A stretch of DNA of 64,000 nucleotides from positions 806,001-870,000 of the forward strand of contig NZ_JANIDY010000001.1 of NCBI RefSeq assembly GCF_026385525.1, read 5' to 3'. This document shows positions 1 through 64,000 of this stretch, in pieces. The stretch comes from Bombella pluederhausensis (GTDB lineage Bacteria; Pseudomonadota; Alphaproteobacteria; Acetobacterales; Acetobacteraceae). How positions within the stretch are numbered: the stretch's first letter is position 1; every line of letters begins with the position of its first letter. A program made the translations under genes and the position numbers. Under the pieces are notes generated by a model, which was not told the origin of the DNA, made no database searches, and saw only the letters and a list, made by a program, of their open reading frames with translations.

Positions 1-323
1 CAGCCAATGGCATGGACAACAAAGTCGATCTTGCCCCATTCTTTTTCAATTTCATCGAACGTAGCGTTGATGGCGGCATCATCGCTCACGTCACAGGGCA
101 GAACCATGCTGGACCCGACACTCTCTGCCAGCGGGCGCACACGCTTACCCAGCGCCTCCCCCTGATAGGTAAAGGCAATCTCGGCTCCCTGATCGGCGCA
201 GGACTTTGCAATAGCCCAAGCAATGGAGTTCTTGTTTGCCACACCCATGACAACACCACGCTTGCCAGCCATGAGTGTTCCCTTGGCTATTTCCTGCTGC
301 GCGTGCGCTCCTGTTTCTGACAT
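1..323 (-). CDS. fabI: enoyl-[acyl-carrier-protein] reductase FabI (5' part only)
   Basis: The visible N-terminal 107 residues belong to the NADH-dependent enoyl-ACP reductase that carries out the last step of each fatty acid elongation cycle in the cytoplasm. The dinucleotide-binding start reads KRGVVMGVANKNSIAWAIA, the FabI form of the Rossmann glycine motif, followed by LPCDVSDD and DFVVHAIG. The window edge cuts the gene, so the catalytic Tyr/Lys region is not seen. A strong AAGGGGG ribosome site lies 7 bases before the ATG at 321-323, so I chose this start although many family members begin at the internal Met (about residue 18, MAGKRG). That leaves a short Acetobacteraceae-like N-terminal extension. 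The gene is divergent from waaA. Confidence 0.93.
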   Translation of the reverse strand, partial: MSETGAHAQQEIAKGTLMAGKRGVVMGVANKNSIAWAIAKSCADQGAEIAFTYQGEALGKRVRPLAESVGSSMVLPCDVSDDAAINATFDEIEKEWGKIDFVVHAIG

Positions 324-354
324 GGTCAGCCCCCTTGAGGATAATCTTCCATCT

Positions 355-382
355 AAAATAAGTGGGTCATCTCGTTGCACAA
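355..382 (-). promoter_or_regulatory. putative sigma-70 promoter of fabI
   Basis: Read on the minus strand, TTGTGC (377-382) and TATTTT (355-360) are separated by 16 bases. This would start transcription near 348, about 25 bases before the fabI start codon. It is a consensus match only. The rest of the 171-base gap between fabI and waaA shows no gene. Confidence 0.35.
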
Positions 383-494
383 GGATGATCTTACGGCAAG
401 ACTTCTCTATCTTTCAGGGAAAAAATTTCCCTTCCCGCCTGCATTGTGTCGGGTAGATGATGCGAAAATGCACCACCATACTGGGTAGCAGTCT

Positions 495-1769
495 ATGCGC
501 CGTTACACTCATTTTACCTTTTCAGTCGCTCCTCTCCTCTGGTGCTGGTCGCTTATCGGTCATGCGGCCATGCCGTTGCTGCGCCACCACGCGCGCAAAC
601 GGCTCTCAAAAGGCAAAGAAAATCCGAAGCGCCTGCCTGAGCGTTTTGGGCAACCCAGTCTGCCACAGCCATCACCCGGCAGCCCTGTTCTCTGGGTACA
701 TGCCGCCAGCGTGGGCGAAAGCCGCTGCATCCTGCCCGTCATTGACCATCTGCTCGCCGATTGTCCCGACCTCACCATCCTCATGACCACGGCGACCCTC
801 ACAGGTGGAGAGACCGTGGCTGCTCACCCCGCCACCCGCACAGGTCGTCTCCTTCATCAGCTCTGCCCTTATGATGCGCCCCATCTCGTCAGGCGCTTCA
901 TGGCCTTCTGGCAGCCTGTGGGGCTGGTACTAACAGAAAGCGAGTTATGGCCGGGAATGCTCTGTTTATGTCAGGAAAAGCATATTCCTGTAATGCTGCT
1001 TAATGGCCGTCTATCCACCCGTTCCAGAAAGCGCTGGCATCTGGCGGCACCGCTCCTACGGTCCCTCCTGCACCCCTGCCGCTGGATCATGCCGCGCAAC
1101 GAAGAAGACGCCAGAGGCTTTGCCCGATTCGGTATCGGGCCTCTCTTGCCTGCCGCTGACCTGAAAGAAGATGCTCCCTCACCGTCTTTCAACCCGGACG
1201 ATGCGAAAAAGCTTCACCATACGCTGGGTCATCGGCCTGTTTTTCTCGCCATCTCCACCCACCCCGGTGAAGAAGACATCATCGTAGAGGCAACATTGAA
1301 GGCACAACGGAGCCGACCTGACCTCCTGACCATCATTATTCCCCGCCATCCTGAACGTGGGGCAGAGCTTGCCCGGCGCTTTCAAGCCCCTCGCCGCTCA
1401 ACAGGACACATGCCAACCGACCAAGATACCTTCTGGATTGCCGATACCCTAGGTGAAGTCGGCCTCTTTCTGACCATTGCAGAACGTACCTTCATAGGGA
1501 ATTCACTCTGCTCTCCCGGTGGCGGACACAATCCTCTGGAACCCCTGCATTTCCGGCGTCCTACAGCCATCGGCCCCTACATGCAAAACTGGCGTACCCT
1601 CTGTACCCAACATGCTTCTTCCCTTCACAAAATTGACAGTGCTGAGACTCTCACACACTGGCTGATAGAAACCGACCTCCCCCTCCCACCTGTTCCCCAA
1701 CGCAATGAAGCCTGCAGAAAGGCAGCTCGCCATATTAAGGACATAATTATGCCTAATAAGGCATTTTGA
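495..1769 (+). CDS. waaA: 3-deoxy-D-manno-octulosonic acid (Kdo) transferase WaaA
   Basis: This is the inner-membrane enzyme (KdtA) that moves Kdo from CMP-Kdo onto the lipid A precursor, starting the LPS inner core. The 424-residue length is normal. The N-terminus carries a hydrophobic anchor (about residues 9-25). Family signatures are HAASVGE (69-75, with the catalytic Glu), TESELWP (147-153) and GGGHNPLEP (342-350) in the C-terminal Rossmann lobe. The ribosome site is weak; an internal Met at residue 26 would remove the anchor, so I keep the first ATG. The stop overlaps the lpxK start as TGATG, which suggests translational coupling in a waaA-lpxK-acyltransferase unit. Confidence 0.95.
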   Translation: MRRYTHFTFSVAPLLWCWSLIGHAAMPLLRHHARKRLSKGKENPKRLPERFGQPSLPQPSPGSPVLWVHAASVGESRCILPVIDHLLADCPDLTILMTTATLTGGETVAAHPATRTGRLLHQLCPYDAPHLVRRFMAFWQPVGLVLTESELWPGMLCLCQEKHIPVMLLNGRLSTRSRKRWHLAAPLLRSLLHPCRWIMPRNEEDARGFARFGIGPLLPAADLKEDAPSPSFNPDDAKKLHHTLGHRPVFLAISTHPGEEDIIVEATLKAQRSRPDLLTIIIPRHPERGAELARRFQAPRRSTGHMPTDQDTFWIADTLGEVGLFLTIAERTFIGNSLCSPGGGHNPLEPLHFRRPTAIGPYMQNWRTLCTQHASSLHKIDSAETLTHWLIETDLPLPPVPQRNEACRKAARHIKDIIMPNKAF

Positions 1770-2749
1770 TGAGACTGACTGCGCCATCCTTTTGGCATTC
1801 CCCTACTCCAACAGGACTATCGAACCTTCTGCTCCCCCTCAGCAGAGTGACCAGCCATCTTACCCGGCACCGTCAGACAAAACCGTCTCTCAAGCTTCCT
1901 GTTCCTATTCTCTGCTGTGGCAACATTACCGTGGGTGGAGCAGGTAAAACCCCCCTGACCCTTCATCTGGCTCAGAAGCTCATCCAAAGAGGTCGCAAAC
2001 CGCACGTCATTACCCGTGGCCATGGAGGCCTCTCCAAAAAGAATGGGCTCGTCCGGCCGGAACGGGATAGGGCCATTGATATTGGGGATGAAGCGATGCT
2101 TCTGGCCCAGCTGGCGCCGACATGGCGTGGCAGCAGCCGGCAAACCAATGCCTTACATGCCGTTGCGGCTGGGGCAGACTGCCTGCTGCTTGATGATGGC
2201 CTGCAAGACCCATCCCTGCATAAGGACATGTCTATCCTAACCATTGATGGTCCAGCAGGTTTTGGCAATCAACGACTTCTGCCCGCAGGGCCACTGCGTG
2301 AATCCCTTGCCGATGCTTTGCCCCGGCTGGATGCCGCTGTCATTTTTGGTGAAGACTCCCACCATATTGCCCGGCAACTTCCTGAAGATATGCCTCTGCT
2401 AAGAGGGCGCCTTTCTCCAACAGGTGATATCCAGAAACTAAGAGGGCAACAAATCATCGCTTTTGCCGGGATCGGCCGCCCACAGAAATTTTTCACCACC
2501 CTTCAGGAAGCCGGTCTTACCATTCTCCGGACCCTTACCTTTCCCGACCATCATATCTATTCTGATCGTGAGCTGAAAAAGCTGGCGCAGCTAGCCCATG
2601 CACCTGACACCATTCTCGTTACCACTGAGAAAGACCTCGTTAAATTACCTCCTCTTTTCCAGCATTTTGTAACGAGCATCGCCATTGAACCTCACTGGGA
2701 TAATCCGAACATAGCGGATGAACTGCTTGACCGTTTTCTTACCGCCTGA
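1769..2749 (+). CDS. lpxK: tetraacyldisaccharide 4'-kinase LpxK
   Basis: LpxK phosphorylates the 4' position of the tetraacyl disaccharide 1-phosphate to give lipid IVA at the inner membrane. The product has 326 residues. The P-loop reads GNITVGGAGKTP (about 51-62), and LLLDDGLQDP and VTTEKDLVKLP are typical later motifs. An in-frame TTG one codon upstream is possible, but the ATG that overlaps the waaA stop by one base is the natural coupled start. The next gene begins 11 bases after the stop. LpxK working directly beside WaaA and a late acyltransferase fits a lipid A assembly operon. Confidence 0.95.
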   Translation: MRLTAPSFWHSPTPTGLSNLLLPLSRVTSHLTRHRQTKPSLKLPVPILCCGNITVGGAGKTPLTLHLAQKLIQRGRKPHVITRGHGGLSKKNGLVRPERDRAIDIGDEAMLLAQLAPTWRGSSRQTNALHAVAAGADCLLLDDGLQDPSLHKDMSILTIDGPAGFGNQRLLPAGPLRESLADALPRLDAAVIFGEDSHHIARQLPEDMPLLRGRLSPTGDIQKLRGQQIIAFAGIGRPQKFFTTLQEAGLTILRTLTFPDHHIYSDRELKKLAQLAHAPDTILVTTEKDLVKLPPLFQHFVTSIAIEPHWDNPNIADELLDRFLTA

Positions 2750-2760
2750 ACCAATAAGGC

Positions 2761-3672
2761 ATGATCCATCATCTTGAAGCATGGGGGCTAAAAGGGCTCC
2801 TCTGGTGTTCCAGCTGCCTCCCGCCCCATATTGCCTCCCGCCTTGGCGGTCTCCTGGCCCGCTTTGTTGGGCCGTATATGCCTGTCTCCCATATTGCGGA
2901 CGTCAACCTACGCCGGGCCTTTCCGGCTATGTCCCCCCGGCAAAGACAACACATCATTCGTGACTGCTGGGCCAACATAGGCAGCACACTGGCTGAACTC
3001 CCCCACCTTGCTACCCTTCCAGCCCGTTCGGAAGCAGGCCCTGGCTGGAATGTACTCAATGATGAAATTCTTCATGCAGCACGAGCAAGCGGCAGGCCTG
3101 TCATTTTCTTTTCCGGGCATCTCGGCAATTGGGAACTCATGCCCCTGATCGTGGCCCGATACGGCCTCTGTTTCTCACCGTTCTATCGTGCCCCCAATAA
3201 TCCGCTAGTGGACCGCCTTCTCTGCCAGCTACGCCGTACCATTACGGGAATGCCCGTTTCCTTCTTTCCCAAAGGCAGGCAAGGCGCTCTTGAAGCGGTC
3301 CGCCATCTTACCAAAGGCGGTCATCTTGGGGTTCTAGGCGATCAGAAAATGAATGACGGGATTGAAGTCTCCTTCTTTGGTCATCCCACTATGACAGCAC
3401 CAGCGGCGGCGGCCCTTGCCATCCGGTTTAATGCCCTCATCGTGACGGGACGGGTCTGGCGGGAAGGCCCTGCACGCCTTGTTCTTGACGTGTCATCCTG
3501 CCTTGACCCTCAGACACTACCTTTTGCCTCATCCCCACGGCAGGAAAAAATCCAACTTTTAACCCAGCAGCTTAATGACGAGTTGGAACGCTGGATTACC
3601 GAACGTCCGGCAGACTGGCTCTGGCTGCATCGGCGATGGGACAAGTCCCTCTACAAAAGAAAGAAAAATTAA
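2761..3672 (+). CDS. LpxL/HtrB-type lysophospholipid (lipid A late) acyltransferase
   Basis: The 303-residue protein belongs to the bacterial lipid A acyltransferase family, which adds a secondary acyl chain to Kdo-lipid A from acyl-ACP at the inner membrane. It has a short hydrophobic N-terminus and the catalytic H(X)4E box as HLGNWE (120-125), followed by FYRAPNNPLVD and GVLGDQKMNDG, which match the family's substrate and Asp-Gln motifs. It follows lpxK by 11 bases with AAGG before the ATG. I do not commit to LpxL versus LpxM because the motifs do not separate them. An 18-base perfect AT-rich palindrome covers the stop codon. Confidence 0.9.
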   Translation: MIHHLEAWGLKGLLWCSSCLPPHIASRLGGLLARFVGPYMPVSHIADVNLRRAFPAMSPRQRQHIIRDCWANIGSTLAELPHLATLPARSEAGPGWNVLNDEILHAARASGRPVIFFSGHLGNWELMPLIVARYGLCFSPFYRAPNNPLVDRLLCQLRRTITGMPVSFFPKGRQGALEAVRHLTKGGHLGVLGDQKMNDGIEVSFFGHPTMTAPAAAALAIRFNALIVTGRVWREGPARLVLDVSSCLDPQTLPFASSPRQEKIQLLTQQLNDELERWITERPADWLWLHRRWDKSLYKRKKN

Positions 3673-3679
3673 TTTTTCT
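3662..3679. repeat. perfect 18-nt AT-rich palindrome over the acyltransferase stop codon
   Basis: AGAAAAATT followed by its exact reverse complement spans the TAA stop at 3670-3672. A GC-free stem is weak for termination, so it may simply be a low-complexity end. The remaining 160 bases up to the next gene show no other gene that I can support. Confidence 0.5.
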
Positions 3680-3838
3680 CTAGCCATGCACTGAAAACAT
3701 GGTAGGATTGCAAAATAAGAACAAACAGGGTCGCCAGCCTTCCTACTCACTCTTACATGGCGCGCTCCGGCACTCCTGATTTGTTCACATAGTGATGCGA
3801 CAGGGATCATACCCTGCTCTCATGGAGGAGATGCTGAC

Positions 3839-4231
3839 ATGGCTCAGAAAGCGTTCCGCGTGGCAGAACAGGCCACAATCCCTGCTTCCAACCGGGACAC
3901 CACAGGTATCGTCATTCCCTTCCGCCAGAAGCTCCTCCCCCGCCACCGTCACTATCTTGCCCAGTGGCTCGCCGCCAGTGAAAGAATGGGCATTCTGGAT
4001 GCCTCAATCGAAGCGTCACCAGAGCAGACAGACACCACACCGAACCTTGTAGTCGTATGGGTGCGGGAAAGCGCTGACCCGGCCTACATCGTCAGCATAA
4101 ACGGCCCGCAATGGGTCCTCACTGACTGCCTGCGGAACAACGAGCTGGGCCGCTACACGGACCTTGCGGAAGCCCTGCATACGATCCGGCCCGTTCTTCC
4201 TCTCCAGCAGGACAGCGCCGCCTCCTGCTAA
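3839..4231 (+). CDS. conserved hypothetical protein, 130 aa
   Basis: I do not recognise this small soluble protein. There is no signal peptide or membrane segment. The first 25 residues are polar, then come FRQKLLPRHRHYLAQWL, which looks like an amphipathic helix, and an alpha/beta-like half (NLVVVWVRESADPAYIVSINGPQWVLTD) ending in a short Ser/Ala-rich tail. The start is well supported: GGAGGAG lies 8 bases upstream of the ATG. A strong hairpin terminator follows within 30 bases, so this is probably a single-gene transcript or the last gene of the lipid A unit. The coding character (GC-rich third positions) matches its neighbours. Confidence 0.7.
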   Translation: MAQKAFRVAEQATIPASNRDTTGIVIPFRQKLLPRHRHYLAQWLAASERMGILDASIEASPEQTDTTPNLVVVWVRESADPAYIVSINGPQWVLTDCLRNNELGRYTDLAEALHTIRPVLPLQQDSAASC

Positions 4232-4255
4232 GCCTCGCATTCATTTTCTACCCAT

Positions 4256-4290
4256 GAAAAAGCCCGCCTGAATGAAGAAGCGGGCTTTTC
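4256..4290. terminator. bidirectional rho-independent terminator
   Basis: AAAAGCCCGC (4258-4267) pairs with GCGGGCTTTT (4280-4289) around a 12-base loop. A-tract and T-tract flank the stem, so it can serve both the 130-aa gene and the convergent LpoA-like gene. Confidence 0.9.
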
Positions 4291-4325
4291 CTTATGTCAG
4301 CAGTCTGTTCTGTCCGATGATATCA

Positions 4326-5813
4326 TCAGGGCGTGGCACCACTCCCATGCGCCTGACGGCTTGGTGACCACACAGCAATATCACCAGAAGCAGTCTTTGG
4401 CGCTGCATGATCGGCCTGCCGGGCCGGGGACCATACGGCTACAGCAGATGGTGCTGATACTGACGCAGATGACGATTTTACCGATAATGTAGATGACGGG
4501 GTCAGATCACGTGATGCCGGAACAATCATCTGGCTGCCGCCGCCCGGTGCAATCTGATAGATTCCCAGAGCTCGAATCACTCGACCATCTGACCGCAAAT
4601 GGAACAGGCCATTCACGCCGATATAGCCTTTTGGCTGGGTCAGTGTCGCTACATCCAGCTTATTCTGACGAATCAACGCCCCGGCCAGAGCAGCCGCATC
4701 ATAGGCAAAGTCCGCTACCGGCGAAGGCTTCTGATGATAGACATTCTGGTAGCTCTGCACATAACCACTACGCTGGTGCTCATCAAACGCCACATACCAC
4801 GCTCCACGCAGGTCGCCCAGTTTGCCATCAAAGGCACGCCACAGCATGGGACCAAGGATACGGACCTGCGGAATGAGGAGCTGATCGCTCTTGAGTACTT
4901 CAATAACTCTAGCCAGACCCAGGCCAGTATCTCCGAGAAGCAGAGCATCAAAAGGCGGTGGAGTGACAGATGCCTCCTGATGATCTGCCGCACTGGACGG
5001 AGAGGCAGGCGCCGCTTCGCCTCCATTCTCATTCAACGGATCAGCAGCGGAAGGACCGTTATCCTGCTGCGCCCCTGACGTATCGGAGCTAGCAGCAGGT
5101 GCAGGAACAGACCTATGGCTCAACTGAGCCAGCTTCTGCGCAATATCATCTGCCTCACCATTATGAAAAACAATCTGCGGCACTTCCAGCCCCGCTTCCT
5201 GACAAGCCAGTGTCAGCCCCTCACCCATGGAATGCCCTAGAGCCGTATCGGGCAGAAACGCTGCAAAGCGCTTCCGACCATCCAGCCGGGCCGCATCCAC
5301 CAGACGACGCACCTGCTGCTCTGGCGTCAGCCCCATGACCCAGACACCCGGCCGGGCCTGCGAGACGTCACTCGTAAAGGCCAGCTCTGGCACATTGGCC
5401 GGCTGAAGAACGGACGCCACAAGCTGCGTATCGCCTGTCGTCAGAGGACCGAGCACGATCCTGTCCCCGGCATCCAGCGCCATCTGTGCCGCATGAGCCG
5501 GACCTTCTGGTGCAGCACTATCAAACACATCCATAGCAGGACTCTGACCTTCTGGCAGGGCCAGCCGGGCCGCATCCCGCATACGCTGCCCAATAGCCGC
5601 ATGAGAACCACTGAGAGGCACGATCAATCCCACACGGGCTGGCTTTTCAGCCGGTGCCGGCGGTGCGGCCGTTGGCGTTACCCCTCTGTCACCCTCACCA
5701 CTCCCGGAGCAGGCTCCCAGAAACAGAAAAATACCCGCCGCCAGCGTAGCCCAGCTGTTTCCTCTCTTGCCGAGCCCCCGCCTGTCACGGCTATAAAGGC
5801 CTGAGCGGCTCAT
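4326..5813 (-). CDS. LpoA/YraM-like penicillin-binding protein activator lipoprotein
   Basis: The 495-residue protein looks like an outer-membrane lipoprotein of the LpoA/YraM family, whose E. coli member stimulates PBP1A from the outer membrane. After a basic N-terminus a hydrophobic segment ends in the lipobox LGAC (GIFLFLGACSGSGEG). The body is a type 1 periplasmic-binding fold (VGLIVPLSGSHAAIGQRMRD, then LGPLTTGDTQLVASVLQ). A Ser/Ala/Pro/Glu-rich low-complexity insert sits in the middle (about residues 235-285). The C-terminus repeats AVWSPxRQA twice. I start at the ATG 11 bases from rsmI; a further upstream in-frame Met would run into the rsmI start. Pairing with rsmI is the yraL-yraM arrangement. 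Confidence 0.8.
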   Translation of the reverse strand: MSRSGLYSRDRRGLGKRGNSWATLAAGIFLFLGACSGSGEGDRGVTPTAAPPAPAEKPARVGLIVPLSGSHAAIGQRMRDAARLALPEGQSPAMDVFDSAAPEGPAHAAQMALDAGDRIVLGPLTTGDTQLVASVLQPANVPELAFTSDVSQARPGVWVMGLTPEQQVRRLVDAARLDGRKRFAAFLPDTALGHSMGEGLTLACQEAGLEVPQIVFHNGEADDIAQKLAQLSHRSVPAPAASSDTSGAQQDNGPSAADPLNENGGEAAPASPSSAADHQEASVTPPPFDALLLGDTGLGLARVIEVLKSDQLLIPQVRILGPMLWRAFDGKLGDLRGAWYVAFDEHQRSGYVQSYQNVYHQKPSPVADFAYDAAALAGALIRQNKLDVATLTQPKGYIGVNGLFHLRSDGRVIRALGIYQIAPGGGSQMIVPASRDLTPSSTLSVKSSSASVSAPSAVAVWSPARQADHAAPKTASGDIAVWSPSRQAHGSGATP

Positions 5814-5824
5814 TGAGGATAGCG

Positions 5825-6724
5825 ATGTCTGAGAAACCATATACTCCCCCCGATCACGGAACGTCTCCTTCTTCTACCGGGCAGCTCATGCTGGTGGCAA
5901 CGCCTGTCGGGAATCTTGCCGATATCAGCCAGCGTGCCCTTGATGCTCTCAGGATGGCAGATGCCATCCTGTGCGAGGACACACGTGTTACGACAAAACT
6001 TCTGCGCCATTATGGCATAAGCAACCAGCTTATCCCGCTTCATGACCATAATGAACAGGACCGTGCTCCCGCCTTGATAGATCGTCTACAGCAGGGGCAG
6101 TGTCTGGCTCTGGTATCTGATGCCGGGACCCCTATCGTATCCGATCCCGGTTACAAGCTCGTCCGTGCGGCGCAGGAGGCAGACATTCCTGTCACCTCCC
6201 TGCCCGGCGCCAATGCTGCCATCACAGCTCTCACCCTCTCCGGCCTGCCGCCCATTCCGTTCATGTTTCTGGGGTTCCCGGCACGGGGAGAAGCACGCCG
6301 CCACAGTTTCGCTGCCCTGCGCGCCGCAGAACAGGCCGGACTGGCCGCCACGCTTATCTGGTATGAATCACCTCATCGCCTGCTGGACACTCTTAAAACG
6401 CAACAGCAAGTCTTCGGTGCCGACCGCCCGGCTGCCGTAGGTCGGGAACTGACAAAACATTTTGAAGAAATGGTGCGGGGCACTGTGGCAGAGCTCATCG
6501 CTCATTTTGAAGAAACGCCACCACGGGGCGAAATCACCCTGCTTCTTGGCCCACCAGCCGCAGAAGACACCGGAGCGCAGGAGCTGGATCAGGCTCTTGA
6601 AAATGCGTTGGAAAGCCATTCAGTCAAGGATGCCGCAACTCTGGTTGCAGGAATCGTCAACCTACCCAAGCGGACCGTCTATAATCGGGCGCTGGAGCTG
6701 GCCAAGCAGAAAAAGAATCGTTAG
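5825..6724 (+). CDS. rsmI: 16S rRNA (cytidine(1402)-2'-O)-methyltransferase RsmI
   Basis: RsmI (YraL) is a SAM-dependent tetrapyrrole-methylase-fold enzyme that 2'-O-methylates C1402 in the ribosomal P site. The 299 residues include LMLVATPVGNLADIS, the LCEDTRVTTKLL segment, LVSDAGTPIVSDPGYKLV and SLPGANAAITALTLSGLP, all diagnostic. GAGG eight bases upstream supports the ATG at 5825; the in-frame TTG at 5813 is less likely. The gene is divergent from the LpoA-like gene with only 11 bases between start codons, so its promoter must lie inside that neighbour's coding sequence. It ends four bases into the convergent lolA stop region. Confidence 0.95.
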   Translation: MSEKPYTPPDHGTSPSSTGQLMLVATPVGNLADISQRALDALRMADAILCEDTRVTTKLLRHYGISNQLIPLHDHNEQDRAPALIDRLQQGQCLALVSDAGTPIVSDPGYKLVRAAQEADIPVTSLPGANAAITALTLSGLPPIPFMFLGFPARGEARRHSFAALRAAEQAGLAATLIWYESPHRLLDTLKTQQQVFGADRPAAVGRELTKHFEEMVRGTVAELIAHFEETPPRGEITLLLGPPAAEDTGAQELDQALENALESHSVKDAATLVAGIVNLPKRTVYNRALELAKQKKNR

Positions 6725-7350
6725 TCCTCATCCTTGGGCAGGATAAAGCTGGCCTCTGGGATGGTGACACCTGTCTGCACGTTGGAAAAATGCACAGCAG
6801 TCCTATGGCCCTGTGCATCCAGCACGGTCCAGCCTTTCAGGCTGAGCGGGTGCGTGGAGAAAAACAGCGTCATCTCCCCCTCACCCGGATTATCTGTTCT
6901 GGTCACACGCAGCTGTATTTCACTACCATGCTGCTCATAGCCCAGAATGGATACATCACCCGAAAAGCGAGGGTCTGGCCGTAGAAGCAACCCAAGCGGC
7001 GTATGATCCAGCGGAATCGTAGTGATCTGGCCAATGCTGCGATCCTGAAACACGACCTTGCCATCATTAGCAACGAGTAGAAGCGGGCTTGGCGGATCGT
7101 AGGAAAAGCGCATCCGGCCCGGCCGTTCCAAGACAACCGTACCTGTTGACGTACCATCCTGCTCCGTCACCTGCTCAAAACGGGCCTGAAAGCTCTTTGT
7201 CGCTGCAAGGCTGGATTCAATTTTGTGAATCCAGCCTTGCTGAGCCGGTGTCAGGGAAACGGATGCCTCTGCCGAATGATCCAGCGTGACCGAAGCCACC
7301 GCCAGAGCAAGGGCAACCCCACAGGCCATGACAATACGCCGCATGGTCAT
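6721..7350 (-). CDS. lolA: outer-membrane lipoprotein carrier LolA
   Basis: LolA carries lipoproteins through the periplasm from LolCDE to the outer membrane. The 209-residue product has a cleavable signal peptide (basic MTMRR, hydrophobic core, then cleavage near SAEASV) and LolA-type features: KSFQARFEQVT, GTVVLERPGRMRFSYD, PLGLLLRP and PEASFILP. The ORF extends 75 codons upstream into gshA, but AAGGAGAG sits nine bases before the ATG at 7350, which decides the start. It follows gshA by 16 bases. A second LolA-family gene, there a lipoprotein, lies at 58042-58689. Confidence 0.88.
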   Translation of the reverse strand: MTMRRIVMACGVALALAVASVTLDHSAEASVSLTPAQQGWIHKIESSLAATKSFQARFEQVTEQDGTSTGTVVLERPGRMRFSYDPPSPLLLVANDGKVVFQDRSIGQITTIPLDHTPLGLLLRPDPRFSGDVSILGYEQHGSEIQLRVTRTDNPGEGEMTLFFSTHPLSLKGWTVLDAQGHRTAVHFSNVQTGVTIPEASFILPKDED

Positions 7351-7366
7351 TACCGCTTTCCTCTCC

Positions 7367-8752
7367 TTACAGGGAAATGTCCGCTTCCCGGAAAATATGC
7401 CGGACATCTTCCTTCCAGACACCATGATAGCGTTCCAGCCACCGCTCTGCCTGCGTCTTTGCGCCATCGGCAATTTCATAAAGCGGTGCGAGATAATATT
7501 CCTCGCCATAACCACGCTTCTGAAGACCCTGCTCGGCCAGCTCCAGAATCCGCTTTGCCAGCGTGCGAAGGCCACCGGGGAACGGGGCTTCCATAGCCTG
7601 CTCCACTACCAGCTCTGCCAGAGACTGATAATGCAGCCACGGCTGTTCCTTCACCACACGCTCGACTTCCGCCAACACGTCAGGGTCATAAAGCAGCCCC
7701 ACCCAGAAGGCGGACTGGGCGACCATCATGTCCGGACGCCCGGCATCAGCACCACGCATCTCCAGAAACTGCTTGAGCCGAACATCTGGGAACAGGGTCG
7801 TCAGATGATCTTCAAAATCGCCAATGGTCGGACGCAGCCCTGCAAGTGGTTCCTGCTCGACACCATCCAGCCATTTGCGGAAAGAACAACCCGCAGCATC
7901 AATGTTCCGCCCATCCCTGTTGACGAAATACATAGGCACATCCAGCGCCCAATCCACATACTGCTCGAACCCGAACCCTTCCTCAAAGAACAGGGTCGGC
8001 TGGCCGCTGCGCTGATTGTCCGTATCCAGCCAGATATAGGCCCGGTTGGAGAGACGCCCTGTCGGCTTACCATCAGCAAAAGGTGAATTCGCCATCAGGG
8101 CCGTGATGAGCGGCTGGAGAGCAAGAGAGACCCTCATCTTGCGGGCCATATCGGCCTCGCTGGAGAAATCAAGATTCACCTGCACGGTGCAGGTCCGGGT
8201 CATCATGTCCAGCCCGCGGCGCCCAACCTCAGGCATGTAACGGCGCATGATGGCGTAACGGCTCTTGGGCATCCATGGCATGGACTCACGAGCCCAGAGC
8301 GGCTGGAATCCCAAAGGTGCGAAGCCCAGCCCCAGCTCTCTGGCAGGGCCTGAAATCTGCTGGAAATGGGCGATCATCTCCTGCTCGGTTTCCTGCACCG
8401 TCTTGACCGGAGCCCCGGAAAGCTCGAACTGCCCGGCGGGCTCCAGAGAAATAGAACGCCCCTTATGAGGGCCAGTCCCCTTCAGACCGATCAGGTGACC
8501 ATTATCACGAATGGCCTGCCAGTCCGGTCCCTCCAAAGCACCCAGCAGGGCAGCGATCCCCTCTGGCTCATAGGCTGGCGGAGCAAACGGCTTCAGATCT
8601 CCTCTGGCACGCTCCGGAAGACGGAAACCGAACTTCTCATGCTCCGTACCAATACGCCATTCTTCCTGCGGCTTGCAGCCACGGGACAGCACTTCAACAA
8701 GCTGCGCCCTGTTTTCAATCAGTGTCGTGTTGCTCTCACCAGGGTTGGACAT
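7367..8752 (-). CDS. gshA: glutamate-cysteine ligase (alphaproteobacterial/plant type)
   Basis: The enzyme makes gamma-glutamylcysteine from glutamate, cysteine and ATP, the first step to glutathione. The 461-residue length and motifs such as RIGTEHEKFGF near the N-terminus, CTVQVNLDFSSEADM in the middle and LANSPFADGKPTG (as ALMANSPFADGKPTG) match the GCS2 family shared by plants and alphaproteobacteria, not the E. coli GshA family. AAGG nine bases upstream supports the ATG. No gshB is in the window. lolA lies downstream in the same direction. Confidence 0.93.
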   Translation of the reverse strand: MSNPGESNTTLIENRAQLVEVLSRGCKPQEEWRIGTEHEKFGFRLPERARGDLKPFAPPAYEPEGIAALLGALEGPDWQAIRDNGHLIGLKGTGPHKGRSISLEPAGQFELSGAPVKTVQETEQEMIAHFQQISGPARELGLGFAPLGFQPLWARESMPWMPKSRYAIMRRYMPEVGRRGLDMMTRTCTVQVNLDFSSEADMARKMRVSLALQPLITALMANSPFADGKPTGRLSNRAYIWLDTDNQRSGQPTLFFEEGFGFEQYVDWALDVPMYFVNRDGRNIDAAGCSFRKWLDGVEQEPLAGLRPTIGDFEDHLTTLFPDVRLKQFLEMRGADAGRPDMMVAQSAFWVGLLYDPDVLAEVERVVKEQPWLHYQSLAELVVEQAMEAPFPGGLRTLAKRILELAEQGLQKRGYGEEYYLAPLYEIADGAKTQAERWLERYHGVWKEDVRHIFREADISL

Positions 8753-8827
8753 TCACAAAACCTTACCGGCTAAATTCCATCACACTATGCCGCAGGACGC
8801 TCAGACTGTCCGTAAGCGAGATGCTCT

Positions 8828-8857
8828 ATACTAGGGGGTGTCTCCATGTTCATTCAA
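8828..8857 (-). promoter_or_regulatory. putative sigma-70 promoter of gshA-lolA
   Basis: On the minus strand TTGAAT (8852-8857) and TAGTAT (8828-8833) are 18 bases apart, placing a start near 8821 and a leader of about 70 bases before gshA. It is a consensus match in the 120-base gap after rsmE. Confidence 0.35.
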
Positions 8858-8872
8858 GGGATCACCACATTT

Positions 8873-9589
8873 TCACATTTTGATGCTAGCTGCCGCAATT
8901 TGGGCCAAAGCAGCACAGGCCGCTGTATCTGCCCGTAATATGCGTGCCCCAAGAGAGAAAGACCGCACGGCTTCATGACGGGAAAGACGCAGCACCTCCT
9001 CCTCCGCAAAACCACCTTCCGGGCCTATCAGGAGAGCATCACACTCACCGGGAGGCCCTCCCTCTCCCTGACGCTCCAGTGCAACAGCCAGCGTCCGCCG
9101 CACGGGCCAGCGCGCCAGCACTACAGCCAAAGGCTCCAATGGCATGATCGTTGGAACATCCAACCTTTCACATTGTTCAGCGGCTTCCTGTGCGATCAGC
9201 GCCAGACGGTCCAGATTCAGGCGATGCGTATTGGTCCGGGCCGTAAGGACAGGGCGGAACCGTGTCACGCCTAGCTCTGTTCCCATACGAATAACCAGCT
9301 CCGTTGCGTCCCTCTTGAGCGGCGCAAACAACAGTTCCACCCCTTCCGTCTCCTGCTGCGGTCGCAGGCAGGACAAAAGACGCACCGTGGCGTGATTCTT
9401 CTGGAGACCCTCAATACTGGTCTGCCATTCTCCATCACGGCCATTGAAAAGAACAACACCATCCCCCGGCTGAAGGCGCATGACCTTCCCCAGATAATGA
9501 GCCTGACCGGCTGGCAGGGGAATCAGCTCACCTTCTTTCCAGAGGGATGAATCATCAGCGATAAATAGACGGGGATCAGTACGACTCAT
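8873..9589 (-). CDS. rsmE: 16S rRNA (uracil(1498)-N3)-methyltransferase RsmE
   Basis: RsmE is a SPOUT-class enzyme that methylates U1498 of 16S rRNA. Residues PAGQAHYLGKVMRLQPGD form the N-terminal PUA-like domain, and LLFAPLKRDATELVIRMGTELGV plus LIGPEGGFAEEEV and SLGARILRADTAACAAL form the knotted SAM site. I start at MSRTDPRLF because family members begin just before an RLF motif; an ATG 13 codons upstream (9628) is in frame and cannot be excluded, and neither has a good ribosome site. The gene is divergent from ubiA. Confidence 0.93.
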   Translation of the reverse strand: MSRTDPRLFIADDSSLWKEGELIPLPAGQAHYLGKVMRLQPGDGVVLFNGRDGEWQTSIEGLQKNHATVRLLSCLRPQQETEGVELLFAPLKRDATELVIRMGTELGVTRFRPVLTARTNTHRLNLDRLALIAQEAAEQCERLDVPTIMPLEPLAVVLARWPVRRTLAVALERQGEGGPPGECDALLIGPEGGFAEEEVLRLSRHEAVRSFSLGARILRADTAACAALAQIAAASIKM

Positions 9590-9651
9590 GATTCGGGCAT
9601 ACCGCTTTCCCCGGCCACTTTCCAGCATATGGTATAAAATATTGACCTGTG

Positions 9652-10611
9652 ATGGTTTCTGTCCAATCAGTCATTCTTATGTCCCAGACACATCCTCATA
9701 CCGATATTCGCTACAACGGCCTCGTTGGTCGCTTAAAAGACCCATGGCGCTCCTATGCACTTCTAGCCCGACTGGACCGGCCTGTCGGGACGTGGCTGCT
9801 GCTCCTACCCGGCGTGTTTGGCATCTTTCTTGCATCCAACGGCCCTTCTCTAGGGCTGAAGCTGTTCTATGTGGTCCTGTTCGGCATCGGCTCGCTGCTC
9901 ATGCGTTCGGCCGGATGTGTCATTAATGACATATGGGACCGCAAAATTGACGCACAGGTCTCCCGCACGGCGGGCCGCCCTCTTGCCAGCGGTGCCCTCA
10001 GCCTGAAACAAGGGCTTGGCCTTCTGACGTTCCTTCTACTTGGCGGGCTGGCCGTCCTATTGGCTCTGCCCCCTCTCTGCTGGGCCCTTGCTCCACTGGC
10101 CATGCTGCTGGTTGCCCTCTATCCCGCAGCCAAGCGGCTGACATGGTGGCCTCAGCTTGTCATGGGTTTTACGTTCGGCTTTGGAGCCCCCATGGGCTAC
10201 GCAGCCAGCCAGAAAGCCATCGACCTGCCGGGGCTGCTTCTCTATACCGGGGTCATCATCTGGCAACTTGGTTTTGATACCATCTATGGCTTTCAAGACA
10301 TGGAAGATGATGCGCGTATTGGCGTGAAATCCACGTCCAGACTCATGCTGAAGCACGCTCATCTTTTCATCGGAAGCTGTTACGGGGCGGCGCTGGCCCT
10401 GTTCGCTCTGGCGGCTCTGGCTGCCAGCCTACATCCCTTGTTCTGGCCGCCCTTCCTGCTGGCCTGCTTCCTGCTGGCGCGCCAAACAATGCGCCTTTCA
10501 CCGCATGATGCACCACTCTGTCTGCATTTCTTTCGACAGAATATTTTGGTGGGGCAGGCTCTGGCGGTGGCCTTCATTCTTGGGCGTATCGGCCCTGCCC
10601 TGTTTACCTAA
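9652..10611 (+). CDS. ubiA: 4-hydroxybenzoate octaprenyltransferase UbiA
   Basis: UbiA attaches the polyprenyl tail to 4-hydroxybenzoate in ubiquinone synthesis and is an integral membrane protein. The two metal/diphosphate motifs are present as NDIWDRKIDAQVSRTAGRPL and DTIYGFQDMEDDARIGVKS, with about eight or nine hydrophobic helices. Length is about 319 residues. The start is uncertain: ATG at 9652 and ATG at 9679 (MSQTHPHTD) both lack a ribosome site. An AT-rich GGTATAAAATATTG element at 9631-9644 could carry divergent -10 boxes for ubiA and rsmE. A terminator follows within three bases of the stop. Confidence 0.93.
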   Translation: MVSVQSVILMSQTHPHTDIRYNGLVGRLKDPWRSYALLARLDRPVGTWLLLLPGVFGIFLASNGPSLGLKLFYVVLFGIGSLLMRSAGCVINDIWDRKIDAQVSRTAGRPLASGALSLKQGLGLLTFLLLGGLAVLLALPPLCWALAPLAMLLVALYPAAKRLTWWPQLVMGFTFGFGAPMGYAASQKAIDLPGLLLYTGVIIWQLGFDTIYGFQDMEDDARIGVKSTSRLMLKHAHLFIGSCYGAALALFALAALAASLHPLFWPPFLLACFLLARQTMRLSPHDAPLCLHFFRQNILVGQALAVAFILGRIGPALFT

Positions 10612-10612
10612 G

Positions 10613-10650
10613 AAAAAGCCCCTGCGAGAGATGTCTCACAGGGGCTTTTT
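10613..10650. terminator. bidirectional rho-independent terminator
   Basis: AAAAAGCCCCTG (10613-10624) pairs with CAGGGGCTTTTT (10639-10650); the inner GAGA/TCTC extends the stem. It lies between ubiA and the convergent MFS gene. Confidence 0.9.
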
Positions 10651-10674
10651 CCATTTACATGATCAGCTTTCTAT

Positions 10675-12084
10675 TCAAGCAGCCTGAACAGACCGTCCCT
10701 TGAACAATGTCCGTCCTGCACTCAGAGCTGCCCCAAGGAACGCCACAAAAGCGGCGGCCCCAAGACAGATGAACGCCGGATGAGGAAACAGGGTGAACAA
10801 TCCTGCCACGAAAAGGGCACCCGTCGTCTGACCTGAAAGACGGGCCACGGAAAGCATACCGCTTGCACCACCTTCTCGACCCGGAGGAGCCGTCACCATG
10901 ATGGCCCGGTTGTTAGGCGGCTGGAAGAAACCGAACCCCATACCTGCCACGAGTGTCCGCCATGCAATTGCCATATTTCCAGCGTCCAACGGCAAGGTGC
11001 AAAGCAGGATGAACCCTGTGCAGGTTACCAGCAGCCCAATAGAAGACAAAAGCGCCGCCGGAAAACGGTCAGCAATCTTACCAACCACAAAGGACATGAC
11101 CGCCACACCAACTGCCCATGGGGCGATCAGCAGCCCGACTGTTGCTGGGTTTTTGTGGAAGGCCACTGCCAGCGTGAAGGGCATCGCCACAATATAAAGA
11201 TTAGACGCCACGAAACCGCAGAAACTGACCAAGCAGGCCACCAGAAACGGCCCCCGCTTAAGCAGGTCCAGCGGCACGATAGGTTCGTGACGCCGCTTCT
11301 GCCACCGCAGCAACAACCCCCAGCTGACGATACTCCAGCCAGTCAGCCCTGCACCCCAGCCAAGGTCACCATGCATGAGGCCATCCAAACCAATTCCCAA
11401 CAGTGCAAAAGACGCAACCGTCAGCAAGGAACCGGGAATATCCGTCTTCACCTCGCTCCGTGGTGTCTTAGGCAAGGCCTTGCTCGCCAGTAGGATCGCT
11501 ACGGCACCAAGTGGCAGGTTGATCCAGAAAATCCACGGCCATGATGAGACAGACAGGATGAAGGAACCGATGGTCGGCCCCAGCGCCACCCCCAGCCCGA
11601 TGAACAGCCCATTAAGAGCGATCCCCTTGCCGATGAGCTTATGCGGATAGATGAAACGCACGAGCGCAATATTAACGCTCATGATGCAGGAGCTACCAAC
11701 CCCCTGCAAAGCACGGGCCAATGTCAGCTCCAGCATGTTCTGGGACATGGCACAGGCCACAGATGCAATGAGAAACAGAATGATCCCCAGCTGGCTCATC
11801 CGCCCAAACCCGACCCTCGCCCCAATAGCAGCCAAGGGTAAAAGACAGGCCAGATTGGCCAGCTGGTAAGCATTGATCACCCAAATCGCCTGAGATGCAG
11901 ACGAATGGAGATCCGTTGCGATGGTCGGCAGGGCCACATTCGCAACGGAATAATCCAGAATGGACAGCATCAACGCCAGAATGACAGATGACATCGCCTT
12001 GAAGCGCTGCATCCCGTAGAGACCTGCATGTCTCTCCGGGTCATATTCCCCTTCCAGGCTTGGATCTGCCACCTTACTGCCCAT
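10675..12084 (-). CDS. MFS transporter, DHA2 (EmrB/QacA-like) family
   Basis: This 469-residue integral membrane protein has about 14 hydrophobic segments. LDYSVANVALPTIATDLHSS is the motif of the first helix of the DHA2 drug:proton antiporter group, and GARVGFGRMSQLG and LARALQGVGSS are the loop 2-3 and helix 4 motifs. The substrate cannot be read from the sequence; this group exports toxic organic compounds. An AGGAG lies about 11 bases before the ATG. The start overlaps the end of the upstream sugar-porter gene by 11 bases, so the two transporters are probably co-transcribed and coupled in translation. The gene ends at the ubiA terminator. Confidence 0.88.
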   Translation of the reverse strand: MGSKVADPSLEGEYDPERHAGLYGMQRFKAMSSVILALMLSILDYSVANVALPTIATDLHSSASQAIWVINAYQLANLACLLPLAAIGARVGFGRMSQLGIILFLIASVACAMSQNMLELTLARALQGVGSSCIMSVNIALVRFIYPHKLIGKGIALNGLFIGLGVALGPTIGSFILSVSSWPWIFWINLPLGAVAILLASKALPKTPRSEVKTDIPGSLLTVASFALLGIGLDGLMHGDLGWGAGLTGWSIVSWGLLLRWQKRRHEPIVPLDLLKRGPFLVACLVSFCGFVASNLYIVAMPFTLAVAFHKNPATVGLLIAPWAVGVAVMSFVVGKIADRFPAALLSSIGLLVTCTGFILLCTLPLDAGNMAIAWRTLVAGMGFGFFQPPNNRAIMVTAPPGREGGASGMLSVARLSGQTTGALFVAGLFTLFPHPAFICLGAAAFVAFLGAALSAGRTLFKGRSVQAA

Positions 12085-13507
12085 GGTTTTCCGGTTCTCC
12101 TAAGTTACGCAGGGCAACCCCTGCAAAAAGATTGCTCTCGATCCGCTCCAGCGAAGCGCCTTTTGTTTCCGGCACAAAGCCCAGAGTGATAAGCACGAAT
12201 ATACCGTTGAATACGGCAAACAGAATAAACGTCCAGGACGCACCCATGGCCAGCATCATCAGCGGGAAAACGCTGGAGATGACCCAGTTAGCGACCCAGT
12301 TCGTCACGGTAGAGCAGCCGATACCAAAGTCACGGCCACGTGTTGGCTGAACCTCTGAGCACAAGGCCCAAACGAGCGGTCCTTCACCAATGGCAAACCC
12401 TGCCACGAACAGCAGGATAAGAGCACAAAGCAGTATAGCCGCTGCCAGACTCTGCCCACCAAACGCCAGCACAGCGCCTACACCCAGCAAAGACGCCCCA
12501 ACAATGACACAGCTTGTCAGCAATAGAGGGCGCCGTCCCCAGCGGTCAGCGTACATGATAGCCACGCCGGTAAAGACCATATTGGTCAGCCCCACCAAGG
12601 TCGTAGCCCACACAGCCGCATTAGTGCCGAAATGAGCAGCCTCGAAGACGCGCGGAGCGTAATAGAGCAGCGCATTAATGCCGCTCAGCTGCTGCATGAT
12701 CTGCAACACAATTCCCAGAAACACGGAACGTCTGAAGTTGCGATTGCTGCGGAACAGCCCATACCCGGCATCACTGCTTTTAGAGAGGCGGTCGTGAATA
12801 TCAGCCAGTTCCGCCTCAGCCACTTCCTCATCCGTACGCAGAATGCGAAGCACCTTACGGGCCCGCTCCTTATCACCCCGCATCATAAGCCAGCGAGGGC
12901 TGTGAGGCAGGATCAATACCACGATCAAGAACAGGGCTGCCGGGACGGCCATGATGCCAAGCATCCAGCGCCAATGCCCGCCAGCAGACAGAAGACTATC
13001 CGAAATGAAAGCCAGAAAAATACCGAGAGATACCATCAGCTGATAAAAGGAGATCATCGCTCCACGAGCTGATTCCACCGTGATCTCGGAGATATAAAGC
13101 GGCGCTGCGAAGGCGGCGACACCAACCGCAAGACCAAGCAGCACACGCCCGACAATAAGCAGAGCTACACCCGGCGCAAAAGCACAAAAAAGCGTACCCA
13201 CCAGAAACAGAACACCTGCCCCCAGCATGGCACCCGGCCGCCCGAACGAGACGGAAATACGTCCCGCAAACATCGCTCCAACCGCAGCACCGGCCATCAT
13301 GGACGATACGATCCAGCCCTGCATGGCTGCACCCGCATGAAAGTCGCCAGCAATAAACGGCAGAGCACCGGCAACAACACCTGTATCCAACCCGAACATC
13401 AGCCCAGAAAGAGCTGCAAGAATTCCCAGAACGGTGGCTCGCCCTGTCGCTTTCTGCGACGACGGCGCATCGCCCTCACGTCTGGCTGCCGGCGTTACTC
13501 CTACCAT
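12074..13507 (-). CDS. sugar porter family MFS transporter (GalP/XylE-like)
   Basis: The 477-residue protein has 12 hydrophobic segments and sugar-porter signatures: GLDTGVVAGALPFI in helix 1, GRVLLGLAVGVAAFAAPLYI in helix 4, LPHSPRWLMMRGDKERA in the central loop, QQLSGINALLYYAP in helix 7, DRWGRRPLL in loop 8-9 and VPETKGASLE at the end. It should import a monosaccharide with protons; which sugar is not known. AAGGAGTGACC directly before the ATG at 13507 fixes the start; an in-frame GTG two codons upstream is less likely. Its end overlaps the DHA2 gene. Confidence 0.9.
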   Translation of the reverse strand: MVGVTPAARREGDAPSSQKATGRATVLGILAALSGLMFGLDTGVVAGALPFIAGDFHAGAAMQGWIVSSMMAGAAVGAMFAGRISVSFGRPGAMLGAGVLFLVGTLFCAFAPGVALLIVGRVLLGLAVGVAAFAAPLYISEITVESARGAMISFYQLMVSLGIFLAFISDSLLSAGGHWRWMLGIMAVPAALFLIVVLILPHSPRWLMMRGDKERARKVLRILRTDEEVAEAELADIHDRLSKSSDAGYGLFRSNRNFRRSVFLGIVLQIMQQLSGINALLYYAPRVFEAAHFGTNAAVWATTLVGLTNMVFTGVAIMYADRWGRRPLLLTSCVIVGASLLGVGAVLAFGGQSLAAAILLCALILLFVAGFAIGEGPLVWALCSEVQPTRGRDFGIGCSTVTNWVANWVISSVFPLMMLAMGASWTFILFAVFNGIFVLITLGFVPETKGASLERIESNLFAGVALRNLGEPENHGQ

Positions 13508-13592
13508 GGTCACTCCTTACCCATATTCTTCAACGCCCTCCGGCGCAGGAATGTCGCAGAATATGGACTTTATGGCTCCAGTTTTAAATGGT

Positions 13593-14960
13593 TTACCGCT
13601 CGTCATTCTTCACAAAAGGATTGCGGCTTCCCCGCAGCAGCAGCCGGATCGGCGTACCGGGCAGATGGAAAGTCTCCCGCAACCCATTAATGAGGTAACG
13701 TTTGTAGCTGTCTGGCAACTGCTCTGCTCTTGTACCAAACAGGACAAACGTTGGCGGGCGGCTCTTGGCCTGCGTCATATAACGCAGTTTCAGCCTGCGT
13801 CCATCCACCAATGGCGGCTGATGACGCTCCACGGCTTCTTCAAACCAGCGGTTCAGGTCACTCGTGCCGACACGAGCATTCCAAACCTCGCTGGCCCGGC
13901 GGACCGCAGGCAGAAGACGATGCAGCCCTTCGCCGGTTAAGGCCGAGAATGTCACGACCTCGATCCCACGCATCTGGGCCAAAGAAATCTCAATACGATC
14001 GGAAATAGCCTTACGCGTTGCCTGACGCTCCTTAACAGCATCCCATTTATTGAGAGCCAGAACACAGGCACGTCCTTCCCGCTCGATCAAACGAGCAATC
14101 TGAAGGTCCTGCTCATCCACACCACGATCAGCATCAAGAACCAGTACAACCACCTCAGCCATTTTCATAGCTTCGATGGAGGCAGAAACAGACACACGCT
14201 CCAGCCCCTCCTGAACACGGGCCCGCTTACGCATACCAGCCGTGTCCACGATCTCGATGGGACCGTATTCATCTTCCAGCATGACGCTGACAGCATCACG
14301 CGTCAGTCCGGCTTCAGGCCCGGTAATCATCCGTTCCTCACCGAGAAGACTGTTCAGAAGCGTTGATTTCCCGGCATTCGGGCGGCCAATAATGGCAATA
14401 CGCAGCGGCTTTTCGCCATCCTGTTCAGCAAGTGTGGCTTCATCCGGCAACAGGCTGACAATCTCACCCATCAGATCAGCCAGACCGTCCCCATGCTCGG
14501 CGGACATGGCGAGAGGTGTGCCCAATCCAAGAGAATAAGCCTCCATGGCGGACTCTGCACCAGCCCGTCCTTCAGCCTTATTCGCCACCAGAAGAACAGG
14601 ACGGTTTTGACGCCGTAGCCAGTTAGCAAAATGCGCATCCGCAGGCGTTATGCCCGCCCGTGCATCCACGCAGAAAACGACCAGATCAGCCTGTGCAATT
14701 CCCTGCTCGGAGGAAGCACGCATACGGCCGAAAAGCGTTTCTGGCGCGGCCTCCTCCAGACCAGCCGTATCAACAAGACGCACACGCCGCCCGCGCAGCA
14801 TAGCCACGCCTTCCTTGCGGTCCCGCGTGACACCGGGCTCGTCCGACACGATAGCCTGACGCCGCCCGACCAGCCGGTTGAAGATAGTGGACTTCCCCAC
14901 ATTGGGGCGCCCTGCAATAACAACGACAGGTAATCTCCCTGTCTCAGCAGCATTAACCAT
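13593..14960 (-). CDS. der: ribosome biogenesis GTPase Der (EngA)
   Basis: Der is the tandem-GTPase factor needed for 50S assembly. Two G domains are visible, with P-loops AGRPNVGKST near the N-terminus and IGRPNAGKST in the middle, switch motifs DTAGLEE and DTAGMRK, and NKAE and NKWD specificity motifs. The C-terminal KH-like domain ends GSRNPF. Length is about 455 residues. The ATG at 14960 overlaps the bamB stop by 8 bases; an earlier in-frame Met six codons upstream lies inside bamB. The order yfgM-bamB-der is the same as in E. coli. Confidence 0.96.
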   Translation of the reverse strand: MVNAAETGRLPVVVIAGRPNVGKSTIFNRLVGRRQAIVSDEPGVTRDRKEGVAMLRGRRVRLVDTAGLEEAAPETLFGRMRASSEQGIAQADLVVFCVDARAGITPADAHFANWLRRQNRPVLLVANKAEGRAGAESAMEAYSLGLGTPLAMSAEHGDGLADLMGEIVSLLPDEATLAEQDGEKPLRIAIIGRPNAGKSTLLNSLLGEERMITGPEAGLTRDAVSVMLEDEYGPIEIVDTAGMRKRARVQEGLERVSVSASIEAMKMAEVVVLVLDADRGVDEQDLQIARLIEREGRACVLALNKWDAVKERQATRKAISDRIEISLAQMRGIEVVTFSALTGEGLHRLLPAVRRASEVWNARVGTSDLNRWFEEAVERHQPPLVDGRRLKLRYMTQAKSRPPTFVLFGTRAEQLPDSYKRYLINGLRETFHLPGTPIRLLLRGSRNPFVKNDER

Positions 14961-16368
14961 AAGCGCGTAGCACGCCATCTTCGCTCAGCACGAGCAGCTG
15001 CCCATCACAGACAATCGGCTGCACCTGACAGGATGAAGGCGTTTCAATCTTTCCTTCTTCCTTGCCTGTCTGAGCATCCACGATAAGGAGCCCCCCACGC
15101 TTCATGCTGGAGAGACAGACAAGTTTATTATTGAGCAGAATTGGTCCCGACCACTGCACGGGGCCTTTTTCATGTTCCGGCTTCTTATAGCGCATCAGCT
15201 GCTTGACCCAACGCACCTGCCCCGTCACACGATCAATGCAGGCGAGTTGCTGATCCAGAGAGATGACAAACAGCCACTCCCCACAGACACAGAGAGGCGA
15301 CTGCCCACTCACCTCACGCTCCCAGAGACGGCGACCGGAACGCATGTCAATGGCCACCAGAACACGGGACAGAGATATAGCATAGGCCGTATTACCGACC
15401 ACAACCGGACCACCACGCACACACGCAAAGTCCAGCATGGCCCCTAGCCCATTGCCGCCCCCAAGGCTGTCGCTCCAGACCACTTCACCAGAAGCCGCAC
15501 GCAGAGCCACGAGATCACCACTGCCAAAACCAGCGACCACGATCCCATTGACAATAGCTGGAGCCCCAGCACCAAACAGGCTCGTATTGATGTTGGTCGC
15601 CTGATAGGTCCAGCGCTGCTGGCCTGTTGCGGCATCCACGGCATAGAGGCGGGCATCAATAGTCGTGAAGACCATCAGCCCATCCACAATGGTCGGCGCT
15701 GAACGCCCCGGTGTCACCGTATCAATGGCCCATTTCTGGCGCCCTGTAGCGGCATCCAGCGCCAAAGCCTGCGCAACACCATCCACAACGTAGAGCGTGT
15801 CGCCCACCAAGGCGAGGCCACCGCCGATATTTGTAGAACGTGTCTTACGGGCAGGCTGAAGACGCCAGAGCTTGTCACGACCCGGCCAACTCCATGCCCG
15901 GATGACACCCTGTGCATCCACAGTAAACATCCGCCCGTTACCGATCACAGGCGGCGACTGGAGAGCCCCCTGCCGGTTCGGCACAAAAGCGACAGTCGAT
16001 AGCCACCCGACACGGTTCACCCCCGCACCGATGGACTGGCTCCAAAGCTCCCGGGTTCCGTTCCATGCAGCATTGACGGATTCATGAGATGCCACCCGTC
16101 CTTCCTGCGTCCATTCTGTCACAGGCTGAACGGCGGGCAAAGTGATGGGCGCCGTATCGTGCGGGTCGATCGTCAGACCTGCGCCTGTTGAAAGCACATC
16201 AATCCGGCGTCCCGGCAGCACCGTTTTCTTAGGGTCGTCCTCAAACATGCCACAGCCAGCAAGGCCGGCCATGGCAACAGCAGAACAAGCCCCCTTAAGG
16301 AGAGCCCGGCGTGATGTGGATGCTCCCACGAGCTTGTCCTCCAGACGTGAAGAAAAACGACAGCTCAT
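14953..16368 (-). CDS. bamB: outer-membrane protein assembly factor BamB (PQQ-like beta-propeller lipoprotein)
   Basis: BamB is a lipoprotein of the BAM complex that helps insert beta-barrel proteins. Propeller blades are visible as repeats such as ALDAATGRQKWAID, AVDAATGQQRWTY, ALRAASGEVVWS, AIDMRSGRRLWERE and CIDRVTGQVRWVKQ. The N-terminus has SRRALLKG followed by a hydrophobic run and the lipobox LAGC, so it may use the Tat route with lipidation, unusual for BamB. The 471 residues are longer than E. coli BamB (about 390) because of the N-terminal part. The start codon overlaps the upstream stop as ATGA. Confidence 0.9.
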   Translation of the reverse strand: MSCRFSSRLEDKLVGASTSRRALLKGACSAVAMAGLAGCGMFEDDPKKTVLPGRRIDVLSTGAGLTIDPHDTAPITLPAVQPVTEWTQEGRVASHESVNAAWNGTRELWSQSIGAGVNRVGWLSTVAFVPNRQGALQSPPVIGNGRMFTVDAQGVIRAWSWPGRDKLWRLQPARKTRSTNIGGGLALVGDTLYVVDGVAQALALDAATGRQKWAIDTVTPGRSAPTIVDGLMVFTTIDARLYAVDAATGQQRWTYQATNINTSLFGAGAPAIVNGIVVAGFGSGDLVALRAASGEVVWSDSLGGGNGLGAMLDFACVRGGPVVVGNTAYAISLSRVLVAIDMRSGRRLWEREVSGQSPLCVCGEWLFVISLDQQLACIDRVTGQVRWVKQLMRYKKPEHEKGPVQWSGPILLNNKLVCLSSMKRGGLLIVDAQTGKEEGKIETPSSCQVQPIVCDGQLLVLSEDGVLRAYG

Positions 16369-17057
16369 CCAGCATCTCCCAAAGTCTCTAATAACATCCC
16401 GGCCCGGCGCCGCAGATCATCCGTACTATCCGGTGACGTCTGAATTTCAAGCAGCAATTTGCGAGCATCCGCACGCTCCGCCGGTGTGACATCGCCAGAA
16501 AGCGCCAGCACGGCCAGACCTTCCTTCGCCAGCGGCGCCCAGCTGCCACCTGCCTGCACCAGAGCCTGATAACCACGGCGCAGCTCATCTTTCGGGGCTG
16601 TGCCCATCCGGGCATTCAGGATGCGGTATTGCGCCATCATGCGCAGAGACCCATCAGACCCTTTGTCATCTGCCACCTGCTGCCACAGCTTCAGGGCAGT
16701 CTGCCCGTCATGATCCTGTGTCTTCAGTTCTGCCAGATACATGGCGGCATAACCCCGCACGCCCTGCGGAGCGGACTGTGCAAGCTCATCAAGAATGGAT
16801 GTGGCTTTCTGTCGTGTCTCACCAGTGGCCGGGGGGCTTCCATCCACGCCACCCAGAAGACGTATGGCCTCGAAATAACGCCCGGAAGCCTGCGCCTGTG
16901 CTACATGGAGCCTATGCTCCTGCCATCCCCAGATACCACCCGCAACACCTGCCAGAACAAGCACTGCTACCAGTGCACCCCCTAAACGGAGAGCCACGGC
17001 TCTGAGCCGCAGCAGGCGTTCCTCATCCGCCACTTCCTGAATCAAATCGTCTGCCAC
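16365..17057 (-). CDS. YfgM-like tetratricopeptide membrane protein
   Basis: About 230 residues: a short cytoplasmic N-terminus rich in acidic residues, one membrane helix (ALVAVLVLAGVAGGIWGW) and an alpha-helical periplasmic domain of TPR_21/YfgM type. E. coli YfgM binds the SecYEG translocon and chaperones exported proteins. It shares an operon with bamB and der, as in E. coli, which supports the assignment. The start is decided by AAGGA six bases before a GTG at 17057; the longer reading begins with TTG at 17078 and has no ribosome site. Its stop overlaps the bamB start. Confidence 0.8.
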   Translation of the reverse strand: MADDLIQEVADEERLLRLRAVALRLGGALVAVLVLAGVAGGIWGWQEHRLHVAQAQASGRYFEAIRLLGGVDGSPPATGETRQKATSILDELAQSAPQGVRGYAAMYLAELKTQDHDGQTALKLWQQVADDKGSDGSLRMMAQYRILNARMGTAPKDELRRGYQALVQAGGSWAPLAKEGLAVLALSGDVTPAERADARKLLLEIQTSPDSTDDLRRRAGMLLETLGDAG

Positions 17058-17133
17058 GCCATATCCTTGCTGGACCAATCAAGAGAATTCTGACACCCAT
17101 ATAGCATGACGGATCATCAACAAACATACTGCC

Positions 17134-18102
17134 ATGACAAAAATTAACGGCTCCAACCCCACCCCCATCGTCAAAGTCATGATGATGCAGAAGAATGAAG
17201 GGCCCCGGCTTGCACGCTGGCTGACCCATTATGCCGCCCTGTTCGGCATGTCCAATCTGCTCATTTTTGACAATGGCTCAGACGACCCTTACACGCACGC
17301 CTTACTGGACGAGGCTGAAAGATGTGGTGCCCATGTCCGCCGTGACCTGAACACGCCTTTCGACTTTCAGAACAAGGGGGGGCATTTCACCAACATCATC
17401 CGTTCTCTGAACCATGATGCTGAGTATGACTTCGCTCTACCTGTAGATTGTGACGAATTACTCTGCGTCTTTACTGAAGACGGGCTCTCCATGAGCAAAG
17501 AGGATGTCATGAACGAGCTCCTGCGCCTCAAGCCGCTGGACTGCTCCTTCCTCATCGAGCTCAGCCTGTTCAACCTTCCCGGCCTTGAAAATGAAGGCTG
17601 GTACGCACCTCACCGTCACTTTCAGAAAGGATTCGTCCCGTCCTATCGTGACGCCATGATCGATAACGGGCATCATGCCCCCTCGCTCGCACACACGACA
17701 GAGCTGCGTGCTACACGTTTCGTCTATCTGCACAGCCATAACCGCCCCTATGAGGAAATGCTCCGGCTCTGCCGCAACAAGCTGATTCCTGAAATGGATC
17801 ATCCGGATGACGTGCTGGATGATGAGAAAATCCTCGAATACATCACGAGACCGGGCTGCCCCGGCAGTCATCTCGGCTACATGCTGCTGAAAACTCAAGA
17901 AGAATACGAAAACAGCTACAAAGACGAGGTCCAGCTCTATTTCCGTGACGGCCTCACCCTGATACGGACCAAAGACGGACAACTGCGCCGCTGGGACGCT
18001 GCCGCCTATCTGGAACGTCATCCTGACGTTGCAGGCTATGAGACGGGACCGCTGGCACATTACCTGATGCACGGCGCCCGAGAAGGACGGAGCCTTTCCT
18101 GA
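17134..18102 (+). CDS. glycosyltransferase family 2-like protein with a C-terminal PDVA...HYxxxGxxEGR module
   Basis: The first 250 residues resemble the Glyco_tranf_2_4 group: MMMQKNEGPRLARWLTHY, LLIFDNGSDD, and the DxD-like VDCDE metal site, then FLHSHNRPYEEM-like (as YLHSHNRPYEEM). The last 40 residues form a separate module: YLERHPDVAGYETGPLAHYL followed by HGAREGRSLS, a pattern I know from repeats in alphaproteobacterial surface and glycan proteins. The acceptor is unknown. No ribosome site precedes the ATG. It is divergent from the yfgM-bamB-der operon by 76 bases and convergent with pyrC across a strong hairpin. Confidence 0.78.
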   Translation: MTKINGSNPTPIVKVMMMQKNEGPRLARWLTHYAALFGMSNLLIFDNGSDDPYTHALLDEAERCGAHVRRDLNTPFDFQNKGGHFTNIIRSLNHDAEYDFALPVDCDELLCVFTEDGLSMSKEDVMNELLRLKPLDCSFLIELSLFNLPGLENEGWYAPHRHFQKGFVPSYRDAMIDNGHHAPSLAHTTELRATRFVYLHSHNRPYEEMLRLCRNKLIPEMDHPDDVLDDEKILEYITRPGCPGSHLGYMLLKTQEEYENSYKDEVQLYFRDGLTLIRTKDGQLRRWDAAAYLERHPDVAGYETGPLAHYLMHGAREGRSLS

Positions 18103-18129
18103 GAAAGGCCCCGCCACTTTTCTTCATGA

Positions 18130-18158
18130 AGGTGATTCCGCATGAAGCGGGATCACCT
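18130..18158. terminator. strong hairpin between convergent genes (probable terminator)
   Basis: AGGTGATTCCGC (18130-18141) pairs with GCGGGATCACCT (18147-18158) over 12 pairs, one of them G-T, around a 5-base loop. It touches the pyrC stop. No T-tract follows in either direction, so it may act in mRNA stability or as a rho-linked end. Confidence 0.6.
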
Positions 18159-19480
18159 CACGGCTGGAAGCTGATAGGCTGCCCTGCATTGCGGGTAACA
18201 ATCTCATCATCCTGCATCACGACCTGCCCACGCACGATAGTCCCCACAGGCCAACCTGTGACGGTTTTCCCGTCATAAGGTGTCCAACCGGCCGGGGAAG
18301 CAATCCAGTCATTCGTGATGGTCCGCTGCTTCTTCATGTCCACGAGAGTGATGTCAGCATCAAAACCAACAGCCAGACGCCCCTTGTTCGGCAGGCCATA
18401 GACACGGGCTGGACCAGAGGCCATCACATCCACCAGACGGGTCAGGCTTAGCCGCCCTGCATTGACGTGATCCAGCATCAGCGGAACGATCGTCTGCACG
18501 CCTGTCAGCCCTGATGGACATTCCAGCCATGGCAGTTCCTTGGCATCCTTAGGATGAGGTGCGTGGTCGGAAGACACCACATCAACCCGACCATCCCGCA
18601 GAGCTGCCCAGCCTGCTTCAAAATGACGGCGTTCATTCCGCAACGGGGGGTTCATCACGGCCTTGCCGCCCAGACGTTCGTAACATTCCGGCCCTTCGTT
18701 GGTCAGATGATTGACCAGAACCTCCACCGTGGCATGGCGGCGGTTTTCTGCCAGAAGGGTGAACTCCTCCTCCGTTGAAACATGCAGAATATTGATGGGG
18801 CGACCCGTCTTGCGGGACAGAGCCAGAATACGCTGCGTTCCCCGGATGGCACATTCCGCATCCCGCCATTCCGCATGGCAATGATAAGGCTGACCCGGTT
18901 CAAACAGCTTCCGCCGTTCCCGAAGGCGGTATTCATCCTCCGAATGAAACGACACACGGCGATGGCCGGAACGCAGAACAGCCTCAATCCCTTCATCATC
19001 CTCAATCATGAGGTCACCAGTGGAGGAACCAGCAAAGACCTTGACGCCGCAGACGCCTTCTTCCTGCTCGAACTCCGCCAGAAGCGGCGTATTCTCACGG
19101 GTGGCGCCGATATACATGGCAACATCAATGTTTGCCGTCTCCACGATATGCTGACGCTTCCAGTCCAGCATTTTCTTGTCCGTGATGGTCGGATTGGTGT
19201 TCGGCATGTCAAAGACAGCCGTAATCCCCCCCAATGCCGCCGCACGGGTACCCGTCTCCAGCGTTTCTGCTTCCGGCTTGCCGGGGTCACGCAAATGCAC
19301 ATGAGAATCGATCAAACCGGGCAGAACATGCAGCCCCGTAGCATCAATGACACGATCTGCCTCATCGCTGGCAGAAACGGATAGCGAAGCAATCCGCTGA
19401 TCCCGGATACCAATATCAGCCTGCGCCTCACCCCACGGAAATACACACCGTCCATTACGGATTATGAGATCAAAATGCAT
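18158..19480 (-). CDS. pyrC: dihydroorotase (class I)
   Basis: This zinc amidohydrolase closes carbamoyl-aspartate to dihydroorotate in pyrimidine synthesis. The 440-residue length and sequence order indicate the class I (about 45 kDa) form. Metal ligands are seen in GLIDSHVHLRDPG, in HFDMPNTNPT-like (VFDMPNTNPT) and in SSDHAPHPKDAK. AGGGAGA seven bases before the ATG gives the start. The heptosyltransferase gene lies 52 bases upstream in the same direction and may share a transcript. A related non-catalytic or hydantoinase-like role cannot be fully excluded but the motifs favour PyrC. Confidence 0.9.
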   Translation of the reverse strand: MHFDLIIRNGRCVFPWGEAQADIGIRDQRIASLSVSASDEADRVIDATGLHVLPGLIDSHVHLRDPGKPEAETLETGTRAAALGGITAVFDMPNTNPTITDKKMLDWKRQHIVETANIDVAMYIGATRENTPLLAEFEQEEGVCGVKVFAGSSTGDLMIEDDEGIEAVLRSGHRRVSFHSEDEYRLRERRKLFEPGQPYHCHAEWRDAECAIRGTQRILALSRKTGRPINILHVSTEEEFTLLAENRRHATVEVLVNHLTNEGPECYERLGGKAVMNPPLRNERRHFEAGWAALRDGRVDVVSSDHAPHPKDAKELPWLECPSGLTGVQTIVPLMLDHVNAGRLSLTRLVDVMASGPARVYGLPNKGRLAVGFDADITLVDMKKQRTITNDWIASPAGWTPYDGKTVTGWPVGTIVRGQVVMQDDEIVTRNAGQPISFQP

Positions 19481-19531
19481 GATGTCTCCCTGAAAAATAT
19501 CTCATCATTCTATCACACTGATGAACAAATC

Positions 19532-20437
19532 TTACCGCTCTCTGGAGCGTTCATAAAGAGCCATGGCCGCCCGATGAACGTCTTCAGCGCCCAGAAGGGT
19601 CATATCCCCTGCTCCCGGTGAGCCGGGGGCTTCAAGCACCTCTGCCCAGCGCCCTGAGGGCGCATATTGTGTGGCATGGCTGGGGCCGAACAGCCCCAGA
19701 GTAGGTACATCCAGCGCTGCTGACAGATGCATCAAACCTGAATCACTCCCTACAAACAAACAACACCGGGCCAGCAACGCCGCCACCTGCGCCAGTGAAT
19801 AACGCCCTCCCATATCCAGAGCGTCTGGCATGGCGGCCCGTGCTGGAGCGGCCAGCCTATCCTCACGTTCGCCCGGCCCGTAAAACAGAACAGGCCGCAG
19901 ACCGTCTGTTTTCAAACGATCTGCAAAAACCGCAAAAGCCTCTGCTGGCCAGATTTTCGTTTCCGTCCCTGCTGTCGGAGCCAGAGCAACCCACCGCCCC
20001 TGAACAGGCAGCAAGCGGGCAGCTTCCTCCTGTTCGTCCTTTCCCAGCCAGACATACGGGCGATAGGACTGCTGGAACCCAAGAGACCGGGCCTGCTGCT
20101 CCAGCTTCAGCCCTGCCTGCCTTCCGCCTCTCACAACATATCGAAACCGGCTCCAGACCCCATAAGCCAGAGGCGATGACCGAAGATCGATCACCGCCTC
20201 CCAGCGATACCGCACGACCTCCCGCCATAAGGCCAGCCAGTGCCGATTATGAGATTTCTTTTCCACCACAATGATGCGCTCGCACCGTGGCATGTACCGA
20301 AACAAGTCCTGCACAGCCGGACCACAAGCAATCGTGAACCGGGCTTGCGGGTATCGTTCCATCATCCCGGCCAGTGCCCCCATGGCAATCACGGCATCAC
20401 CAAGACGATGCGCCGTGATAAAAAGGACACGCTTCAC
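19532..20437 (-). CDS. glycosyltransferase family 9 (LPS heptosyltransferase-like)
   Basis: The 301-residue enzyme has the two-Rossmann GT-B fold of ADP-heptose:LPS heptosyltransferases. Seen are RVLFITAHRLGDAVIAMGAL at the start, VALAPTAGTETKIWPAEAFA before the donor lobe and LFVGSDSGLMHLSAALDVPTLGLFG, the family signature, near the C-terminus. It should add heptose (or a related sugar) to the LPS inner core on the cytoplasmic face; whether it is WaaC- or WaaF-like is not clear. The start overlaps the dnaQ stop as ATGA, placing it at the end of a coaE-dnaQ unit. Confidence 0.88.
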   Translation of the reverse strand: MKRVLFITAHRLGDAVIAMGALAGMMERYPQARFTIACGPAVQDLFRYMPRCERIIVVEKKSHNRHWLALWREVVRYRWEAVIDLRSSPLAYGVWSRFRYVVRGGRQAGLKLEQQARSLGFQQSYRPYVWLGKDEQEEAARLLPVQGRWVALAPTAGTETKIWPAEAFAVFADRLKTDGLRPVLFYGPGEREDRLAAPARAAMPDALDMGGRYSLAQVAALLARCCLFVGSDSGLMHLSAALDVPTLGLFGPSHATQYAPSGRWAEVLEAPGSPGAGDMTLLGAEDVHRAAMALYERSRER

Positions 20438-21129
20438 TCCTGCAACCAGATCGGGTCTGACAGGGTTTTCAGAAACTCAGCATGACGGGCCAGAGTGGCG
20501 TCATCCGGTGGCAACATGGGGCGGGCTTTACGACCCGTTACGGCCTTACGTTTTTTCGGCCCACCAGATGTAGAAGATTGCTGCCGGTCACTCCCCAGCC
20601 CAAGGCCACGCTGTCGCCCGCCAATCAGCTCCACATACACATCAGCCAGAAGACGACAGTCCAGAAGGGCATTGTGAGTGCCACGTTCGGAAAGATCGAT
20701 CCCGAAACGGCGGCAGAGCGCATCCAGATTAGCGGGCATACCGGGGAATTTCTTCCGGGCCATGATGACGGTATCAATGGCACGGCTGTCGTAATCCAGC
20801 GGCTGACGCCCTGCCCGCTTCAGCTCTGCATTAATAAACTTGAAGTCGAACGGCGCATTATGAGCGATCATTTTCCCATCACCGATGAAGTTCAGAAACT
20901 CATCGGCAATGTCAGCAAAAAGAGGCTTTCCCTCAAGGTCAGCCAGCGTGAAACCGTGAACCTTCGTAGCCTCGGGGGGGATATCCCGCTCGGGATTCAC
21001 CAGCACATGAAAGTAATTGCCCGTTCGCAGGTCATTCACCAGCTCCAGAGCAGCAATTTCGATCACCCTGTCCCCAGTATCCGGGTCCAGCCCTGTCGTC
21101 TCGGTATCAAAGAGAATGGAACGGGTCAT
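20434..21129 (-). CDS. dnaQ: DNA polymerase III epsilon subunit (3'-5' proofreading exonuclease)
   Basis: The 231-residue product is the DEDDh proofreading subunit of the replicase. Exo I is FDTETTGLD (Asp and Glu), Exo II is AHNAPFDFKF, and Exo III epsilon is HNALLDCRLLADVY (His and Asp). The C-terminal tail (about residues 185-231) is linked by a Gln/Ser/Gly-rich stretch and likely contacts alpha. I start at MTRSILFDTE; the longer reading extends into coaE. The start codon lies one base past the coaE stop (TGACATG). The alpha subunit gene is at the right edge of the window. Confidence 0.94.
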   Translation of the reverse strand: MTRSILFDTETTGLDPDTGDRVIEIAALELVNDLRTGNYFHVLVNPERDIPPEATKVHGFTLADLEGKPLFADIADEFLNFIGDGKMIAHNAPFDFKFINAELKRAGRQPLDYDSRAIDTVIMARKKFPGMPANLDALCRRFGIDLSERGTHNALLDCRLLADVYVELIGGRQRGLGLGSDRQQSSTSGGPKKRKAVTGRKARPMLPPDDATLARHAEFLKTLSDPIWLQE

Positions 21130-21130
21130 G

Positions 21131-21739
21131 TCATTGTCTTTCACGCAGCAGAGAAGCCAGAAGGGCACGGACCTGACGGGCCGCACAGGCACGAGACAGG
21201 CCCGTTTTTATCACGATATCCGCCCGGCGTCGCCTTTCCCGGTCTGGCATCTGGCGGGCCAGCAGAGTCTTCGCATCTGCTTCACTCATCCGTCCTCCCT
21301 TCCGATAACGCTGCCGAATACGGGATAACCGGACAGACAGCGGCGCCAGCGCCACCATGACGAGCGTGCAGTCCCGGTCCGCTCCCGTTTCCCACAAAAG
21401 GGGAATATCCAGCACGCATAACGGCACCTGACGAGACCGGCAACGCCGCAGAAATGCCTTCCTCTCCTGCCGGACCAGTGGATGAATGATGGCCTCCAGC
21501 CGGGGCAGGACAGTCTGATCGGCCGCTATCAGGCGGCGCAGAGCTGCCCTGTCCAGCACACCATCATGCACGATGCCGGGAAAAGCCTTTTGCAGAGCCG
21601 GAATAGCCCGCCCGTAAGGGGCCTGAAGCTGCCGCACGCAGGCATCAGCATCGAAAACAGGAACACCTGCCTGACGGAACAGAGACGCAACCGTACTCTT
21701 TCCTGCCGCCATGCCGCCCGTCAGCCCCAGAACCTTCAC
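21131..21739 (-). CDS. coaE: dephospho-CoA kinase
   Basis: CoaE phosphorylates dephospho-CoA in the last step of coenzyme A synthesis. The 202-residue protein starts MKVLGLTGGMAAGKSTVASLF with the P-loop, then VFDADACVRQL and LCVLDIPLLWETG, which are family motifs. It lies between aroE and dnaQ on the same strand, a common alphaproteobacterial order (aroE-coaE-dnaQ). The gap to aroE is 16 bases. Confidence 0.95.
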   Translation of the reverse strand: MKVLGLTGGMAAGKSTVASLFRQAGVPVFDADACVRQLQAPYGRAIPALQKAFPGIVHDGVLDRAALRRLIAADQTVLPRLEAIIHPLVRQERKAFLRRCRSRQVPLCVLDIPLLWETGADRDCTLVMVALAPLSVRLSRIRQRYRKGGRMSEADAKTLLARQMPDRERRRRADIVIKTGLSRACAARQVRALLASLLRERQ

Positions 21740-21755
21740 GCACGAACCTCATCCA

Positions 21756-22604
21756 TCATGACAGGCCATGTCTGGCAAGGTCCTTCGCCAGAAGGTCGAA
21801 ACTGGCTTCATCGGCATCTGGCAGGACACCAAACCATGCCTGAAACCCGGCCCGTGCCTGACAGATCAGCATCCCCAACCCGTCCACGGTGCGAAATCCA
21901 TGCTTCTGCGCTGCCTTCAGCAGAGGTGTCTGTCGTGGCGTATAAACGATATCCGCCACGCTCAACCCAGCCTGTCCCGCCTGCAATAGAGCGGGCCAGT
22001 CCATGTCTCCACGACCACCCATACCGAGCGATGTTGCATTAACGAGAAGGCTCATCTCTCCCAGTCGGTCAGGCCATTCTGCCCAGTCCAGAACCGTTCC
22101 GGCTCCCAGAGCCTGCACAAGAGCCTCGGCCCGGGTTGCCGTACGGTTTGAAATGAAAACCTCACAGCCCCGATCCTGCAAGGCAGCGGCCACAGCCCGG
22201 GCGGCCCCACCGGCACCAAGAATGAGGGCACGCCCTTCTAACGTAACGCCATGCGCCAGAAGATTATCGCAGAACCCAGTCCCATCCGTGCAGTCACCAA
22301 TGATCCGCCCCTCTACAAAACGCAGCGTGTTGGCGGCTCCGGCCCGGCGGGCTGTCTCTGTCAGCTCATCACAGAGGCGGAAAGCCTCCTCCTTGTGCGG
22401 AATCGTGACATTCACCCCGCAGAAGCCCGCTGCGGCCAATCCTCTCAGGGCAGCTTCCAGCTGTCCCGGCTCGACTGGCAAAGGAACATAGGCCCCATTA
22501 ACCTGATGCACACGGCACCAGTGATTATGCAGCATGGGAGAACGGGAATGCTCGACCGGCCAGCCAATCACCCCGGCCAGTCTGGTCCTGCCATCTATTG
22601 TCAC
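21756..22604 (-). CDS. aroE: shikimate dehydrogenase
   Basis: AroE reduces 3-dehydroshikimate with NADPH in the aromatic amino acid pathway. Motifs: GVIGWPVEHSRSPMLHN (substrate Ser residues), VNVTIPHKE (catalytic Lys), ILGAGGAARAVAAAL (cofactor loop), SNRTATRAE and NATSLGM. The best start is a GTG at 22604 that overlaps the hutG-like stop as GTGA and has GGAAGGA eight bases upstream; the longer reading begins with an unsupported TTG at 22628. The product would be 282 residues. Confidence 0.94.
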   Translation of the reverse strand: MTIDGRTRLAGVIGWPVEHSRSPMLHNHWCRVHQVNGAYVPLPVEPGQLEAALRGLAAAGFCGVNVTIPHKEEAFRLCDELTETARRAGAANTLRFVEGRIIGDCTDGTGFCDNLLAHGVTLEGRALILGAGGAARAVAAALQDRGCEVFISNRTATRAEALVQALGAGTVLDWAEWPDRLGEMSLLVNATSLGMGGRGDMDWPALLQAGQAGLSVADIVYTPRQTPLLKAAQKHGFRTVDGLGMLICQARAGFQAWFGVLPDADEASFDLLAKDLARHGLS

Positions 22605-23392
22605 ACCATGTCCTTCCGTTTTTCCCAAAAGAGAGGCAGCAGCCGGGCCAAACGCTCCGCCCAGAGACGCTGCCCAACCTCATCACTGATGAGGTCCTGC
22701 CTTATCTCAATTTCCAGAGCCGGCAAATTCCGCCGCCCGGCATGATACGGCACGCTATATTCGTTCTGCACGTTCAGAACATAAGGCTGATTATCCCCGA
22801 CACAGAGGCTGCCTTCATCTTCCAGAAGCCCCCTCATCAGTCTGGCTGAATGCGGGTCATGATCGTGCAGAAGGCCTATGTCCCAAGGGCGTTTCTGCCC
22901 ATCCTGCATGGCTGGTGTAAAACTATGCAGAGAGACAAACAGAGTTTCATCCAGTGCCCTCAGGGCAAGCTGACGCTCAATCTCATCATGATAAGCGTGA
23001 AGGATAGTCTCCTCCCGCTGCATCCTCTCCACTGCTGAGAGCCCCTGATTCCCGAGCACGGGAGCACCATCGCTGACGGGTGGAATGGAAGTCGGATGCC
23101 CTGCTGCCCGATTACAGTCAATTACAAGGCGGGAATAGACCTGCTCCACAAGCAGGCAGCCAAGAGCCTGCTGGAGATGTCGGCCCACTTCCCTGATGCC
23201 AATATCATAGGCGATATGCCGGTCCCATTCCGACCGGGGCAGGCCCAGATCACCAAGCCTTTCTGGCACAACCCGCCCAGCATGATCGCTGATGAGAAAA
23301 AAGGGACTATCAACCACTGCCTGATGGATATGATAAGGCTGTGCTTCATCCTTTCCCAAAAGGGAAATTTCTGTCCCATTCTGCTGGCTCAT
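22601..23392 (-). CDS. N-formylglutamate amidohydrolase family protein
   Basis: The 263-residue protein belongs to the family that splits N-formyl-L-glutamate into formate and glutamate. Visible motifs are FFLISDHAGRVVPERLG, DRHIAYDIG, SRLVIDCNR and FVSLHSFTP, with likely metal ligands among the His and Glu residues. No hut genes are nearby, and the context is aroE-coaE-dnaQ, so a role in histidine breakdown is unproven; related proteins occur widely in alphaproteobacteria at this type of locus. The ATG at 23392 has AGGAC nine bases upstream; the longer frame lies in the upstream gene. Confidence 0.85.
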   Translation of the reverse strand: MSQQNGTEISLLGKDEAQPYHIHQAVVDSPFFLISDHAGRVVPERLGDLGLPRSEWDRHIAYDIGIREVGRHLQQALGCLLVEQVYSRLVIDCNRAAGHPTSIPPVSDGAPVLGNQGLSAVERMQREETILHAYHDEIERQLALRALDETLFVSLHSFTPAMQDGQKRPWDIGLLHDHDPHSARLMRGLLEDEGSLCVGDNQPYVLNVQNEYSVPYHAGRRNLPALEIEIRQDLISDEVGQRLWAERLARLLPLFWEKRKDMV

Positions 23393-23402
23393 CGTGACCG
23401 TC

Positions 23403-23975
23403 CTATTCAACCTGATGAAGAAGGGACCGGACCGTACTGGCCGCCGCTGAATCCTTCCACTCCACACCACCATCAGAAATGGCCCGTACCTGCCCCTGTG
23501 CATCAACAAGCAATGTCATGGGCAGGCCCGGCTCCTGAAGGCTTTTCAGGAAGGGATCAACAGCCTCATGCTCCGCTACCCAGACGGGCAACCCTTCAGC
23601 ATGAAGATGAGGCAGTGCCGCCTGCACTTTCTCCGGCGGGCCACTATCCAGCGCCACAGGGATAACCGGCAGATCAGGATTTTTATCCAGAAACGCCGCC
23701 AGCTGCGGCAGCTCCTCACGGCAGGGCGTGCACCATGTTGCCCAGAGATGCAGCATGTAAGGCTTGCCTGTCTGCATAGGCAAAGTTGCCTTCGTACCAC
23801 CCAGCCCCGTGATAGGCAGCGTGACAGGAGCAGACAAAGCCGGTTCTGGCTCCAGCTCTTGCAGGCTCTGCAACGCCTCAGCCTGTGCACAATTGTGCCA
23901 CAAGCCCACAGCCGCTACACTCAGCCAGCCCGCCAGAACGGCGCACGTACGAATCTTTTTCCAGTTTCTGATCAT
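23403..23975 (-). CDS. TlpA-like periplasmic thiol-disulfide oxidoreductase
   Basis: The 190-residue product has an N-terminal signal or anchor ([20 protein letters not shown], with Ala-rich cleavage near NCAQAEA) and a thioredoxin domain whose active site is [13 protein letters not shown]. The cis-Pro loop is GLPMTLLVD. It should act in the periplasm, in cytochrome c or other disulfide reduction. AGGA six bases before the ATG at 23975 makes this the best start; an upstream ATG at 23987 would overlap the argH start codon. A TlpA-type gene divergent from argH-lptM is common in alphaproteobacteria. Confidence 0.88.
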
Positions 23976-23985
23976 ATCGGTCCTC

Positions 23986-25431
23986 ATGACGCACAATAAT
24001 ACCAGCAACGCTTCCCCTGCAAACAAACCAGCCAGCGCAGAGGCTGCCAACCCCCAGTGGGGTGGCCGTTTTGCCAGCGGTCCAGCAGCCATCATGGAAG
24101 AAATCAACGCTTCCATCGGGTTCGACAGAATTCTCTGGCGGCAGGATATCCGTGGCTCCCTCGCCCATGCCGCCATGCTCCGCAAGGTTGGCCTGCTGAC
24201 AGAACAGGAAGAAGCTGAAATCCAGCAGGGTCTGGCAGACATTGCCAAAGAAATTGAAGAAGGCCGCTTTGCCTTCTCTCCTGCGCTGGAAGATATTCAC
24301 ATGAATATCGAATCCCGCCTTTCCGAACGGATTGGCGAAGCTGGCAAGCGCCTGCACACAGCCCGCTCCCGTAACGACCAGATCGCCACCGATTTCCGCC
24401 TCTGGGTGCGTGATTCCATTGATGGTATTCTGGAACAGACCGAAGCCCTGATGCGGACCCTCGCTCGCCGTGCGCTGGAATATCACGATACGCCCATGCC
24501 GGGCTTTACCCATCTTCAGGTTGCCCAGCCTGTCACGTTTGGTCATCATCTGCTGGCCTATGTGGAAATGCTGGCCCGGGATGCCTCCCGCCTGCGTGAT
24601 GCCCGCCGCCGTATGAATGAGTGTCCGCTCGGTTCCGCTGCCCTTGCCGGGACATCCTTCCCCATCGACCGGGACATGACGGCGCAGGCCCTCGGCTTCG
24701 ACCGCCCGACCGCGAACTCGCTGGATGCCGTGTCTGACCGTGATTTTGCGCTGGAATATCTGTCTGTCCTCTCCATGGAGGCCATGCATTTATCCCGTCT
24801 TTCTGAAGAAATCGTGCAATGGGCCTCTGCTGCCTTCAATTTTGTTCACCTGTCCGATGCCTTCACCACCGGCTCCTCCATCATGCCGCAGAAGCGCAAC
24901 CCGGATGCCGCTGAGCTGGTTCGTGCCAAAGTAGGCCGTATCACGGGCGATCTCATCGGGCTTCTAACCGTCATGAAAGGTCTGCCGCTGGCCTATGCGA
25001 AGGACACACAGGAAGATAAAGAACCTGTCTTTGACGCCACAACAGCCATCACCCTGTCGCTGGCTGCCATGGAAGGCATGATCCGTGACCTGAAGCCCAA
25101 TAAGGAGCGTATGCGAGAACTGGCCGGAGCTGGCTTCTCCACAGCGACAGACCTTGCCGACTGGCTCGTCCGGGAACTGCGCCTGCCCTTCCGTACGGCC
25201 CATCACGTTACGGGCCGTCTGGTCAGTCTGGCAGAGCAGAAAGGCTGTGATCTGGCTGATCTGTCCCTCGAGGAAATGCAGGCCGTGGAATCTGGTATCA
25301 ATGCGTCCCTCTATGATGTGCTGACCGTAGAATCCTCCCTCGCCTCCCGTACCAGCCACGGCGGTACGGCTCCGGCCAATGTTCAGGCACAGGCCAAGGC
25401 ATGGCTGGACCGGCTCTCAACGGAGAAATGA
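23986..25431 (+). CDS. argH: argininosuccinate lyase
   Basis: ArgH splits argininosuccinate into arginine and fumarate. The 481-residue sequence contains [20 protein letters not shown] at the start, [37 protein letters not shown] and the fumarase/lyase signature [12 protein letters not shown]. The ATG at 23986 is only 10 bases from the divergent TlpA start and has no clear ribosome site. A 4-nt ATGA overlap links it to the small LptM-like lipoprotein gene. Confidence 0.96.
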
Positions 25432-25592
25432 TCGTGCGTTTTCTTCAGTCTTCTATCATGATGAGGGCCGCTTTGGCCCTCATGAGCGGCGTCCTGCTTC
25501 TGGGGCTCTCCGCCTGTGGCCGACCGGGGGCTCCTAAGGCACCCGGCCCTTCTGACAAGATCACCTACCCGCAGATTTACCCGCCTGAATAA
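25428..25592 (+). CDS. LptM-like (YifL) small lipoprotein
   Basis: A 54-residue lipoprotein: the hydrophobic stretch [17 protein letters not shown] ends in a lipobox with Cys at about residue 30, and the mature part begins [13 protein letters not shown] and ends YPQIYPPE, the pattern of the short lipoproteins encoded after argH in alphaproteobacteria. LptM in E. coli helps mature the LptD/E LPS translocon; this role is transferred by family only. The start overlaps the argH stop as ATGA. In many genomes lysA follows, but here a terminator and an orphan gene follow instead. Confidence 0.82.
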
Positions 25593-25617
25593 GACAGGCA
25601 CCGTACACCCCACCACT

Positions 25618-25662
25618 AAACGGGCCGTGAACAGTTATCCCCCTGTTCCGGCCCGTTTTTTT
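25618..25662 (+). terminator. rho-independent terminator after argH-lptM
   Basis: AACGGGCCG (25619-25627) pairs with CGGCCCGTT (25649-25657), extended by GAACAG/CTGTTC, then a run of seven T residues. It ends the argH transcript. Confidence 0.92.
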
Positions 25663-25837
25663 AACGAAAAACCGACAAGTCCCTAAAGAACAGGATGGGC
25701 TTGTTATAAATTGTTAAATGATCCGTAAATAGGCAGAAATAATAATACCCTAAAATGATCTCTATTAATTCATATTTTCCATAGAATTCCCGCCTACCAT
25801 ACCCTCCATAGGCCGTTTTTCGTGCAGGGTAATCGTT
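25663..25837. other. AT-rich non-coding stretch before an orphan gene
   Basis: This stretch is much richer in A and T than the rest of the window. It holds a tandem TTGTTAtaaa/TTGTTAaatg at 25701-25720 and TAATAATA and TTAATTCATATTTT runs. It probably holds the promoter of the next gene, but no -35/-10 pair with normal spacing stands out. A minus-strand reading frame here (25661-26035) looks non-coding. Confidence 0.5.
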
Positions 25838-26272
25838 ATGACCACGCTGATAGAAACCATTCTGGAAAATCCAGCCCAATATGGCTTCATGCAGACGAGC
25901 AACATAGCCCATTTCCAGCTCCCTCCCGCCATTGAGGCAGGACCGAGCCTGAAAACTCTTTCCGGCGATGTGATTCCCTGCCAGCGTTGTAACGGCCTCT
26001 GGTACAATTTCGTCCTGCCCACCGAGACATCTCATCTCCTGCTTGATATGGCATCGCCAGACGTTCTAGACAGAACCATCGCAGAGCTGACCCTGTTCGT
26101 AGGCGCACGGGAATGGTCCTTGCCTATCCCCTCCATGCAAACTACGGCCCAAAATGGCAGGGGACGGATGGTACAGATCAATCTACCGCCTATGCCCCAT
26201 TGGGTGCAGGGCCTTCTCTGCATCCGACTGGGCCCTGCCGAGCGCAACTATCTTGAGCAGGAAGCCGCCTGA
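25838..26272 (+). CDS. orphan protein, 144 aa, with a CxxC pair
   Basis: I do not recognise this protein. It has no signal peptide or membrane helix. Residues 40-60 read LKTLSGDVIPCQRCNGLWYNF with a CxxC pair that could bind metal or be redox-active; the second half is hydrophobic with Trp (GAREWSLPIPS, PPMPHWVQGLLCIRLG) and ends in Glu/Ala. No ribosome site precedes the ATG. It stands alone between the argH terminator and a convergent MBL hydrolase gene, downstream of an AT-rich stretch. Codon use in the body looks ordinary for the window, so it may be real but lineage-specific. Confidence 0.6.
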   Translation: MTTLIETILENPAQYGFMQTSNIAHFQLPPAIEAGPSLKTLSGDVIPCQRCNGLWYNFVLPTETSHLLLDMASPDVLDRTIAELTLFVGAREWSLPIPSMQTTAQNGRGRMVQINLPPMPHWVQGLLCIRLGPAERNYLEQEAA

Positions 26273-26289
26273 GAGCTGAGAAGTCTTCT

Positions 26290-27078
26290 TCAGGCAGCCA
26301 GCACCATTCCATCCCATGCGGGCCTGACATCTTCTGGCAATGTCTGGCAGAGGGCACCATAATCCATATCCGGCCCCATATGGGTCAGGATCGTGCTCTG
26401 GGGCTGAAACTGCTGACGCCATTCCATCACTCGGCCAAGCCAGCCATGAGAGGGATGCGCCTCCCGCTGAAAGCAGCCAACAACCCAGCAGGACAGGCCA
26501 TGCAACATGGCCTGTGCTTCTTCCGGAAAGCTCTCTACATCCGTGCAGTATGCAAAAGAGCCAAAACGAATACCTAGGCTCGTTGTCCAGCCATGTTTCT
26601 GCGGAAAAACATGTCCCTCCAACGGGCCAATCTTTATAGGGCCGTGATCTGGAATTTCCTGCACATCGAAGGAAGGACGGTAGAACGTCCCCCCTTCCCA
26701 AGGCCGAAAAGCGTAATCAAAGCGCTGCCTCAACTCCGCCAGCACGTCCGCAGTGGCCAGAAGTGGAATGGGACGGCCAATCACCCGGTTAACGGCCCGC
26801 AGCTCATCCAGCCCGCCAATATGGTCGCTGTGAGCGTGCGTATAAAACACGGCATCAATATGGGTCAGCCCGTTCGCCAGCATCTGCTGACGAATATCCG
26901 GGCCGCTATCGACTAAAAGACGGAACCCTTCATGCTCAATCACGATGGAGGAACGCAAACGGTGGTTCTTAGGGTTTGCCGGATCGCATACCCCCCAGAT
27001 ACCCGTATCCGTTCCTTCCTCACCCCCGATCATGGGAACACCAGCGGAGCCACCACAACCGAGAATCGTGATCTTCAT
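26290..27078 (-). CDS. MBL-fold metallo-hydrolase (PhnP-like)
   Basis: The 262-residue hydrolase carries the metal-binding THAHSDHIGGLD motif and starts MKITILGCGGSAGVP, typical of the group that includes PhnP phosphodiesterase and tRNase Z relatives. Further ligands are in the DHGP, CTDVESFPE and LTHMGPDMD segments. Its substrate is not known. Its start overlaps the tatD stop as ATGA. The order metG-tatD-MBL is a conserved alphaproteobacterial trio, which suggests a housekeeping nucleotide or RNA role, not phosphonate breakdown. Confidence 0.9.
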   Translation of the reverse strand: MKITILGCGGSAGVPMIGGEEGTDTGIWGVCDPANPKNHRLRSSIVIEHEGFRLLVDSGPDIRQQMLANGLTHIDAVFYTHAHSDHIGGLDELRAVNRVIGRPIPLLATADVLAELRQRFDYAFRPWEGGTFYRPSFDVQEIPDHGPIKIGPLEGHVFPQKHGWTTSLGIRFGSFAYCTDVESFPEEAQAMLHGLSCWVVGCFQREAHPSHGWLGRVMEWRQQFQPQSTILTHMGPDMDYGALCQTLPEDVRPAWDGMVLAA

Positions 27079-27860
27079 ACAGCCACCCTTGTGAAAAGAC
27101 GCCGTGTGTTGGCCTGTGTGATCTCCACCAGCTTCTCACCTGTCAGGCCACGTTCTTCGGCCAGACGGGCCGCCGTATGAACCACATAACCCGGCGTATT
27201 CGGCTTGCCCCGCTTTGGCACGGGTGCCAGAAAAGGACTGTCCGTCTCCACAAGAATGCGATCCTCCGGCGCATGGCGGGCCACGTCCCGGATTTCCTCA
27301 CATTTCTTGAAAGTCAGAAGCCCGGAAAAACTCAGATAGCCGCCCAGCTCCACCGCCGCTTCCGCCAGTTTGGGACCAGACGCAAAACAGTGAATCAGGA
27401 AAGGGAAAGCCCCCTTCTCATGCTCATCCCGTAGAATGGCGATGGTATCATCATCCGCCTGCCTTGTATGGATGACCAGAGGCAGGCCCGTTACACGGGC
27501 TGCTTCTATGTGACGGCGGAAAGACTCATGCTGAGCTGGTTTCACCTCATCCGTACCATGAAAGTAATCAAGGCCGGACTCACCAATAGCGGCCACCTGA
27601 GGAGCCTCCAGCTCTGCCAGCATTTCATCAAGGCTCGGCAGGTCTTCTTCATGGGCGTGATCGGGATGGGTGCCCAGCGCACACCAGATGCGCAGGTCCG
27701 GGCTGTCATGACCCGTCAGAGCTTTCTGTTTCGCCCGTTCTGACCAGCGTGTCCCGATGGTAATCATCCCTGCCAGACCAGCCTGACGGGCGAAGTCCAG
27801 CCCCGCAGGCAAGTCTTCCAGCCTATCCAGATGGCAATGTGTGTCGATCAGCCCCCTCAT
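27075..27860 (-). CDS. TatD family metal-dependent deoxyribonuclease
   Basis: The 261-residue protein has the TIM-barrel TatD motifs: LIDTHCHLDRLED with two His ligands, GESGLDYFHG, LVIHTRQAD, HCFASGPKLAE and ETDSPFLAPVP. TatD proteins are 3'-5' nucleases acting on DNA or RNA. The last residues run into the MBL gene and its start overlaps the metG stop, so the three genes are read together. Confidence 0.93.
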   Translation of the reverse strand: MRGLIDTHCHLDRLEDLPAGLDFARQAGLAGMITIGTRWSERAKQKALTGHDSPDLRIWCALGTHPDHAHEEDLPSLDEMLAELEAPQVAAIGESGLDYFHGTDEVKPAQHESFRRHIEAARVTGLPLVIHTRQADDDTIAILRDEHEKGAFPFLIHCFASGPKLAEAAVELGGYLSFSGLLTFKKCEEIRDVARHAPEDRILVETDSPFLAPVPKRGKPNTPGYVVHTAARLAEERGLTGEKLVEITQANTRRLFTRVAV

Positions 27861-29398
27861 GCCTGCTTGTCTTCCTCCACGAAACGGGGGAACAGACCCT
27901 GCGGCTTAGGCAGAGTACGACCACCGGGAAGCAGGGTTTCCAGAGCGGCAATATGACGCTCATCCTTCTCCACACCGAGCTGATCCAGCATCTTCTCCAT
28001 CGTGTCCGGCATGTAAGGCTGGAGCAGCGTGGCAATGGTGCGAATCACATCCACCAGAACACGCAGAACATCCGCCATGCGGGCCGGGTCTTCCTTCTTC
28101 AGGGCCCACGGAGCCTGACGGTCAATATAGGCGTTAGCCTCCCGGATGAGCTTCCAGATATCTTCCAGCGCATCGCTGATGGCCAGCCGTTCGATGTGAT
28201 TACGGGTCAGGCTTGGCAGCAGGGTTGCCTGTGCCAGAATCCTGGTGTCATCTTCCGTCAGGGTGCCACGCTCCGGCAGAACCCCCTTGAGGTTACGGGC
28301 CACCTGACTGAGGGTACGCTGCGCAAGGTTACCCAGATCATTCGCCAGCTCGACATTCATGCGGGTGATGAGAGACCGGCGGCTGAAATTGGAATCACCC
28401 CCGAACGGCACTTCCCGCATCAGGAAGAAACGCAGCTGATCCAGCCCGAATTCATCGGCCAGAGCCTTCGGGTCCAGCACATTGCCGAGGGATTTGCTCA
28501 TCTTCTCACCCTCGACTGTCCACCAGCCATGAGCAAACACCCGCTTCGGCAGAGGCAGGCCAGCTGCCATCAGGAAGGCAGGCCAGTAAACACAATGGAA
28601 GCGAATAATCTCCTTGCCCACCACATGCACATCAGCCGGCCAGCAGATATTCCGTGGATCCTTCATATCCGGGTAGCCAACGGCTGTCAGATAGTTCGCC
28701 AGTGCATCAAACCAGACATACATGACATGGTCAGGATCACCCGGCACTTCCACACCCCAGCGGAAGCTGGTCCGGCTGATGGAAAGGTCCCGCAGCCCCT
28801 GCTTCACGAAGCTGACAACCTCCCGCTTCGGACCATGAGGGCCGATGAAATCGGGATTTTCCTCATACAGCTTCAGCAGCCGGTCCTGAAAATCGGAAAG
28901 ACGGAAGAAATAGGAAGGCTCCCTCACCCATTCCAGCGGCGCACCGGAAGGGGCTGTCCGGCTGCCATCCGGGTGCTTGGTGATCTCATCCTCACCAACA
29001 AACATCTCATCCCGTGTGGAGTACCAGCCTTCATAAGCATCAAGATAGATATGGCCGTTCTCAGCAACCTTCTCCCAGAGTGTCTGAGCGGCCTTCTTAT
29101 GACGGGCCTCGGTCGTGCGGATGAACTCATCCGTCTGAACCGCCATGTCCTTCTGCATCTGGCGGAAGCTCTGGGAGATGCGGTCAGCAAAATCCTGCGG
29201 TGGAACATTCTGCGCCTTTGCGCTCTGCTCCACCTTCTGCCCATGCTCATCCGTCCCGCTGACGAACAGTACGTCATTGCCATCCAGACGGTGGAAACGG
29301 GCGATCACGTCACAGGCAATGGAAGTGTAAGCGTGGCCGATATGCGGCGCACCATTCACATAGAAAATAGGGGTTGTGATGGTGAATTGCCGCTTCAT
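27857..29398 (-). CDS. metG: methionyl-tRNA synthetase
   Basis: MetG charges elongator and initiator tRNA-Met. The HIGH motif is NGAPHIGHAY close to the N-terminus (ITTPIFYVNG) and the KMSKS loop is GEKMSKSLGN. The 513-residue form lacks the C-terminal tRNA-binding extension. An antisense reading frame of 593 codons on the plus strand is a shadow. The gap to holB is 48 bases. Confidence 0.96.
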   Translation of the reverse strand: MKRQFTITTPIFYVNGAPHIGHAYTSIACDVIARFHRLDGNDVLFVSGTDEHGQKVEQSAKAQNVPPQDFADRISQSFRQMQKDMAVQTDEFIRTTEARHKKAAQTLWEKVAENGHIYLDAYEGWYSTRDEMFVGEDEITKHPDGSRTAPSGAPLEWVREPSYFFRLSDFQDRLLKLYEENPDFIGPHGPKREVVSFVKQGLRDLSISRTSFRWGVEVPGDPDHVMYVWFDALANYLTAVGYPDMKDPRNICWPADVHVVGKEIIRFHCVYWPAFLMAAGLPLPKRVFAHGWWTVEGEKMSKSLGNVLDPKALADEFGLDQLRFFLMREVPFGGDSNFSRRSLITRMNVELANDLGNLAQRTLSQVARNLKGVLPERGTLTEDDTRILAQATLLPSLTRNHIERLAISDALEDIWKLIREANAYIDRQAPWALKKEDPARMADVLRVLVDVIRTIATLLQPYMPDTMEKMLDQLGVEKDERHIAALETLLPGGRTLPKPQGLFPRFVEEDKQA

Positions 29399-29446
29399 GA
29401 TCCGTCCTGTCGTCCAAATGGTCCAAAATCGTCAGTATGCTGGCCT

Positions 29447-30376
29447 TCAGTGGGCCAGAGCAAGGGCTTCCCGAATAGCCTCGGCCTTGTCAAGGTTGAA
29501 ACGCTCACTCTGCAAACGTATCTGCCCCAACTGGCAGGCCCGTTCCGCCATATCGGCGGCCAGAGGCAGATCGCCCGCAAAGGCGGCGTCTCTTGCCCGG
29601 TCGGCCAGTGCCTCCCCTAACAGATCGCACAATAGCGCAAAACCTTCGGCTTCACGAGCAAGCTGGGTAACAATCACCCAATTTCCATGATCCAACGTCT
29701 CCCCGGCCAAGGCTCTGGCCACAAGAGACGCACAGACACCATCCCTATCCTGCGCAAGAAACAGCGCCCGCCCCGGGGAACCATGGGCACGGCGCATGAT
29801 CGCCTCCGGCACATCCGGCAGAAGCGCCCGCATATCAGCGTCATCCAGCCCGGAAAGAGCCAACGGGCGACACCGGCTCCGCAAAGTTGGTAATAATGTA
29901 CCCGGTGCCGATGTTGTCAAAAACAGGGCCGTCTGCGGTGGTGGTTCTTCAAGAATCTTCAGTAGGGCATTGGCGGCAAAGCGGTTCAGGCTCTCCAAAC
30001 CATCCACTATCACGACCCGCCAGCCGCCTTCCGTTGCCGTATGATGAAGAAAACTCTGAACCGGCTGAACATCAGAAACCGTAATTTCCCCTTTCAGCTG
30101 TCCCTTCCGTGGGTCCATCTTCCGGGCGATTGTCAGAAGATCACCATGCGTTCCGGCGGAAATGCGCCGCCCGGCAGGGCTATCCAGATCGCTACCACCC
30201 AGCAGCTTGCGAGCCAGATGAAAGGCCAGAGTGGCCTTACCAATGCCGGAAGGCCCGGAAATCAGCCATGCATGATGCAGCCGCCCTGATGACAGGGATT
30301 CCTCAAACTGCCGTATCGCTGCCTGATGCCCATAAACACGGGCTGCCATCCGAGGCTCCGGAAGCGTCTCTCTCAC
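29447..30376 (-). CDS. holB: DNA polymerase III delta' subunit
   Basis: The 309-residue clamp-loader subunit has an AAA+ fold: VYGHQAAIRQFEESL, LHHAWLISGPSGIGKATLAF, then ILEEPPPQTALFLTT. The P-loop Lys is followed by Ala, not Ser or Thr, as in many alphaproteobacterial delta' subunits, which fits the ATPase-inactive role of delta'. The start is a GTG overlapping the tmk stop as GTGA with AGGA upstream. tmk-holB adjacency is classic. Confidence 0.94.
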   Translation of the reverse strand: MRETLPEPRMAARVYGHQAAIRQFEESLSSGRLHHAWLISGPSGIGKATLAFHLARKLLGGSDLDSPAGRRISAGTHGDLLTIARKMDPRKGQLKGEITVSDVQPVQSFLHHTATEGGWRVVIVDGLESLNRFAANALLKILEEPPPQTALFLTTSAPGTLLPTLRSRCRPLALSGLDDADMRALLPDVPEAIMRRAHGSPGRALFLAQDRDGVCASLVARALAGETLDHGNWVIVTQLAREAEGFALLCDLLGEALADRARDAAFAGDLPLAADMAERACQLGQIRLQSERFNLDKAEAIREALALAH

Positions 30377-31026
30377 TCAGTCCTGCCTGCAATAAACTGC
30401 CTGACCAGCCCGTAAAGATGCTCCTGCACCTCCTCCATCGACTGGCTGGCATCAACCCGCACGATCCGGTTCGGCTCCTCTTTGGCCACCTGCTGGAAGC
30501 CTTGCCGGACACGCTGATGAAACTGCATCTTCTGCCCTTCATAACGATCCAGCTTTCCACCACGCTGGGTTACACGCTGGCGTGCAAGGTCGCAGGGAAG
30601 GTCAAGCCAGAATGTCACGTCAGGCTCTCCTCCCACAAGCTGCCGCAGGGAACGGATATGGTCCAGCACGTCCTGTCTGGCCTCGCCAATTCCATAGCCC
30701 TGATACGCCCATGTTGAATCATGAAAGCGGTCACAGAGGACGATCTTCCCCTCGGCCAGAGCGGGCTGAATGGCCTGAGCGAGATGATCGGTTCGCGCAG
30801 CCATGTGAAGCATGATCTCTGACTGCCAGCAGAAATTTTCTTCCCCAAAAAGCAGCAGGTTCCGAAGGGCTTCGGCCGCCGGCGTCCCACCGGGTTCCCG
30901 TGTCTGATAGACAGGCAGCCCCTCACTCCTCAGCCGCTCGGCCAGACGGGCAAGCTGTGTCGTTTTACCGGCACCCTCACCCCCCTCAAGAGTAATGAAC
31001 AGTCCTGAACGCTTACTGGGGAGCAT
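30373..31026 (-). CDS. tmk: thymidylate kinase
   Basis: Tmk phosphorylates dTMP to dTDP. The P-loop is LEGGEGAGKTTQL near the start, with VLCDRFHDSTWAYQG (DRY-like motif) and FWLDLPCDLARQRV. I use the ATG at 31026, giving 217 residues; the reading frame extends upstream to a TTG at 31056 without a ribosome site. It overlaps the end of the carboxypeptidase gene by 14 bases and the holB start by 4. Confidence 0.94.
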   Translation of the reverse strand: MLPSKRSGLFITLEGGEGAGKTTQLARLAERLRSEGLPVYQTREPGGTPAAEALRNLLLFGEENFCWQSEIMLHMAARTDHLAQAIQPALAEGKIVLCDRFHDSTWAYQGYGIGEARQDVLDHIRSLRQLVGGEPDVTFWLDLPCDLARQRVTQRGGKLDRYEGQKMQFHQRVRQGFQQVAKEEPNRIVRVDASQSMEEVQEHLYGLVRQFIAGRTE

Positions 31027-32257
31027 GACCGAAGCGTGCCATAAGCCGTCCGACAAATCCGAGTTCCGCCACAGGGGCTACCGTATAGAGCGGTGAATAG
31101 ACCCGTGGCTGCCCCGGCAGACCAACAGAGACATGACCGGACTTCTGCCCAGCCGCTACAGGGGCCGGGATCGGAGATGGATAATCCACACTAATCTGTA
31201 CCTTGGAGGACCAGCCTATCGGAATGGTCAGGCTGACATCATCCGCCACAGCCAGCCCAACAGTGCGATGCTCCCCATTCCACACGGCAGCATTCTGCTC
31301 GACCACCTGCCCCTTATGCAACAGCTGAACAGTCTCGAAACTGGAGAAGGCCCAGCTCATCAGCCGTTCACCTTCATGAGCACGCTCATTCGTGGTGGCA
31401 GTCCCATTAATGACGACAATGACCCGGTTTCCATTCCGCTCGGAACTGGCACACAGGCCAAAACCCCCAGCATCGGTATGACCCGTCTTCAGCCCATCAG
31501 CCAGCCCCTTATCAACCAGCACGTTCCGGTTGCCCTGACGAATATGGTTGAAGGTAAACTCCTTCTCACCAAAGAAGCCGTAATAATGCGGGAAGTCACG
31601 GATCAGATGCTGGGCAAGCATAGCCACATCCTGAGCGCACATATAGTGCCCCTCGGCAGGCAGGCCTGTCACATTCATGAAGTGCGAGTTACGCAGGCCA
31701 ATACGGCGAGCGGCCTCATTCATCAGCACGACAAACCGTTCTTCAGACCCTGCAATACCTTCCGCCAATACGACACAGGCATCATTACCAGACTGAATGA
31801 GCATCCCTCGGATCAGGTTTTCCACACTGATGGAGCTGCCCAGCGGCACAAACATGCGGGAGCCTTCCATCTTCCATGCCTTGGCACTGACAGGAAACTC
31901 CTGCTCCAGCCGGATGCGGCCGGACGCCAGAAAAGCAAAGACAACATAGGCCGTCATCATCTTGGTCAATGAGGATGGCGGCATACGTTCTTCTGCATTG
32001 CGGCTGAGCAGCACCGTATTCGTCGTGCTGTCGAGGATATAAGCCCAACGCGCAGAGGTCGGCATAGGCCCCATGGGGGTCATGGCATCACCCATAGCCG
32101 AATCGGCCGTAGCGCTGTCTACCGGCTTTGCCTGTTCAGCCGGACGGGCTCGCCCCTGCCTGCGTGGCCCGGCAGCATACCCAACCCGCGATAATGCCAG
32201 CAGGGAACACGCCGAAAAACCGGCAGCTCCCCCCATGAGAGAACGTCTTGTCTGCAC
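31013..32257 (-). CDS. D-alanyl-D-alanine carboxypeptidase (PBP5/6 class)
   Basis: A 414-residue low-molecular-mass penicillin-binding protein that trims the terminal D-Ala of peptidoglycan stem peptides. The active-site triad is visible: SLTK (Ser at about 96), SGN in IQSGNDACVV, and KTG in DGLKTGHTD. A PBP5-type C-terminal beta-domain follows. The N-terminus has MQTRRSLMGGAAG, which resembles a Tat signal. It is upstream of tmk-holB, a common alphaproteobacterial order. Confidence 0.93.
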   Translation of the reverse strand: MQTRRSLMGGAAGFSACSLLALSRVGYAAGPRRQGRARPAEQAKPVDSATADSAMGDAMTPMGPMPTSARWAYILDSTTNTVLLSRNAEERMPPSSLTKMMTAYVVFAFLASGRIRLEQEFPVSAKAWKMEGSRMFVPLGSSISVENLIRGMLIQSGNDACVVLAEGIAGSEERFVVLMNEAARRIGLRNSHFMNVTGLPAEGHYMCAQDVAMLAQHLIRDFPHYYGFFGEKEFTFNHIRQGNRNVLVDKGLADGLKTGHTDAGGFGLCASSERNGNRVIVVINGTATTNERAHEGERLMSWAFSSFETVQLLHKGQVVEQNAAVWNGEHRTVGLAVADDVSLTIPIGWSSKVQISVDYPSPIPAPVAAGQKSGHVSVGLPGQPRVYSPLYTVAPVAELGFVGRLMARFGHAPQ

Positions 32258-32348
32258 GTCAATCCCCGCACTGCATGCCCCGCCACGACAGCGGAACCTT
32301 ATGATGAAAAACCGTTACGACACCCCAGGCAACTTCAGATGGCGTGAT

Positions 32349-33389
32349 TTACCGGGTTATCCTATCGCCCAGAATCCCAACCGCCAACGCATAATAGTCG
32401 GAGGGATTATAGGCCCGTATGGCACGGAAATTACGATAAACGAGAAAGGCCTGTCCACCGGGGCCATCCGGCTGAATCAGGCTGCCCGTTGCCTGCGGTG
32501 CCAGAAAGCCGGAAGACTGAACGGGCTTCACCCCCAAAGCCTGCCATACACTCACAGGATGTACCGAAGCATGACGGGAGCTGGTGGCGGCAATCGAGTC
32601 AAACTTCCCGTTATTCCCTAGTGGAACGGTGACTTCCTCCCCCCATAGCTCCCCATGCTGCCAACCGGATCGCCCCAGATAATTGGCAATGGACGCAAAG
32701 ACATCCGCTTCGGAACTCCAGATGTTACAGCGACCATCACCATCCCCATCGGCGGCAAAACGCAGATAGGCGCTCGGCATGAACTGCGGCTGCCCCATCG
32801 CTCCAGCGTAACTGCCCAGCATGTTAGCAGGGCTGATGGCGCCCTTCGCTAAAATCTGCATAGCCTTAATCAGCTCGCTACGAAAAAAGGCAGCCCGGCG
32901 TCCATCAAATGCCAGAGTAGCCAGCGCCTCAATCACATTGAAACGCCCCTGTCGTTCACCGAAACCTGATTCCAACCCCCAGATGCCCATCACGGCAGAA
33001 TCATCACACCCTAGCCTCTGCCCGATAGGAGACAAAGTACCCCGGACACGCTGGTAGGTCTGCCGCCCCTTATCTTCCCGTGCGGCTGAAATCACACGGC
33101 TACGGTACTGCGCCCATGTCATAGTGAATTCTGGCTGATGCCGGTCCAGCTTCAAAACATCCTGATTCGGCGCCCGTGCCAAAGCTAAGGACTGATCCAC
33201 AATCGTGGCAGGCACACCGGCCGAGAGAGCCTGCTGACGAAGCCCACCCAGAAAAGCGGCATAACGGGACGCATCACCCTTTGCAGCAGACGACCCCGCT
33301 GCCCATGCAGGCAGACCGATGCCGGTCACGGCCACACCACCGGCGGCGGCCAGAAAATTGCGTCTTTTCATCATTCTGTTTTCTGTCAC
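32349..33389 (-). CDS. lytic murein transglycosylase (MltB family)
   Basis: The 346-residue enzyme cuts the glycan strands of peptidoglycan to 1,6-anhydro ends. The catalytic Glu lies in IWGLESGFGERQG (Glu at about 140), followed by GAMGQPQFMPSAYL, typical of MltB, and a C-terminal peptidoglycan-binding-like stretch ending IRAYNPSDYYALAVG. The N-terminus (MKRRNFLAAAGG) has a Tat-like signal and no lipobox, so it should be soluble in the periplasm. A GTG with GGAGG upstream is the start; two in-frame ATGs follow five codons later. Confidence 0.92.
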   Translation of the reverse strand: MTENRMMKRRNFLAAAGGVAVTGIGLPAWAAGSSAAKGDASRYAAFLGGLRQQALSAGVPATIVDQSLALARAPNQDVLKLDRHQPEFTMTWAQYRSRVISAAREDKGRQTYQRVRGTLSPIGQRLGCDDSAVMGIWGLESGFGERQGRFNVIEALATLAFDGRRAAFFRSELIKAMQILAKGAISPANMLGSYAGAMGQPQFMPSAYLRFAADGDGDGRCNIWSSEADVFASIANYLGRSGWQHGELWGEEVTVPLGNNGKFDSIAATSSRHASVHPVSVWQALGVKPVQSSGFLAPQATGSLIQPDGPGGQAFLVYRNFRAIRAYNPSDYYALAVGILGDRITR

Positions 33390-33502
33390 GCCTTATCTCC
33401 CTCCATCAAAACGGGGAACGTCCCATACAGCTCTACAACCAATTGCGGACAGGCCCGTTTCGTGGCACAGTCCCGGCCAACCAAAGCCAGGACTGTCCTT
33501 CT

Positions 33503-34069
33503 GTGATCCGTATCAGTGCCATCATGGCCTCCCAGCCCGTCTGGCTGAAGGCCTCCTCTGTCATTCTTGGTACATTTATCCTCGAAGATGTTGCAACCGT
33601 TCTGGCGGCTATTGCCGCCAAAGGGAACCAGATTTCTGTTCCTGTAGCGCTTTTCAGCCTTTATGTCGGGGTTGCTCTGGGAGACATGGGACTTTACGCT
33701 CTCGGGTTAGCGGGAAGCCGCTGGACGTTCCTGCGCCGCTTTCTCACTCTCCCCAGTGAAGAACAGGCCCAGCGATGGTTTTCTCGTAATATCATAGGTG
33801 TTGTTGCCATTTCCCGGTTTGTCCCCGGCAGTCGCCTACCGCTTTACACGGCCTGCGGCTTCTTCCGTGCACCGTTTCTTGCTTTCGCTCTGACAGCAAT
33901 CGGTGCCACGCTGGTTTGGACGAGCCTGCTCTTTATCCTTGCCCTGCATATTGGCGGGTGGCTTCTGGCGCATCAGGGCGGCTGGCGCTGGGTCGGGATT
34001 GGCGGTTTCATCCTGTGTATTTTCCTGATGGGACGTTTCATCAGCCACCTGCAACGTAGGAACTCATAA
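33503..34069 (+). CDS. DedA/SNARE-associated (VTT) family membrane protein
   Basis: The 188-residue integral membrane protein has the DedA hallmark RFVPGSRLPLYTACGFFR and four or five hydrophobic segments, including LFSLYVGVALGDMGLYALG. DedA relatives act as lipid transporters or flippases, for example of undecaprenyl phosphate or phospholipids. I start at a GTG preceded by AGGAC; an ATG seven codons later is possible. The long upstream open frame is antisense to the transglycosylase. The ATP-grasp gene follows after four bases. Confidence 0.85.
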   Translation: MIRISAIMASQPVWLKASSVILGTFILEDVATVLAAIAAKGNQISVPVALFSLYVGVALGDMGLYALGLAGSRWTFLRRFLTLPSEEQAQRWFSRNIIGVVAISRFVPGSRLPLYTACGFFRAPFLAFALTAIGATLVWTSLLFILALHIGGWLLAHQGGWRWVGIGGFILCIFLMGRFISHLQRRNS

Positions 34070-34073
34070 TTTC

Positions 34074-35138
34074 ATGACAGCACCTTCTGCCCATCACAAG
34101 ACGCTGTCCCTTTTCGAATTTTGGCCCGATAGCGTTTTCTATACGCCCATCGTCCTCTACTGGATCATGATGGGACTGCGCCACGGAGACCTCAGCATCT
34201 CCACGGCAGCCAATCCAAGGATTGAGACAGGCGGTCTCTGCGGAGAAAGCAAAAGCTCCATCCTTGATATGGCAGGCCCTACGGCCCGTCAGGCCATAGC
34301 GCCTTACCGCATCATACGAAATGGCCCGGACGCCGTAGAGGCTGTCCTGAACGCCATGGAAGATATGGGAGAGGCCTTTCCTGTCGTGCTTAAGCCCGAC
34401 ATTGGCTGCAATGGCACGGGTGTCAAACTGATCTCCTCACTGGAGATGCTGCGGACTGTCTTGCCTCTCTTTCCAGCGGGCATAGAGCTGATGGTCCAGC
34501 AGCTCATCACCTATCCCATGGAAGCCGGTATTTTCTACATCCGGCACCCCAATGAGGATACAGGCCGAATCACATCACTGACATATAAGGAAGCTCCTAT
34601 CCTGGTTGGTGATGGGCGCTCGACCCTTAAGGAGCTCATCATGCGTGACCCACGCATGAGGCAGGTGCCGCAGCTCTATCTACCTCGGATTCAGGGGCGG
34701 GAGACCGATATATTACCAACGGGGGAAACGCTGTCCCTCGTTTTTGCAGGCAATCACTGCAAAGGGTCCATCTTCCGGGATGGCCGACAGGATATCACGC
34801 CGGCCCTTACCGATCGTATCAACGCCATTATGAAGGATATTCCAGACTTCCATTTTGGCCGGATCGACCTCAAGATGGCCTCACCTGAAGCGTTGAAACG
34901 TGGTGAGGAGTTCCAGATCATTGAGATCAATGGTGTTGGCTCAGAGGCCATTCACATCTGGGACCGCCGCACGACACTGGCCGAAGCCTATCGCAGCCAG
35001 TTCTACCACTACCGGCAGACCTTCCTGATTGGGGCCGCCAAGAAGAAGGAAGGCTGGAAAAGCTCCGGTATTCTGGGCATGCTCCGCTCATGGCTCAAGC
35101 AGAGACGCCTTCTAGCCTCTTACCCCACCAATGATTGA
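34074..35138 (+). CDS. ATP-grasp domain protein (D-Ala-D-Ala ligase-like), unknown substrate
   Basis: The 354-residue protein has an unusual N-terminus, FEFWPDSVFYTPIVLYWIMM, with a short hydrophobic patch, then a family-specific STAANPRIETGGLCGESKS. The ATP-grasp part includes AFPVVLKPDIGCNGTGVKL (nucleotide loop), KEAPILVGDGRST and, near the end, FGRIDLKMAS and EFQIIEINGVGSEA (metal ligands). Such proteins make carboxylate-amine or carboxylate-thiol bonds, but the substrate is unknown. It starts four bases after the dedA-like stop and is convergent with the MCE gene. I see no annotation of its function that I trust. Confidence 0.82.
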   Translation: MTAPSAHHKTLSLFEFWPDSVFYTPIVLYWIMMGLRHGDLSISTAANPRIETGGLCGESKSSILDMAGPTARQAIAPYRIIRNGPDAVEAVLNAMEDMGEAFPVVLKPDIGCNGTGVKLISSLEMLRTVLPLFPAGIELMVQQLITYPMEAGIFYIRHPNEDTGRITSLTYKEAPILVGDGRSTLKELIMRDPRMRQVPQLYLPRIQGRETDILPTGETLSLVFAGNHCKGSIFRDGRQDITPALTDRINAIMKDIPDFHFGRIDLKMASPEALKRGEEFQIIEINGVGSEAIHIWDRRTTLAEAYRSQFYHYRQTFLIGAAKKKEGWKSSGILGMLRSWLKQRRLLASYPTND

Positions 35139-35185
35139 GGCGTTATCCACCAGATAAAACAGCTTTTTCCCGCAGGGATGTATTC

Positions 35186-35644
35186 TTAGAGCTTCCCTGC
35201 GCCAAAGATGTAATTGCTGATCTGCTGTTCCAGCGAAAGCAGGGGCCGGGCATCCAGAATAGTTGCACCTGCAACCAATGTCCGGCTCTCCTTCCCCGGC
35301 AGAATCTGAAGGGCATTATCCCCACCAATGGTTGGCGCAGCGATACCCACAGCCGTATCAACGGGCAGTTTCAGCCGATCCTCCACAGCGAACAGCACAT
35401 CAACAACAGCCGTTTCAGGATTCAGCGTGATGGAACGGACACGCCCTACCGTTACCCCACCAAGGTCTACATCCGCCCCAGAGGCCAGGCCATTCGTGGA
35501 GCTAAATGTGGCATGATAGCTTGTCATGTGCCGATCTGGTCCTTTGAGAAGGCCCATCCCATAGATCACGAATCCACCAGCTGCCAGCAAAACGACACTG
35601 CTCGCTATGAACGCTCCGCCACGCCCCTTGATGATCGCCCACAT
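35186..35644 (-). CDS. MCE/MlaD domain protein (single)
   Basis: A 152-residue protein with one N-terminal membrane helix (AFIASSVVLLAAGGFVIYG) and one MCE domain (GLASGADVDLGGVTVGRVRSI). MlaD-type proteins form hexameric rings that shuttle phospholipids between membranes with an ABC transporter. No mlaE, mlaF or vacJ gene adjoins it, so its partner must lie elsewhere. Among several in-frame Met codons, the one at 35644 has GAGG five bases upstream; longer versions start at 35662 or 35683. Downstream it meets the ATP-grasp gene head on. Confidence 0.82.
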   Translation of the reverse strand: MWAIIKGRGGAFIASSVVLLAAGGFVIYGMGLLKGPDRHMTSYHATFSSTNGLASGADVDLGGVTVGRVRSITLNPETAVVDVLFAVEDRLKLPVDTAVGIAAPTIGGDNALQILPGKESRTLVAGATILDARPLLSLEQQISNYIFGAGKL

Positions 35645-35809
35645 AGACACCTCGAAATTCATGCTCCGGTCTGCTAGTTTCATGGCAGAAGAAGCTGATT
35701 TCATGAAAGCTACAGAAACTTAACGTTACCATACATGAAATCTCCTCACCAGCATCAGACCAGGCTTTCCTGACCTTTCTCTCATTACCAGCATGGACCG
35801 TGGTTCCGC

Positions 35810-36670
35810 ATGACAACATTTCAGGCCATCATTCTCGCCATCGTTCAGGGTATTACGGAGCCTTTCCCGGTTAGCAGTCTGGGCCATGCTGTTCTCCTTC
35901 CCGGTCTGCTGCACTGGTCGCTTGATGAGCACAGCCCTACATTCTTACCTTTCCTGACCATGCTGCACGTTGGCACGCTTGCAGCTCTGGCTCATGTTTT
36001 CTGGGCGGACTGGCGGGCCATTCTTATCGGCCTGTTCTCTCCCCGTCAGACAGCCCAGACCCGTAACAAGGCCTTCCGCCTATGCAGCCTGCTGGTTGTT
36101 GCCACCATACCAGCCGTCATTATGGGGGGACTGTTTGAACACCATCTGAGGCTGGTCTTTGCCAATCCTTTCATGGTGGCTGGATTTCTGACACTCAACG
36201 GGTTCCTGCTCATCATGACGGAGGTTATGCGTCGCCGTGCCCTCCGTACCATGCAGGACGACAGCTACCAGACGCAGGAACTTGGCTGGAAAGATGCCTT
36301 CATCATCGGGCTCTGGCAGTGTCTGGCGCTATTCCCCGGTCTGTCCCGCTCCGGGGCAACGATCAATGGCGGGTTGATGCGAGGCCTAGATCACCTGACC
36401 GCAACACGCTTTTCCCTGCTCATGGCGCAGCCCATCATTCTGGCAGCTACAGCCAAAGAGGCGTGGCAGCTCCGCCACACCCCTCTTTCCCACGCCGTCA
36501 TCATGCAATCACTCATCGGGGCGGTCGTAGCAGGCGTCACGGCGCTGATCTGCTCGCGTCTGCTTCTGCGCTTCTTCCGGGAAGATAACCAGAATACCTT
36601 GGTGGGTTTCGGGCTTTACTGCCTGCTAGCGGGCCTTGGCAGTGCCTGTCTCCTGCATTTTCACCTCTGA
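35810..36670 (+). CDS. uppP: undecaprenyl-diphosphatase (BacA/UppP), variant active-site sequence
   Basis: The 286-residue integral membrane enzyme recycles undecaprenyl diphosphate to the monophosphate carrier for cell wall and LPS synthesis. PGLSRSGATINGGLM is the second conserved motif. The first motif reads QGITEPFPVSSLGH at residues 13-26: a Gln stands where E. coli BacA has Glu17, whereas the second Glu (E17 here) is kept. Variants of this sort occur in a known sub-family. The start codon lies 165 bases from the divergent MCE gene. Confidence 0.9.
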   Translation: MTTFQAIILAIVQGITEPFPVSSLGHAVLLPGLLHWSLDEHSPTFLPFLTMLHVGTLAALAHVFWADWRAILIGLFSPRQTAQTRNKAFRLCSLLVVATIPAVIMGGLFEHHLRLVFANPFMVAGFLTLNGFLLIMTEVMRRRALRTMQDDSYQTQELGWKDAFIIGLWQCLALFPGLSRSGATINGGLMRGLDHLTATRFSLLMAQPIILAATAKEAWQLRHTPLSHAVIMQSLIGAVVAGVTALICSRLLLRFFREDNQNTLVGFGLYCLLAGLGSACLLHFHL

Positions 36671-36735
36671 CGGCAGAAAAACATACAAGCGCAATTTACA
36701 AATACGTCCCAGACCGCCAGAAAGAAAACATTCCG

Positions 36736-36748
36736 GTATCATACCGTT
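36736..36748. promoter_or_regulatory. short inverted repeat before the first permease gene
   Basis: CGGTA-TCA-TACCG is a perfect 5-base inverted repeat about 50 bases upstream of the first APC permease start, in an otherwise gene-free 129-base gap. It could be an operator or part of a promoter; no protein is known to bind it. Confidence 0.3.
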
Positions 36749-36799
36749 TCAGGCCGTTATGCAGGAATCGTGACATCTCATGCCGCATCTTAGACCATC

Positions 36800-38302
36800 A
36801 TGAACAAGGCACGCCGCAAAACCCTCTCTCAGATACAGTCTGCCAAGGGTCAGCATGACCTTAAACGCAGCCTTGGTGCCACGCAGCTTCTACTCATGGG
36901 TGTAGGGACTGCCATCGGGGCGGGTGTTTATGTCATTACCGGCACGGCCGCAGCAGAATATGCCGGTCCTTCGGTTCTACTTTCCTTTCTGATTGCGGCA
37001 GCCGCCTGCCTTTTCACAGCGCTCTGCTATGGAGAGCTGGCTTCGACCTTTCCCGTTTCAGGCTCGGCCTATGCCTATGCCTACCTCTCCATGGGCGAGA
37101 AAATGGCCTGGGTGACAGGCTGGCTGCTTCTGCTGGAATACGGCATCGCTGGAACAGCCGTGGCCGCAGGGTTCTCAGGATATCTGACATCCCTCCTCAA
37201 AGGGTTTGGCATCCATGTGCCGACTGTCATCTCACAGACGACCTTCCAGTCCATTCCTCACTCCAGTAGCGGGCTGCTGGCTTTTCATCCCAGTGTCAAC
37301 CTGATCGGCCTTGCCGTCATGCTGTTCATCAGCCTGGTGCTCGTGCGTGGCATTGAGGCCGCAGCACGATTTAATACGCTCTTTGTCTGTGTCAAAATCA
37401 GTGTGCTGGCCCTGTTTGTCGGGGTTGGGCTATTCTATCTCCATCCAGCCTACTGGCACCCTTTTATCCCGCCCTCTCAAGGGAACTTCCATTTTGGCGT
37501 GGCAGGTATCTTCCGAGCGGCTTCCATCATTTTCTTTGCCTATGGCGGATTTGAAACCGTCTCCACCGCTGCCGCCGAGGCCCGCAACCCGACCCGGGAC
37601 GTCCCCATCGGGATCATCGGCAGTCTCATCATCTGCACGCTGGTCTATGTCACCGTGGCCGCTGTCCTGTTGGGCGTTGCCCCTTATCAGATGCTGGATG
37701 TGGCGGACCCGCTCGCCGTTGCCACAGGGCTGATGCAGAAGCCATGGCTTGCCTTCCTCATCAATGCCGGGGCTACGATCGGGCTGTTCTCCGTACTGAT
37801 AGGGCTGCTCTATGCCATTTCCCGCATGGTCCATGCCATCAGCCATGACGGGCTCCTGCCGGGCTTCTTCAGCGTTGTACATCCACGCTTCAGAACGCCA
37901 TGGCTGGCTACGTTACTACTGGGCCTCGTCATGGGGCTTATGAGCGCTACCATGCCTATCGCTCTGCTGGGGGACTTGCTCTGCATTGGCACCACGCTCG
38001 CTTTCGCCATTGTCTGCTTTACGGTTATCTGGCAGCGCAACAAGGCGCCCGATACGCCACGTCCATTTCAGGTGCCGCTGGGAGGTATCCGCATCCGGGG
38101 TATCTGGCTGGGAACCACGCCTCTGCTAGGCATCTTCTTCTGCCTCTGCATGATCGTGCCGCTGGGACTGAACATCATACATGTGACCCTGCACGGTAAC
38201 GTTATCCCGCTCATTTTCTTCATCATCTATACAGGGCTGGGTTTTGCGACCTATCTGTTCTATGGACGGCATAATTCCACCATGAAGCAGCCTCCTTCCT
38301 GA
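36800..38302 (+). CDS. APC superfamily amino acid permease (cationic amino acid type), copy 1
   Basis: A 500-residue permease with about 12 hydrophobic helices. After a basic N-terminus comes LLMGVGTAIGAGVYVITGTA, the helix 1 substrate-binding loop of APC transporters, then FPVSGSAYAYAYLSMGE and AYGGFETVSTAAAEARNPTRD. It should import an amino acid with protons; sequences of this type are usually called CAT-like. A closely similar copy follows 99 bases downstream. No ribosome site is clear. Confidence 0.9.
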   Translation: MNKARRKTLSQIQSAKGQHDLKRSLGATQLLLMGVGTAIGAGVYVITGTAAAEYAGPSVLLSFLIAAAACLFTALCYGELASTFPVSGSAYAYAYLSMGEKMAWVTGWLLLLEYGIAGTAVAAGFSGYLTSLLKGFGIHVPTVISQTTFQSIPHSSSGLLAFHPSVNLIGLAVMLFISLVLVRGIEAAARFNTLFVCVKISVLALFVGVGLFYLHPAYWHPFIPPSQGNFHFGVAGIFRAASIIFFAYGGFETVSTAAAEARNPTRDVPIGIIGSLIICTLVYVTVAAVLLGVAPYQMLDVADPLAVATGLMQKPWLAFLINAGATIGLFSVLIGLLYAISRMVHAISHDGLLPGFFSVVHPRFRTPWLATLLLGLVMGLMSATMPIALLGDLLCIGTTLAFAIVCFTVIWQRNKAPDTPRPFQVPLGGIRIRGIWLGTTPLLGIFFCLCMIVPLGLNIIHVTLHGNVIPLIFFIIYTGLGFATYLFYGRHNSTMKQPPS

Positions 38303-38401
38303 AAGGCCCCTTAGCCTCTCATATGGCTGCTCAGAAGATGTCCATGAGGCTCTCTTTCCCCCGTCCGTATGCTGTTTATTTCTGGATGATCCATCGTCTT
38401 T

Positions 38402-39937
38402 ATGCGTAAACGTTCCTCTCCTTCCCCGAAACGCCGTGATCCACGCCGCAAAACCATGCACCAGATCACGGCGGAAAATGATTCCGTCACGCTGAAAAGA
38501 AGCCTGACAGCAACACAGCTGCTACTCATGGGGGTTGGGACAACTGTTGGAGCGGGCGTCTATGTGATGACCGGCACAGCGGCGGCTGAATATGCAGGGC
38601 CTGCCGTGCTGCTCTCCTTCCTCGTGGCGGCGGCGGCCTGCCTGTTCACCGCCTTCTGTTATGGTGAACTCTCCTCGACCTTCCCCGTTTCGGGGTCTTC
38701 CTATTCCTACGCCTATATTTCCATGGGAGAGCGGGCAGCGTGGAATGTCAGCTGGCTGATGCTGCTTGAATATGGCATTTCCTGCACGGCTGTAGCGGCT
38801 GGCCTTTCTGGCTACATGAACTCTCTACTGGGTATTTTTAACATCCACCTGCCCCTTTGGCTGACCCAGACGAGCCTCCAGCCCGTTCCTGGTTCCGAAG
38901 GGACAGCCCTGACGGCAGGATGGCGACTGGACCTGATCGGCTTTGTGTCCGTTCTGCTCGTTACGGCCCTTCTGGCCCGTGGTGTGGAGGAATCTGCCCG
39001 CTTTAATTCACTGGTCGTTGCCCTGAAAATTGGCGTCCTGTTCCTCTTTCTTATCATCGGGATTGGTTATATTAACCCGGCTAACTGGTTCCCATTCATC
39101 CCGCCCGCACAGGAACATTTCCATTTTGGTGTAGCGGGCATCTTCCGGGCTGCCTCCATCATCTTCTTCGCCTATGGTGGGTTCGAGGCTGTTTCAACAG
39201 CTTCATCAGAAGCCCGTAATCCAACCCGTGATATTCCGATCGGCATCATTGGCAGTCTGCTCATCTGCACACTGATTTATGTTGCCGTGGCCGCTGTCCT
39301 GCTCGGAATCGTTCCCTATGGTAAGCTGAACGTAGCGGACCCGCTCGCCATAGCCACGCAGGCCATGGGCAAGCCATGGCTGGCACTGCTCGTGAATGGC
39401 GGGGCAACTATTGGTCTGTCTTCCGTTCTTCTGGGACTCATGTACGGGCAATCCCGCATCCTGCTAACAACAGGACGTGATGGGCTGATCCCTGCCGTCT
39501 TCAGCAAGATTCACACCCGCTACCGCACACCGGCACGGGGTACGTTCATCATGGGGGCCATCATTGCCCTGATGACGGCAACGCTGCCCATCGACATCAT
39601 CAGCGACCTTGTTTCACTCGGCACGGCACTGGCCTTCGCCATGGTCTGCTTCACCGTCATCTGGCAGCGCAACTACGCCGCCGATACGAAGCGCCCCTTC
39701 AGCGTGCCACTGGGTGGCTTCCGCATCCGTGGCTTCTGGATCGGCGTTACGCCAGTTCTGGGCATCATCTTCTGCCTCATCATGATTTTGCCGCTGCTGT
39801 TCAACATGATCCATGCTCTGCTAGGCGGTAATCCAGTGCCTGTGATCCTGCTGGTCACCTATTTTCTGATCGGTGCCCTGACATATCGCTTTTACGGCTA
39901 TCACAATTCCCGCATGGCCCCCCAGTCCAGAGACTGA
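38402..39937 (+). CDS. APC superfamily amino acid permease, copy 2 (tandem paralogue)
   Basis: The 511-residue protein is a clear paralogue of the upstream permease, with the same helix 1 loop (LLMGVGTTVGAGVYVMTGTA), FPVSGSSYSYAYISMGE, and AYGGFEAVSTASSEARNPTRD, plus matching C-terminal RPFSVPLGGFRIRGFW. Differences concentrate in loops and helices 3-4, so substrates may differ. I keep the first ATG because copy 1 also has a basic N-terminus of similar length; a Met at 38456 is possible. It ends 16 bases from the convergent MscS-like gene with no hairpin between them. Confidence 0.9.
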   Translation: MRKRSSPSPKRRDPRRKTMHQITAENDSVTLKRSLTATQLLLMGVGTTVGAGVYVMTGTAAAEYAGPAVLLSFLVAAAACLFTAFCYGELSSTFPVSGSSYSYAYISMGERAAWNVSWLMLLEYGISCTAVAAGLSGYMNSLLGIFNIHLPLWLTQTSLQPVPGSEGTALTAGWRLDLIGFVSVLLVTALLARGVEESARFNSLVVALKIGVLFLFLIIGIGYINPANWFPFIPPAQEHFHFGVAGIFRAASIIFFAYGGFEAVSTASSEARNPTRDIPIGIIGSLLICTLIYVAVAAVLLGIVPYGKLNVADPLAIATQAMGKPWLALLVNGGATIGLSSVLLGLMYGQSRILLTTGRDGLIPAVFSKIHTRYRTPARGTFIMGAIIALMTATLPIDIISDLVSLGTALAFAMVCFTVIWQRNYAADTKRPFSVPLGGFRIRGFWIGVTPVLGIIFCLIMILPLLFNMIHALLGGNPVPVILLVTYFLIGALTYRFYGYHNSRMAPQSRD

Positions 39938-39953
39938 ACAAGGGGGAAGCGTC

Positions 39954-41162
39954 CTACTTCTTCCTGCTATCGCTCACGCTGCCGGGGCCCATATAACTGC
40001 CCGGCGGCGGACGATGCACCGGAGGAGACAACATGGTATCGGGATCAGCCATATCAAGCTTTTCCCCGGTCTCAGGTGAGACAAAAGCAACACGCCGGCG
40101 TGGCAGCGCCTGGGGAAAATCCTTCCGAATACGGGCAATAGCTTTTTCCCGAATATCACACCGGAGGTCCCAGCTCTGCATGGCATTACGGGCACTGGCG
40201 ATCACACGAACAGACATGGCCTGATCGGTGCAGTCAGACACCTGAGCATCAAACACCTTACCATCCCAGAGCGGGCAGCTCCTCACAATATCCCTCAGCA
40301 TGTCCCGGATTTCATCCATAGGTGCATCATAATCCAGCCAGAGAAACACCACGCCCGTAATGGCCGCCGAATTATGCGTCCAGTTTTCGAAGCGGTTCTC
40401 AAGGAAGTAGGAAATAGGCACGATATGGCGCCGCCAGTCCCAGACACGCAAAACCACATAGGTAGCCGTAATTTCCTCTACCCAGCACCAGTCCCCATTG
40501 ATGACGACCAGATCTTCCATACGAATAGGCTGTGTTATGGCGATCTGCACACCGGCAATCAGATTTGTCAGCAGCCCACGGGCAGACAGACCGACAATCA
40601 ACGATGCCGCACCCGCAGAAGCAAAGAGTGACACACCATATTGTTTAACGGACGGAAACAGCATCAGAGCCGAAGCCACCGTCACAAGCCCGATCAGGAT
40701 TTCTCCCAGCCGCCGCAACACCTTGATCTGCGTCTGATGGGCACGGGCCATGATATCATCCGCATAATCCAGCCGTGCCAGACGATTGAGATACGCCTCC
40801 GACATCAGGCGGAACATGGTGATGATCGAGAATCCCAGAACCAGGATCAGCAGGAAGAAGAAAAACAGCCGCAAATCCTGTTCCTGCTCATAGGAAAATC
40901 CCGTAGCCGCTGGAAGTGCCGCCAGCAGCGTCAAGAGCGTAACCATGATCTGCATGGGGCGCCGCAACGCACTGACCGTATTGCGAATCATGGCCCCGCT
41001 GCGTGTACCGGGAATGCGCAAAATCAGTGCACTAGCCCCGTGTCCCGCATAAAACGCCGTCAACCCAACGATGACGAGCATCAGGATAGAAACAAGCGCC
41101 GGTGGCAGCCATGATAATGCGCTGCTGAATGCAAACAGGATACTGGTGAAATGCTGAGACAA
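39954..41162 (-). CDS. MscS-family mechanosensitive ion channel
   Basis: The 402-residue protein has four or five membrane helices, then the pore-lining helix ASLIVGLSARGLLTNLIAGV, the family signature, followed by the beta-domain (ITQPIRMEDLVVINGDWCWVEEI) and a cytoplasmic alpha/beta domain. It would open on membrane tension at osmotic downshift. The last 40 residues are Pro-rich and polar. The 185-base gap upstream holds the tRNA promoter and no gene. Confidence 0.9.
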   Translation of the reverse strand: MSQHFTSILFAFSSALSWLPPALVSILMLVIVGLTAFYAGHGASALILRIPGTRSGAMIRNTVSALRRPMQIMVTLLTLLAALPAATGFSYEQEQDLRLFFFFLLILVLGFSIITMFRLMSEAYLNRLARLDYADDIMARAHQTQIKVLRRLGEILIGLVTVASALMLFPSVKQYGVSLFASAGAASLIVGLSARGLLTNLIAGVQIAITQPIRMEDLVVINGDWCWVEEITATYVVLRVWDWRRHIVPISYFLENRFENWTHNSAAITGVVFLWLDYDAPMDEIRDMLRDIVRSCPLWDGKVFDAQVSDCTDQAMSVRVIASARNAMQSWDLRCDIREKAIARIRKDFPQALPRRRVAFVSPETGEKLDMADPDTMLSPPVHRPPPGSYMGPGSVSDSRKK

Positions 41163-41279
41163 AAGGGATAACCCCCCGAACTTTTAAGGCATGGACTCTC
41201 TCTGGCCGAAAATGACAGCCCCGCCACAGGAAGGGAATAGAAAAGAACGAAAAAACATGAAGATACGCCTTCACCCCTG

Positions 41280-41308
41280 TTGACTTCCCTGCCCAACTGC
41301 CATAAACA
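41280..41308 (+). promoter_or_regulatory. putative promoter of tRNA-Met
   Basis: TTGACT (41280-41285) and TAAACA (41303-41308) are 17 bases apart, with a predicted start near 41315, about 33 bases before the tRNA. The -35 box is close to consensus; the -10 box is weak. Confidence 0.4.
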
Positions 41309-41347
41309 TCACACCCATCGGAAGGCGAAAGCTTTTCAGGATATCAT

Positions 41348-41422
41348 GGCGGTGTAGCTCAGTGGTAGAGCAGGGGAATCATAATCCCTTGGTCGGCGGT
41401 TCAAATCCGTCCACCGCTACCA
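41348..41422 (+). tRNA. tRNA-Met (CAT), elongator type
   Basis: A 75-base cloverleaf with encoded CCA. The acceptor stem GGCGGTG pairs with CACCGCT, the D arm is GCTC/GAGC, the anticodon loop is ATCATAA with anticodon CAT, and the T arm GGCGG/CCGTC encloses TTCAAAT. The first pair is G-T. The loop differs from the CTCATAA of tRNA-Ile2, and the stem lacks the initiator features, so I call it elongator Met. Confidence 0.93.
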
Positions 41423-41553
41423 TCTTTCCTTTCCGATACATCCCCCCATACAATATAAAACATATGCTGAAGCTAAACAGCACAGGTCGGCCTTATGTCG
41501 TCTTGGCTCACTGCACGGGCATGTGTTCCCTCATTCCAACGCACCGAGCCGAC

Positions 41554-41583
41554 AAAAAAACAGGCTGACATAAGCCAGCCTGT
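41554..41583 (-). terminator. rho-independent terminator of the DUF4167 gene
   Basis: On the minus strand ACAGGCTG (41576-41583) pairs with CAGCCTGT (41560-41567) around an 8-base loop, then a T run (41554-41560). It lies 17 bases after the DUF4167 stop. The rest of the gap to the tRNA shows no gene. Confidence 0.85.
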
Positions 41584-41599
41584 CCATACCTGAAGCGTC

Positions 41600-42067
41600 T
41601 CAGTCCTCGCTGTCCTGTTCTACGTCTTCATCCCGTTCTTCGGTCCGCCGTCTGCGCTCGGCTGGGCGGCGCTCGCTAACAGGAGGAGACATCTCCTCAT
41701 CTTCCTGCTCGCCACGGCGCTCCCGTGATTCGCGGCGTTCCTGCTTGGCCTGCTCATAATTACGCTGCCGTTCGGCACGCTCCTGCTGAGCAGCCTGAGC
41801 AGCCTGATTCATGGCATTGAGCATACGGAAATAGTGCTCGGCATGCTGAAAATAAGCCTCAGCCTGCACTCGGTCCCCGGTCCCTGTCGCATCACGACCA
41901 AGCTGGAGATATTTCTCAAAAAGCTGCTGGGCTGTGCCACGAATGCGCAGGTCTGGCCCGTTACTCTCAAAAACATGGTTCCGGTTTAGAGGAATCTGGC
42001 CATTATTGCCACGGGATGCTCCTCCACCGCCGCCTGAACGATGATGACGGTTCCTCATTCGCTTCAT
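41600..42067 (-). CDS. DUF4167 domain protein
   Basis: The 155-residue protein begins with a basic, Gly-rich tract (RNRHHRSGGGGGASRG), then a conserved helical core, NHVFESNGPDLRIRGTAQQL followed by EKYLQLGRDA and VQAEAYFQHAEHYFRMLN, which is DUF4167. The last 60 residues are charged and repetitive (Arg/Glu-rich), likely disordered. An RNA-binding or ribosome-linked role is often guessed from the prmC/prfA setting and the basic head, but is unproven. A Met three codons later could be the start. The 199-base gap to prmC shows no gene I can support. Confidence 0.87.
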   Translation of the reverse strand: MKRMRNRHHRSGGGGGASRGNNGQIPLNRNHVFESNGPDLRIRGTAQQLFEKYLQLGRDATGTGDRVQAEAYFQHAEHYFRMLNAMNQAAQAAQQERAERQRNYEQAKQERRESRERRGEQEDEEMSPPVSERRPAERRRRTEERDEDVEQDSED

Positions 42068-42266
42068 ATTTTCAAACCTGCAATCTTGTCACAATGGCGC
42101 TCTCAGCAGCCAGCCTGCCGTTTCTTCTCATCACTATCTGAAGAAACATCACTTCCAGAGGAAACAGAATGTCTGCCACAGCCGACAGCCCATCGCAATA
42201 CGCTGCCCATCCCCTGTATTTTCCACTGTAATCTATCAGGCATCACCCCATAAGCCAACTGCTTTC

Positions 42267-43106
42267 CTAAGAAAAGGCAAGGACCAGAGCACGCCCCACA
42301 CCACCAAGGTCTTTCCTGCATTCCAGCACCTTCAGCCCCGCTGCTTCGGCCAGAGCCGTTACGGCTTTCTCCTGCCCCACACCCAGCTCCAACACGGCGC
42401 ATCCTGTTTCCGAAAGCAGATGAGGAAGGCTTCTGCACAGAATCCGATAGGCCACCAGACCATCATCCCCACCATCCAGCGCCCGGTGTGGTTCATACTC
42501 CACCACATCCGGCATCAGATGAGCCATGTCCGCATGTTCAATATAAGGCGGGTTGGAGAGAACAACATCAAACTGTCCCCTGATCGCCGTGGCCCAATCT
42601 CCTGCTACAAAAGCCGTCCGCTCGGAAAGACCGTTACGGCGGGCATTGCGGCGGGCCAGAGCGGCCGCCCCCGGTGCAACATCCACACCCAGCCCCCAAG
42701 CCTGCGGATATTCCGTAAGTGCTGCCAATAACAGGCACCCTGTCCCCGTCCCCAGGTCCAACACGGAACGGACCGCCTGACGATCTGGCCTATGATGCAG
42801 CAGAGCCTCCAACAAGGTCTCACTATCACCTCGTGGAATCAGCGTTTCGGGCGACACATGGAGGTCCAGCGTCCAGAATCCCTGCTCTCCGATGATGAAA
42901 GCAACTGGCTCCCGTGCACTGCGCCTCTGAATGGCCATCTGGAACTTCTCCACGGAGCCATCAGGGATTATGTCACGCTGCAACAGCTCCATTCGAGTAC
43001 AGCCGCAGGCCCAACAAAGCAGAAGATTAGCCTCGAAAGCAGCATCTTCGATGCCAGCCTGAAAAAGTCTTTCTCTGGCCTGTTTCAAAAGAGTTATTTT
43101 ACGCAT
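42267..43106 (-). CDS. prmC: peptide chain release factor N5-glutamine methyltransferase PrmC
   Basis: PrmC (HemK) methylates the Gln of the GGQ motif in release factors. The 279-residue protein has LDLGTGTGCLLLAAL (SAM site) and LSNPPYIEHADM (NPPY catalytic motif). I start at MRKITLLKQARERL, with AGGA nine bases before it; the 60 codons upstream belong to another gene's territory. Its substrate PrfA is encoded just upstream, but an orphan gene on the other strand lies between. Confidence 0.94.
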   Translation of the reverse strand: MRKITLLKQARERLFQAGIEDAAFEANLLLCWACGCTRMELLQRDIIPDGSVEKFQMAIQRRSAREPVAFIIGEQGFWTLDLHVSPETLIPRGDSETLLEALLHHRPDRQAVRSVLDLGTGTGCLLLAALTEYPQAWGLGVDVAPGAAALARRNARRNGLSERTAFVAGDWATAIRGQFDVVLSNPPYIEHADMAHLMPDVVEYEPHRALDGGDDGLVAYRILCRSLPHLLSETGCAVLELGVGQEKAVTALAEAAGLKVLECRKDLGGVGRALVLAFS

Positions 43107-43154
43107 AGACGTTATTCCTGATCTGCCGCTTTCATCCTTCCGGGAAGACCAGAC

Positions 43155-43643
43155 ATGACCATATCCCGTTTCGTACGTTCTCTGCTTGTTCCGCTCAGTT
43201 TCAGCCTGGTGCTGATGCCTGCCGCAAGAGGTGAAACCATCGGCCCCATGCCAGATGGACCAACGGGCGGGAGTTTCACGGTTCATGATGGCCGTGCTCC
43301 CGATGAACTCTCGGAATCGTCACGCCTGTATCTGAACGGCCAACTCGCCGCAACCTTCCATCTTGATCTGGCACATGCGGATGATACCGCCACTATCCCT
43401 ATTCCTCTAGGGCGAGTGGATATTCCCTATAGCCTCTGCGGCACCATTACCGTGATGCAGAATGGCCATCCTGAGACCCGTAATGTCAGTGGTGAAGGTG
43501 TGCTTCACAGCCCAGACGGCCATTATTATGAGGCTGTCGGCAGTGACACTTTCAAGGATTTTTTCCTGCTTGATGAAAATGATCCCTCTGCCGCCGAGCA
43601 TCACAACGGGGCATCTTCCCGCTGTATCTCCTCCAACAGCTGA
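43155..43643 (+). CDS. secreted orphan protein, 162 aa
   Basis: I do not recognise this protein. It begins with a clear signal peptide: basic MTISRFVRS, a hydrophobic core LLVPLSFSLVLMPAA and a likely cleavage after RG or nearby. The mature part is about 135 residues, Asp/Gly/His-rich, with two Cys (in PYSLCGTITV and SSRCISS) that may pair. GGAAGA lies upstream of the ATG. It occupies the gap between prfA and prmC on the opposite strand, convergent with prfA by 21 bases. The presence of a full-length signal peptide is the best argument that it is expressed. Confidence 0.68.
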   Translation: MTISRFVRSLLVPLSFSLVLMPAARGETIGPMPDGPTGGSFTVHDGRAPDELSESSRLYLNGQLAATFHLDLAHADDTATIPIPLGRVDIPYSLCGTITVMQNGHPETRNVSGEGVLHSPDGHYYEAVGSDTFKDFFLLDENDPSAAEHHNGASSRCISSNS

Positions 43644-43664
43644 CTTAAATGAACTGGCCGCCCT

Positions 43665-44738
43665 TCAGGAGCGGCCAATTTCTTCCGCCAGTAGAGCCAT
43701 CTGTTCATGATGGGTCAGGGCATTGACGATCTCGTCAAACTCGCCCCCCATAACCTGAGCAATTTTATAAAGTGTCAGATTGATACGGTGATCCGTGACA
43801 CGCCCCTGTGGGAAATTATATGTCCGTATCCGCTCGGAACGGTCCCCCGTCCCGACCTGTGATTTACGATCCGCTGCCCGGCTATCATGTGCCTTCTGAC
43901 GTTCGGCTTCATAAAGACGGGCACGGAGAATCTGCATGGCCTTCGCCTTGTTGCGATGCTGGCTTTTTTCCTCCTGCATAGCCACAACAACACCCGTTGG
44001 CAGATGCGTGATACGCACGGCACTTTCCGTCTTATTGACATGCTGACCACCGGCGCCAGATGCCCGATAAACATCAATCCGCAGGTCTTCTTCATTCACC
44101 TGCACATCGACTTCTTCCGCTTCTGGCAGCACGGCCACCGTCACCGTAGAAGTGTGAATACGCCCCTGACTCTCCGTAGCCGGAACGCGCTGAACCCGAT
44201 GCACACCAGATTCATATTTGAAGCGGGCAAATACGCCCCGCCCTGTAATCGTGGCCATCCCTTCCCGAATGCCGGAAAGCTCACTTTCCGTCAGGGACAT
44301 GACTTCAAAACGCCAACCGTTATTTTCCGCAAAACGGCGATAAGCCTCGAACAGTTCTGCCGCAAACAGAGCGGCTTCATCACCACCGGCAGCGGGGCGG
44401 ACTTCCAGAATGGCACTGCGTTCATCAGCATCATCACGGGGCAGAAGCGCCAACTGCATGGCTTGTTCCAGAGCGGGCATTTCAGCCTCGACCTCATCGA
44501 GCTCAAGCTGGGCCAGCTCCTTCATCTCAGGGTCCTTTAACAGGGCCTGAGCATCCTTCTGCCGTTTCTGTGCCGCCTGCCATGCCCGGATAGCAGCCAC
44601 GGGCTTTTCCATAGCTGCATAATCCCGTGAGAGACGGGCAAAGTCATCTCCACCCATCTCACCAGACGCCATCAAGGCCTGCATTTCCTCAAAGCGGGCA
44701 ATGATCTGCTCCAGCTTATGCTCAATCGCAGCGCTCAT
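43665..44738 (-). CDS. prfA: peptide chain release factor 1
   Basis: RF1 ends translation at UAA and UAG. The 357-residue protein has the GGQ loop [20 protein letters not shown] and the RF1 anticodon-like region ([24 protein letters not shown]-type sequence; [13 protein letters not shown] seen). The GGQ Gln is the target of PrmC. The start overlaps the hisS stop as ATGA. It is followed by the orphan secreted gene. Confidence 0.96.
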
Positions 44739-45985
44739 GAGGTCCGGGCACGCTCCAGCACAGCCACAATATCCGCCAGCGCTACTTCTTCCTGCTCCCG
44801 TGTGGCCAGATGGCGCAACTGCACGACATCCCGTGCCAGATCATCATCACCAAGGAAAAGAACGTGAGAAGCACCGGACTGCACGATGCGGTCCATACGC
44901 TTCTTCATGTTCCCCCGTGTCTCGATGGAGACAGACAGTCCGCTATCCCGCAGCATACGAGAAACGGAAGCCGCCTTAAGCAGAGCGGCCTCACCCATGG
45001 GCAGGATGGCCACATCACTGACATCCGCAGCGGGCGCATCAATCAGCGCAGCGAGACGTTCAACACCCGCTGCCCAACCAATGCATGGGACGGCAGGGCC
45101 ACCCATCTCCTCCACGAGCCCCTCATAACGGCCACCGGCCAGCACAGTCCCCTGTGCGCCCAGCTTATCCGTAACAAACTCGAACACGGTATGGCTGTAA
45201 TAATCCAGTCCACGGACGATCCGGGGATTTTCCACAAAGGAAACGCCAAAAGCCTTCAACGCTGCCTTCAGCTCATTCCAGAATGTACGAGATTCGTCAT
45301 TGAGGTAATCATCAAAAGCCGGCGCATCAGCCAGAAGCGCCCTGTCCTGCTCTGCCTTGCTATCCAGAATCCGCAACGGATTGATCTCAAGCCGTGAACG
45401 GCTGTCTTCTGAAAGACGGTCCTCATGCTGACGGAAATAGGCCACCAGAGCCTCACGCCACGCCATGCGGCTGGCCTTATCCCCCAGCGTATTCAGCTCA
45501 AGCGTAAGGTCCTCACCCAGCCCAAGGGACACCAGAAAATCCCGTGCCATGGCGATGATTTCAGCATCACGGAAGGCGCTTTCCGCACCGATCAGCTCTG
45601 CACCGATCTGGTGGAACTGCCGGAAGCGTCCCTTCTGTGGCCGTTCATACCGGAACATGGGGCCAGTATAGAAGATCTTCTGCGGCAGGGCCTGCGTCAG
45701 AGCATTAGAGACCAGTGCACGAGCCACGCCTGCCGTCCCTTCTGGACGTAGGGTCAGACTCTCTCCACCCCGATCCTCGAACGTGTACATCTCCTTGGAG
45801 ACAACATCTGAGCTTTCACCCAAAGACCGGGCAAAAACATGCGTGTCCTCAAAGATGGGCGTTGCCCACTGGCTGAACCCGTAACGGCGAAAAACGGCCT
45901 TACCTGTTCCGATAACCTGCTGATGACGGCGCATATCCTCGCCCAGCAGGTCTTTCGTACCCCGTGGCGGCTGGAAGCGGGCCAT
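44735..45985 (-). CDS. hisS: histidyl-tRNA synthetase
   Basis: The 416-residue class II synthetase has motif 2 [16 protein letters not shown], the histidine-site segments [12 protein letters not shown] and AGGRYEGL, and the C-terminal anticodon-binding domain. The N-terminus reads [12 protein letters not shown], a typical motif 1 lead. It overlaps the ispG stop by one base (TGATG) and prfA by four. It is one of three rodZ-ispG-hisS genes that keep the E. coli order. Confidence 0.96.
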
Positions 45986-47106
45986 CAGTGAGCAGCCTTC
46001 TCGACTGTTCCAGCCTCAATGGCGGCCACACGGGCCTCCACCAGCTCCACGATATGCTCGATCATGTTCTCGGCGGGCATGGTATGATCCTGCTTGCCAG
46101 CCGCATAGACCATGTGACGGCCAGAACCACCACCCGTCACGCCGATGTCGGTCATCAGGGCCTCACCCGGACCATTAACCACACAGCCAATGATGGAAAG
46201 CGTCAGTGGTGTCTTGATGTGCTGGAGGCGATCTTCCAACGTCTGGACCGTATCCACCACATTGAAGCCCTGACGGGCGCAGGATGGACAGGAAATGATC
46301 TTCACGCCGCGGTGACGCAGGCCGAGAGACTTGAGAATATCCCAGCCCACCAGCACTTCTTCTTCCGGAGGGGCAGAGAGAGAGACACGCATCGTATCAC
46401 CCACACCAGCCCAGAGAAGATTACCCAGCCCCAGAGCGGACTTTACAGTCCCAGCCCGTTTGGACCCGGCTTCAGTTATGCCGATATGCAGCGGATGGTC
46501 ACAGCAGGCAGCGAGCTGTTTGTAAGCTTCCACAGCCATGAACACGTCAGAAGCCTTCACGCTGATCTTGAACTCATGGAAATCATGATCCTCAAGAATC
46601 TTTGCATGCTCCAGTGCACTTTCCACCAGAGCTTCCGGCTTCGGTTCGCCATATTTCTCCAGAAGGTGACGTTCCAGAGACCCGGCATTCACACCAATAC
46701 GGATGGAACAGCCATGGTCACGAGCCGCTTTGACGACCTCACGAACACGATCAGCACTGCCGATATTACCCGGATTGATACGCAGGCAGGCGGCACCAGC
46801 GGCAGCGGCCTCAATGGCTCGTTTATAATGGAAGTGAATATCCGCCACGATTGGCGCATTAACTTCCTCAACAATGGTCTTCAGGGCCTTTGTGCTACCC
46901 TCATCAGGGCAGGACACACGGACAATATCCACACCAGCCATTTCGGCCTTGCGGATCTGAGCAATCGTACCTTCAATATCCGTTGTCAGCGTGTTGGTCA
47001 TGGTCTGCACCGAGACCGGCGCATCACCACCAACGGCAACATTACCAACATAGATCTTCCGTGATTTACGGCGCTCAATATGCTGATAGGGACGTAAACT
47101 GCTCAT
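45985..47106 (-). CDS. ispG: 4-hydroxy-3-methylbut-2-en-1-yl diphosphate synthase
   Basis: IspG (GcpE) is a 4Fe-4S enzyme of the non-mevalonate isoprenoid pathway that turns MEcPP into HMBPP. Cluster ligands lie in [13 protein letters not shown] and [10 protein letters not shown]. The length is 373 residues from the ATG at 47106, which has GGAGAGG eight bases upstream; the longer reading adds 12 residues. Its position between rodZ and hisS matches the E. coli gene order. Confidence 0.96.
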
Positions 47107-47182
47107 CAATAACCTCTCCGGGCCCTGACTGTTCTGACCCATGATAAAACGTGACCGCCGCCTGCCGAACGGTCACAGAAAT

Positions 47183-48382
47183 TTACTGGCTGCGCTTATC
47201 TGCCGTTCCCGGTGCTGGTGCTGCCTCGGTAGCGAGAGCACCATAGCCATAATGACCCTGTTCCACCGATGCCGCATCTACTGTCAGATTGCGGACAACC
47301 CGGCCACGCAGCCCCAAGGGTGCGCTTACAACATTACCGGCCTGAAAAACAACACCCCCGGCATTGCCACTGGTAACATGGTACGTCTCCCCGGCAGCCC
47401 CCTGCCAGACTTCACCCTTCTTGAGAACACGGATGAGCTGCACTTTCCCCGCAGCATCCGTCACCTGAACCCAACTATCTTCACGAGCCAGAATGCTCAC
47501 ACTATCCCCTGCCTCCTGAGCCGGAGCAGCAGGCGGTACCGTCTGGGTGGACTGTTGGGTTTCTGCTGGTTTTACGGCCTCTGGAGCTGGTGCCGAAACA
47601 GCCTCCTGCGTGGAGGAAGGCTCAGTCGCAGCGGGAAGATCGGCAGGATGATCGGACGTGGCATGACCATCGACAGACGCAGAATCTTCGGCAGACGGCA
47701 TGGCCGGCGCTGAAGATGGCGCAACAGGTTCCGGAGCCGGTGGCAGGTCAGGAACATCCTTCTGCGCATCATCCACCTTCGGTGCCGTTTCCTGCGTGCT
47801 GACCGCCTGTGCTTGGGCAGGAGCTGCGGCCTGCTGCTCTGCCACCTGTCCATCTGGCTGTGTGGATGATGCAGGTGCTTGTGTAGGCACAGCAGGGCCC
47901 GATGCAGCCGGAGTTTCAACATTACCGGCCAGATGCGAAGGAAGAATGGAAGATGCCAGACGCCCATGCGAGGAGAAATGATACCACCCCACATAGCCAC
48001 CAATAATGACAACCAGACCAACACCAAGCAAAATCCACAGCCCTACCGAACGCTCCTCCTGAGGGCCAGGGAGGTCAAGGCGGACCGTCTGCTTCTTAGG
48101 GACCAGAGACGACAGCTCCCTGTTCGCCTGCTGGACAATTTCATCCGCATCCAACCCCAGAAAACGGGCATAGCTCTTAATGAAGCCCAGAGCATATACC
48201 TTGTCGGGCAGCTCTGAATAGCGTTCGCCTTCAATGGCCTGAAGGGTCGAGCGGCGCATCTTGAGATGAGCCTCAACCTCCTCCAGACTCCAGCCCAGAG
48301 CCTTGCGCCGAGCCATCAGGCGGGCGCCAAGAGTTGCAGATGACTGACTGGCCGCACCCAGCCCCGTTTTATCTTCTGTCAT
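47183..48382 (-). CDS. rodZ: RodZ-like cytoskeletal membrane protein
   Basis: A 399-residue protein with a cytoplasmic helix-turn-helix (LMARRKALGWSLEEVEAHLK, then STLQAIEGERYSELPDKVYA), a membrane helix (SVGLWILLGVGLVVIIGGYVGW), a long Pro/Ala/Gln/Ser-rich periplasmic linker (about residues 150-300) and a C-terminal DUF4115 domain (SVSILAREDSWVQVTDAAG). RodZ links MreB filaments to the envelope and sets rod shape. AAGGGAAGGGGGG upstream fits the start. rodZ followed by ispG is conserved with E. coli. Confidence 0.88.
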   Translation of the reverse strand: MTEDKTGLGAASQSSATLGARLMARRKALGWSLEEVEAHLKMRRSTLQAIEGERYSELPDKVYALGFIKSYARFLGLDADEIVQQANRELSSLVPKKQTVRLDLPGPQEERSVGLWILLGVGLVVIIGGYVGWYHFSSHGRLASSILPSHLAGNVETPAASGPAVPTQAPASSTQPDGQVAEQQAAAPAQAQAVSTQETAPKVDDAQKDVPDLPPAPEPVAPSSAPAMPSAEDSASVDGHATSDHPADLPAATEPSSTQEAVSAPAPEAVKPAETQQSTQTVPPAAPAQEAGDSVSILAREDSWVQVTDAAGKVQLIRVLKKGEVWQGAAGETYHVTSGNAGGVVFQAGNVVSAPLGLRGRVVRNLTVDAASVEQGHYGYGALATEAAPAPGTADKRSQ

Positions 48383-48452
48383 GACACCCCCCTTCCCTTA
48401 ACAAGCTATTACACCGGCACCATCGCCCTCCAAGGCTCAGAACCGGCTATTA

Positions 48453-49499
48453 TCAGGCGCTCTTTGAATGAATGCGGCGCTCACGCCTCTGCAATGCCTC
48501 CACAGCCTGATCCACCAGAGTTGAAATGATGTCTGCCACAGGACGGATCTCCTTCACCATACCAACAGACTGCCCGGCCATCATGGAACCGTTTTCCACA
48601 TCACCTTCAATGACAGCACGCTTCAGCGCCCCAGCCCAGAAATGTTCAATCTCCAGCTGCGCAGCTTCCCGCTCGATCTCACCCTTGCGGAAACGCTCAA
48701 TCACATCAGCCTGATGCTTCATAAAGTGACGGGTTGCCGCATTGCTCAGACCACGCACCGGAATAACCGGGAAACGCTCATCCAGCTGCACGGACATCAC
48801 AGCATCACGAGCATTGCCACGGCGGAACGCTTCCTTGAAGCGCTCATGAGCAATGCTCTCCTTGGAGGCCGCAAAAACCGTCCCAAACTGCCCACCAGCG
48901 GCGCCCTGCTCCAGATAGGACAGAACGGCATCACCACGGCCAAGTCCACCAGCAACGAATACGGGGACTTCCGTGATGTTAGGCAGGATTTCCTGAGCCA
49001 GCACATTCAAGGACACAGGCCCGACATGCCCACCAGCCTCGGAGCCTTCAATCACCAGCGCTTCAATACCCAGCTTGACGAGACGCTTACCCAGAGCAAG
49101 AGCCGGCGCAAACCCCATGACACGGGCACCACCGTCGCGCACGCGCCGAATGGTGGCACCAGTCGGCACACCACCTGCCAGCACGACATGCTGCACCTTA
49201 TGCGCCAAGCACACATCCACCAGCGCATCCAACTTAGGGTGCATGGTGATAAGATTAACGCCGAACGGCTTGTCCGTCAGCGCCTGCGTGGCGACAATTT
49301 CTTCCTCAAGGCGTTCCGGTTCCATCGCCCCGCAGGCGATCACACCAAAACCACCCGCATTGGAAATGGCTGATACGAGATTCCGCTCGCTCACCCATGA
49401 CATCGCTCCGCCCAGAATGGCGTAGCGGCTCCCCAGAAAATCGCAGCCCGGCTTCCAGAGCTGATCCAGCGTTGCCCGTGCGTTCGTTACATCACTCAT
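48453..49499 (-). CDS. nitronate monooxygenase (NPD/2-nitropropane dioxygenase family)
   Basis: The 348-residue flavoprotein has the NPD motifs GGAMSWVSERNLVSAISNAG, GVNLITMHPKLD, IEGSEAGGHVG and AGGLGRGDAV, which bind FMN. Such enzymes oxidise alkyl nitronates, though some act as enoyl-ACP reductases (FabK). Because fabI is present in the window, NMO is the better call. It overlaps the lysC stop as ATGA. Confidence 0.87.
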   Translation of the reverse strand: MSDVTNARATLDQLWKPGCDFLGSRYAILGGAMSWVSERNLVSAISNAGGFGVIACGAMEPERLEEEIVATQALTDKPFGVNLITMHPKLDALVDVCLAHKVQHVVLAGGVPTGATIRRVRDGGARVMGFAPALALGKRLVKLGIEALVIEGSEAGGHVGPVSLNVLAQEILPNITEVPVFVAGGLGRGDAVLSYLEQGAAGGQFGTVFAASKESIAHERFKEAFRRGNARDAVMSVQLDERFPVIPVRGLSNAATRHFMKHQADVIERFRKGEIEREAAQLEIEHFWAGALKRAVIEGDVENGSMMAGQSVGMVKEIRPVADIISTLVDQAVEALQRRERRIHSKSA

Positions 49500-50806
49500 G
49501 CTTGCGCTCCTTCAGATGCATCAAGCCCGTAGGCTGTATGTAGCGCCCGCATGGCCAGCTCCATATATTCCGCATCAATCAGAACAGAAATCTTAATTTC
49601 GCTCGTAGAAATCACCTGAATATTGATACCTTTTTCCGCCAGCGTACGGAACATGGTCGTGGCCACGCCCGTGTTGGACCGCATCCCCACTCCTACCACG
49701 CTAATTTTGGCAACATTGTGAGACATATCCAGATCGCCATAACCGATCTCGGGGCGCATCTCCTCCAGAATCTGACAGGCTCTGGCTTCATCACCCTTGC
49801 TGACGGTAAAGGTCATATTCGTGCTGCGATCCACGCCGATGCTCTGCACAATCATATCCACATTCAGCCCAGCAGCAGACAGAGGCTCGAATATTCTTGC
49901 GGCGATACCGGGCTCATCAGGCACGTGCCGGATGGTGATCTTCGCATCATCCATGGAGTATGCAATACCTGTCACCAGCTTCTTTTCCACGCTTTCGTCC
50001 TCATCCACTACAATGGTTCCGCTGCTGTCATCCGTCTCCACAAAAGAAGACAGAACACGGACATGTACCTTCTCCCGCATGGCCAGCCCCACGCTGCGGG
50101 TCTGAAGAACCTTGGCACCGACTGATGCCAGCTCCAGCATTTCCTCATATGTGATCCGGTCAAGGCGGCGGGCCTGCTTCACAATGCGAGGGTCTGTCGT
50201 GTAGATGCCATCCACATCCGTGTAGATGTCGCACTGATCCGCCCGGATGGCCGCAGCCAACGCCACGGCAGACGTATCCGACCCGCCACGGCCCAGCGTA
50301 GCGATACGCCCCTGTGCATCAACACCCTGGAAACCGGCGATCACAGGCACAACACCCCGATCCATGCATTCACGCAGTGCATGACCATCAACGTCTTCAA
50401 TGGCGGCGCAGCCATGAGATTCATCCGTGCGCAGCGGTATCTGCCACCCCTGGAAAGACCGTGCCGGGACACCCAGTGCCCCCAGAGCGATAGCCAACAA
50501 ACCGCTCGTCACCTGCTCACCAGAGGCCACAACAGCGTCATACTCGGCAGGGTCGGCCTGTGCATCCAGATTGCGGCAATATTCCACCATCTGATTCGTC
50601 ACGCCTGACATGGCAGACACAACCACAGCAACACGCTGCCCTCTGGCCCTCTCCTTCTTCACCTTTTCCGCCACAATACGGATGCGGTCCAGATCCTTGA
50701 CGGAAGTACCGCCAAATTTCATTACAACCGTACGTGGGGTCGCCCGACCTGAAAAAACATCATCAACGGATCGCACTGTGTCATCCGGACAGTCGAGCAT
50801 GGACAT
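49496..50806 (-). CDS. lysC: aspartate kinase
   Basis: LysC makes aspartyl phosphate, the entry step to lysine, threonine, methionine and diaminopimelate. The 436-residue protein has VMKFGGTSVKDLDR, the catalytic GRGGSDTSAVALAAAI and two C-terminal ACT domains (DEPGIAARIFEPLSAAGLNV and GVATTMFRTLAEKGINI) for feedback control. An N-terminal extension of about 25 residues precedes the core; the first ATG is my choice, the third codon is also Met. It is divergent from ubiG, a common alphaproteobacterial arrangement. Confidence 0.94.
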   Translation of the reverse strand: MSMLDCPDDTVRSVDDVFSGRATPRTVVMKFGGTSVKDLDRIRIVAEKVKKERARGQRVAVVVSAMSGVTNQMVEYCRNLDAQADPAEYDAVVASGEQVTSGLLAIALGALGVPARSFQGWQIPLRTDESHGCAAIEDVDGHALRECMDRGVVPVIAGFQGVDAQGRIATLGRGGSDTSAVALAAAIRADQCDIYTDVDGIYTTDPRIVKQARRLDRITYEEMLELASVGAKVLQTRSVGLAMREKVHVRVLSSFVETDDSSGTIVVDEDESVEKKLVTGIAYSMDDAKITIRHVPDEPGIAARIFEPLSAAGLNVDMIVQSIGVDRSTNMTFTVSKGDEARACQILEEMRPEIGYGDLDMSHNVAKISVVGVGMRSNTGVATTMFRTLAEKGINIQVISTSEIKISVLIDAEYMELAMRALHTAYGLDASEGAQA

Positions 50807-50932
50807 CTGGGAGAAAGCTCCAACAATAAGGCTAGCATTGCATAAATATCCGTCTCACATAGCTCTCCTGCCCTTTCACGTCTAGCCGCAACATGGCAGA
50901 AAAGCACCACGAAAGCCGGGAGGAGCGTCAGA

Positions 50933-51697
50933 ATGTCTGTTTCATCACCATCATCATCGAACGTGCCAGAGACAGAAACCTCCTCTGTCATAGACGCCGA
51001 GATCAACCAGTTTGGTGCCCTCGCCAGAGACTGGTGGAACCCCAAAGGCCCCATGGCACCGCTCCATGCCATGAATCCCCTTCGGACGTCATGGATCGTC
51101 AAGCGCCTGCCGCCCTCACTCTTTCAGAAGGAGGCCCCGCCGACCCTGCTGGATATCGGCTGCGGTGCCGGACTGGCCAGTGAACGCTTCGCCACTCTGG
51201 GGTTTGACACACTTGGCGTTGATGCCAGTGAAGACGGCATACGAGCTGCTGAAGCGCACATGAAGCTGCATCCTCTCCCGCTTCATGCGGCGCCCCTGCA
51301 TTATCTGTGCGGAAATGCGGAAACTCTCCTCAGTGAAGGGAAGCAGTTTGATGTCGTTTCCGCTCTGGAGATCATCGAACATGTGCGAGACCCGCACGTC
51401 TTCGTTTCTCTACTGGCGGGACTGACAAAACCGGGTGGGTATGTTGCCATCTCCACCATGGACCGCAGCCTGCGCTCCTTTCTGATGGCCAAGCTGGGCG
51501 CAGAATATGTCCTGCGGCTTCTGCCTATTGGTACCCATGACTGGAAGAAGTTCATCCGTCCCGGAGAGCTGGACACCATGGCCCGACAGGCAGACCTACG
51601 CCTTCTGGACCTCAAGGGCCTCTCCTATCGTCCACCGCACTGGCGGAAAAGCCACGATACGAGCATCAACTATATTGCGCTCTTTCAGAAAAACTGA
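50933..51697 (+). CDS. ubiG: bifunctional O-methyltransferase UbiG of ubiquinone synthesis
   Basis: The 254-residue enzyme does both O-methylations in ubiquinone synthesis using SAM. Motif I is LDIGCGAGLASERFA, with FDVVSALEIIEHVRDP and a C-terminal INYIALFQ. GGAGG eight bases upstream supports the ATG. Together with ubiA it gives two ubiquinone genes in the window. A terminator follows 12 bases after the stop. Confidence 0.95.
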   Translation: MSVSSPSSSNVPETETSSVIDAEINQFGALARDWWNPKGPMAPLHAMNPLRTSWIVKRLPPSLFQKEAPPTLLDIGCGAGLASERFATLGFDTLGVDASEDGIRAAEAHMKLHPLPLHAAPLHYLCGNAETLLSEGKQFDVVSALEIIEHVRDPHVFVSLLAGLTKPGGYVAISTMDRSLRSFLMAKLGAEYVLRLLPIGTHDWKKFIRPGELDTMARQADLRLLDLKGLSYRPPHWRKSHDTSINYIALFQKN

Positions 51698-51708
51698 TGT
51701 CTGAAATA

Positions 51709-51740
51709 GAAAAGGCGCCACGAACGGGCGCCTTTTCTTT
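51709..51740. terminator. bidirectional rho-independent terminator
   Basis: AAAAGGCGCC (51710-51719) pairs with GGCGCCTTTT (51727-51736) around a 7-base loop. It lies between ubiG and the convergent lactonase gene. Confidence 0.92.
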
Positions 51741-51769
51741 CTGTCAGAATGACAACAACCTTTATTCCA

Positions 51770-53011
51770 TCAGGAATCAGCCACCATAAAGGCAAAGGTT
51801 GTCGGGCTGCCAACAGCCGTGAAGTGGTTGGTGAAGACGGGCTTGCCTGTCTCACGATCCACACGGAATGCCGTAACAGAGTCAGAGCGCTGATTGGCAC
51901 AGAACAGGAACGTCCCGCTCGGGTCGAACATCATGGCACGGCCGTAATCGGCATGCATCCAGACCTCATCTTCCAGCGTCAGCGTTCCATCAACACCGAC
52001 AGAGAAGACCGCCAGAGAGTCACCCAGACGGTTAGAGACGTACACGAAGCGCCCGCTCTCAGCGATAAGGATTTCAGCAGCCAGTGTGGAGCCACGGAAA
52101 TGCGATGTCACCGTGCTGACAGACTGAATCTGCGTAATGGCACCTGTCTGCGGATCGAACTTGGATACCACAACCTTAGAGTTCTGTTCACACAGGTTAT
52201 ACAGCACCCGCCCCGTGTGATCGAACACGAAATGCCGCGGTGCAGACCCCGGTTCCATCTCGTAGAACGGCTTCTGCGCTGGAATGAGCTTGCCTGTCGT
52301 CAGGTCCAGCTTCCAGACATAAACCCGGTCCAGCCCGGCATCATCCACCAGTACGAAAGTGCCGCTCGGATCAGTGGCGATCATGTGCGGATGTGCGCCA
52401 GAATGGTCGGAAACGGCGAAATTGCCTTCCGGATTGTCAGCGGCACGTTCCGGCCGTTTCGGACCGGAATTATGGACGATATCCGTTGCCTTACCGAGCG
52501 AACCATCCGCATGAATCGGCAGAACGGCTACGCTGCCACCCATATAGTTAGCAACCAGCAGATACTTGCCGGACGGATGCACGCTCAGATGAGCCGGCAC
52601 AGCCCCGCCGGAACTGACCGTATTGATCTTGGCCAGCGCCCCGTTACGGGTATCGACAGCAAACGCCGTGACAGAGCCACTACCAGCCTTGTCATAGTCG
52701 TTGATCTCACTCAGAGCGTAAAGGAACTTGCGATTACGGCTCAGAGTAATAAAGGACGGGCTGGGAATATCCATGAAGGTCGTCACCGGCGTCAGGAAGC
52801 CAGTGCTACGATCCATCTCGAACACGGCAATCCCTTTGCCGTTACCAGCTCCACCCGGGGGGCCGTGCTCTGTATAGCCACCAACAAAACACAGAATACG
52901 AGGCAGCGGCTCATTCTCTGCCCGGGCAGACCTCAGGGGTGACAGGGCCGTGGCTGCTCCCAGTCCGGCAATCCCCAGTGCAAACTGACGCCGGGAAAGA
53001 TTCTGTGACAT
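51770..53011 (-). CDS. Tat-exported lactonase, 6-phosphogluconolactonase-like beta-propeller family
   Basis: A 413-residue protein of the seven-bladed Pgl/lactonase family (VGGYTEHGP, SVHPSGKYLLVANYMGGSVAVL, AHPHMIATDPSGTFVLVDD, HFVFDHTGRVLYNL). Members hydrolyse sugar lactones such as gluconolactone. The N-terminus NLSRRQFALGIAGLGAATAL is a Tat signal, so it acts in the periplasm, which suits periplasmic sugar oxidation in acetic acid bacteria. AAGGAG 11 bases before the ATG at 53011 fixes the start; the longer frame adds 33 residues. The substrate is inferred. Confidence 0.87.
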   Translation of the reverse strand: MSQNLSRRQFALGIAGLGAATALSPLRSARAENEPLPRILCFVGGYTEHGPPGGAGNGKGIAVFEMDRSTGFLTPVTTFMDIPSPSFITLSRNRKFLYALSEINDYDKAGSGSVTAFAVDTRNGALAKINTVSSGGAVPAHLSVHPSGKYLLVANYMGGSVAVLPIHADGSLGKATDIVHNSGPKRPERAADNPEGNFAVSDHSGAHPHMIATDPSGTFVLVDDAGLDRVYVWKLDLTTGKLIPAQKPFYEMEPGSAPRHFVFDHTGRVLYNLCEQNSKVVVSKFDPQTGAITQIQSVSTVTSHFRGSTLAAEILIAESGRFVYVSNRLGDSLAVFSVGVDGTLTLEDEVWMHADYGRAMMFDPSGTFLFCANQRSDSVTAFRVDRETGKPVFTNHFTAVGSPTTFAFMVADS

Positions 53012-53132
53012 AACGTACGACTCTCCTTCAACTTCACCCACCCGGACCCGGGTAGAATACTGAAACGGAATTACCAAAAAAATCCGTTCTGCATAAGATA
53101 CATTCGTCACTTCATGAAAAACGGAAACGATA

Positions 53133-53618
53133 CTAGCCGCCCCGCTTCATCCGGCACCGTTCGCCAATAGTGGGGTTAGCGATACGGCTCCATGTCTGTG
53201 TTTCACCGAACAACGCCAAACCAACATAGCCACGCAGCTTCAATGTACCGTCCTCTGCCAGCCACATATTCGCATGGTAGGAACGGCCTGTCCGAGGGTC
53301 TAAAACCTTCCCATGCCAATGACCATTTTTGCGGCGCTTCATGCTGCTGATGATCTCCATCCCGCACTCTGAAACCCCACGATAGTCCTTTTCCGGCTCC
53401 GCATCAGTATAGGCCATGCCAATCAGCCACCCGCAAAGACGATCAGACTCCGAGGGACAAGGAGCAATATGAAAGACACCGTCTTTCTCCTGCACAATCC
53501 AGGTCCCTTCCATATCAGAAGACCGTGTCTGCGCCTGTGCCGGGACTACAGACAGCAGTGCCCCAACCCCCAGAAAAGCTGCAAGGAAGCGCTTTTTACT
53601 TGCGACCAAGAAGGGCAT
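53133..53618 (-). CDS. DUF2147 secreted protein
   Basis: The 161-residue protein starts with a signal peptide (VASKKRFLAAFLGVGALL, cleavage near AQAQT) and a DUF2147 domain: MEGTWIVQEKDGVFHIAPC, then RLCGWLIGMAYT and KLRGYVGLALFGETQTW. Three or four Cys residues may form disulfides. Function is unknown. I use the ATG at 53618, overlapping grxC by 23 bases with AGGAT upstream; the longer frame begins inside grxC. Confidence 0.86.
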   Translation of the reverse strand: MPFLVASKKRFLAAFLGVGALLSVVPAQAQTRSSDMEGTWIVQEKDGVFHIAPCPSESDRLCGWLIGMAYTDAEPEKDYRGVSECGMEIISSMKRRKNGHWHGKVLDPRTGRSYHANMWLAEDGTLKLRGYVGLALFGETQTWSRIANPTIGERCRMKRGG

Positions 53619-53856
53619 CGAGCTGACCATCCTGCTCCAGCTGCATGAGCTCACTGCATCCCCCTACGGCCTTACCATCAATAAAAATCTGCGGAACGGT
53701 TGTGCCACCACCTGAACGCTCACAGGCTGTATTCCGTTCTGCTGATCCACGAGGGGCATTGATTTCCTCAAATGCCACGTCCTTGGACTGAAGGAGGCTG
53801 ATGGCCCGAACGCAGTATGGGCAACCGGGCTGTGTGTAGATTTCAACTTTTGCCAT
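53596..53856 (-). CDS. grxC: glutaredoxin 3 (GrxC type)
   Basis: An 86-residue glutaredoxin with active site CPYC (YTQPGCPYCVRAI), TTVPQIFID (cis-Pro) and GGCSELMQLEQDG (glutathione site). It uses glutathione, made from the gshA product, to reduce disulfides. It is followed by an overlapping DUF2147 gene. The gap to comF is 28 bases. Confidence 0.95.
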   Translation of the reverse strand: MAKVEIYTQPGCPYCVRAISLLQSKDVAFEEINAPRGSAERNTACERSGGGTTVPQIFIDGKAVGGCSELMQLEQDGQLDALLGRK

Positions 53857-53884
53857 AAAATACTCCTGTTCTGGCCGCAGGCTT

Positions 53885-54667
53885 TTAAGAAAGTGTTACC
53901 CGGGCCCCCACAAGAATATCAACCGAAACGCATCCATTCTCAAGTAATGCTTTTGCACAGGCTTCTGCCGTAGCGCCTGTCGTTAGAATATCATCCACCA
54001 GAATGACGGATTTCCCACGCAGGGTATCACCATGGCGGGGCTGTATATCTATCGTACCTGCAACCTGCTTACGCCGCCCCTGACGAGAAAGGCCCGCTAA
54101 TGCGGCCGTTCTGGAGCGCCGATACAGACCATCCAAGCAACAGGCTACGCCTGTATTGCGAGACAAGATTTTCGCCATGAGAGCGGCCTGATTATAACCC
54201 CGCTGCCACAGTCGCCAGCGATGAACAGGCACAGGGACCAACAACGCATCAGGCTTCAATATGTCCTGCCCCGCCTGCGCCATGAAACGAGCCAGAATAG
54301 CCGCATGTTCTGTCCGGTCACCATATTTCAGCCCCATGATGAGGCGGCGGGCCTGCCCTTCATAAAGAAACGCAGCGCGCCCCCTATGCCATAAAGGGGG
54401 ATGAAACTCGCACTCTAGACAGAGGTACCCCCGCTCGGCAACGTCATCATACGTTATGGGCAGGGCACAAGCATCACAGAAAGGTGCGTGAACAAAACGG
54501 AGCCCGGCAAAGCAGGCTCCGCATAATATACCCCCCTGAGAGGCAATATCCTCACCACAGGAGATACAGCTAGGCGGAACGAGCCAGTTCAGCACGCTCC
54601 GCCCCAGTCTTTTCAGAAGGCTTTTCCCCGTAGGAAGACCCTTAATGCCCAGCGGCAGCAGCCTCAA
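53885..54667 (-). CDS. ComF-like phosphoribosyltransferase-fold protein
   Basis: The 260-residue protein has N-terminal zinc ribbons (CISCGEDIASQGGILCGAC, CDACALP, CLECEF), then LKYGDRTEH, the VPVPVHRWRLWQRGYNQA segment and the PRPP loop SVILVDDILTTGAT. ComF helps DNA uptake in naturally competent species, but homologues are universal and its role elsewhere is unclear. It overlaps the end of the phosphohexomutase gene by 26 bases. Confidence 0.9.
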   Translation of the reverse strand: MRLLPLGIKGLPTGKSLLKRLGRSVLNWLVPPSCISCGEDIASQGGILCGACFAGLRFVHAPFCDACALPITYDDVAERGYLCLECEFHPPLWHRGRAAFLYEGQARRLIMGLKYGDRTEHAAILARFMAQAGQDILKPDALLVPVPVHRWRLWQRGYNQAALMAKILSRNTGVACCLDGLYRRSRTAALAGLSRQGRRKQVAGTIDIQPRHGDTLRGKSVILVDDILTTGATAEACAKALLENGCVSVDILVGARVTLS

Positions 54668-56051
54668 AATCTGGCGCTTCCAGACCAGATGCTTCCAGCT
54701 GACTGATGAAAGCAGCCTTCAGGCGGGCCAGCCCTTCATGAGATTGTGCTTCAATCCGCCCGACTAAAACGGCCTGCGTATTGGAAGCACGAAGCAGCCA
54801 CCAGCCATCAGCCGTATTCACCCGAACGCCATCCACGGAGGACACATCAGCCCCCTCTTTCTTCAGGCGCTCAGCCACTTCCTTGATGACATCAAACTTC
54901 CGTACGTCATCACAGGGGAAACGCAGCTCCGGCGTGTTGACCATGCGAGGCAGAGCCTCACGCATCTCAGCCAGTGTACCCGGCAGACGGGCTACAATGC
55001 CCAGAATGCGGATAGCACCATAAAGTGCATCATCAAAGCCGTACCATTTGTCGGCAAAGAAAATGTGTCCTGACATTTCGCCCGCAAGCGGAGACGATGT
55101 TTCTGCCATCTTGCTCTTGATGAGTGAGTGCCCTGTCCGCCACATCAGAGGCGTACCACCGGCCTTGCCGACTTCGTCAAACAGCACCTGACTGGCTTTG
55201 ACGTCCGCAATGATGGTTGCCCCCGGATGCTTCTTCAGCACGTCACGGGCCAGCAGAACAAGAATCTGGTCCCCCCAGAGAATCTCACCCTTGCCATCCA
55301 CAATACCGACACGGTCAGCATCACCATCAAAGGCCACGCCAACATCAGCCTTCTTCTCCCGGACCGCCTTGATCAGGTCCTGAAGATTTCCCTCAACAGT
55401 CGGATCGGGGTGATGATTGGGGAAGGTCCCGTCAATCTCAGGATACAGAACTGTATGCTCACCCGGCAGCTTCTTCACCAGACGGGAAAGAACTTCACCC
55501 GCAGCAGAGTTGCCATTATCCCACACAACCTTGAGCGGTCTCTCACCGTCATAATCCTGAAGCAGACGCTCGATATAAGCCTCTGAAGGGTCAAGCGTCT
55601 CAATCTTGCCCTCTGCCTTGGGAACAACATCACCCGCTTCGGCGAGACGTCCGATTTCACGAATCTGCTCACCAAAGAAAGGCTTGCCCTTCAACATCAT
55701 CTTGAAGCCATTATGATCAGGCGGGTTATGGCTTCCCGTCACCATAATGGCCCCGTCAGACTTGCCCATAACAGCAGCATAATAGAGCATGGGGGTCGGG
55801 CCACGCCCAACACGGCGAACCGTCACGCCAGAATCAACAGCACCACGGACAAGCGCTTCTTCCAGTGCTGGAGAAGACAAGCGACCATCATACCCTACGG
55901 TCACAACACTGCCGCCATCCCGGCGGATCATGCTCGCAAAGACACGTCCCAGCGCATAGGCATCTTCAGGATGAAGGGTCTTCCCTACAATGCCGCGAAT
56001 GTCATACTCACGCAGGCTTGTCGGCTCAAAATGATGTCTGAATCCCGTCAT
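54642..56051 (-). CDS. phosphomannomutase/phosphoglucomutase (AlgC/ManB type)
   Basis: The 469-residue enzyme interconverts hexose 1- and 6-phosphates. The phosphoserine loop is VTGSHNPPDHNGFKM, the metal loop is VAFDGDADRVG, and the sugar loop is AGEMSGHIFF. It should feed GDP-mannose or UDP-glucose synthesis for exopolysaccharide and LPS; galU lies 14 bases upstream in the same direction and uses glucose 1-phosphate. GAGGGAG seven bases before the ATG supports the start. Confidence 0.93.
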   Translation of the reverse strand: MTGFRHHFEPTSLREYDIRGIVGKTLHPEDAYALGRVFASMIRRDGGSVVTVGYDGRLSSPALEEALVRGAVDSGVTVRRVGRGPTPMLYYAAVMGKSDGAIMVTGSHNPPDHNGFKMMLKGKPFFGEQIREIGRLAEAGDVVPKAEGKIETLDPSEAYIERLLQDYDGERPLKVVWDNGNSAAGEVLSRLVKKLPGEHTVLYPEIDGTFPNHHPDPTVEGNLQDLIKAVREKKADVGVAFDGDADRVGIVDGKGEILWGDQILVLLARDVLKKHPGATIIADVKASQVLFDEVGKAGGTPLMWRTGHSLIKSKMAETSSPLAGEMSGHIFFADKWYGFDDALYGAIRILGIVARLPGTLAEMREALPRMVNTPELRFPCDDVRKFDVIKEVAERLKKEGADVSSVDGVRVNTADGWWLLRASNTQAVLVGRIEAQSHEGLARLKAAFISQLEASGLEAPDFEAAAAGH

Positions 56052-56065
56052 GACGTTTCTCCCTC

Positions 56066-56935
56066 TCAGACGTATTTCTTCAGGAAAGCACGCACGTCAT
56101 CGGCCAGATCATGACGCTCCAGCGCCAGAGCCACTTGTGCCTCAAGGAAGCCCAACTTGCTGCCACAGTCAAAACGTGTGCCTTCATAACGCAGACCATG
56201 GAAGGGTACCTTCCCGATCATCTCGGCCATGGCATCCGTCAACTGCACTTCGCCACCCACACCTTTCTTCAGGGCGGAAAGAGGCTTGAGAACATCGGCT
56301 GTCAGCACATAACGGCCAATGATCGCCAGATTGGACGGTGCATCTTCTGGTGCAGGCTTCTCGACAAGCCCTTTCACCTCAACCTTACGCCCATCATCCT
56401 CACCGATTTCCAGAACACCGTAGCGATCTGTCCAGTCATGAGGAACTTCATCAACGGCAACTACATTACCGCCTGTCTGATGATAGACATCAGCCAGCTG
56501 GGCTACGCAGCTACGCCCGCCCTTAACGATATCATCCGGCAGAAGAATGGCGAAAGGATCATCCCCAATAAAGCTACGGGCGCACCAGATGGCATGCCCC
56601 AGCCCCAGAGGATTCTGCTGGCGAACAGCCACAAGTGACCCCGCCTTGACGCTGCTGCTCTCCAACGCCTGAATGGCAGACGTCTTGCCACGCTCACGCA
56701 GCGTTGTCTCAAGCTCGTATGCCACGTCAAAATAATCAATCAGATTATCTTTACCGCGAGCCGTGACGAGGCAGAACTCCTCAATCCCGGCCTCACGCGC
56801 TTCATCAATGGCATACTGGATCAGAGGCTTATCCACCACTGGCAACATTTCTTTCGGCATAGCCTTCGTTGCGGGCAGGAAGCGTGTCCCCAAACCAGCG
56901 ACAGGCAAAACGGCTTTCTTTAATGGCTTGATCAT
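56066..56935 (-). CDS. galU: UTP-glucose-1-phosphate uridylyltransferase
   Basis: GalU makes UDP-glucose. The 289-residue protein has VAGLGTRFLPATKAMPKEML at the start, ILLPDDIVKGGRSCVAQL and RFDCGSKLGFLEA. AGAGAG lies upstream of the ATG. Co-transcribed with the phosphohexomutase, it supplies sugar nucleotides for polysaccharides and LPS. The 239-base gap upstream holds two small inverted repeats, and then a tRNA gene. Confidence 0.95.
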   Translation of the reverse strand: MIKPLKKAVLPVAGLGTRFLPATKAMPKEMLPVVDKPLIQYAIDEAREAGIEEFCLVTARGKDNLIDYFDVAYELETTLRERGKTSAIQALESSSVKAGSLVAVRQQNPLGLGHAIWCARSFIGDDPFAILLPDDIVKGGRSCVAQLADVYHQTGGNVVAVDEVPHDWTDRYGVLEIGEDDGRKVEVKGLVEKPAPEDAPSNLAIIGRYVLTADVLKPLSALKKGVGGEVQLTDAMAEMIGKVPFHGLRYEGTRFDCGSKLGFLEAQVALALERHDLADDVRAFLKKYV

Positions 56936-57039
56936 CTCAACTCTCTCTAGATCCGTACCCTGTCCAGTATCAGCGACAGAGTTCTTTCTTCAATTCAGAC
57001 GTGCCAGCAGGATATAATCTGGCCACCCCATTAAGCAGC

Positions 57040-57053
57040 CCCTTATATAAGGG
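57040..57053. repeat. perfect 14-nt palindrome upstream of galU
   Basis: CCCTTATATAAGGG is its own reverse complement and lies about 105 bases before the galU start in AT-rich DNA. It may be an operator, or its TATATA core may form a -10 box. I cannot tell which. Confidence 0.4.
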
Positions 57054-57069
57054 AAATTGCAATACAAAT

Positions 57070-57093
57070 ACCACCCTAATATGAGGTGGTGTC
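57070..57093 (-). terminator. possible weak terminator after tRNA-Leu
   Basis: On the minus strand ACCACC pairs with GGTGGT across about 9 bases, then ATTTGTATTG. The stem is short and the T-tract is broken. It lies 85 bases beyond the tRNA end. Confidence 0.35.
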
Positions 57094-57174
57094 CTAGCAT
57101 CAAACGTATTTTTTCATGAAATCAATGTAACATGACTACTGCCATGCTTTAGCCATACTACTCTAAGGAAAGTA

Positions 57175-57261
57175 TGGTGCGGCCGAGAAGACTCGAACTT
57201 CCACGGGGTTATCCCCCACAAGCACCTCAAGCTTGCGCGTCTACCATTCCGCCACGGCCGC
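57175..57261 (-). tRNA. tRNA-Leu (GAG)
   Basis: An 87-base class II tRNA with encoded CCA. The acceptor stem GCGGCCG pairs with CGGCCGC. The anticodon stem CAAGC/GCTTG encloses TTGAGGT, giving anticodon GAG, which reads CUC and CUU. A long variable arm (GTGGGGGATAACCCCGT) is present, as expected for leucine. Confidence 0.95.
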
Positions 57262-57348
57262 TCCGTGACAAGCAGTCTCTTTTTCCTCATTTCTGAGGCG
57301 TGACCGCTTCGGTGAAATGGCCTATAGCCCATCGAAACAGAGAGGGCA

Positions 57349-58038
57349 ATGGTCATGACACAGTTTTATGAAGAAATTATCTGGCAGGAAGACAAAAAGC
57401 TCTGCCCCTACCCCGATGCTCTGGATTTCATGCGCCAACAGGTGGAAGCCATTCATCAGAAGCAGGCCCCCCAGCGCCTTTGGCTGACAGAACACCCCCC
57501 TCTCTACACAGCCGGCACGTCTGCCAAACCGGAAGACCTCATCAACCCACACAATTACCCAACCTTCGAGGCTGGACGAGGTGGCCAATGGACCTATCAC
57601 GGTCCCGGTCAACGTATCGCCTATGTCATGCTGGATCTCACACGTCCGCATGGCCCTCTACCTGCACGGGACGTACGGGCCTTCGTGCAGATGCTGGAGC
57701 GCTGGCTCATTATGAGCCTGCAAGCCATGAATATAGATGCCTTCACCCGGGAGGGACGGATCGGCGTCTGGTGCTTTGATGGCCAGAGCGGACTGGAAGC
57801 CAAGATCGCCGCTCTTGGCATCCGTGTCACACGCTGGGTCAGCTGGCACGGTATTTCGCTGAACGTATCGCCCTCACTCAGCGATTTTGACGGCATCATC
57901 CCCTGCGGCATCCGAGATTACGGCGTCACCAGTCTGCAACGCTTCAACCCCACCTTGAGCATGGATGATGCCGATGCCGCTCTCCTCAAAAGCTGGACGA
58001 CCCTCTTTGGCCCCGTGACCCGTCAGACAGACTCCTGA
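57349..58038 (+). CDS. lipB: octanoyltransferase LipB
   Basis: LipB moves octanoate from ACP to lipoyl domains of 2-oxo acid dehydrogenases. The 229-residue protein has [40 protein letters not shown] (catalytic Lys) and [14 protein letters not shown] (catalytic Cys). Two in-frame ATGs (57349 and 57355) lie after an AGAGG; either could be used. The gene ends three bases before the convergent LolA-like stop. Confidence 0.95.
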
Positions 58039-58041
58039 CCC

Positions 58042-58689
58042 TCACTCTGGCAAGGTAAAGCTGCTCTCGGATACGGGCTGATTCTCCTGCACATCAAACA
58101 GAGAAAGCCCGAAATGATGATGACGGGCATCAACACCCTGTATGCCCACCAAGGTCAGCTTACCATGCACGTCAGAGAACTGAAGCGTCAACAGGCCCTG
58201 GGAGGGATTGTCGGCTTCCGCTACGGAAATCTGGAGGGATTCAGCACCACGGGAGACTTTGGTGACCTGCACCTCTTTCTCAAACCCGATGGGATGACGC
58301 AGCAAAAGACCCAGCGGATTACGCTTGAGGGACAAATGCGTCACCGCACCATCATCAGCGTTCCGCAGGACAAGGCGACCATCCCGTGCCACAGCCCGCA
58401 TGGCATGAGGTACCTCATACACCATCTCAAAACGGCCCGGCGCATAGGTAAATCGGCCATCACCCTGCTGCTGAGCTGGACCATCCTGCACAAAGGACGC
58501 CTGAAGGGATTTCAGCCCATTCAGATAGCTCTCGGCCCGATGGATGTCATGCCGATCAGCCGTGGCAAGATGGTCATACCCAGATGTGGCACAGCCTGAG
58601 AGGCCAAGCCCAACCACCGGGCCAGCAATCACACCACCCCAAAGCAGAAAGCCACCTGCAAGACGTTTCAGAAACTGTCCGTTTTTCAC
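58042..58689 (-). CDS. LolA-family lipoprotein (second LolA-like gene)
   Basis: The 215-residue protein resembles LolA across its length: LKSLQASFVQDG, PGRFEMVYEVP, PLGLLLRHP, EADNPSQGLLTLQFSD and SESSFTLPE align with the LolA at 6721-7350. Instead of a plain signal peptide it has a lipobox, GLSGCATSG, so it should be a lipoprotein. It may act as an outer-membrane lipoprotein receptor (the LolB job) or another carrier. The start is a GTG overlapping the bolA stop as GTGA, so the two genes are coupled. Confidence 0.82.
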   Translation of the reverse strand: MKNGQFLKRLAGGFLLWGGVIAGPVVGLGLSGCATSGYDHLATADRHDIHRAESYLNGLKSLQASFVQDGPAQQQGDGRFTYAPGRFEMVYEVPHAMRAVARDGRLVLRNADDGAVTHLSLKRNPLGLLLRHPIGFEKEVQVTKVSRGAESLQISVAEADNPSQGLLTLQFSDVHGKLTLVGIQGVDARHHHFGLSLFDVQENQPVSESSFTLPE

Positions 58690-58985
58690 GCCTGATTCTC
58701 CCCTTTCAGGGTCAGAGATAAGGCATGAAGCCCCGTCCTGAACTCCGCTGCCAGAAGGTCATGGACGAGTCTATGCCGCTCCAGACTTTTCATCCCATCA
58801 AAGCGCTGGCTGACCACATAAAGGTGATAATGGGTCTCACCTGCCTGTTCGGGCCCTCGGCTCTCCTGCGAGGCTGTCCGCATGGCGACATGATGGCTGT
58901 GCCGGGCGCTGTCATCCCGGATTTCCAGCACGGAAGGATTCAGCGCCTCCTCCAGCACTGCTTTCATACGGTCGGCTCTTTTCAT
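58686..58985 (-). CDS. BolA family protein
   Basis: A 99-residue BolA/IbaG-type protein with DDSARHSHH and THYHLYVVSQRFDGMKSLERHRLVHD, the class II KH-like fold with the helix-turn-helix-like His-Arg segment. BolA proteins work with monothiol glutaredoxins on Fe-S trafficking and in stress control. GGAAGAGA precedes the ATG at 58985; the longer frame adds 18 residues. It is divergent from the J-domain gene, the common alphaproteobacterial bolA/dnaJ/cobS arrangement. Confidence 0.9.
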   Translation of the reverse strand: MKRADRMKAVLEEALNPSVLEIRDDSARHSHHVAMRTASQESRGPEQAGETHYHLYVVSQRFDGMKSLERHRLVHDLLAAEFRTGLHALSLTLKGENQA

Positions 58986-59110
58986 TGCGTCTCTTCCATG
59001 CTTGCCCACGGGGTCACAGGTTCTGTCTGTCACATTCATAACAGGAATCTTTTCTCCTCATGAGAAAGGATGCTTGCATCCATGCCAGACCTCTCCCCAT
59101 ATCGTCCATT

Positions 59111-59722
59111 ATGCAACGCAAACCATCCAGACATAAAGCCTTCGCGCCAGACCCGGACGCTCCCCAGCAATGTTGCGACCACCCGGACTGCGACCAGCCC
59201 GCCGGCTATCGTGCCCCTCGTGGACGGGATAATCTGCGCAGCTATTACTGGTTCTGTCTGGAGCATGTCCGCCAATACAATGCCAACTGGGACTATTACC
59301 GGGGCATGACACCGGGGCAGATCGAGCGGCACCTGCGGGAAGATACGTCATGGCAGCGCCCCTCATGGAAGATGGGGACACCGGGCCACGATTCTGCACG
59401 ATCCTCCTTCACACTGGATGATCTGCATGACCCGCTGGATATTCTCAGAGGCCACAAAGCCCGCCCCTCACGGGAAGCTGAAACACGCCGCCACGCCCCG
59501 GCCGCTCTGCGGGAACCTCTGGCACAGCTTAATCTGGAATGGCCGACCACCATTGAGGTCATCAAGACCCGCTATCGTGTGCTGGCCCGCCGCTATCATC
59601 CTGATGCCAATCAGGACGATCCACGGGCTGAAGAACGCTTCAAGGTGATCGGCACAGCCTATGCCACGCTGCGCGATCATTTTGCCAACAGCATGGAGCA
59701 GGAAACAGCCAGTGCTGGATAG
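59111..59722 (+). CDS. J-domain protein (DnaJ-like), CobS-associated type
   Basis: The 203-residue protein has an N-terminal region, CDHPDCDQPAGYRAP and YYWFCLEHVRQYNANWDYY, with Cys/His that could bind zinc, and a C-terminal J domain with HPD: TRYRVLARRYHPDANQDDP. J proteins stimulate Hsp70; the partner client is unknown. The start is uncertain between 59060 and 59111; the shorter form resembles family starts. cobS begins 124 bases downstream, and this order is widespread in alphaproteobacteria. Confidence 0.87.
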   Translation: MQRKPSRHKAFAPDPDAPQQCCDHPDCDQPAGYRAPRGRDNLRSYYWFCLEHVRQYNANWDYYRGMTPGQIERHLREDTSWQRPSWKMGTPGHDSARSSFTLDDLHDPLDILRGHKARPSREAETRRHAPAALREPLAQLNLEWPTTIEVIKTRYRVLARRYHPDANQDDPRAEERFKVIGTAYATLRDHFANSMEQETASAG

Positions 59723-59846
59723 CTGTTTTGCCTTTCCCGCATCTTCCCATCTTTCAGGGTTTATGTAATCGTACCTGTAGAGTCCTTAATAAGATGGACA
59801 TATCTTCAGTCTTCCACATCACTCTTTCAATGACAGGAATCATGTC

Positions 59847-60815
59847 ATGGCTCTCCCTTCCACACAGTCCCTTTCCGAGGTTCTCCCCCAGACACCTGAC
59901 AGCCTGAAGCCCGCGCGGGAGCTGTTCGGGCTGGAACTGGACCTTGAAGTCCCTGTCTGGTCCCAGAAGACAGACCATGTTCCTGAGATTGACCCCGCCT
60001 ACCAGTTCGACCGGGATACGACCCGGGCCATTCTGGCCGGTTTCATGCATAACCGCCGTGTGCTGGTGCAGGGCTTCCACGGGACAGGAAAATCCTCCCA
60101 CATCGACCAGATCGCCGCGCGGCTGAACTGGCCCTGTGTCCGCATCAATCTGGACAGCCACATTTCCCGTATCGACCTCATCGGTAAGGATGCCATCACG
60201 CTGGAAGACGGCAAGCAGGTCACAGAATTCCGTGAAGGTCTCCTGCCATGGTGCCTTCAGAATCCGTGCAGCCTGATCTTTGATGAATATGATGCCGGGC
60301 GGCCGGATGTCATGTTCGTTATTCAGCGTGTTCTGGAGGCTAACGGTGCCCTGACCCTTCTGGATCAGAACCGTGTTATCCATCCTCACCCATCCTTCCG
60401 CCTGTTCGCCACAGCCAATACGGTTGGGCTGGGCGATACGACCGGGCTGTATCATGGTACGCAGCAGATCAATCAGGGCCAGATGGACCGCTGGAACATC
60501 GTCACCTCCCTGAACTATCTGCCCAAGGAGCAGGAAATCCGCATCATCAAAGCCAAGATGGGCGATGCTCTGGATGCCACACTCATCGGCCAGATGGTGG
60601 AGCTGGCGGACCTGAGCCGTGCGGGCTTCATGAATGGTGACATTTCCACCGTCATCTCCCCCCGAACAGTTCTCTCATGGGCCGAGAACATCACAATCTT
60701 CAACGATGTGCCGTTCGCCTTCCGTCTGAGCTTCCTCAATAAATGTGATGAAGCCGAGCGCAGCATCGTGGCTGAATATTATCAGCGCTGCTTCAACGCC
60801 TCACCGCTGGGTTAA
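59847..60815 (+). CDS. cobS: cobaltochelatase subunit CobS
   Basis: A 322-residue AAA+ ATPase of the aerobic cobalt chelatase CobNST. The Walker A site is QGFHGTGKSSHI (about 75-86), Walker B is LIFDEYDAG, and the sensor region is FRLFATANTVGLGD. GACAGGA precedes the ATG by nine bases. cobT follows after six bases. No cobN or other cobalamin gene is in the window, so the chelation partner must lie elsewhere. Confidence 0.94.
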   Translation: MALPSTQSLSEVLPQTPDSLKPARELFGLELDLEVPVWSQKTDHVPEIDPAYQFDRDTTRAILAGFMHNRRVLVQGFHGTGKSSHIDQIAARLNWPCVRINLDSHISRIDLIGKDAITLEDGKQVTEFREGLLPWCLQNPCSLIFDEYDAGRPDVMFVIQRVLEANGALTLLDQNRVIHPHPSFRLFATANTVGLGDTTGLYHGTQQINQGQMDRWNIVTSLNYLPKEQEIRIIKAKMGDALDATLIGQMVELADLSRAGFMNGDISTVISPRTVLSWAENITIFNDVPFAFRLSFLNKCDEAERSIVAEYYQRCFNASPLG

Positions 60816-60821
60816 GGTCTC

Positions 60822-62645
60822 ATGTCTGATCCGCACGAACTCTTTCGCAAGGCAATCTTTGCCACGCAGCGCGCCCTGAGTGGTCATCAGGATGTCCCCA
60901 TGACGCCCGCTCTGGCCTCTCTTGAGCGTGCGGCTCTTACCCCTGAGGACAAGACCTACATCCGAGGGGCCACGGATGCCGTGGCCCTCCACCAACGGCA
61001 TCATGACCCGGAGAAGCGCATCACCATCCCCGATGCGCAGACCCAGACCATCACCGATGGTATGGAACAGGCCCGCTGCGAGGTCTATGGAGCCCGCCAT
61101 ATGGCAGGGGTTCAGGCCAATCTGGAGGATTATCTGGGGCGTAGGCTCCACACTCTCAACAGTGCCAAAATGATCGAGCGGGATGACATGCCTGTCCCGC
61201 TCGCCTTGGAGCTGCTGACGCGAGAAGCCCTATCTGGCCGGAAACTGCCGGAAAGCATGACCGGCCCAGCGCTGGACCAATGGCGCCAGTCCCTCAGCCC
61301 AAAAGCTCGTGATGCTCTGGCCCGACTGGCTGACGTGCAGAATGACCAGACTCTTTTCAATGAGGCGTCCCGGCAGTTCGTAAAAGTCTTCACCATGAAG
61401 GAGGCCGATGAAAAGACGGATGAGCCGGACCCTTCAAAATCCCGTGGCCAGAGTCAGGAAGACAAGACAGACGGCGAATCCTCCGCTCCCGATCCTCAGG
61501 GGCAGGAAGAAGAAGACGGCACGACAGAGGATGCCGAGGCCGCCATCAGCGATGATTCGGATGAATCCGCCAGCGCAGAAGGCCTTTCCTCCGATGAGAT
61601 GGAAGCCATTCTGACGGAAGGCGAAAATGGCTACGAACAGCCTGCCGGTCCTTCCGCTCAACCCGAGGAAGAACGGGACTGTGTTGTAAAGAAGCTCGAC
61701 AGCTATCAGGCCTATACGCAGGAATTTGACGAGGAAGTCCACGCTAGCGATCTCTGCGACCCGACCGAGCTGGACCTGCTGCGTGAAAAGCTGGATGAAC
61801 AGCTCCAGCAGACTCAAGGTTTCGTCTCCCGTCTGGCGCATCGCCTGCAACGCAGACTTCTGGCGCAGCAGCAGCGCCGCTGGCATTTCGATCAGGAAGA
61901 CGGCATTCTTGATGCAGCCCGTCTACCACGCATCATCAGCAACCCGTCTCTGCCTCTTTCCTACAAGCAGGAAGGCAAGATCGACTTCCGTGATACGACC
62001 GTCACCCTGCTGATCGACAATTCAGGTTCCATGCGAGGCCGCCCCATCACCACGGCGGCCATCTGCGGCGACATCCTTGCCCGCACGCTGGAACGCTGCG
62101 GCATTAAGGTCGAAGTTCTCGGCTTCACCACACGGGCATGGAAAGGCGGTCAGAGCCGGGTGAAATGGAGCGAAGCGGGCCGCCCGAAAGAACCGGGCCG
62201 CCTGAATGATCTCCGCCATATCATCTATAAATCGGCAGACACACCGTGGCGGCGTGCCCGGCGCAATATCGGCCTCATGCTGCGGGAAGGACTGCTGAAA
62301 GAAAACATCGATGGTGAAGCCCTGCTCTGGGCATGGAAACGCCTGAAGCACCGCCCGGAACATCGCCGTATCCTCATGGTCATTTCTGACGGGGCACCAG
62401 TGGATGACAGCACCTCCTCCGCCAATGGCCCGGAATATCTGGACCTCCACCTGCACCGTGTCATTCACCAGCTGGAAAATGACCCGTCCGGGGAGCTGCT
62501 GGCCATCGGCATCGGGCATGATGTGACACGTTATTACGCCAATAGCGTAACCATCAGCTCTGCCGAAGACCTTGGGGATACCATGGTTGCCCAGCTCACA
62601 GCTCTGTTTGCACCATCAACGACCAGAAAAGGACGGAGGGGATAA
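60822..62645 (+). CDS. cobT: cobaltochelatase subunit CobT
   Basis: The 607-residue partner of CobS has an alpha-helical N-terminal part, a very acidic linker (about residues 190-290, Asp/Glu/Ser-rich) and a C-terminal VWA domain with MIDAS motif [14 protein letters not shown] (near 393-406) and later [17 protein letters not shown] before the ATG supports the start. The long acidic linker is normal for CobT. Confidence 0.93.
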
Positions 62646-62700
62646 TTTTCCCCTCCCCCCATTGCCAGAACTTCTGGTCTCCGCCACTCTCCGGAACATT

Positions 62701-63597
62701 ATGTTGCATTCTTCTGCCCGTTTTCTACGCACTCTGACCATGATGGGAGGCCTCTCCCTACTGGCCCTGACCAGCACCGGCGGTCTGTCATCTGCCGCTG
62801 CCAGCACCCTGCCCCATCTTTCAGCAGACTGCTTTACCTACACGCCGGGGCAAATCGTCAAATCCGGTCAGGGTGTGCTCATCAAGGGGATGCAGGCAGA
62901 GCTGACAGGGACGCAGCATCGTATCACCATCACCTCCAGCACGGTGGTTGACCATAAACGCAAAATGAATGACGAGGCTCTGGCACGCCTCAACGCTGCC
63001 GTGGCCTATGCGGCCCTGACGGCCTATCATCGCGGCATGACCGAAGCCTGTTCCACCCAGCCCTTGCCCGAAGTAAAGGAAGTTCAGAACACACTGCCAG
63101 AGCTGACCTGGAAGGGCATCACCATGACGAGACCAGACCGGGTCTCCACGGCGAACTCAGCCCATGTGAATGTTCTCAGCACAGCGCCAACCATTCATGT
63201 GGTTTTTGATGCCACAGGGCTGCATTCCGCTGGTGCTATCCTGCTACCTTCTACCCTTTCGGGTGACGTAACATTCGTTCCGACCTCTAAACCACCCTAT
63301 CACCTGACCATCAACAGGTTTCACACCATCCTCAATGGCAGTGATGTTGATGGTGAGGGACGGGTAACGGCTGGTGAAGGCTCTAAAAACCTTCAGGCAG
63401 ATGTGCATCTCGCCATAAGCAAAATCGGCGATATGATCGATCAGGTCGGCAAGGTTGCCCCGGCGAAAATTACCGCCGCACTCCTCATTGCCCGCCTCAT
63501 GGGCGAGCGGGAAGCCAATCACCGTACAGGCTGGCATATCATCGTGAATAATGGCACGATCCGGGTCAATGGCATCAAAGTGCCTGCCCCTTTCTGA
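62701..63597 (+). CDS. secreted hypothetical protein, 298 aa
   Basis: I do not recognise this protein. It has a signal peptide (RFLRTLTMMGGLSLLALTS, cleavage near SSAAAS) and a periplasmic body with beta-rich segments (QHRITITSSTVVDHK, YHLTINRFHTILNGS) and a C-terminal helix (KITAALLIARLMGERE). I use the ATG at 62701 because it begins the signal peptide; the frame extends back into cobT. No lipobox. It follows cobT by 55 bases, so it may be read through, but nothing links it to cobalt. Confidence 0.75.
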   Translation: MLHSSARFLRTLTMMGGLSLLALTSTGGLSSAAASTLPHLSADCFTYTPGQIVKSGQGVLIKGMQAELTGTQHRITITSSTVVDHKRKMNDEALARLNAAVAYAALTAYHRGMTEACSTQPLPEVKEVQNTLPELTWKGITMTRPDRVSTANSAHVNVLSTAPTIHVVFDATGLHSAGAILLPSTLSGDVTFVPTSKPPYHLTINRFHTILNGSDVDGEGRVTAGEGSKNLQADVHLAISKIGDMIDQVGKVAPAKITAALLIARLMGEREANHRTGWHIIVNNGTIRVNGIKVPAPF

Positions 63598-63617
63598 GCC
63601 CTGCACTCAGATCATAC

Positions 63618-63653
63618 AAAAAAAGCCGCCCCTTTTTTGAGGCGGCTTTTTTT
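63618..63653. terminator. bidirectional rho-independent terminator
   Basis: GCCGCC (63625-63630) pairs with GGCGGC (63641-63646), flanked by seven A residues and seven T residues. It lies between the secreted gene and dnaE, whose stop codon it touches. Confidence 0.9.
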
Positions 63654-64000
63654 CATGCCTGCTCCAGCTTCTGGATACCTTCAAGCGTGTGCATCTGCTC
63701 TGCCAGACGGGGCGTAATGCGATAGAAACCCGGTAGTCTGATTTCAATATCCTGCGTTTCTTCAAGCGTTGGCAGCAATACAATGCGCCCACGCCCTCCC
63801 TTCACGCTCTCCAGCATGTCATGGAGTGGGTCCAGTGCGGTTTCATGATCGATCCAGACCCGCAACTCACTCTTTTCATGCGCCGCAGCCGCTTCAAGGT
63901 CCTGCACGCTGTTCGCCGTGATGCGCAGAGCATCACCATCCAGTTTCAGCTCAGCCTGCACAAGCACGGCCTGCCCTGCTACCAGCAGGTCTCGACAGGC
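63653..64000 (-). CDS. dnaE: DNA polymerase III alpha subunit, C-terminal fragment
   Basis: Only the last 115 residues lie in the window. They read LLVAGQAVLVQAELKLDGDALRITANSVQDLE-type sequence (pieces seen: VLVQAELKLDGDALRITA and GRIVLLPTLEETQDIEIRLP), the OB-fold and tail region of DnaE. The dnaQ gene for its proofreading partner is at 20434-21129. The stop is set by a TGA touching the terminator. The call rests on OB-domain resemblance, so it is slightly less sure than a full gene. Confidence 0.8.
   Translation of the reverse strand, partial: ACRDLLVAGQAVLVQAELKLDGDALRITANSVQDLEAAAAHEKSELRVWIDHETALDPLHDMLESVKGGRGRIVLLPTLEETQDIEIRLPGFYRITPRLAEQMHTLEGIQKLEQA

Follow-up and report, generated by a model that had tools for sequence, protein, structure and literature searches.

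The window analysed here, a stretch of 64,000 nucleotides of Bombella pluederhausensis DNA, carries two genes of the LolA family, and one of them encodes a predicted lipoprotein. This lipidated paralogue lies at 58042..58689 on the minus strand, begins with GTG and encodes 215 amino acids, an assignment drawn from Pfam, BLASTP and an alignment of its relatives. Its product matches PF03548 (LolA) with 39.3 bits (gathering cut-off 23.6, E 7e-10). The signal peptide spans residues 1-32 (58594..58689, minus strand) and ends in LSG, the beginning of the lipobox LSGC (residues 30-33). Cys33 (58591..58593, minus strand) is the predicted lipidated residue, its column is unchanged in 30/30 best relatives, and Ala stands at position +2. 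A lipobox-like site is present in 88/90 distinct rows of the lipidated clade, 81 by the strict pattern; two rows, L103 and L117, fall inside the clade yet match no lipobox pattern. Across the 88 lipobox-like rows the +2 residue is Ala 71 times, Gln 13 times, Met twice and His and Gly once each, but never Asp, which is only a proxy for an outer-membrane location, the E. coli +2 rule for lipoprotein sorting not being proven for Acetobacteraceae. The rule is mentioned in the accessible portion of PMC4623201. The gene is under purifying selection, with dN/dS of 0.06-0.09 against three named Bombella, and because of these values and its conservation throughout the clade the reading frame cannot be a product of chance. 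Its closest named relative, in a scan of named genomes, belongs to Bombella dulcis (90%).

The soluble LolA partner (6721..7350, minus strand) has an ordinary signal peptide, with no lipobox found on inspection of its sequence, and scores 88 bits against PF03548; its dN/dS is 0.09 against one genome of the same genus. A direct BLASTP comparison aligns the two copies at 34% identity over 178 columns (E 5e-27), and they have in common the motifs NPLGLLLR/TPLGLLLR, EADNP/RTDNP and SSFTLPE/ASFILPK. The preliminary description of this DNA had reported two LolA-family genes, a lipobox on only one of them, and a shared PLGLLLR, ADNP/TDNP turn and SFxLP end. All of this is borne out, since both products exceed the Pfam cut-off and the copies are true paralogues. 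Neither reaches the cut-off of 112 bits for TIGR00547, the NCBIfam equivalog model of LolA, the lipidated copy scoring 31.2 and the soluble copy 65.4. As judged from sequence pattern, without a signal-peptide predictor, the conserved lipobox sets the lipidated copy apart from LolA proper, a soluble periplasmic protein with a type I signal peptide, and gives it the lipoprotein signal peptide expected of LolB. It has no match to PF03550 (LolB), as a Pfam scan to E 10 returned nothing besides LolA and a Cytochrom_D1 match below threshold. A 504-aa protein with a lipobox-like LGAC, possibly of LpoA/LppC type, is encoded at 4326-5840 (minus strand), one gene away from the soluble copy.

Directly upstream of the lipoprotein gene lies bolA (58686..59039, minus strand), with a 4-base overlap between its stop and the lipoprotein start; this GTGA overlap at 58686-58689 suggests translational coupling. 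The convergent neighbour on the other side is a gene of the lipoyl protein ligase A/B family (57349..58038, plus strand), which we take to be lipB, and a conserved J-domain protein gene follows bolA (59060..59722, plus strand). The J-domain gene and two further genes, presumably similar to cobS and cobT, extend over 59060-62645. The preliminary description had suggested looking for conserved pairing with bolA, and bolA, lipB and the J-domain gene all lie within 3 kb of the lipidated copy in 56/56 named loci. Elsewhere bolA is absent from beside it in three loci of genus g40, several other loci retain lipB alone, and the deepest lipidated copies have none of the three neighbours. In one genome with a single LolA (G100, L159/L229), that non-lipidated gene is convergent to lipB, in the place and orientation of the lipidated copy in Bombella. 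The place taken by the lipidated copy may be an ancestral one.

The second copy is limited to part of the family. At least one LolA match was found in 195/200 Acetobacteraceae genomes and at least two in 56/200, and in a second set of 150 Acetobacteraceae genomes 95 carried at least two copies and 55 a single one; the figures 56/200 and 95/150 are hand tallies of LolA copies rather than of lipoboxes, and not every copy was read. Copy number follows genus closely in the 150-genome set, where 22 of the 41 genera were two-copy throughout, 18 were one-copy throughout and one was mixed (40/41 uniform). The scan of named genomes used the single peptide pattern PSQG, which under-samples divergent members, and returned 56 loci, all in Acetobacteraceae: Gluconobacter (20), Asaia (8), Gluconacetobacter (8), Bombella (5), Saccharibacter, Neokomagataea and Novacetimonas (3 each), four genera with one each, and two loci without a genus. 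Acetobacter and Komagataeibacter are not among these loci, but the PSQG pattern may miss them, and we make no claim on these genera. Reduced genomes of genus g30 (1.9-2.1 Mb) retain one lipidated and one soluble copy. Exceptions to this arrangement are G139, with two soluble-type copies, G081, with one soluble copy and a fragment, and G080, where two lipobox copies but no soluble one were found. Seven soluble copies fit a loose lipobox pattern through a Cys in their signal peptide, and none fits the strict one. In G222 (L237/L258) and in Asaia prunellae (L087) the lipoprotein gene is split over two frames, perhaps through sequencing errors or decay.

Outside the family, 143 sampled alphaproteobacterial genomes, less three that belong to Acetobacteraceae, left 140, of which 124 matched LolA and 16 did not. 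Only G287 and G326 had two matches, and both copies in each have ordinary-looking N-termini. The preliminary description had offered the lipoprotein as the missing LolB of Alphaproteobacteria. For the class as a whole this was rejected, as 122 of the 124 matching genomes have one LolA and no lipobox was seen by eye in the 27 out-of-family loci read; what stands, for part of Acetobacteraceae, is the paralogy, the lipobox, the LolA fold and a set of residue losses in the direction of an acceptor.

Phylogenetic analysis bears on how the two copies arose. In a maximum-likelihood tree of 98 rows, from which L105, L095 and L210 were left out as long branches, 39 lipidated rows lie on one side of a branch (100/98) and 25 soluble partners group together (100/97). 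These two sets form a joint group (100/98) with three soluble partners of the deeper lipidated copies; support for uniting those three with the other soluble partners in one clade is 54/65, and the outgroup branch is weak (83/15). A quick tree of 101 rows recovered the same groups, nested within the single-copy LolAs of Acetobacteraceae with modest support (82). The simplest reading of these trees is one lolA duplication within Acetobacteraceae, followed by lipidation of one copy. A mirror-tree comparison, with lipB and the J-domain gene as controls and all four proteins available for 25 of the 30 pairs supplied, gave no significant sign that the two copies co-evolve beyond what species divergence accounts for (partial r 0.154, with 239/2000 permutations as high).

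Modelling of both proteins, proposed as a check in the preliminary description, points to a LolA fold in each. The AlphaFold model of the mature lipoprotein (pLDDT 89.7) is closest to Ehrlichia LolA 9c89 (Z 18.7, 167 aligned residues, rmsd 2.8), and that of the soluble LolA (pLDDT 91.6) to Rickettsia LolA 8veh (Z 20.3). Judged by its model, the lipidated copy keeps the open-barrel fold of LolA. A LolB-like global fold was considered and rejected, because both models score lower against E. coli LolB 1iwm than against LolA, at Z 9.7 for the lipoprotein and 11.1 for the soluble protein, and the lipidated copy is thus no more LolB-like than its partner. The protruding beta3-beta4 loop of LolB is absent, a three-residue turn (62-64) being modelled instead, and the alignment contains no insertion relative to LolA. 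In hhalign the lipoprotein profile matches E. coli LolA (E 8e-6) and gives no homology signal to E. coli LolB (probability 1.8). On sequence evidence, then, the lipidated copy is not a LolB.

The two copies also differ in residues of the lipid pocket. Sites are numbered here after the window lipoprotein, with equivalents taken from an added alignment of E. coli LolA only, since E. coli LolB appeared misaligned by MAFFT. Met89 (58423..58425, minus strand) stands at the site of Trp49, where Phe occurs in 25/25 paired soluble rows, 21/21 other Acetobacteraceae LolA rows and 9/14 outgroup rows and where 0/41 lipidated rows are aromatic. Ile183 (58141..58143, minus strand) stands at the site of Phe140, which is Trp in 25/25, 21/21 and 14/14 of the same soluble groups; a single lipidated row (1/41) is aromatic there, with Phe. 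At site 108 (F68) an aromatic residue is found in 46/46 soluble Acetobacteraceae rows, 9/14 outgroup rows and 6/41 lipidated rows. Ala83 (58441..58443, minus strand) replaces the lid latch Arg43. Arg or Lys fills this site in every soluble row (25/25, 21/21 and 14/14) and is lost in 31/35 lipidated rows of the main clade, an R43-type Arg being retained in the other 4/35 and in 6/6 deep lipidated rows. A regex count over the 90 distinct lipidated rows found 84 readable at this site, 11 with Arg and one with Lys. The trend is opposite at site 145, where 24/25 paired soluble rows have Phe or Tyr, as do 3/21 other Acetobacteraceae rows, namely the three deeper soluble partners. Averaged over the core, Phe plus Trp amounts to 5.4 in main-clade lipidated copies, 4.7 in deep lipidated copies, 8.1 in soluble partners, 6.4 in other rows and 7.2 in the outgroup, and totals of Leu, Ile, Val and Met are nearly equal across groups (39.0-42.0). 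The C-terminal F-x-x-P end is found in 23/35 main-clade lipidated rows and 17/25 paired soluble rows, and the C-terminus is shortened in 6/35 main-clade lipidated rows, to 12-22 residues past Asp187 compared with 30-33 in the paired soluble proteins.

Work on the classical pair offers a way to read these differences. Small aliphatic residues in LolB and bulky aromatic residues in LolA are put forward as the basis of one-way transfer in the consulted text of PMC4623201; over the mature E. coli proteins, LolB has 8 Phe and Trp residues and LolA 16. The residue losses in the lipidated copies run in the direction expected for an acceptor, which is suggestive and not proof. Aromatic residues at the W49 and F68 sites do not define LolA, because outgroup LolAs are aromatic in only 9/14 rows at each, and these counts weaken the residue argument a little. 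Excerpts of PMC9457489 describe R43 as latching the lid of E. coli LolA and an R43L change as opening the pocket, the mutant protein accepting lipoproteins and failing in their onward transfer to LolB. Since R43L blocks that transfer, loss of the Arg is compatible with an acceptor from one side only. According to the part of PMC10368991 available, Xanthomonas does not conserve R43 in its LolA, and its LolB is expected to touch the lipid through aromatic residues.

As to the rest of the pathway, the genome has one LolC/E-type gene above cut-off, at 873824-875056 (minus strand) on the contig, 3.8 kb beyond the end of the window and some 9 kb away from the gene of the lipoprotein. It also encodes Lnt. 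A classical LolB was sought and rejected for this genome: PF03550 has no match in it or in any of 200 Acetobacteraceae genomes, and among 14 controls it matched only E. coli, a null that is weak for a divergent LolB given that a like search of this genome with PF03548 found only one of its two LolAs. With that qualification, these searches agree with the remark in the preliminary description that Alphaproteobacteria usually lack LolB; the check it proposed, whether every Acetobacteraceae genome has the lipoprotein, turns out negative by copy number. The consulted portion of PMC11784454 restricts LolB to gamma- and beta-Proteobacteria, and in this it disagrees with that of PMC4623201, which adds the delta class. 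PMC11784454 also states, in the text available, that Caulobacter LolA is able to replace both LolA and LolB, and it presents a lolA duplication with split functions as an origin of LolB that is "still theoretical". LolB-like proteins are described in Bacteroidota in the accessible text of PMC11885536 and PMC13103446.

Taken together, these observations lead us to propose, at somewhat better than even confidence, that the lipidated copy is an outer-membrane-anchored acceptor which derives from LolA and works like LolB. After a single duplication of lolA within Acetobacteraceae, one copy would have stayed a soluble periplasmic carrier, and the other would have gained a lipoprotein signal peptide and come to lie, as predicted, on the periplasmic face of the outer membrane. 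The anchored paralogue would use a lipid pocket of the same kind to receive lipoproteins from soluble LolA and would release them into the outer membrane, which is the task of LolB, giving the Lol pathway a two-protein ending. We infer its outer-membrane location, its acceptance of cargo from LolA and the insertion step alike. If the ancestral LolA was bifunctional, as in Caulobacter, an insertase activity that does not need the LolB loop could have passed to the lipidated copy. A broader form of the proposal is that Acetobacteraceae re-invented LolB: after duplication the carrier role would have gone to a soluble protein and the insertase role to a lipid-anchored one, independently of the beta/gamma LolB and without its loop, the pocket aromatics changing first and the Arg43 latch later, with the stages kept in living lineages. 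We hold this fuller account to be only just the better side of an even call.

Other functions are plausible for a tethered protein of this fold. The lipidated copy might carry another lipid or a special cargo, such as hopanoids, a lipid of the cell surface or a single class of lipoproteins, while a bifunctional soluble LolA alone completes general delivery. Proteins with the LolA fold do serve other lipids, LppX and LprF are among the structural neighbours of the soluble model, and NCBIfam contains a model for a flexirubin LolA2. The remodelled pocket would suit such a change of cargo, and 122/140 out-of-family genomes have just one LolA match. Against this, the conserved neighbours bolA, lipB and the J-domain gene include no biosynthetic gene for a special lipid, and the copy is retained even in the reduced genomes of 1.9-2.1 Mb, so that we regard this explanation as unlikely, if worth keeping in mind.

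A still smaller chance is given to a tethered back-up or helper, that is, a LolA which remains bifunctional, acts on the outer membrane and partly duplicates the work of the soluble copy. The preserved LolA fold, the F-x-x-P end, about as frequent in lipidated as in soluble rows, and a possibly bifunctional ancestor would all fit, but nearly every lipidated copy has lost residues that are fixed among the soluble LolAs of Acetobacteraceae, and the C-termini of six main-clade rows are shortened. It is very improbable that the lipidated copy stays in the inner membrane or is an envelope sensor like RseB/MucB, which have the same fold. RseB and MucB do appear among the structural matches, and the +2 rule was established for E. 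coli rather than for these bacteria; the protein nevertheless has one domain, matches LolA at Z 18.7 compared with about 10 for RseB/MucB, and never has Asp at +2, and none of the conserved neighbours seen is a sigma or anti-sigma gene.

Among the matches listed in a search of the open-access literature, none dealt with a lipidated LolA paralogue from Acetobacteraceae. The lipidated copy is a member of the LolA family that may work like LolB without belonging to the LolB family, and it suggests a second possible Lol architecture in Alphaproteobacteria besides the bifunctional LolA. It resembles an independent, naturally occurring instance of the step that supposedly gave rise to LolB. The origin of the terminal Lol step thereby becomes testable in a clade where duplication and lipidation appear to have occurred once and which offers single-copy, deep-paired and fully diverged lineages among cultivable and largely harmless bacteria (Gluconobacter, Bombella and others).

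Among known systems, the lipidated copy resembles LolA (PF03548) in sequence family, fold and the PLGLLL lid motif with its conserved Pro, and differs in being lipidated, in being a second genomic copy, in having lost pocket aromatics and, in most of the main clade, in having lost the Arg43-type residue. With LolB (PF03550) it has in common its lipoprotein nature, the LolA/B fold, a soluble LolA partner and a lower content of Phe and Trp than that partner (5.4 vs 8.1), but it lacks a PF03550 match, sequence homology to E. coli LolB and the protruding loop, and its sequence is far nearer to LolA. The LolB-like proteins of Bacteroidota, LolB1 and LolB2 of F. johnsoniae and LolB of P. gingivalis, are likewise lipidated LolA partners of LolA/B fold outside the beta- and gamma-Proteobacteria. 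They come from another phylum; F. johnsoniae LolB1 and LolB2 have a hydrophobic protruding loop, as described in the excerpt of PMC11885536, unlike the lipidated copy, and P. gingivalis LolB 9tpm reaches only Z 10.9 against the lipoprotein model. The bifunctional LolA of Caulobacter belongs to the same class as the proteins studied here, and by analogy the single-copy LolAs of Acetobacteraceae are likely to be its counterparts. In Caulobacter, as far as the consulted text of PMC11784454 goes, one soluble protein does both jobs, whereas the Acetobacteraceae described here have two copies, one of them anchored.
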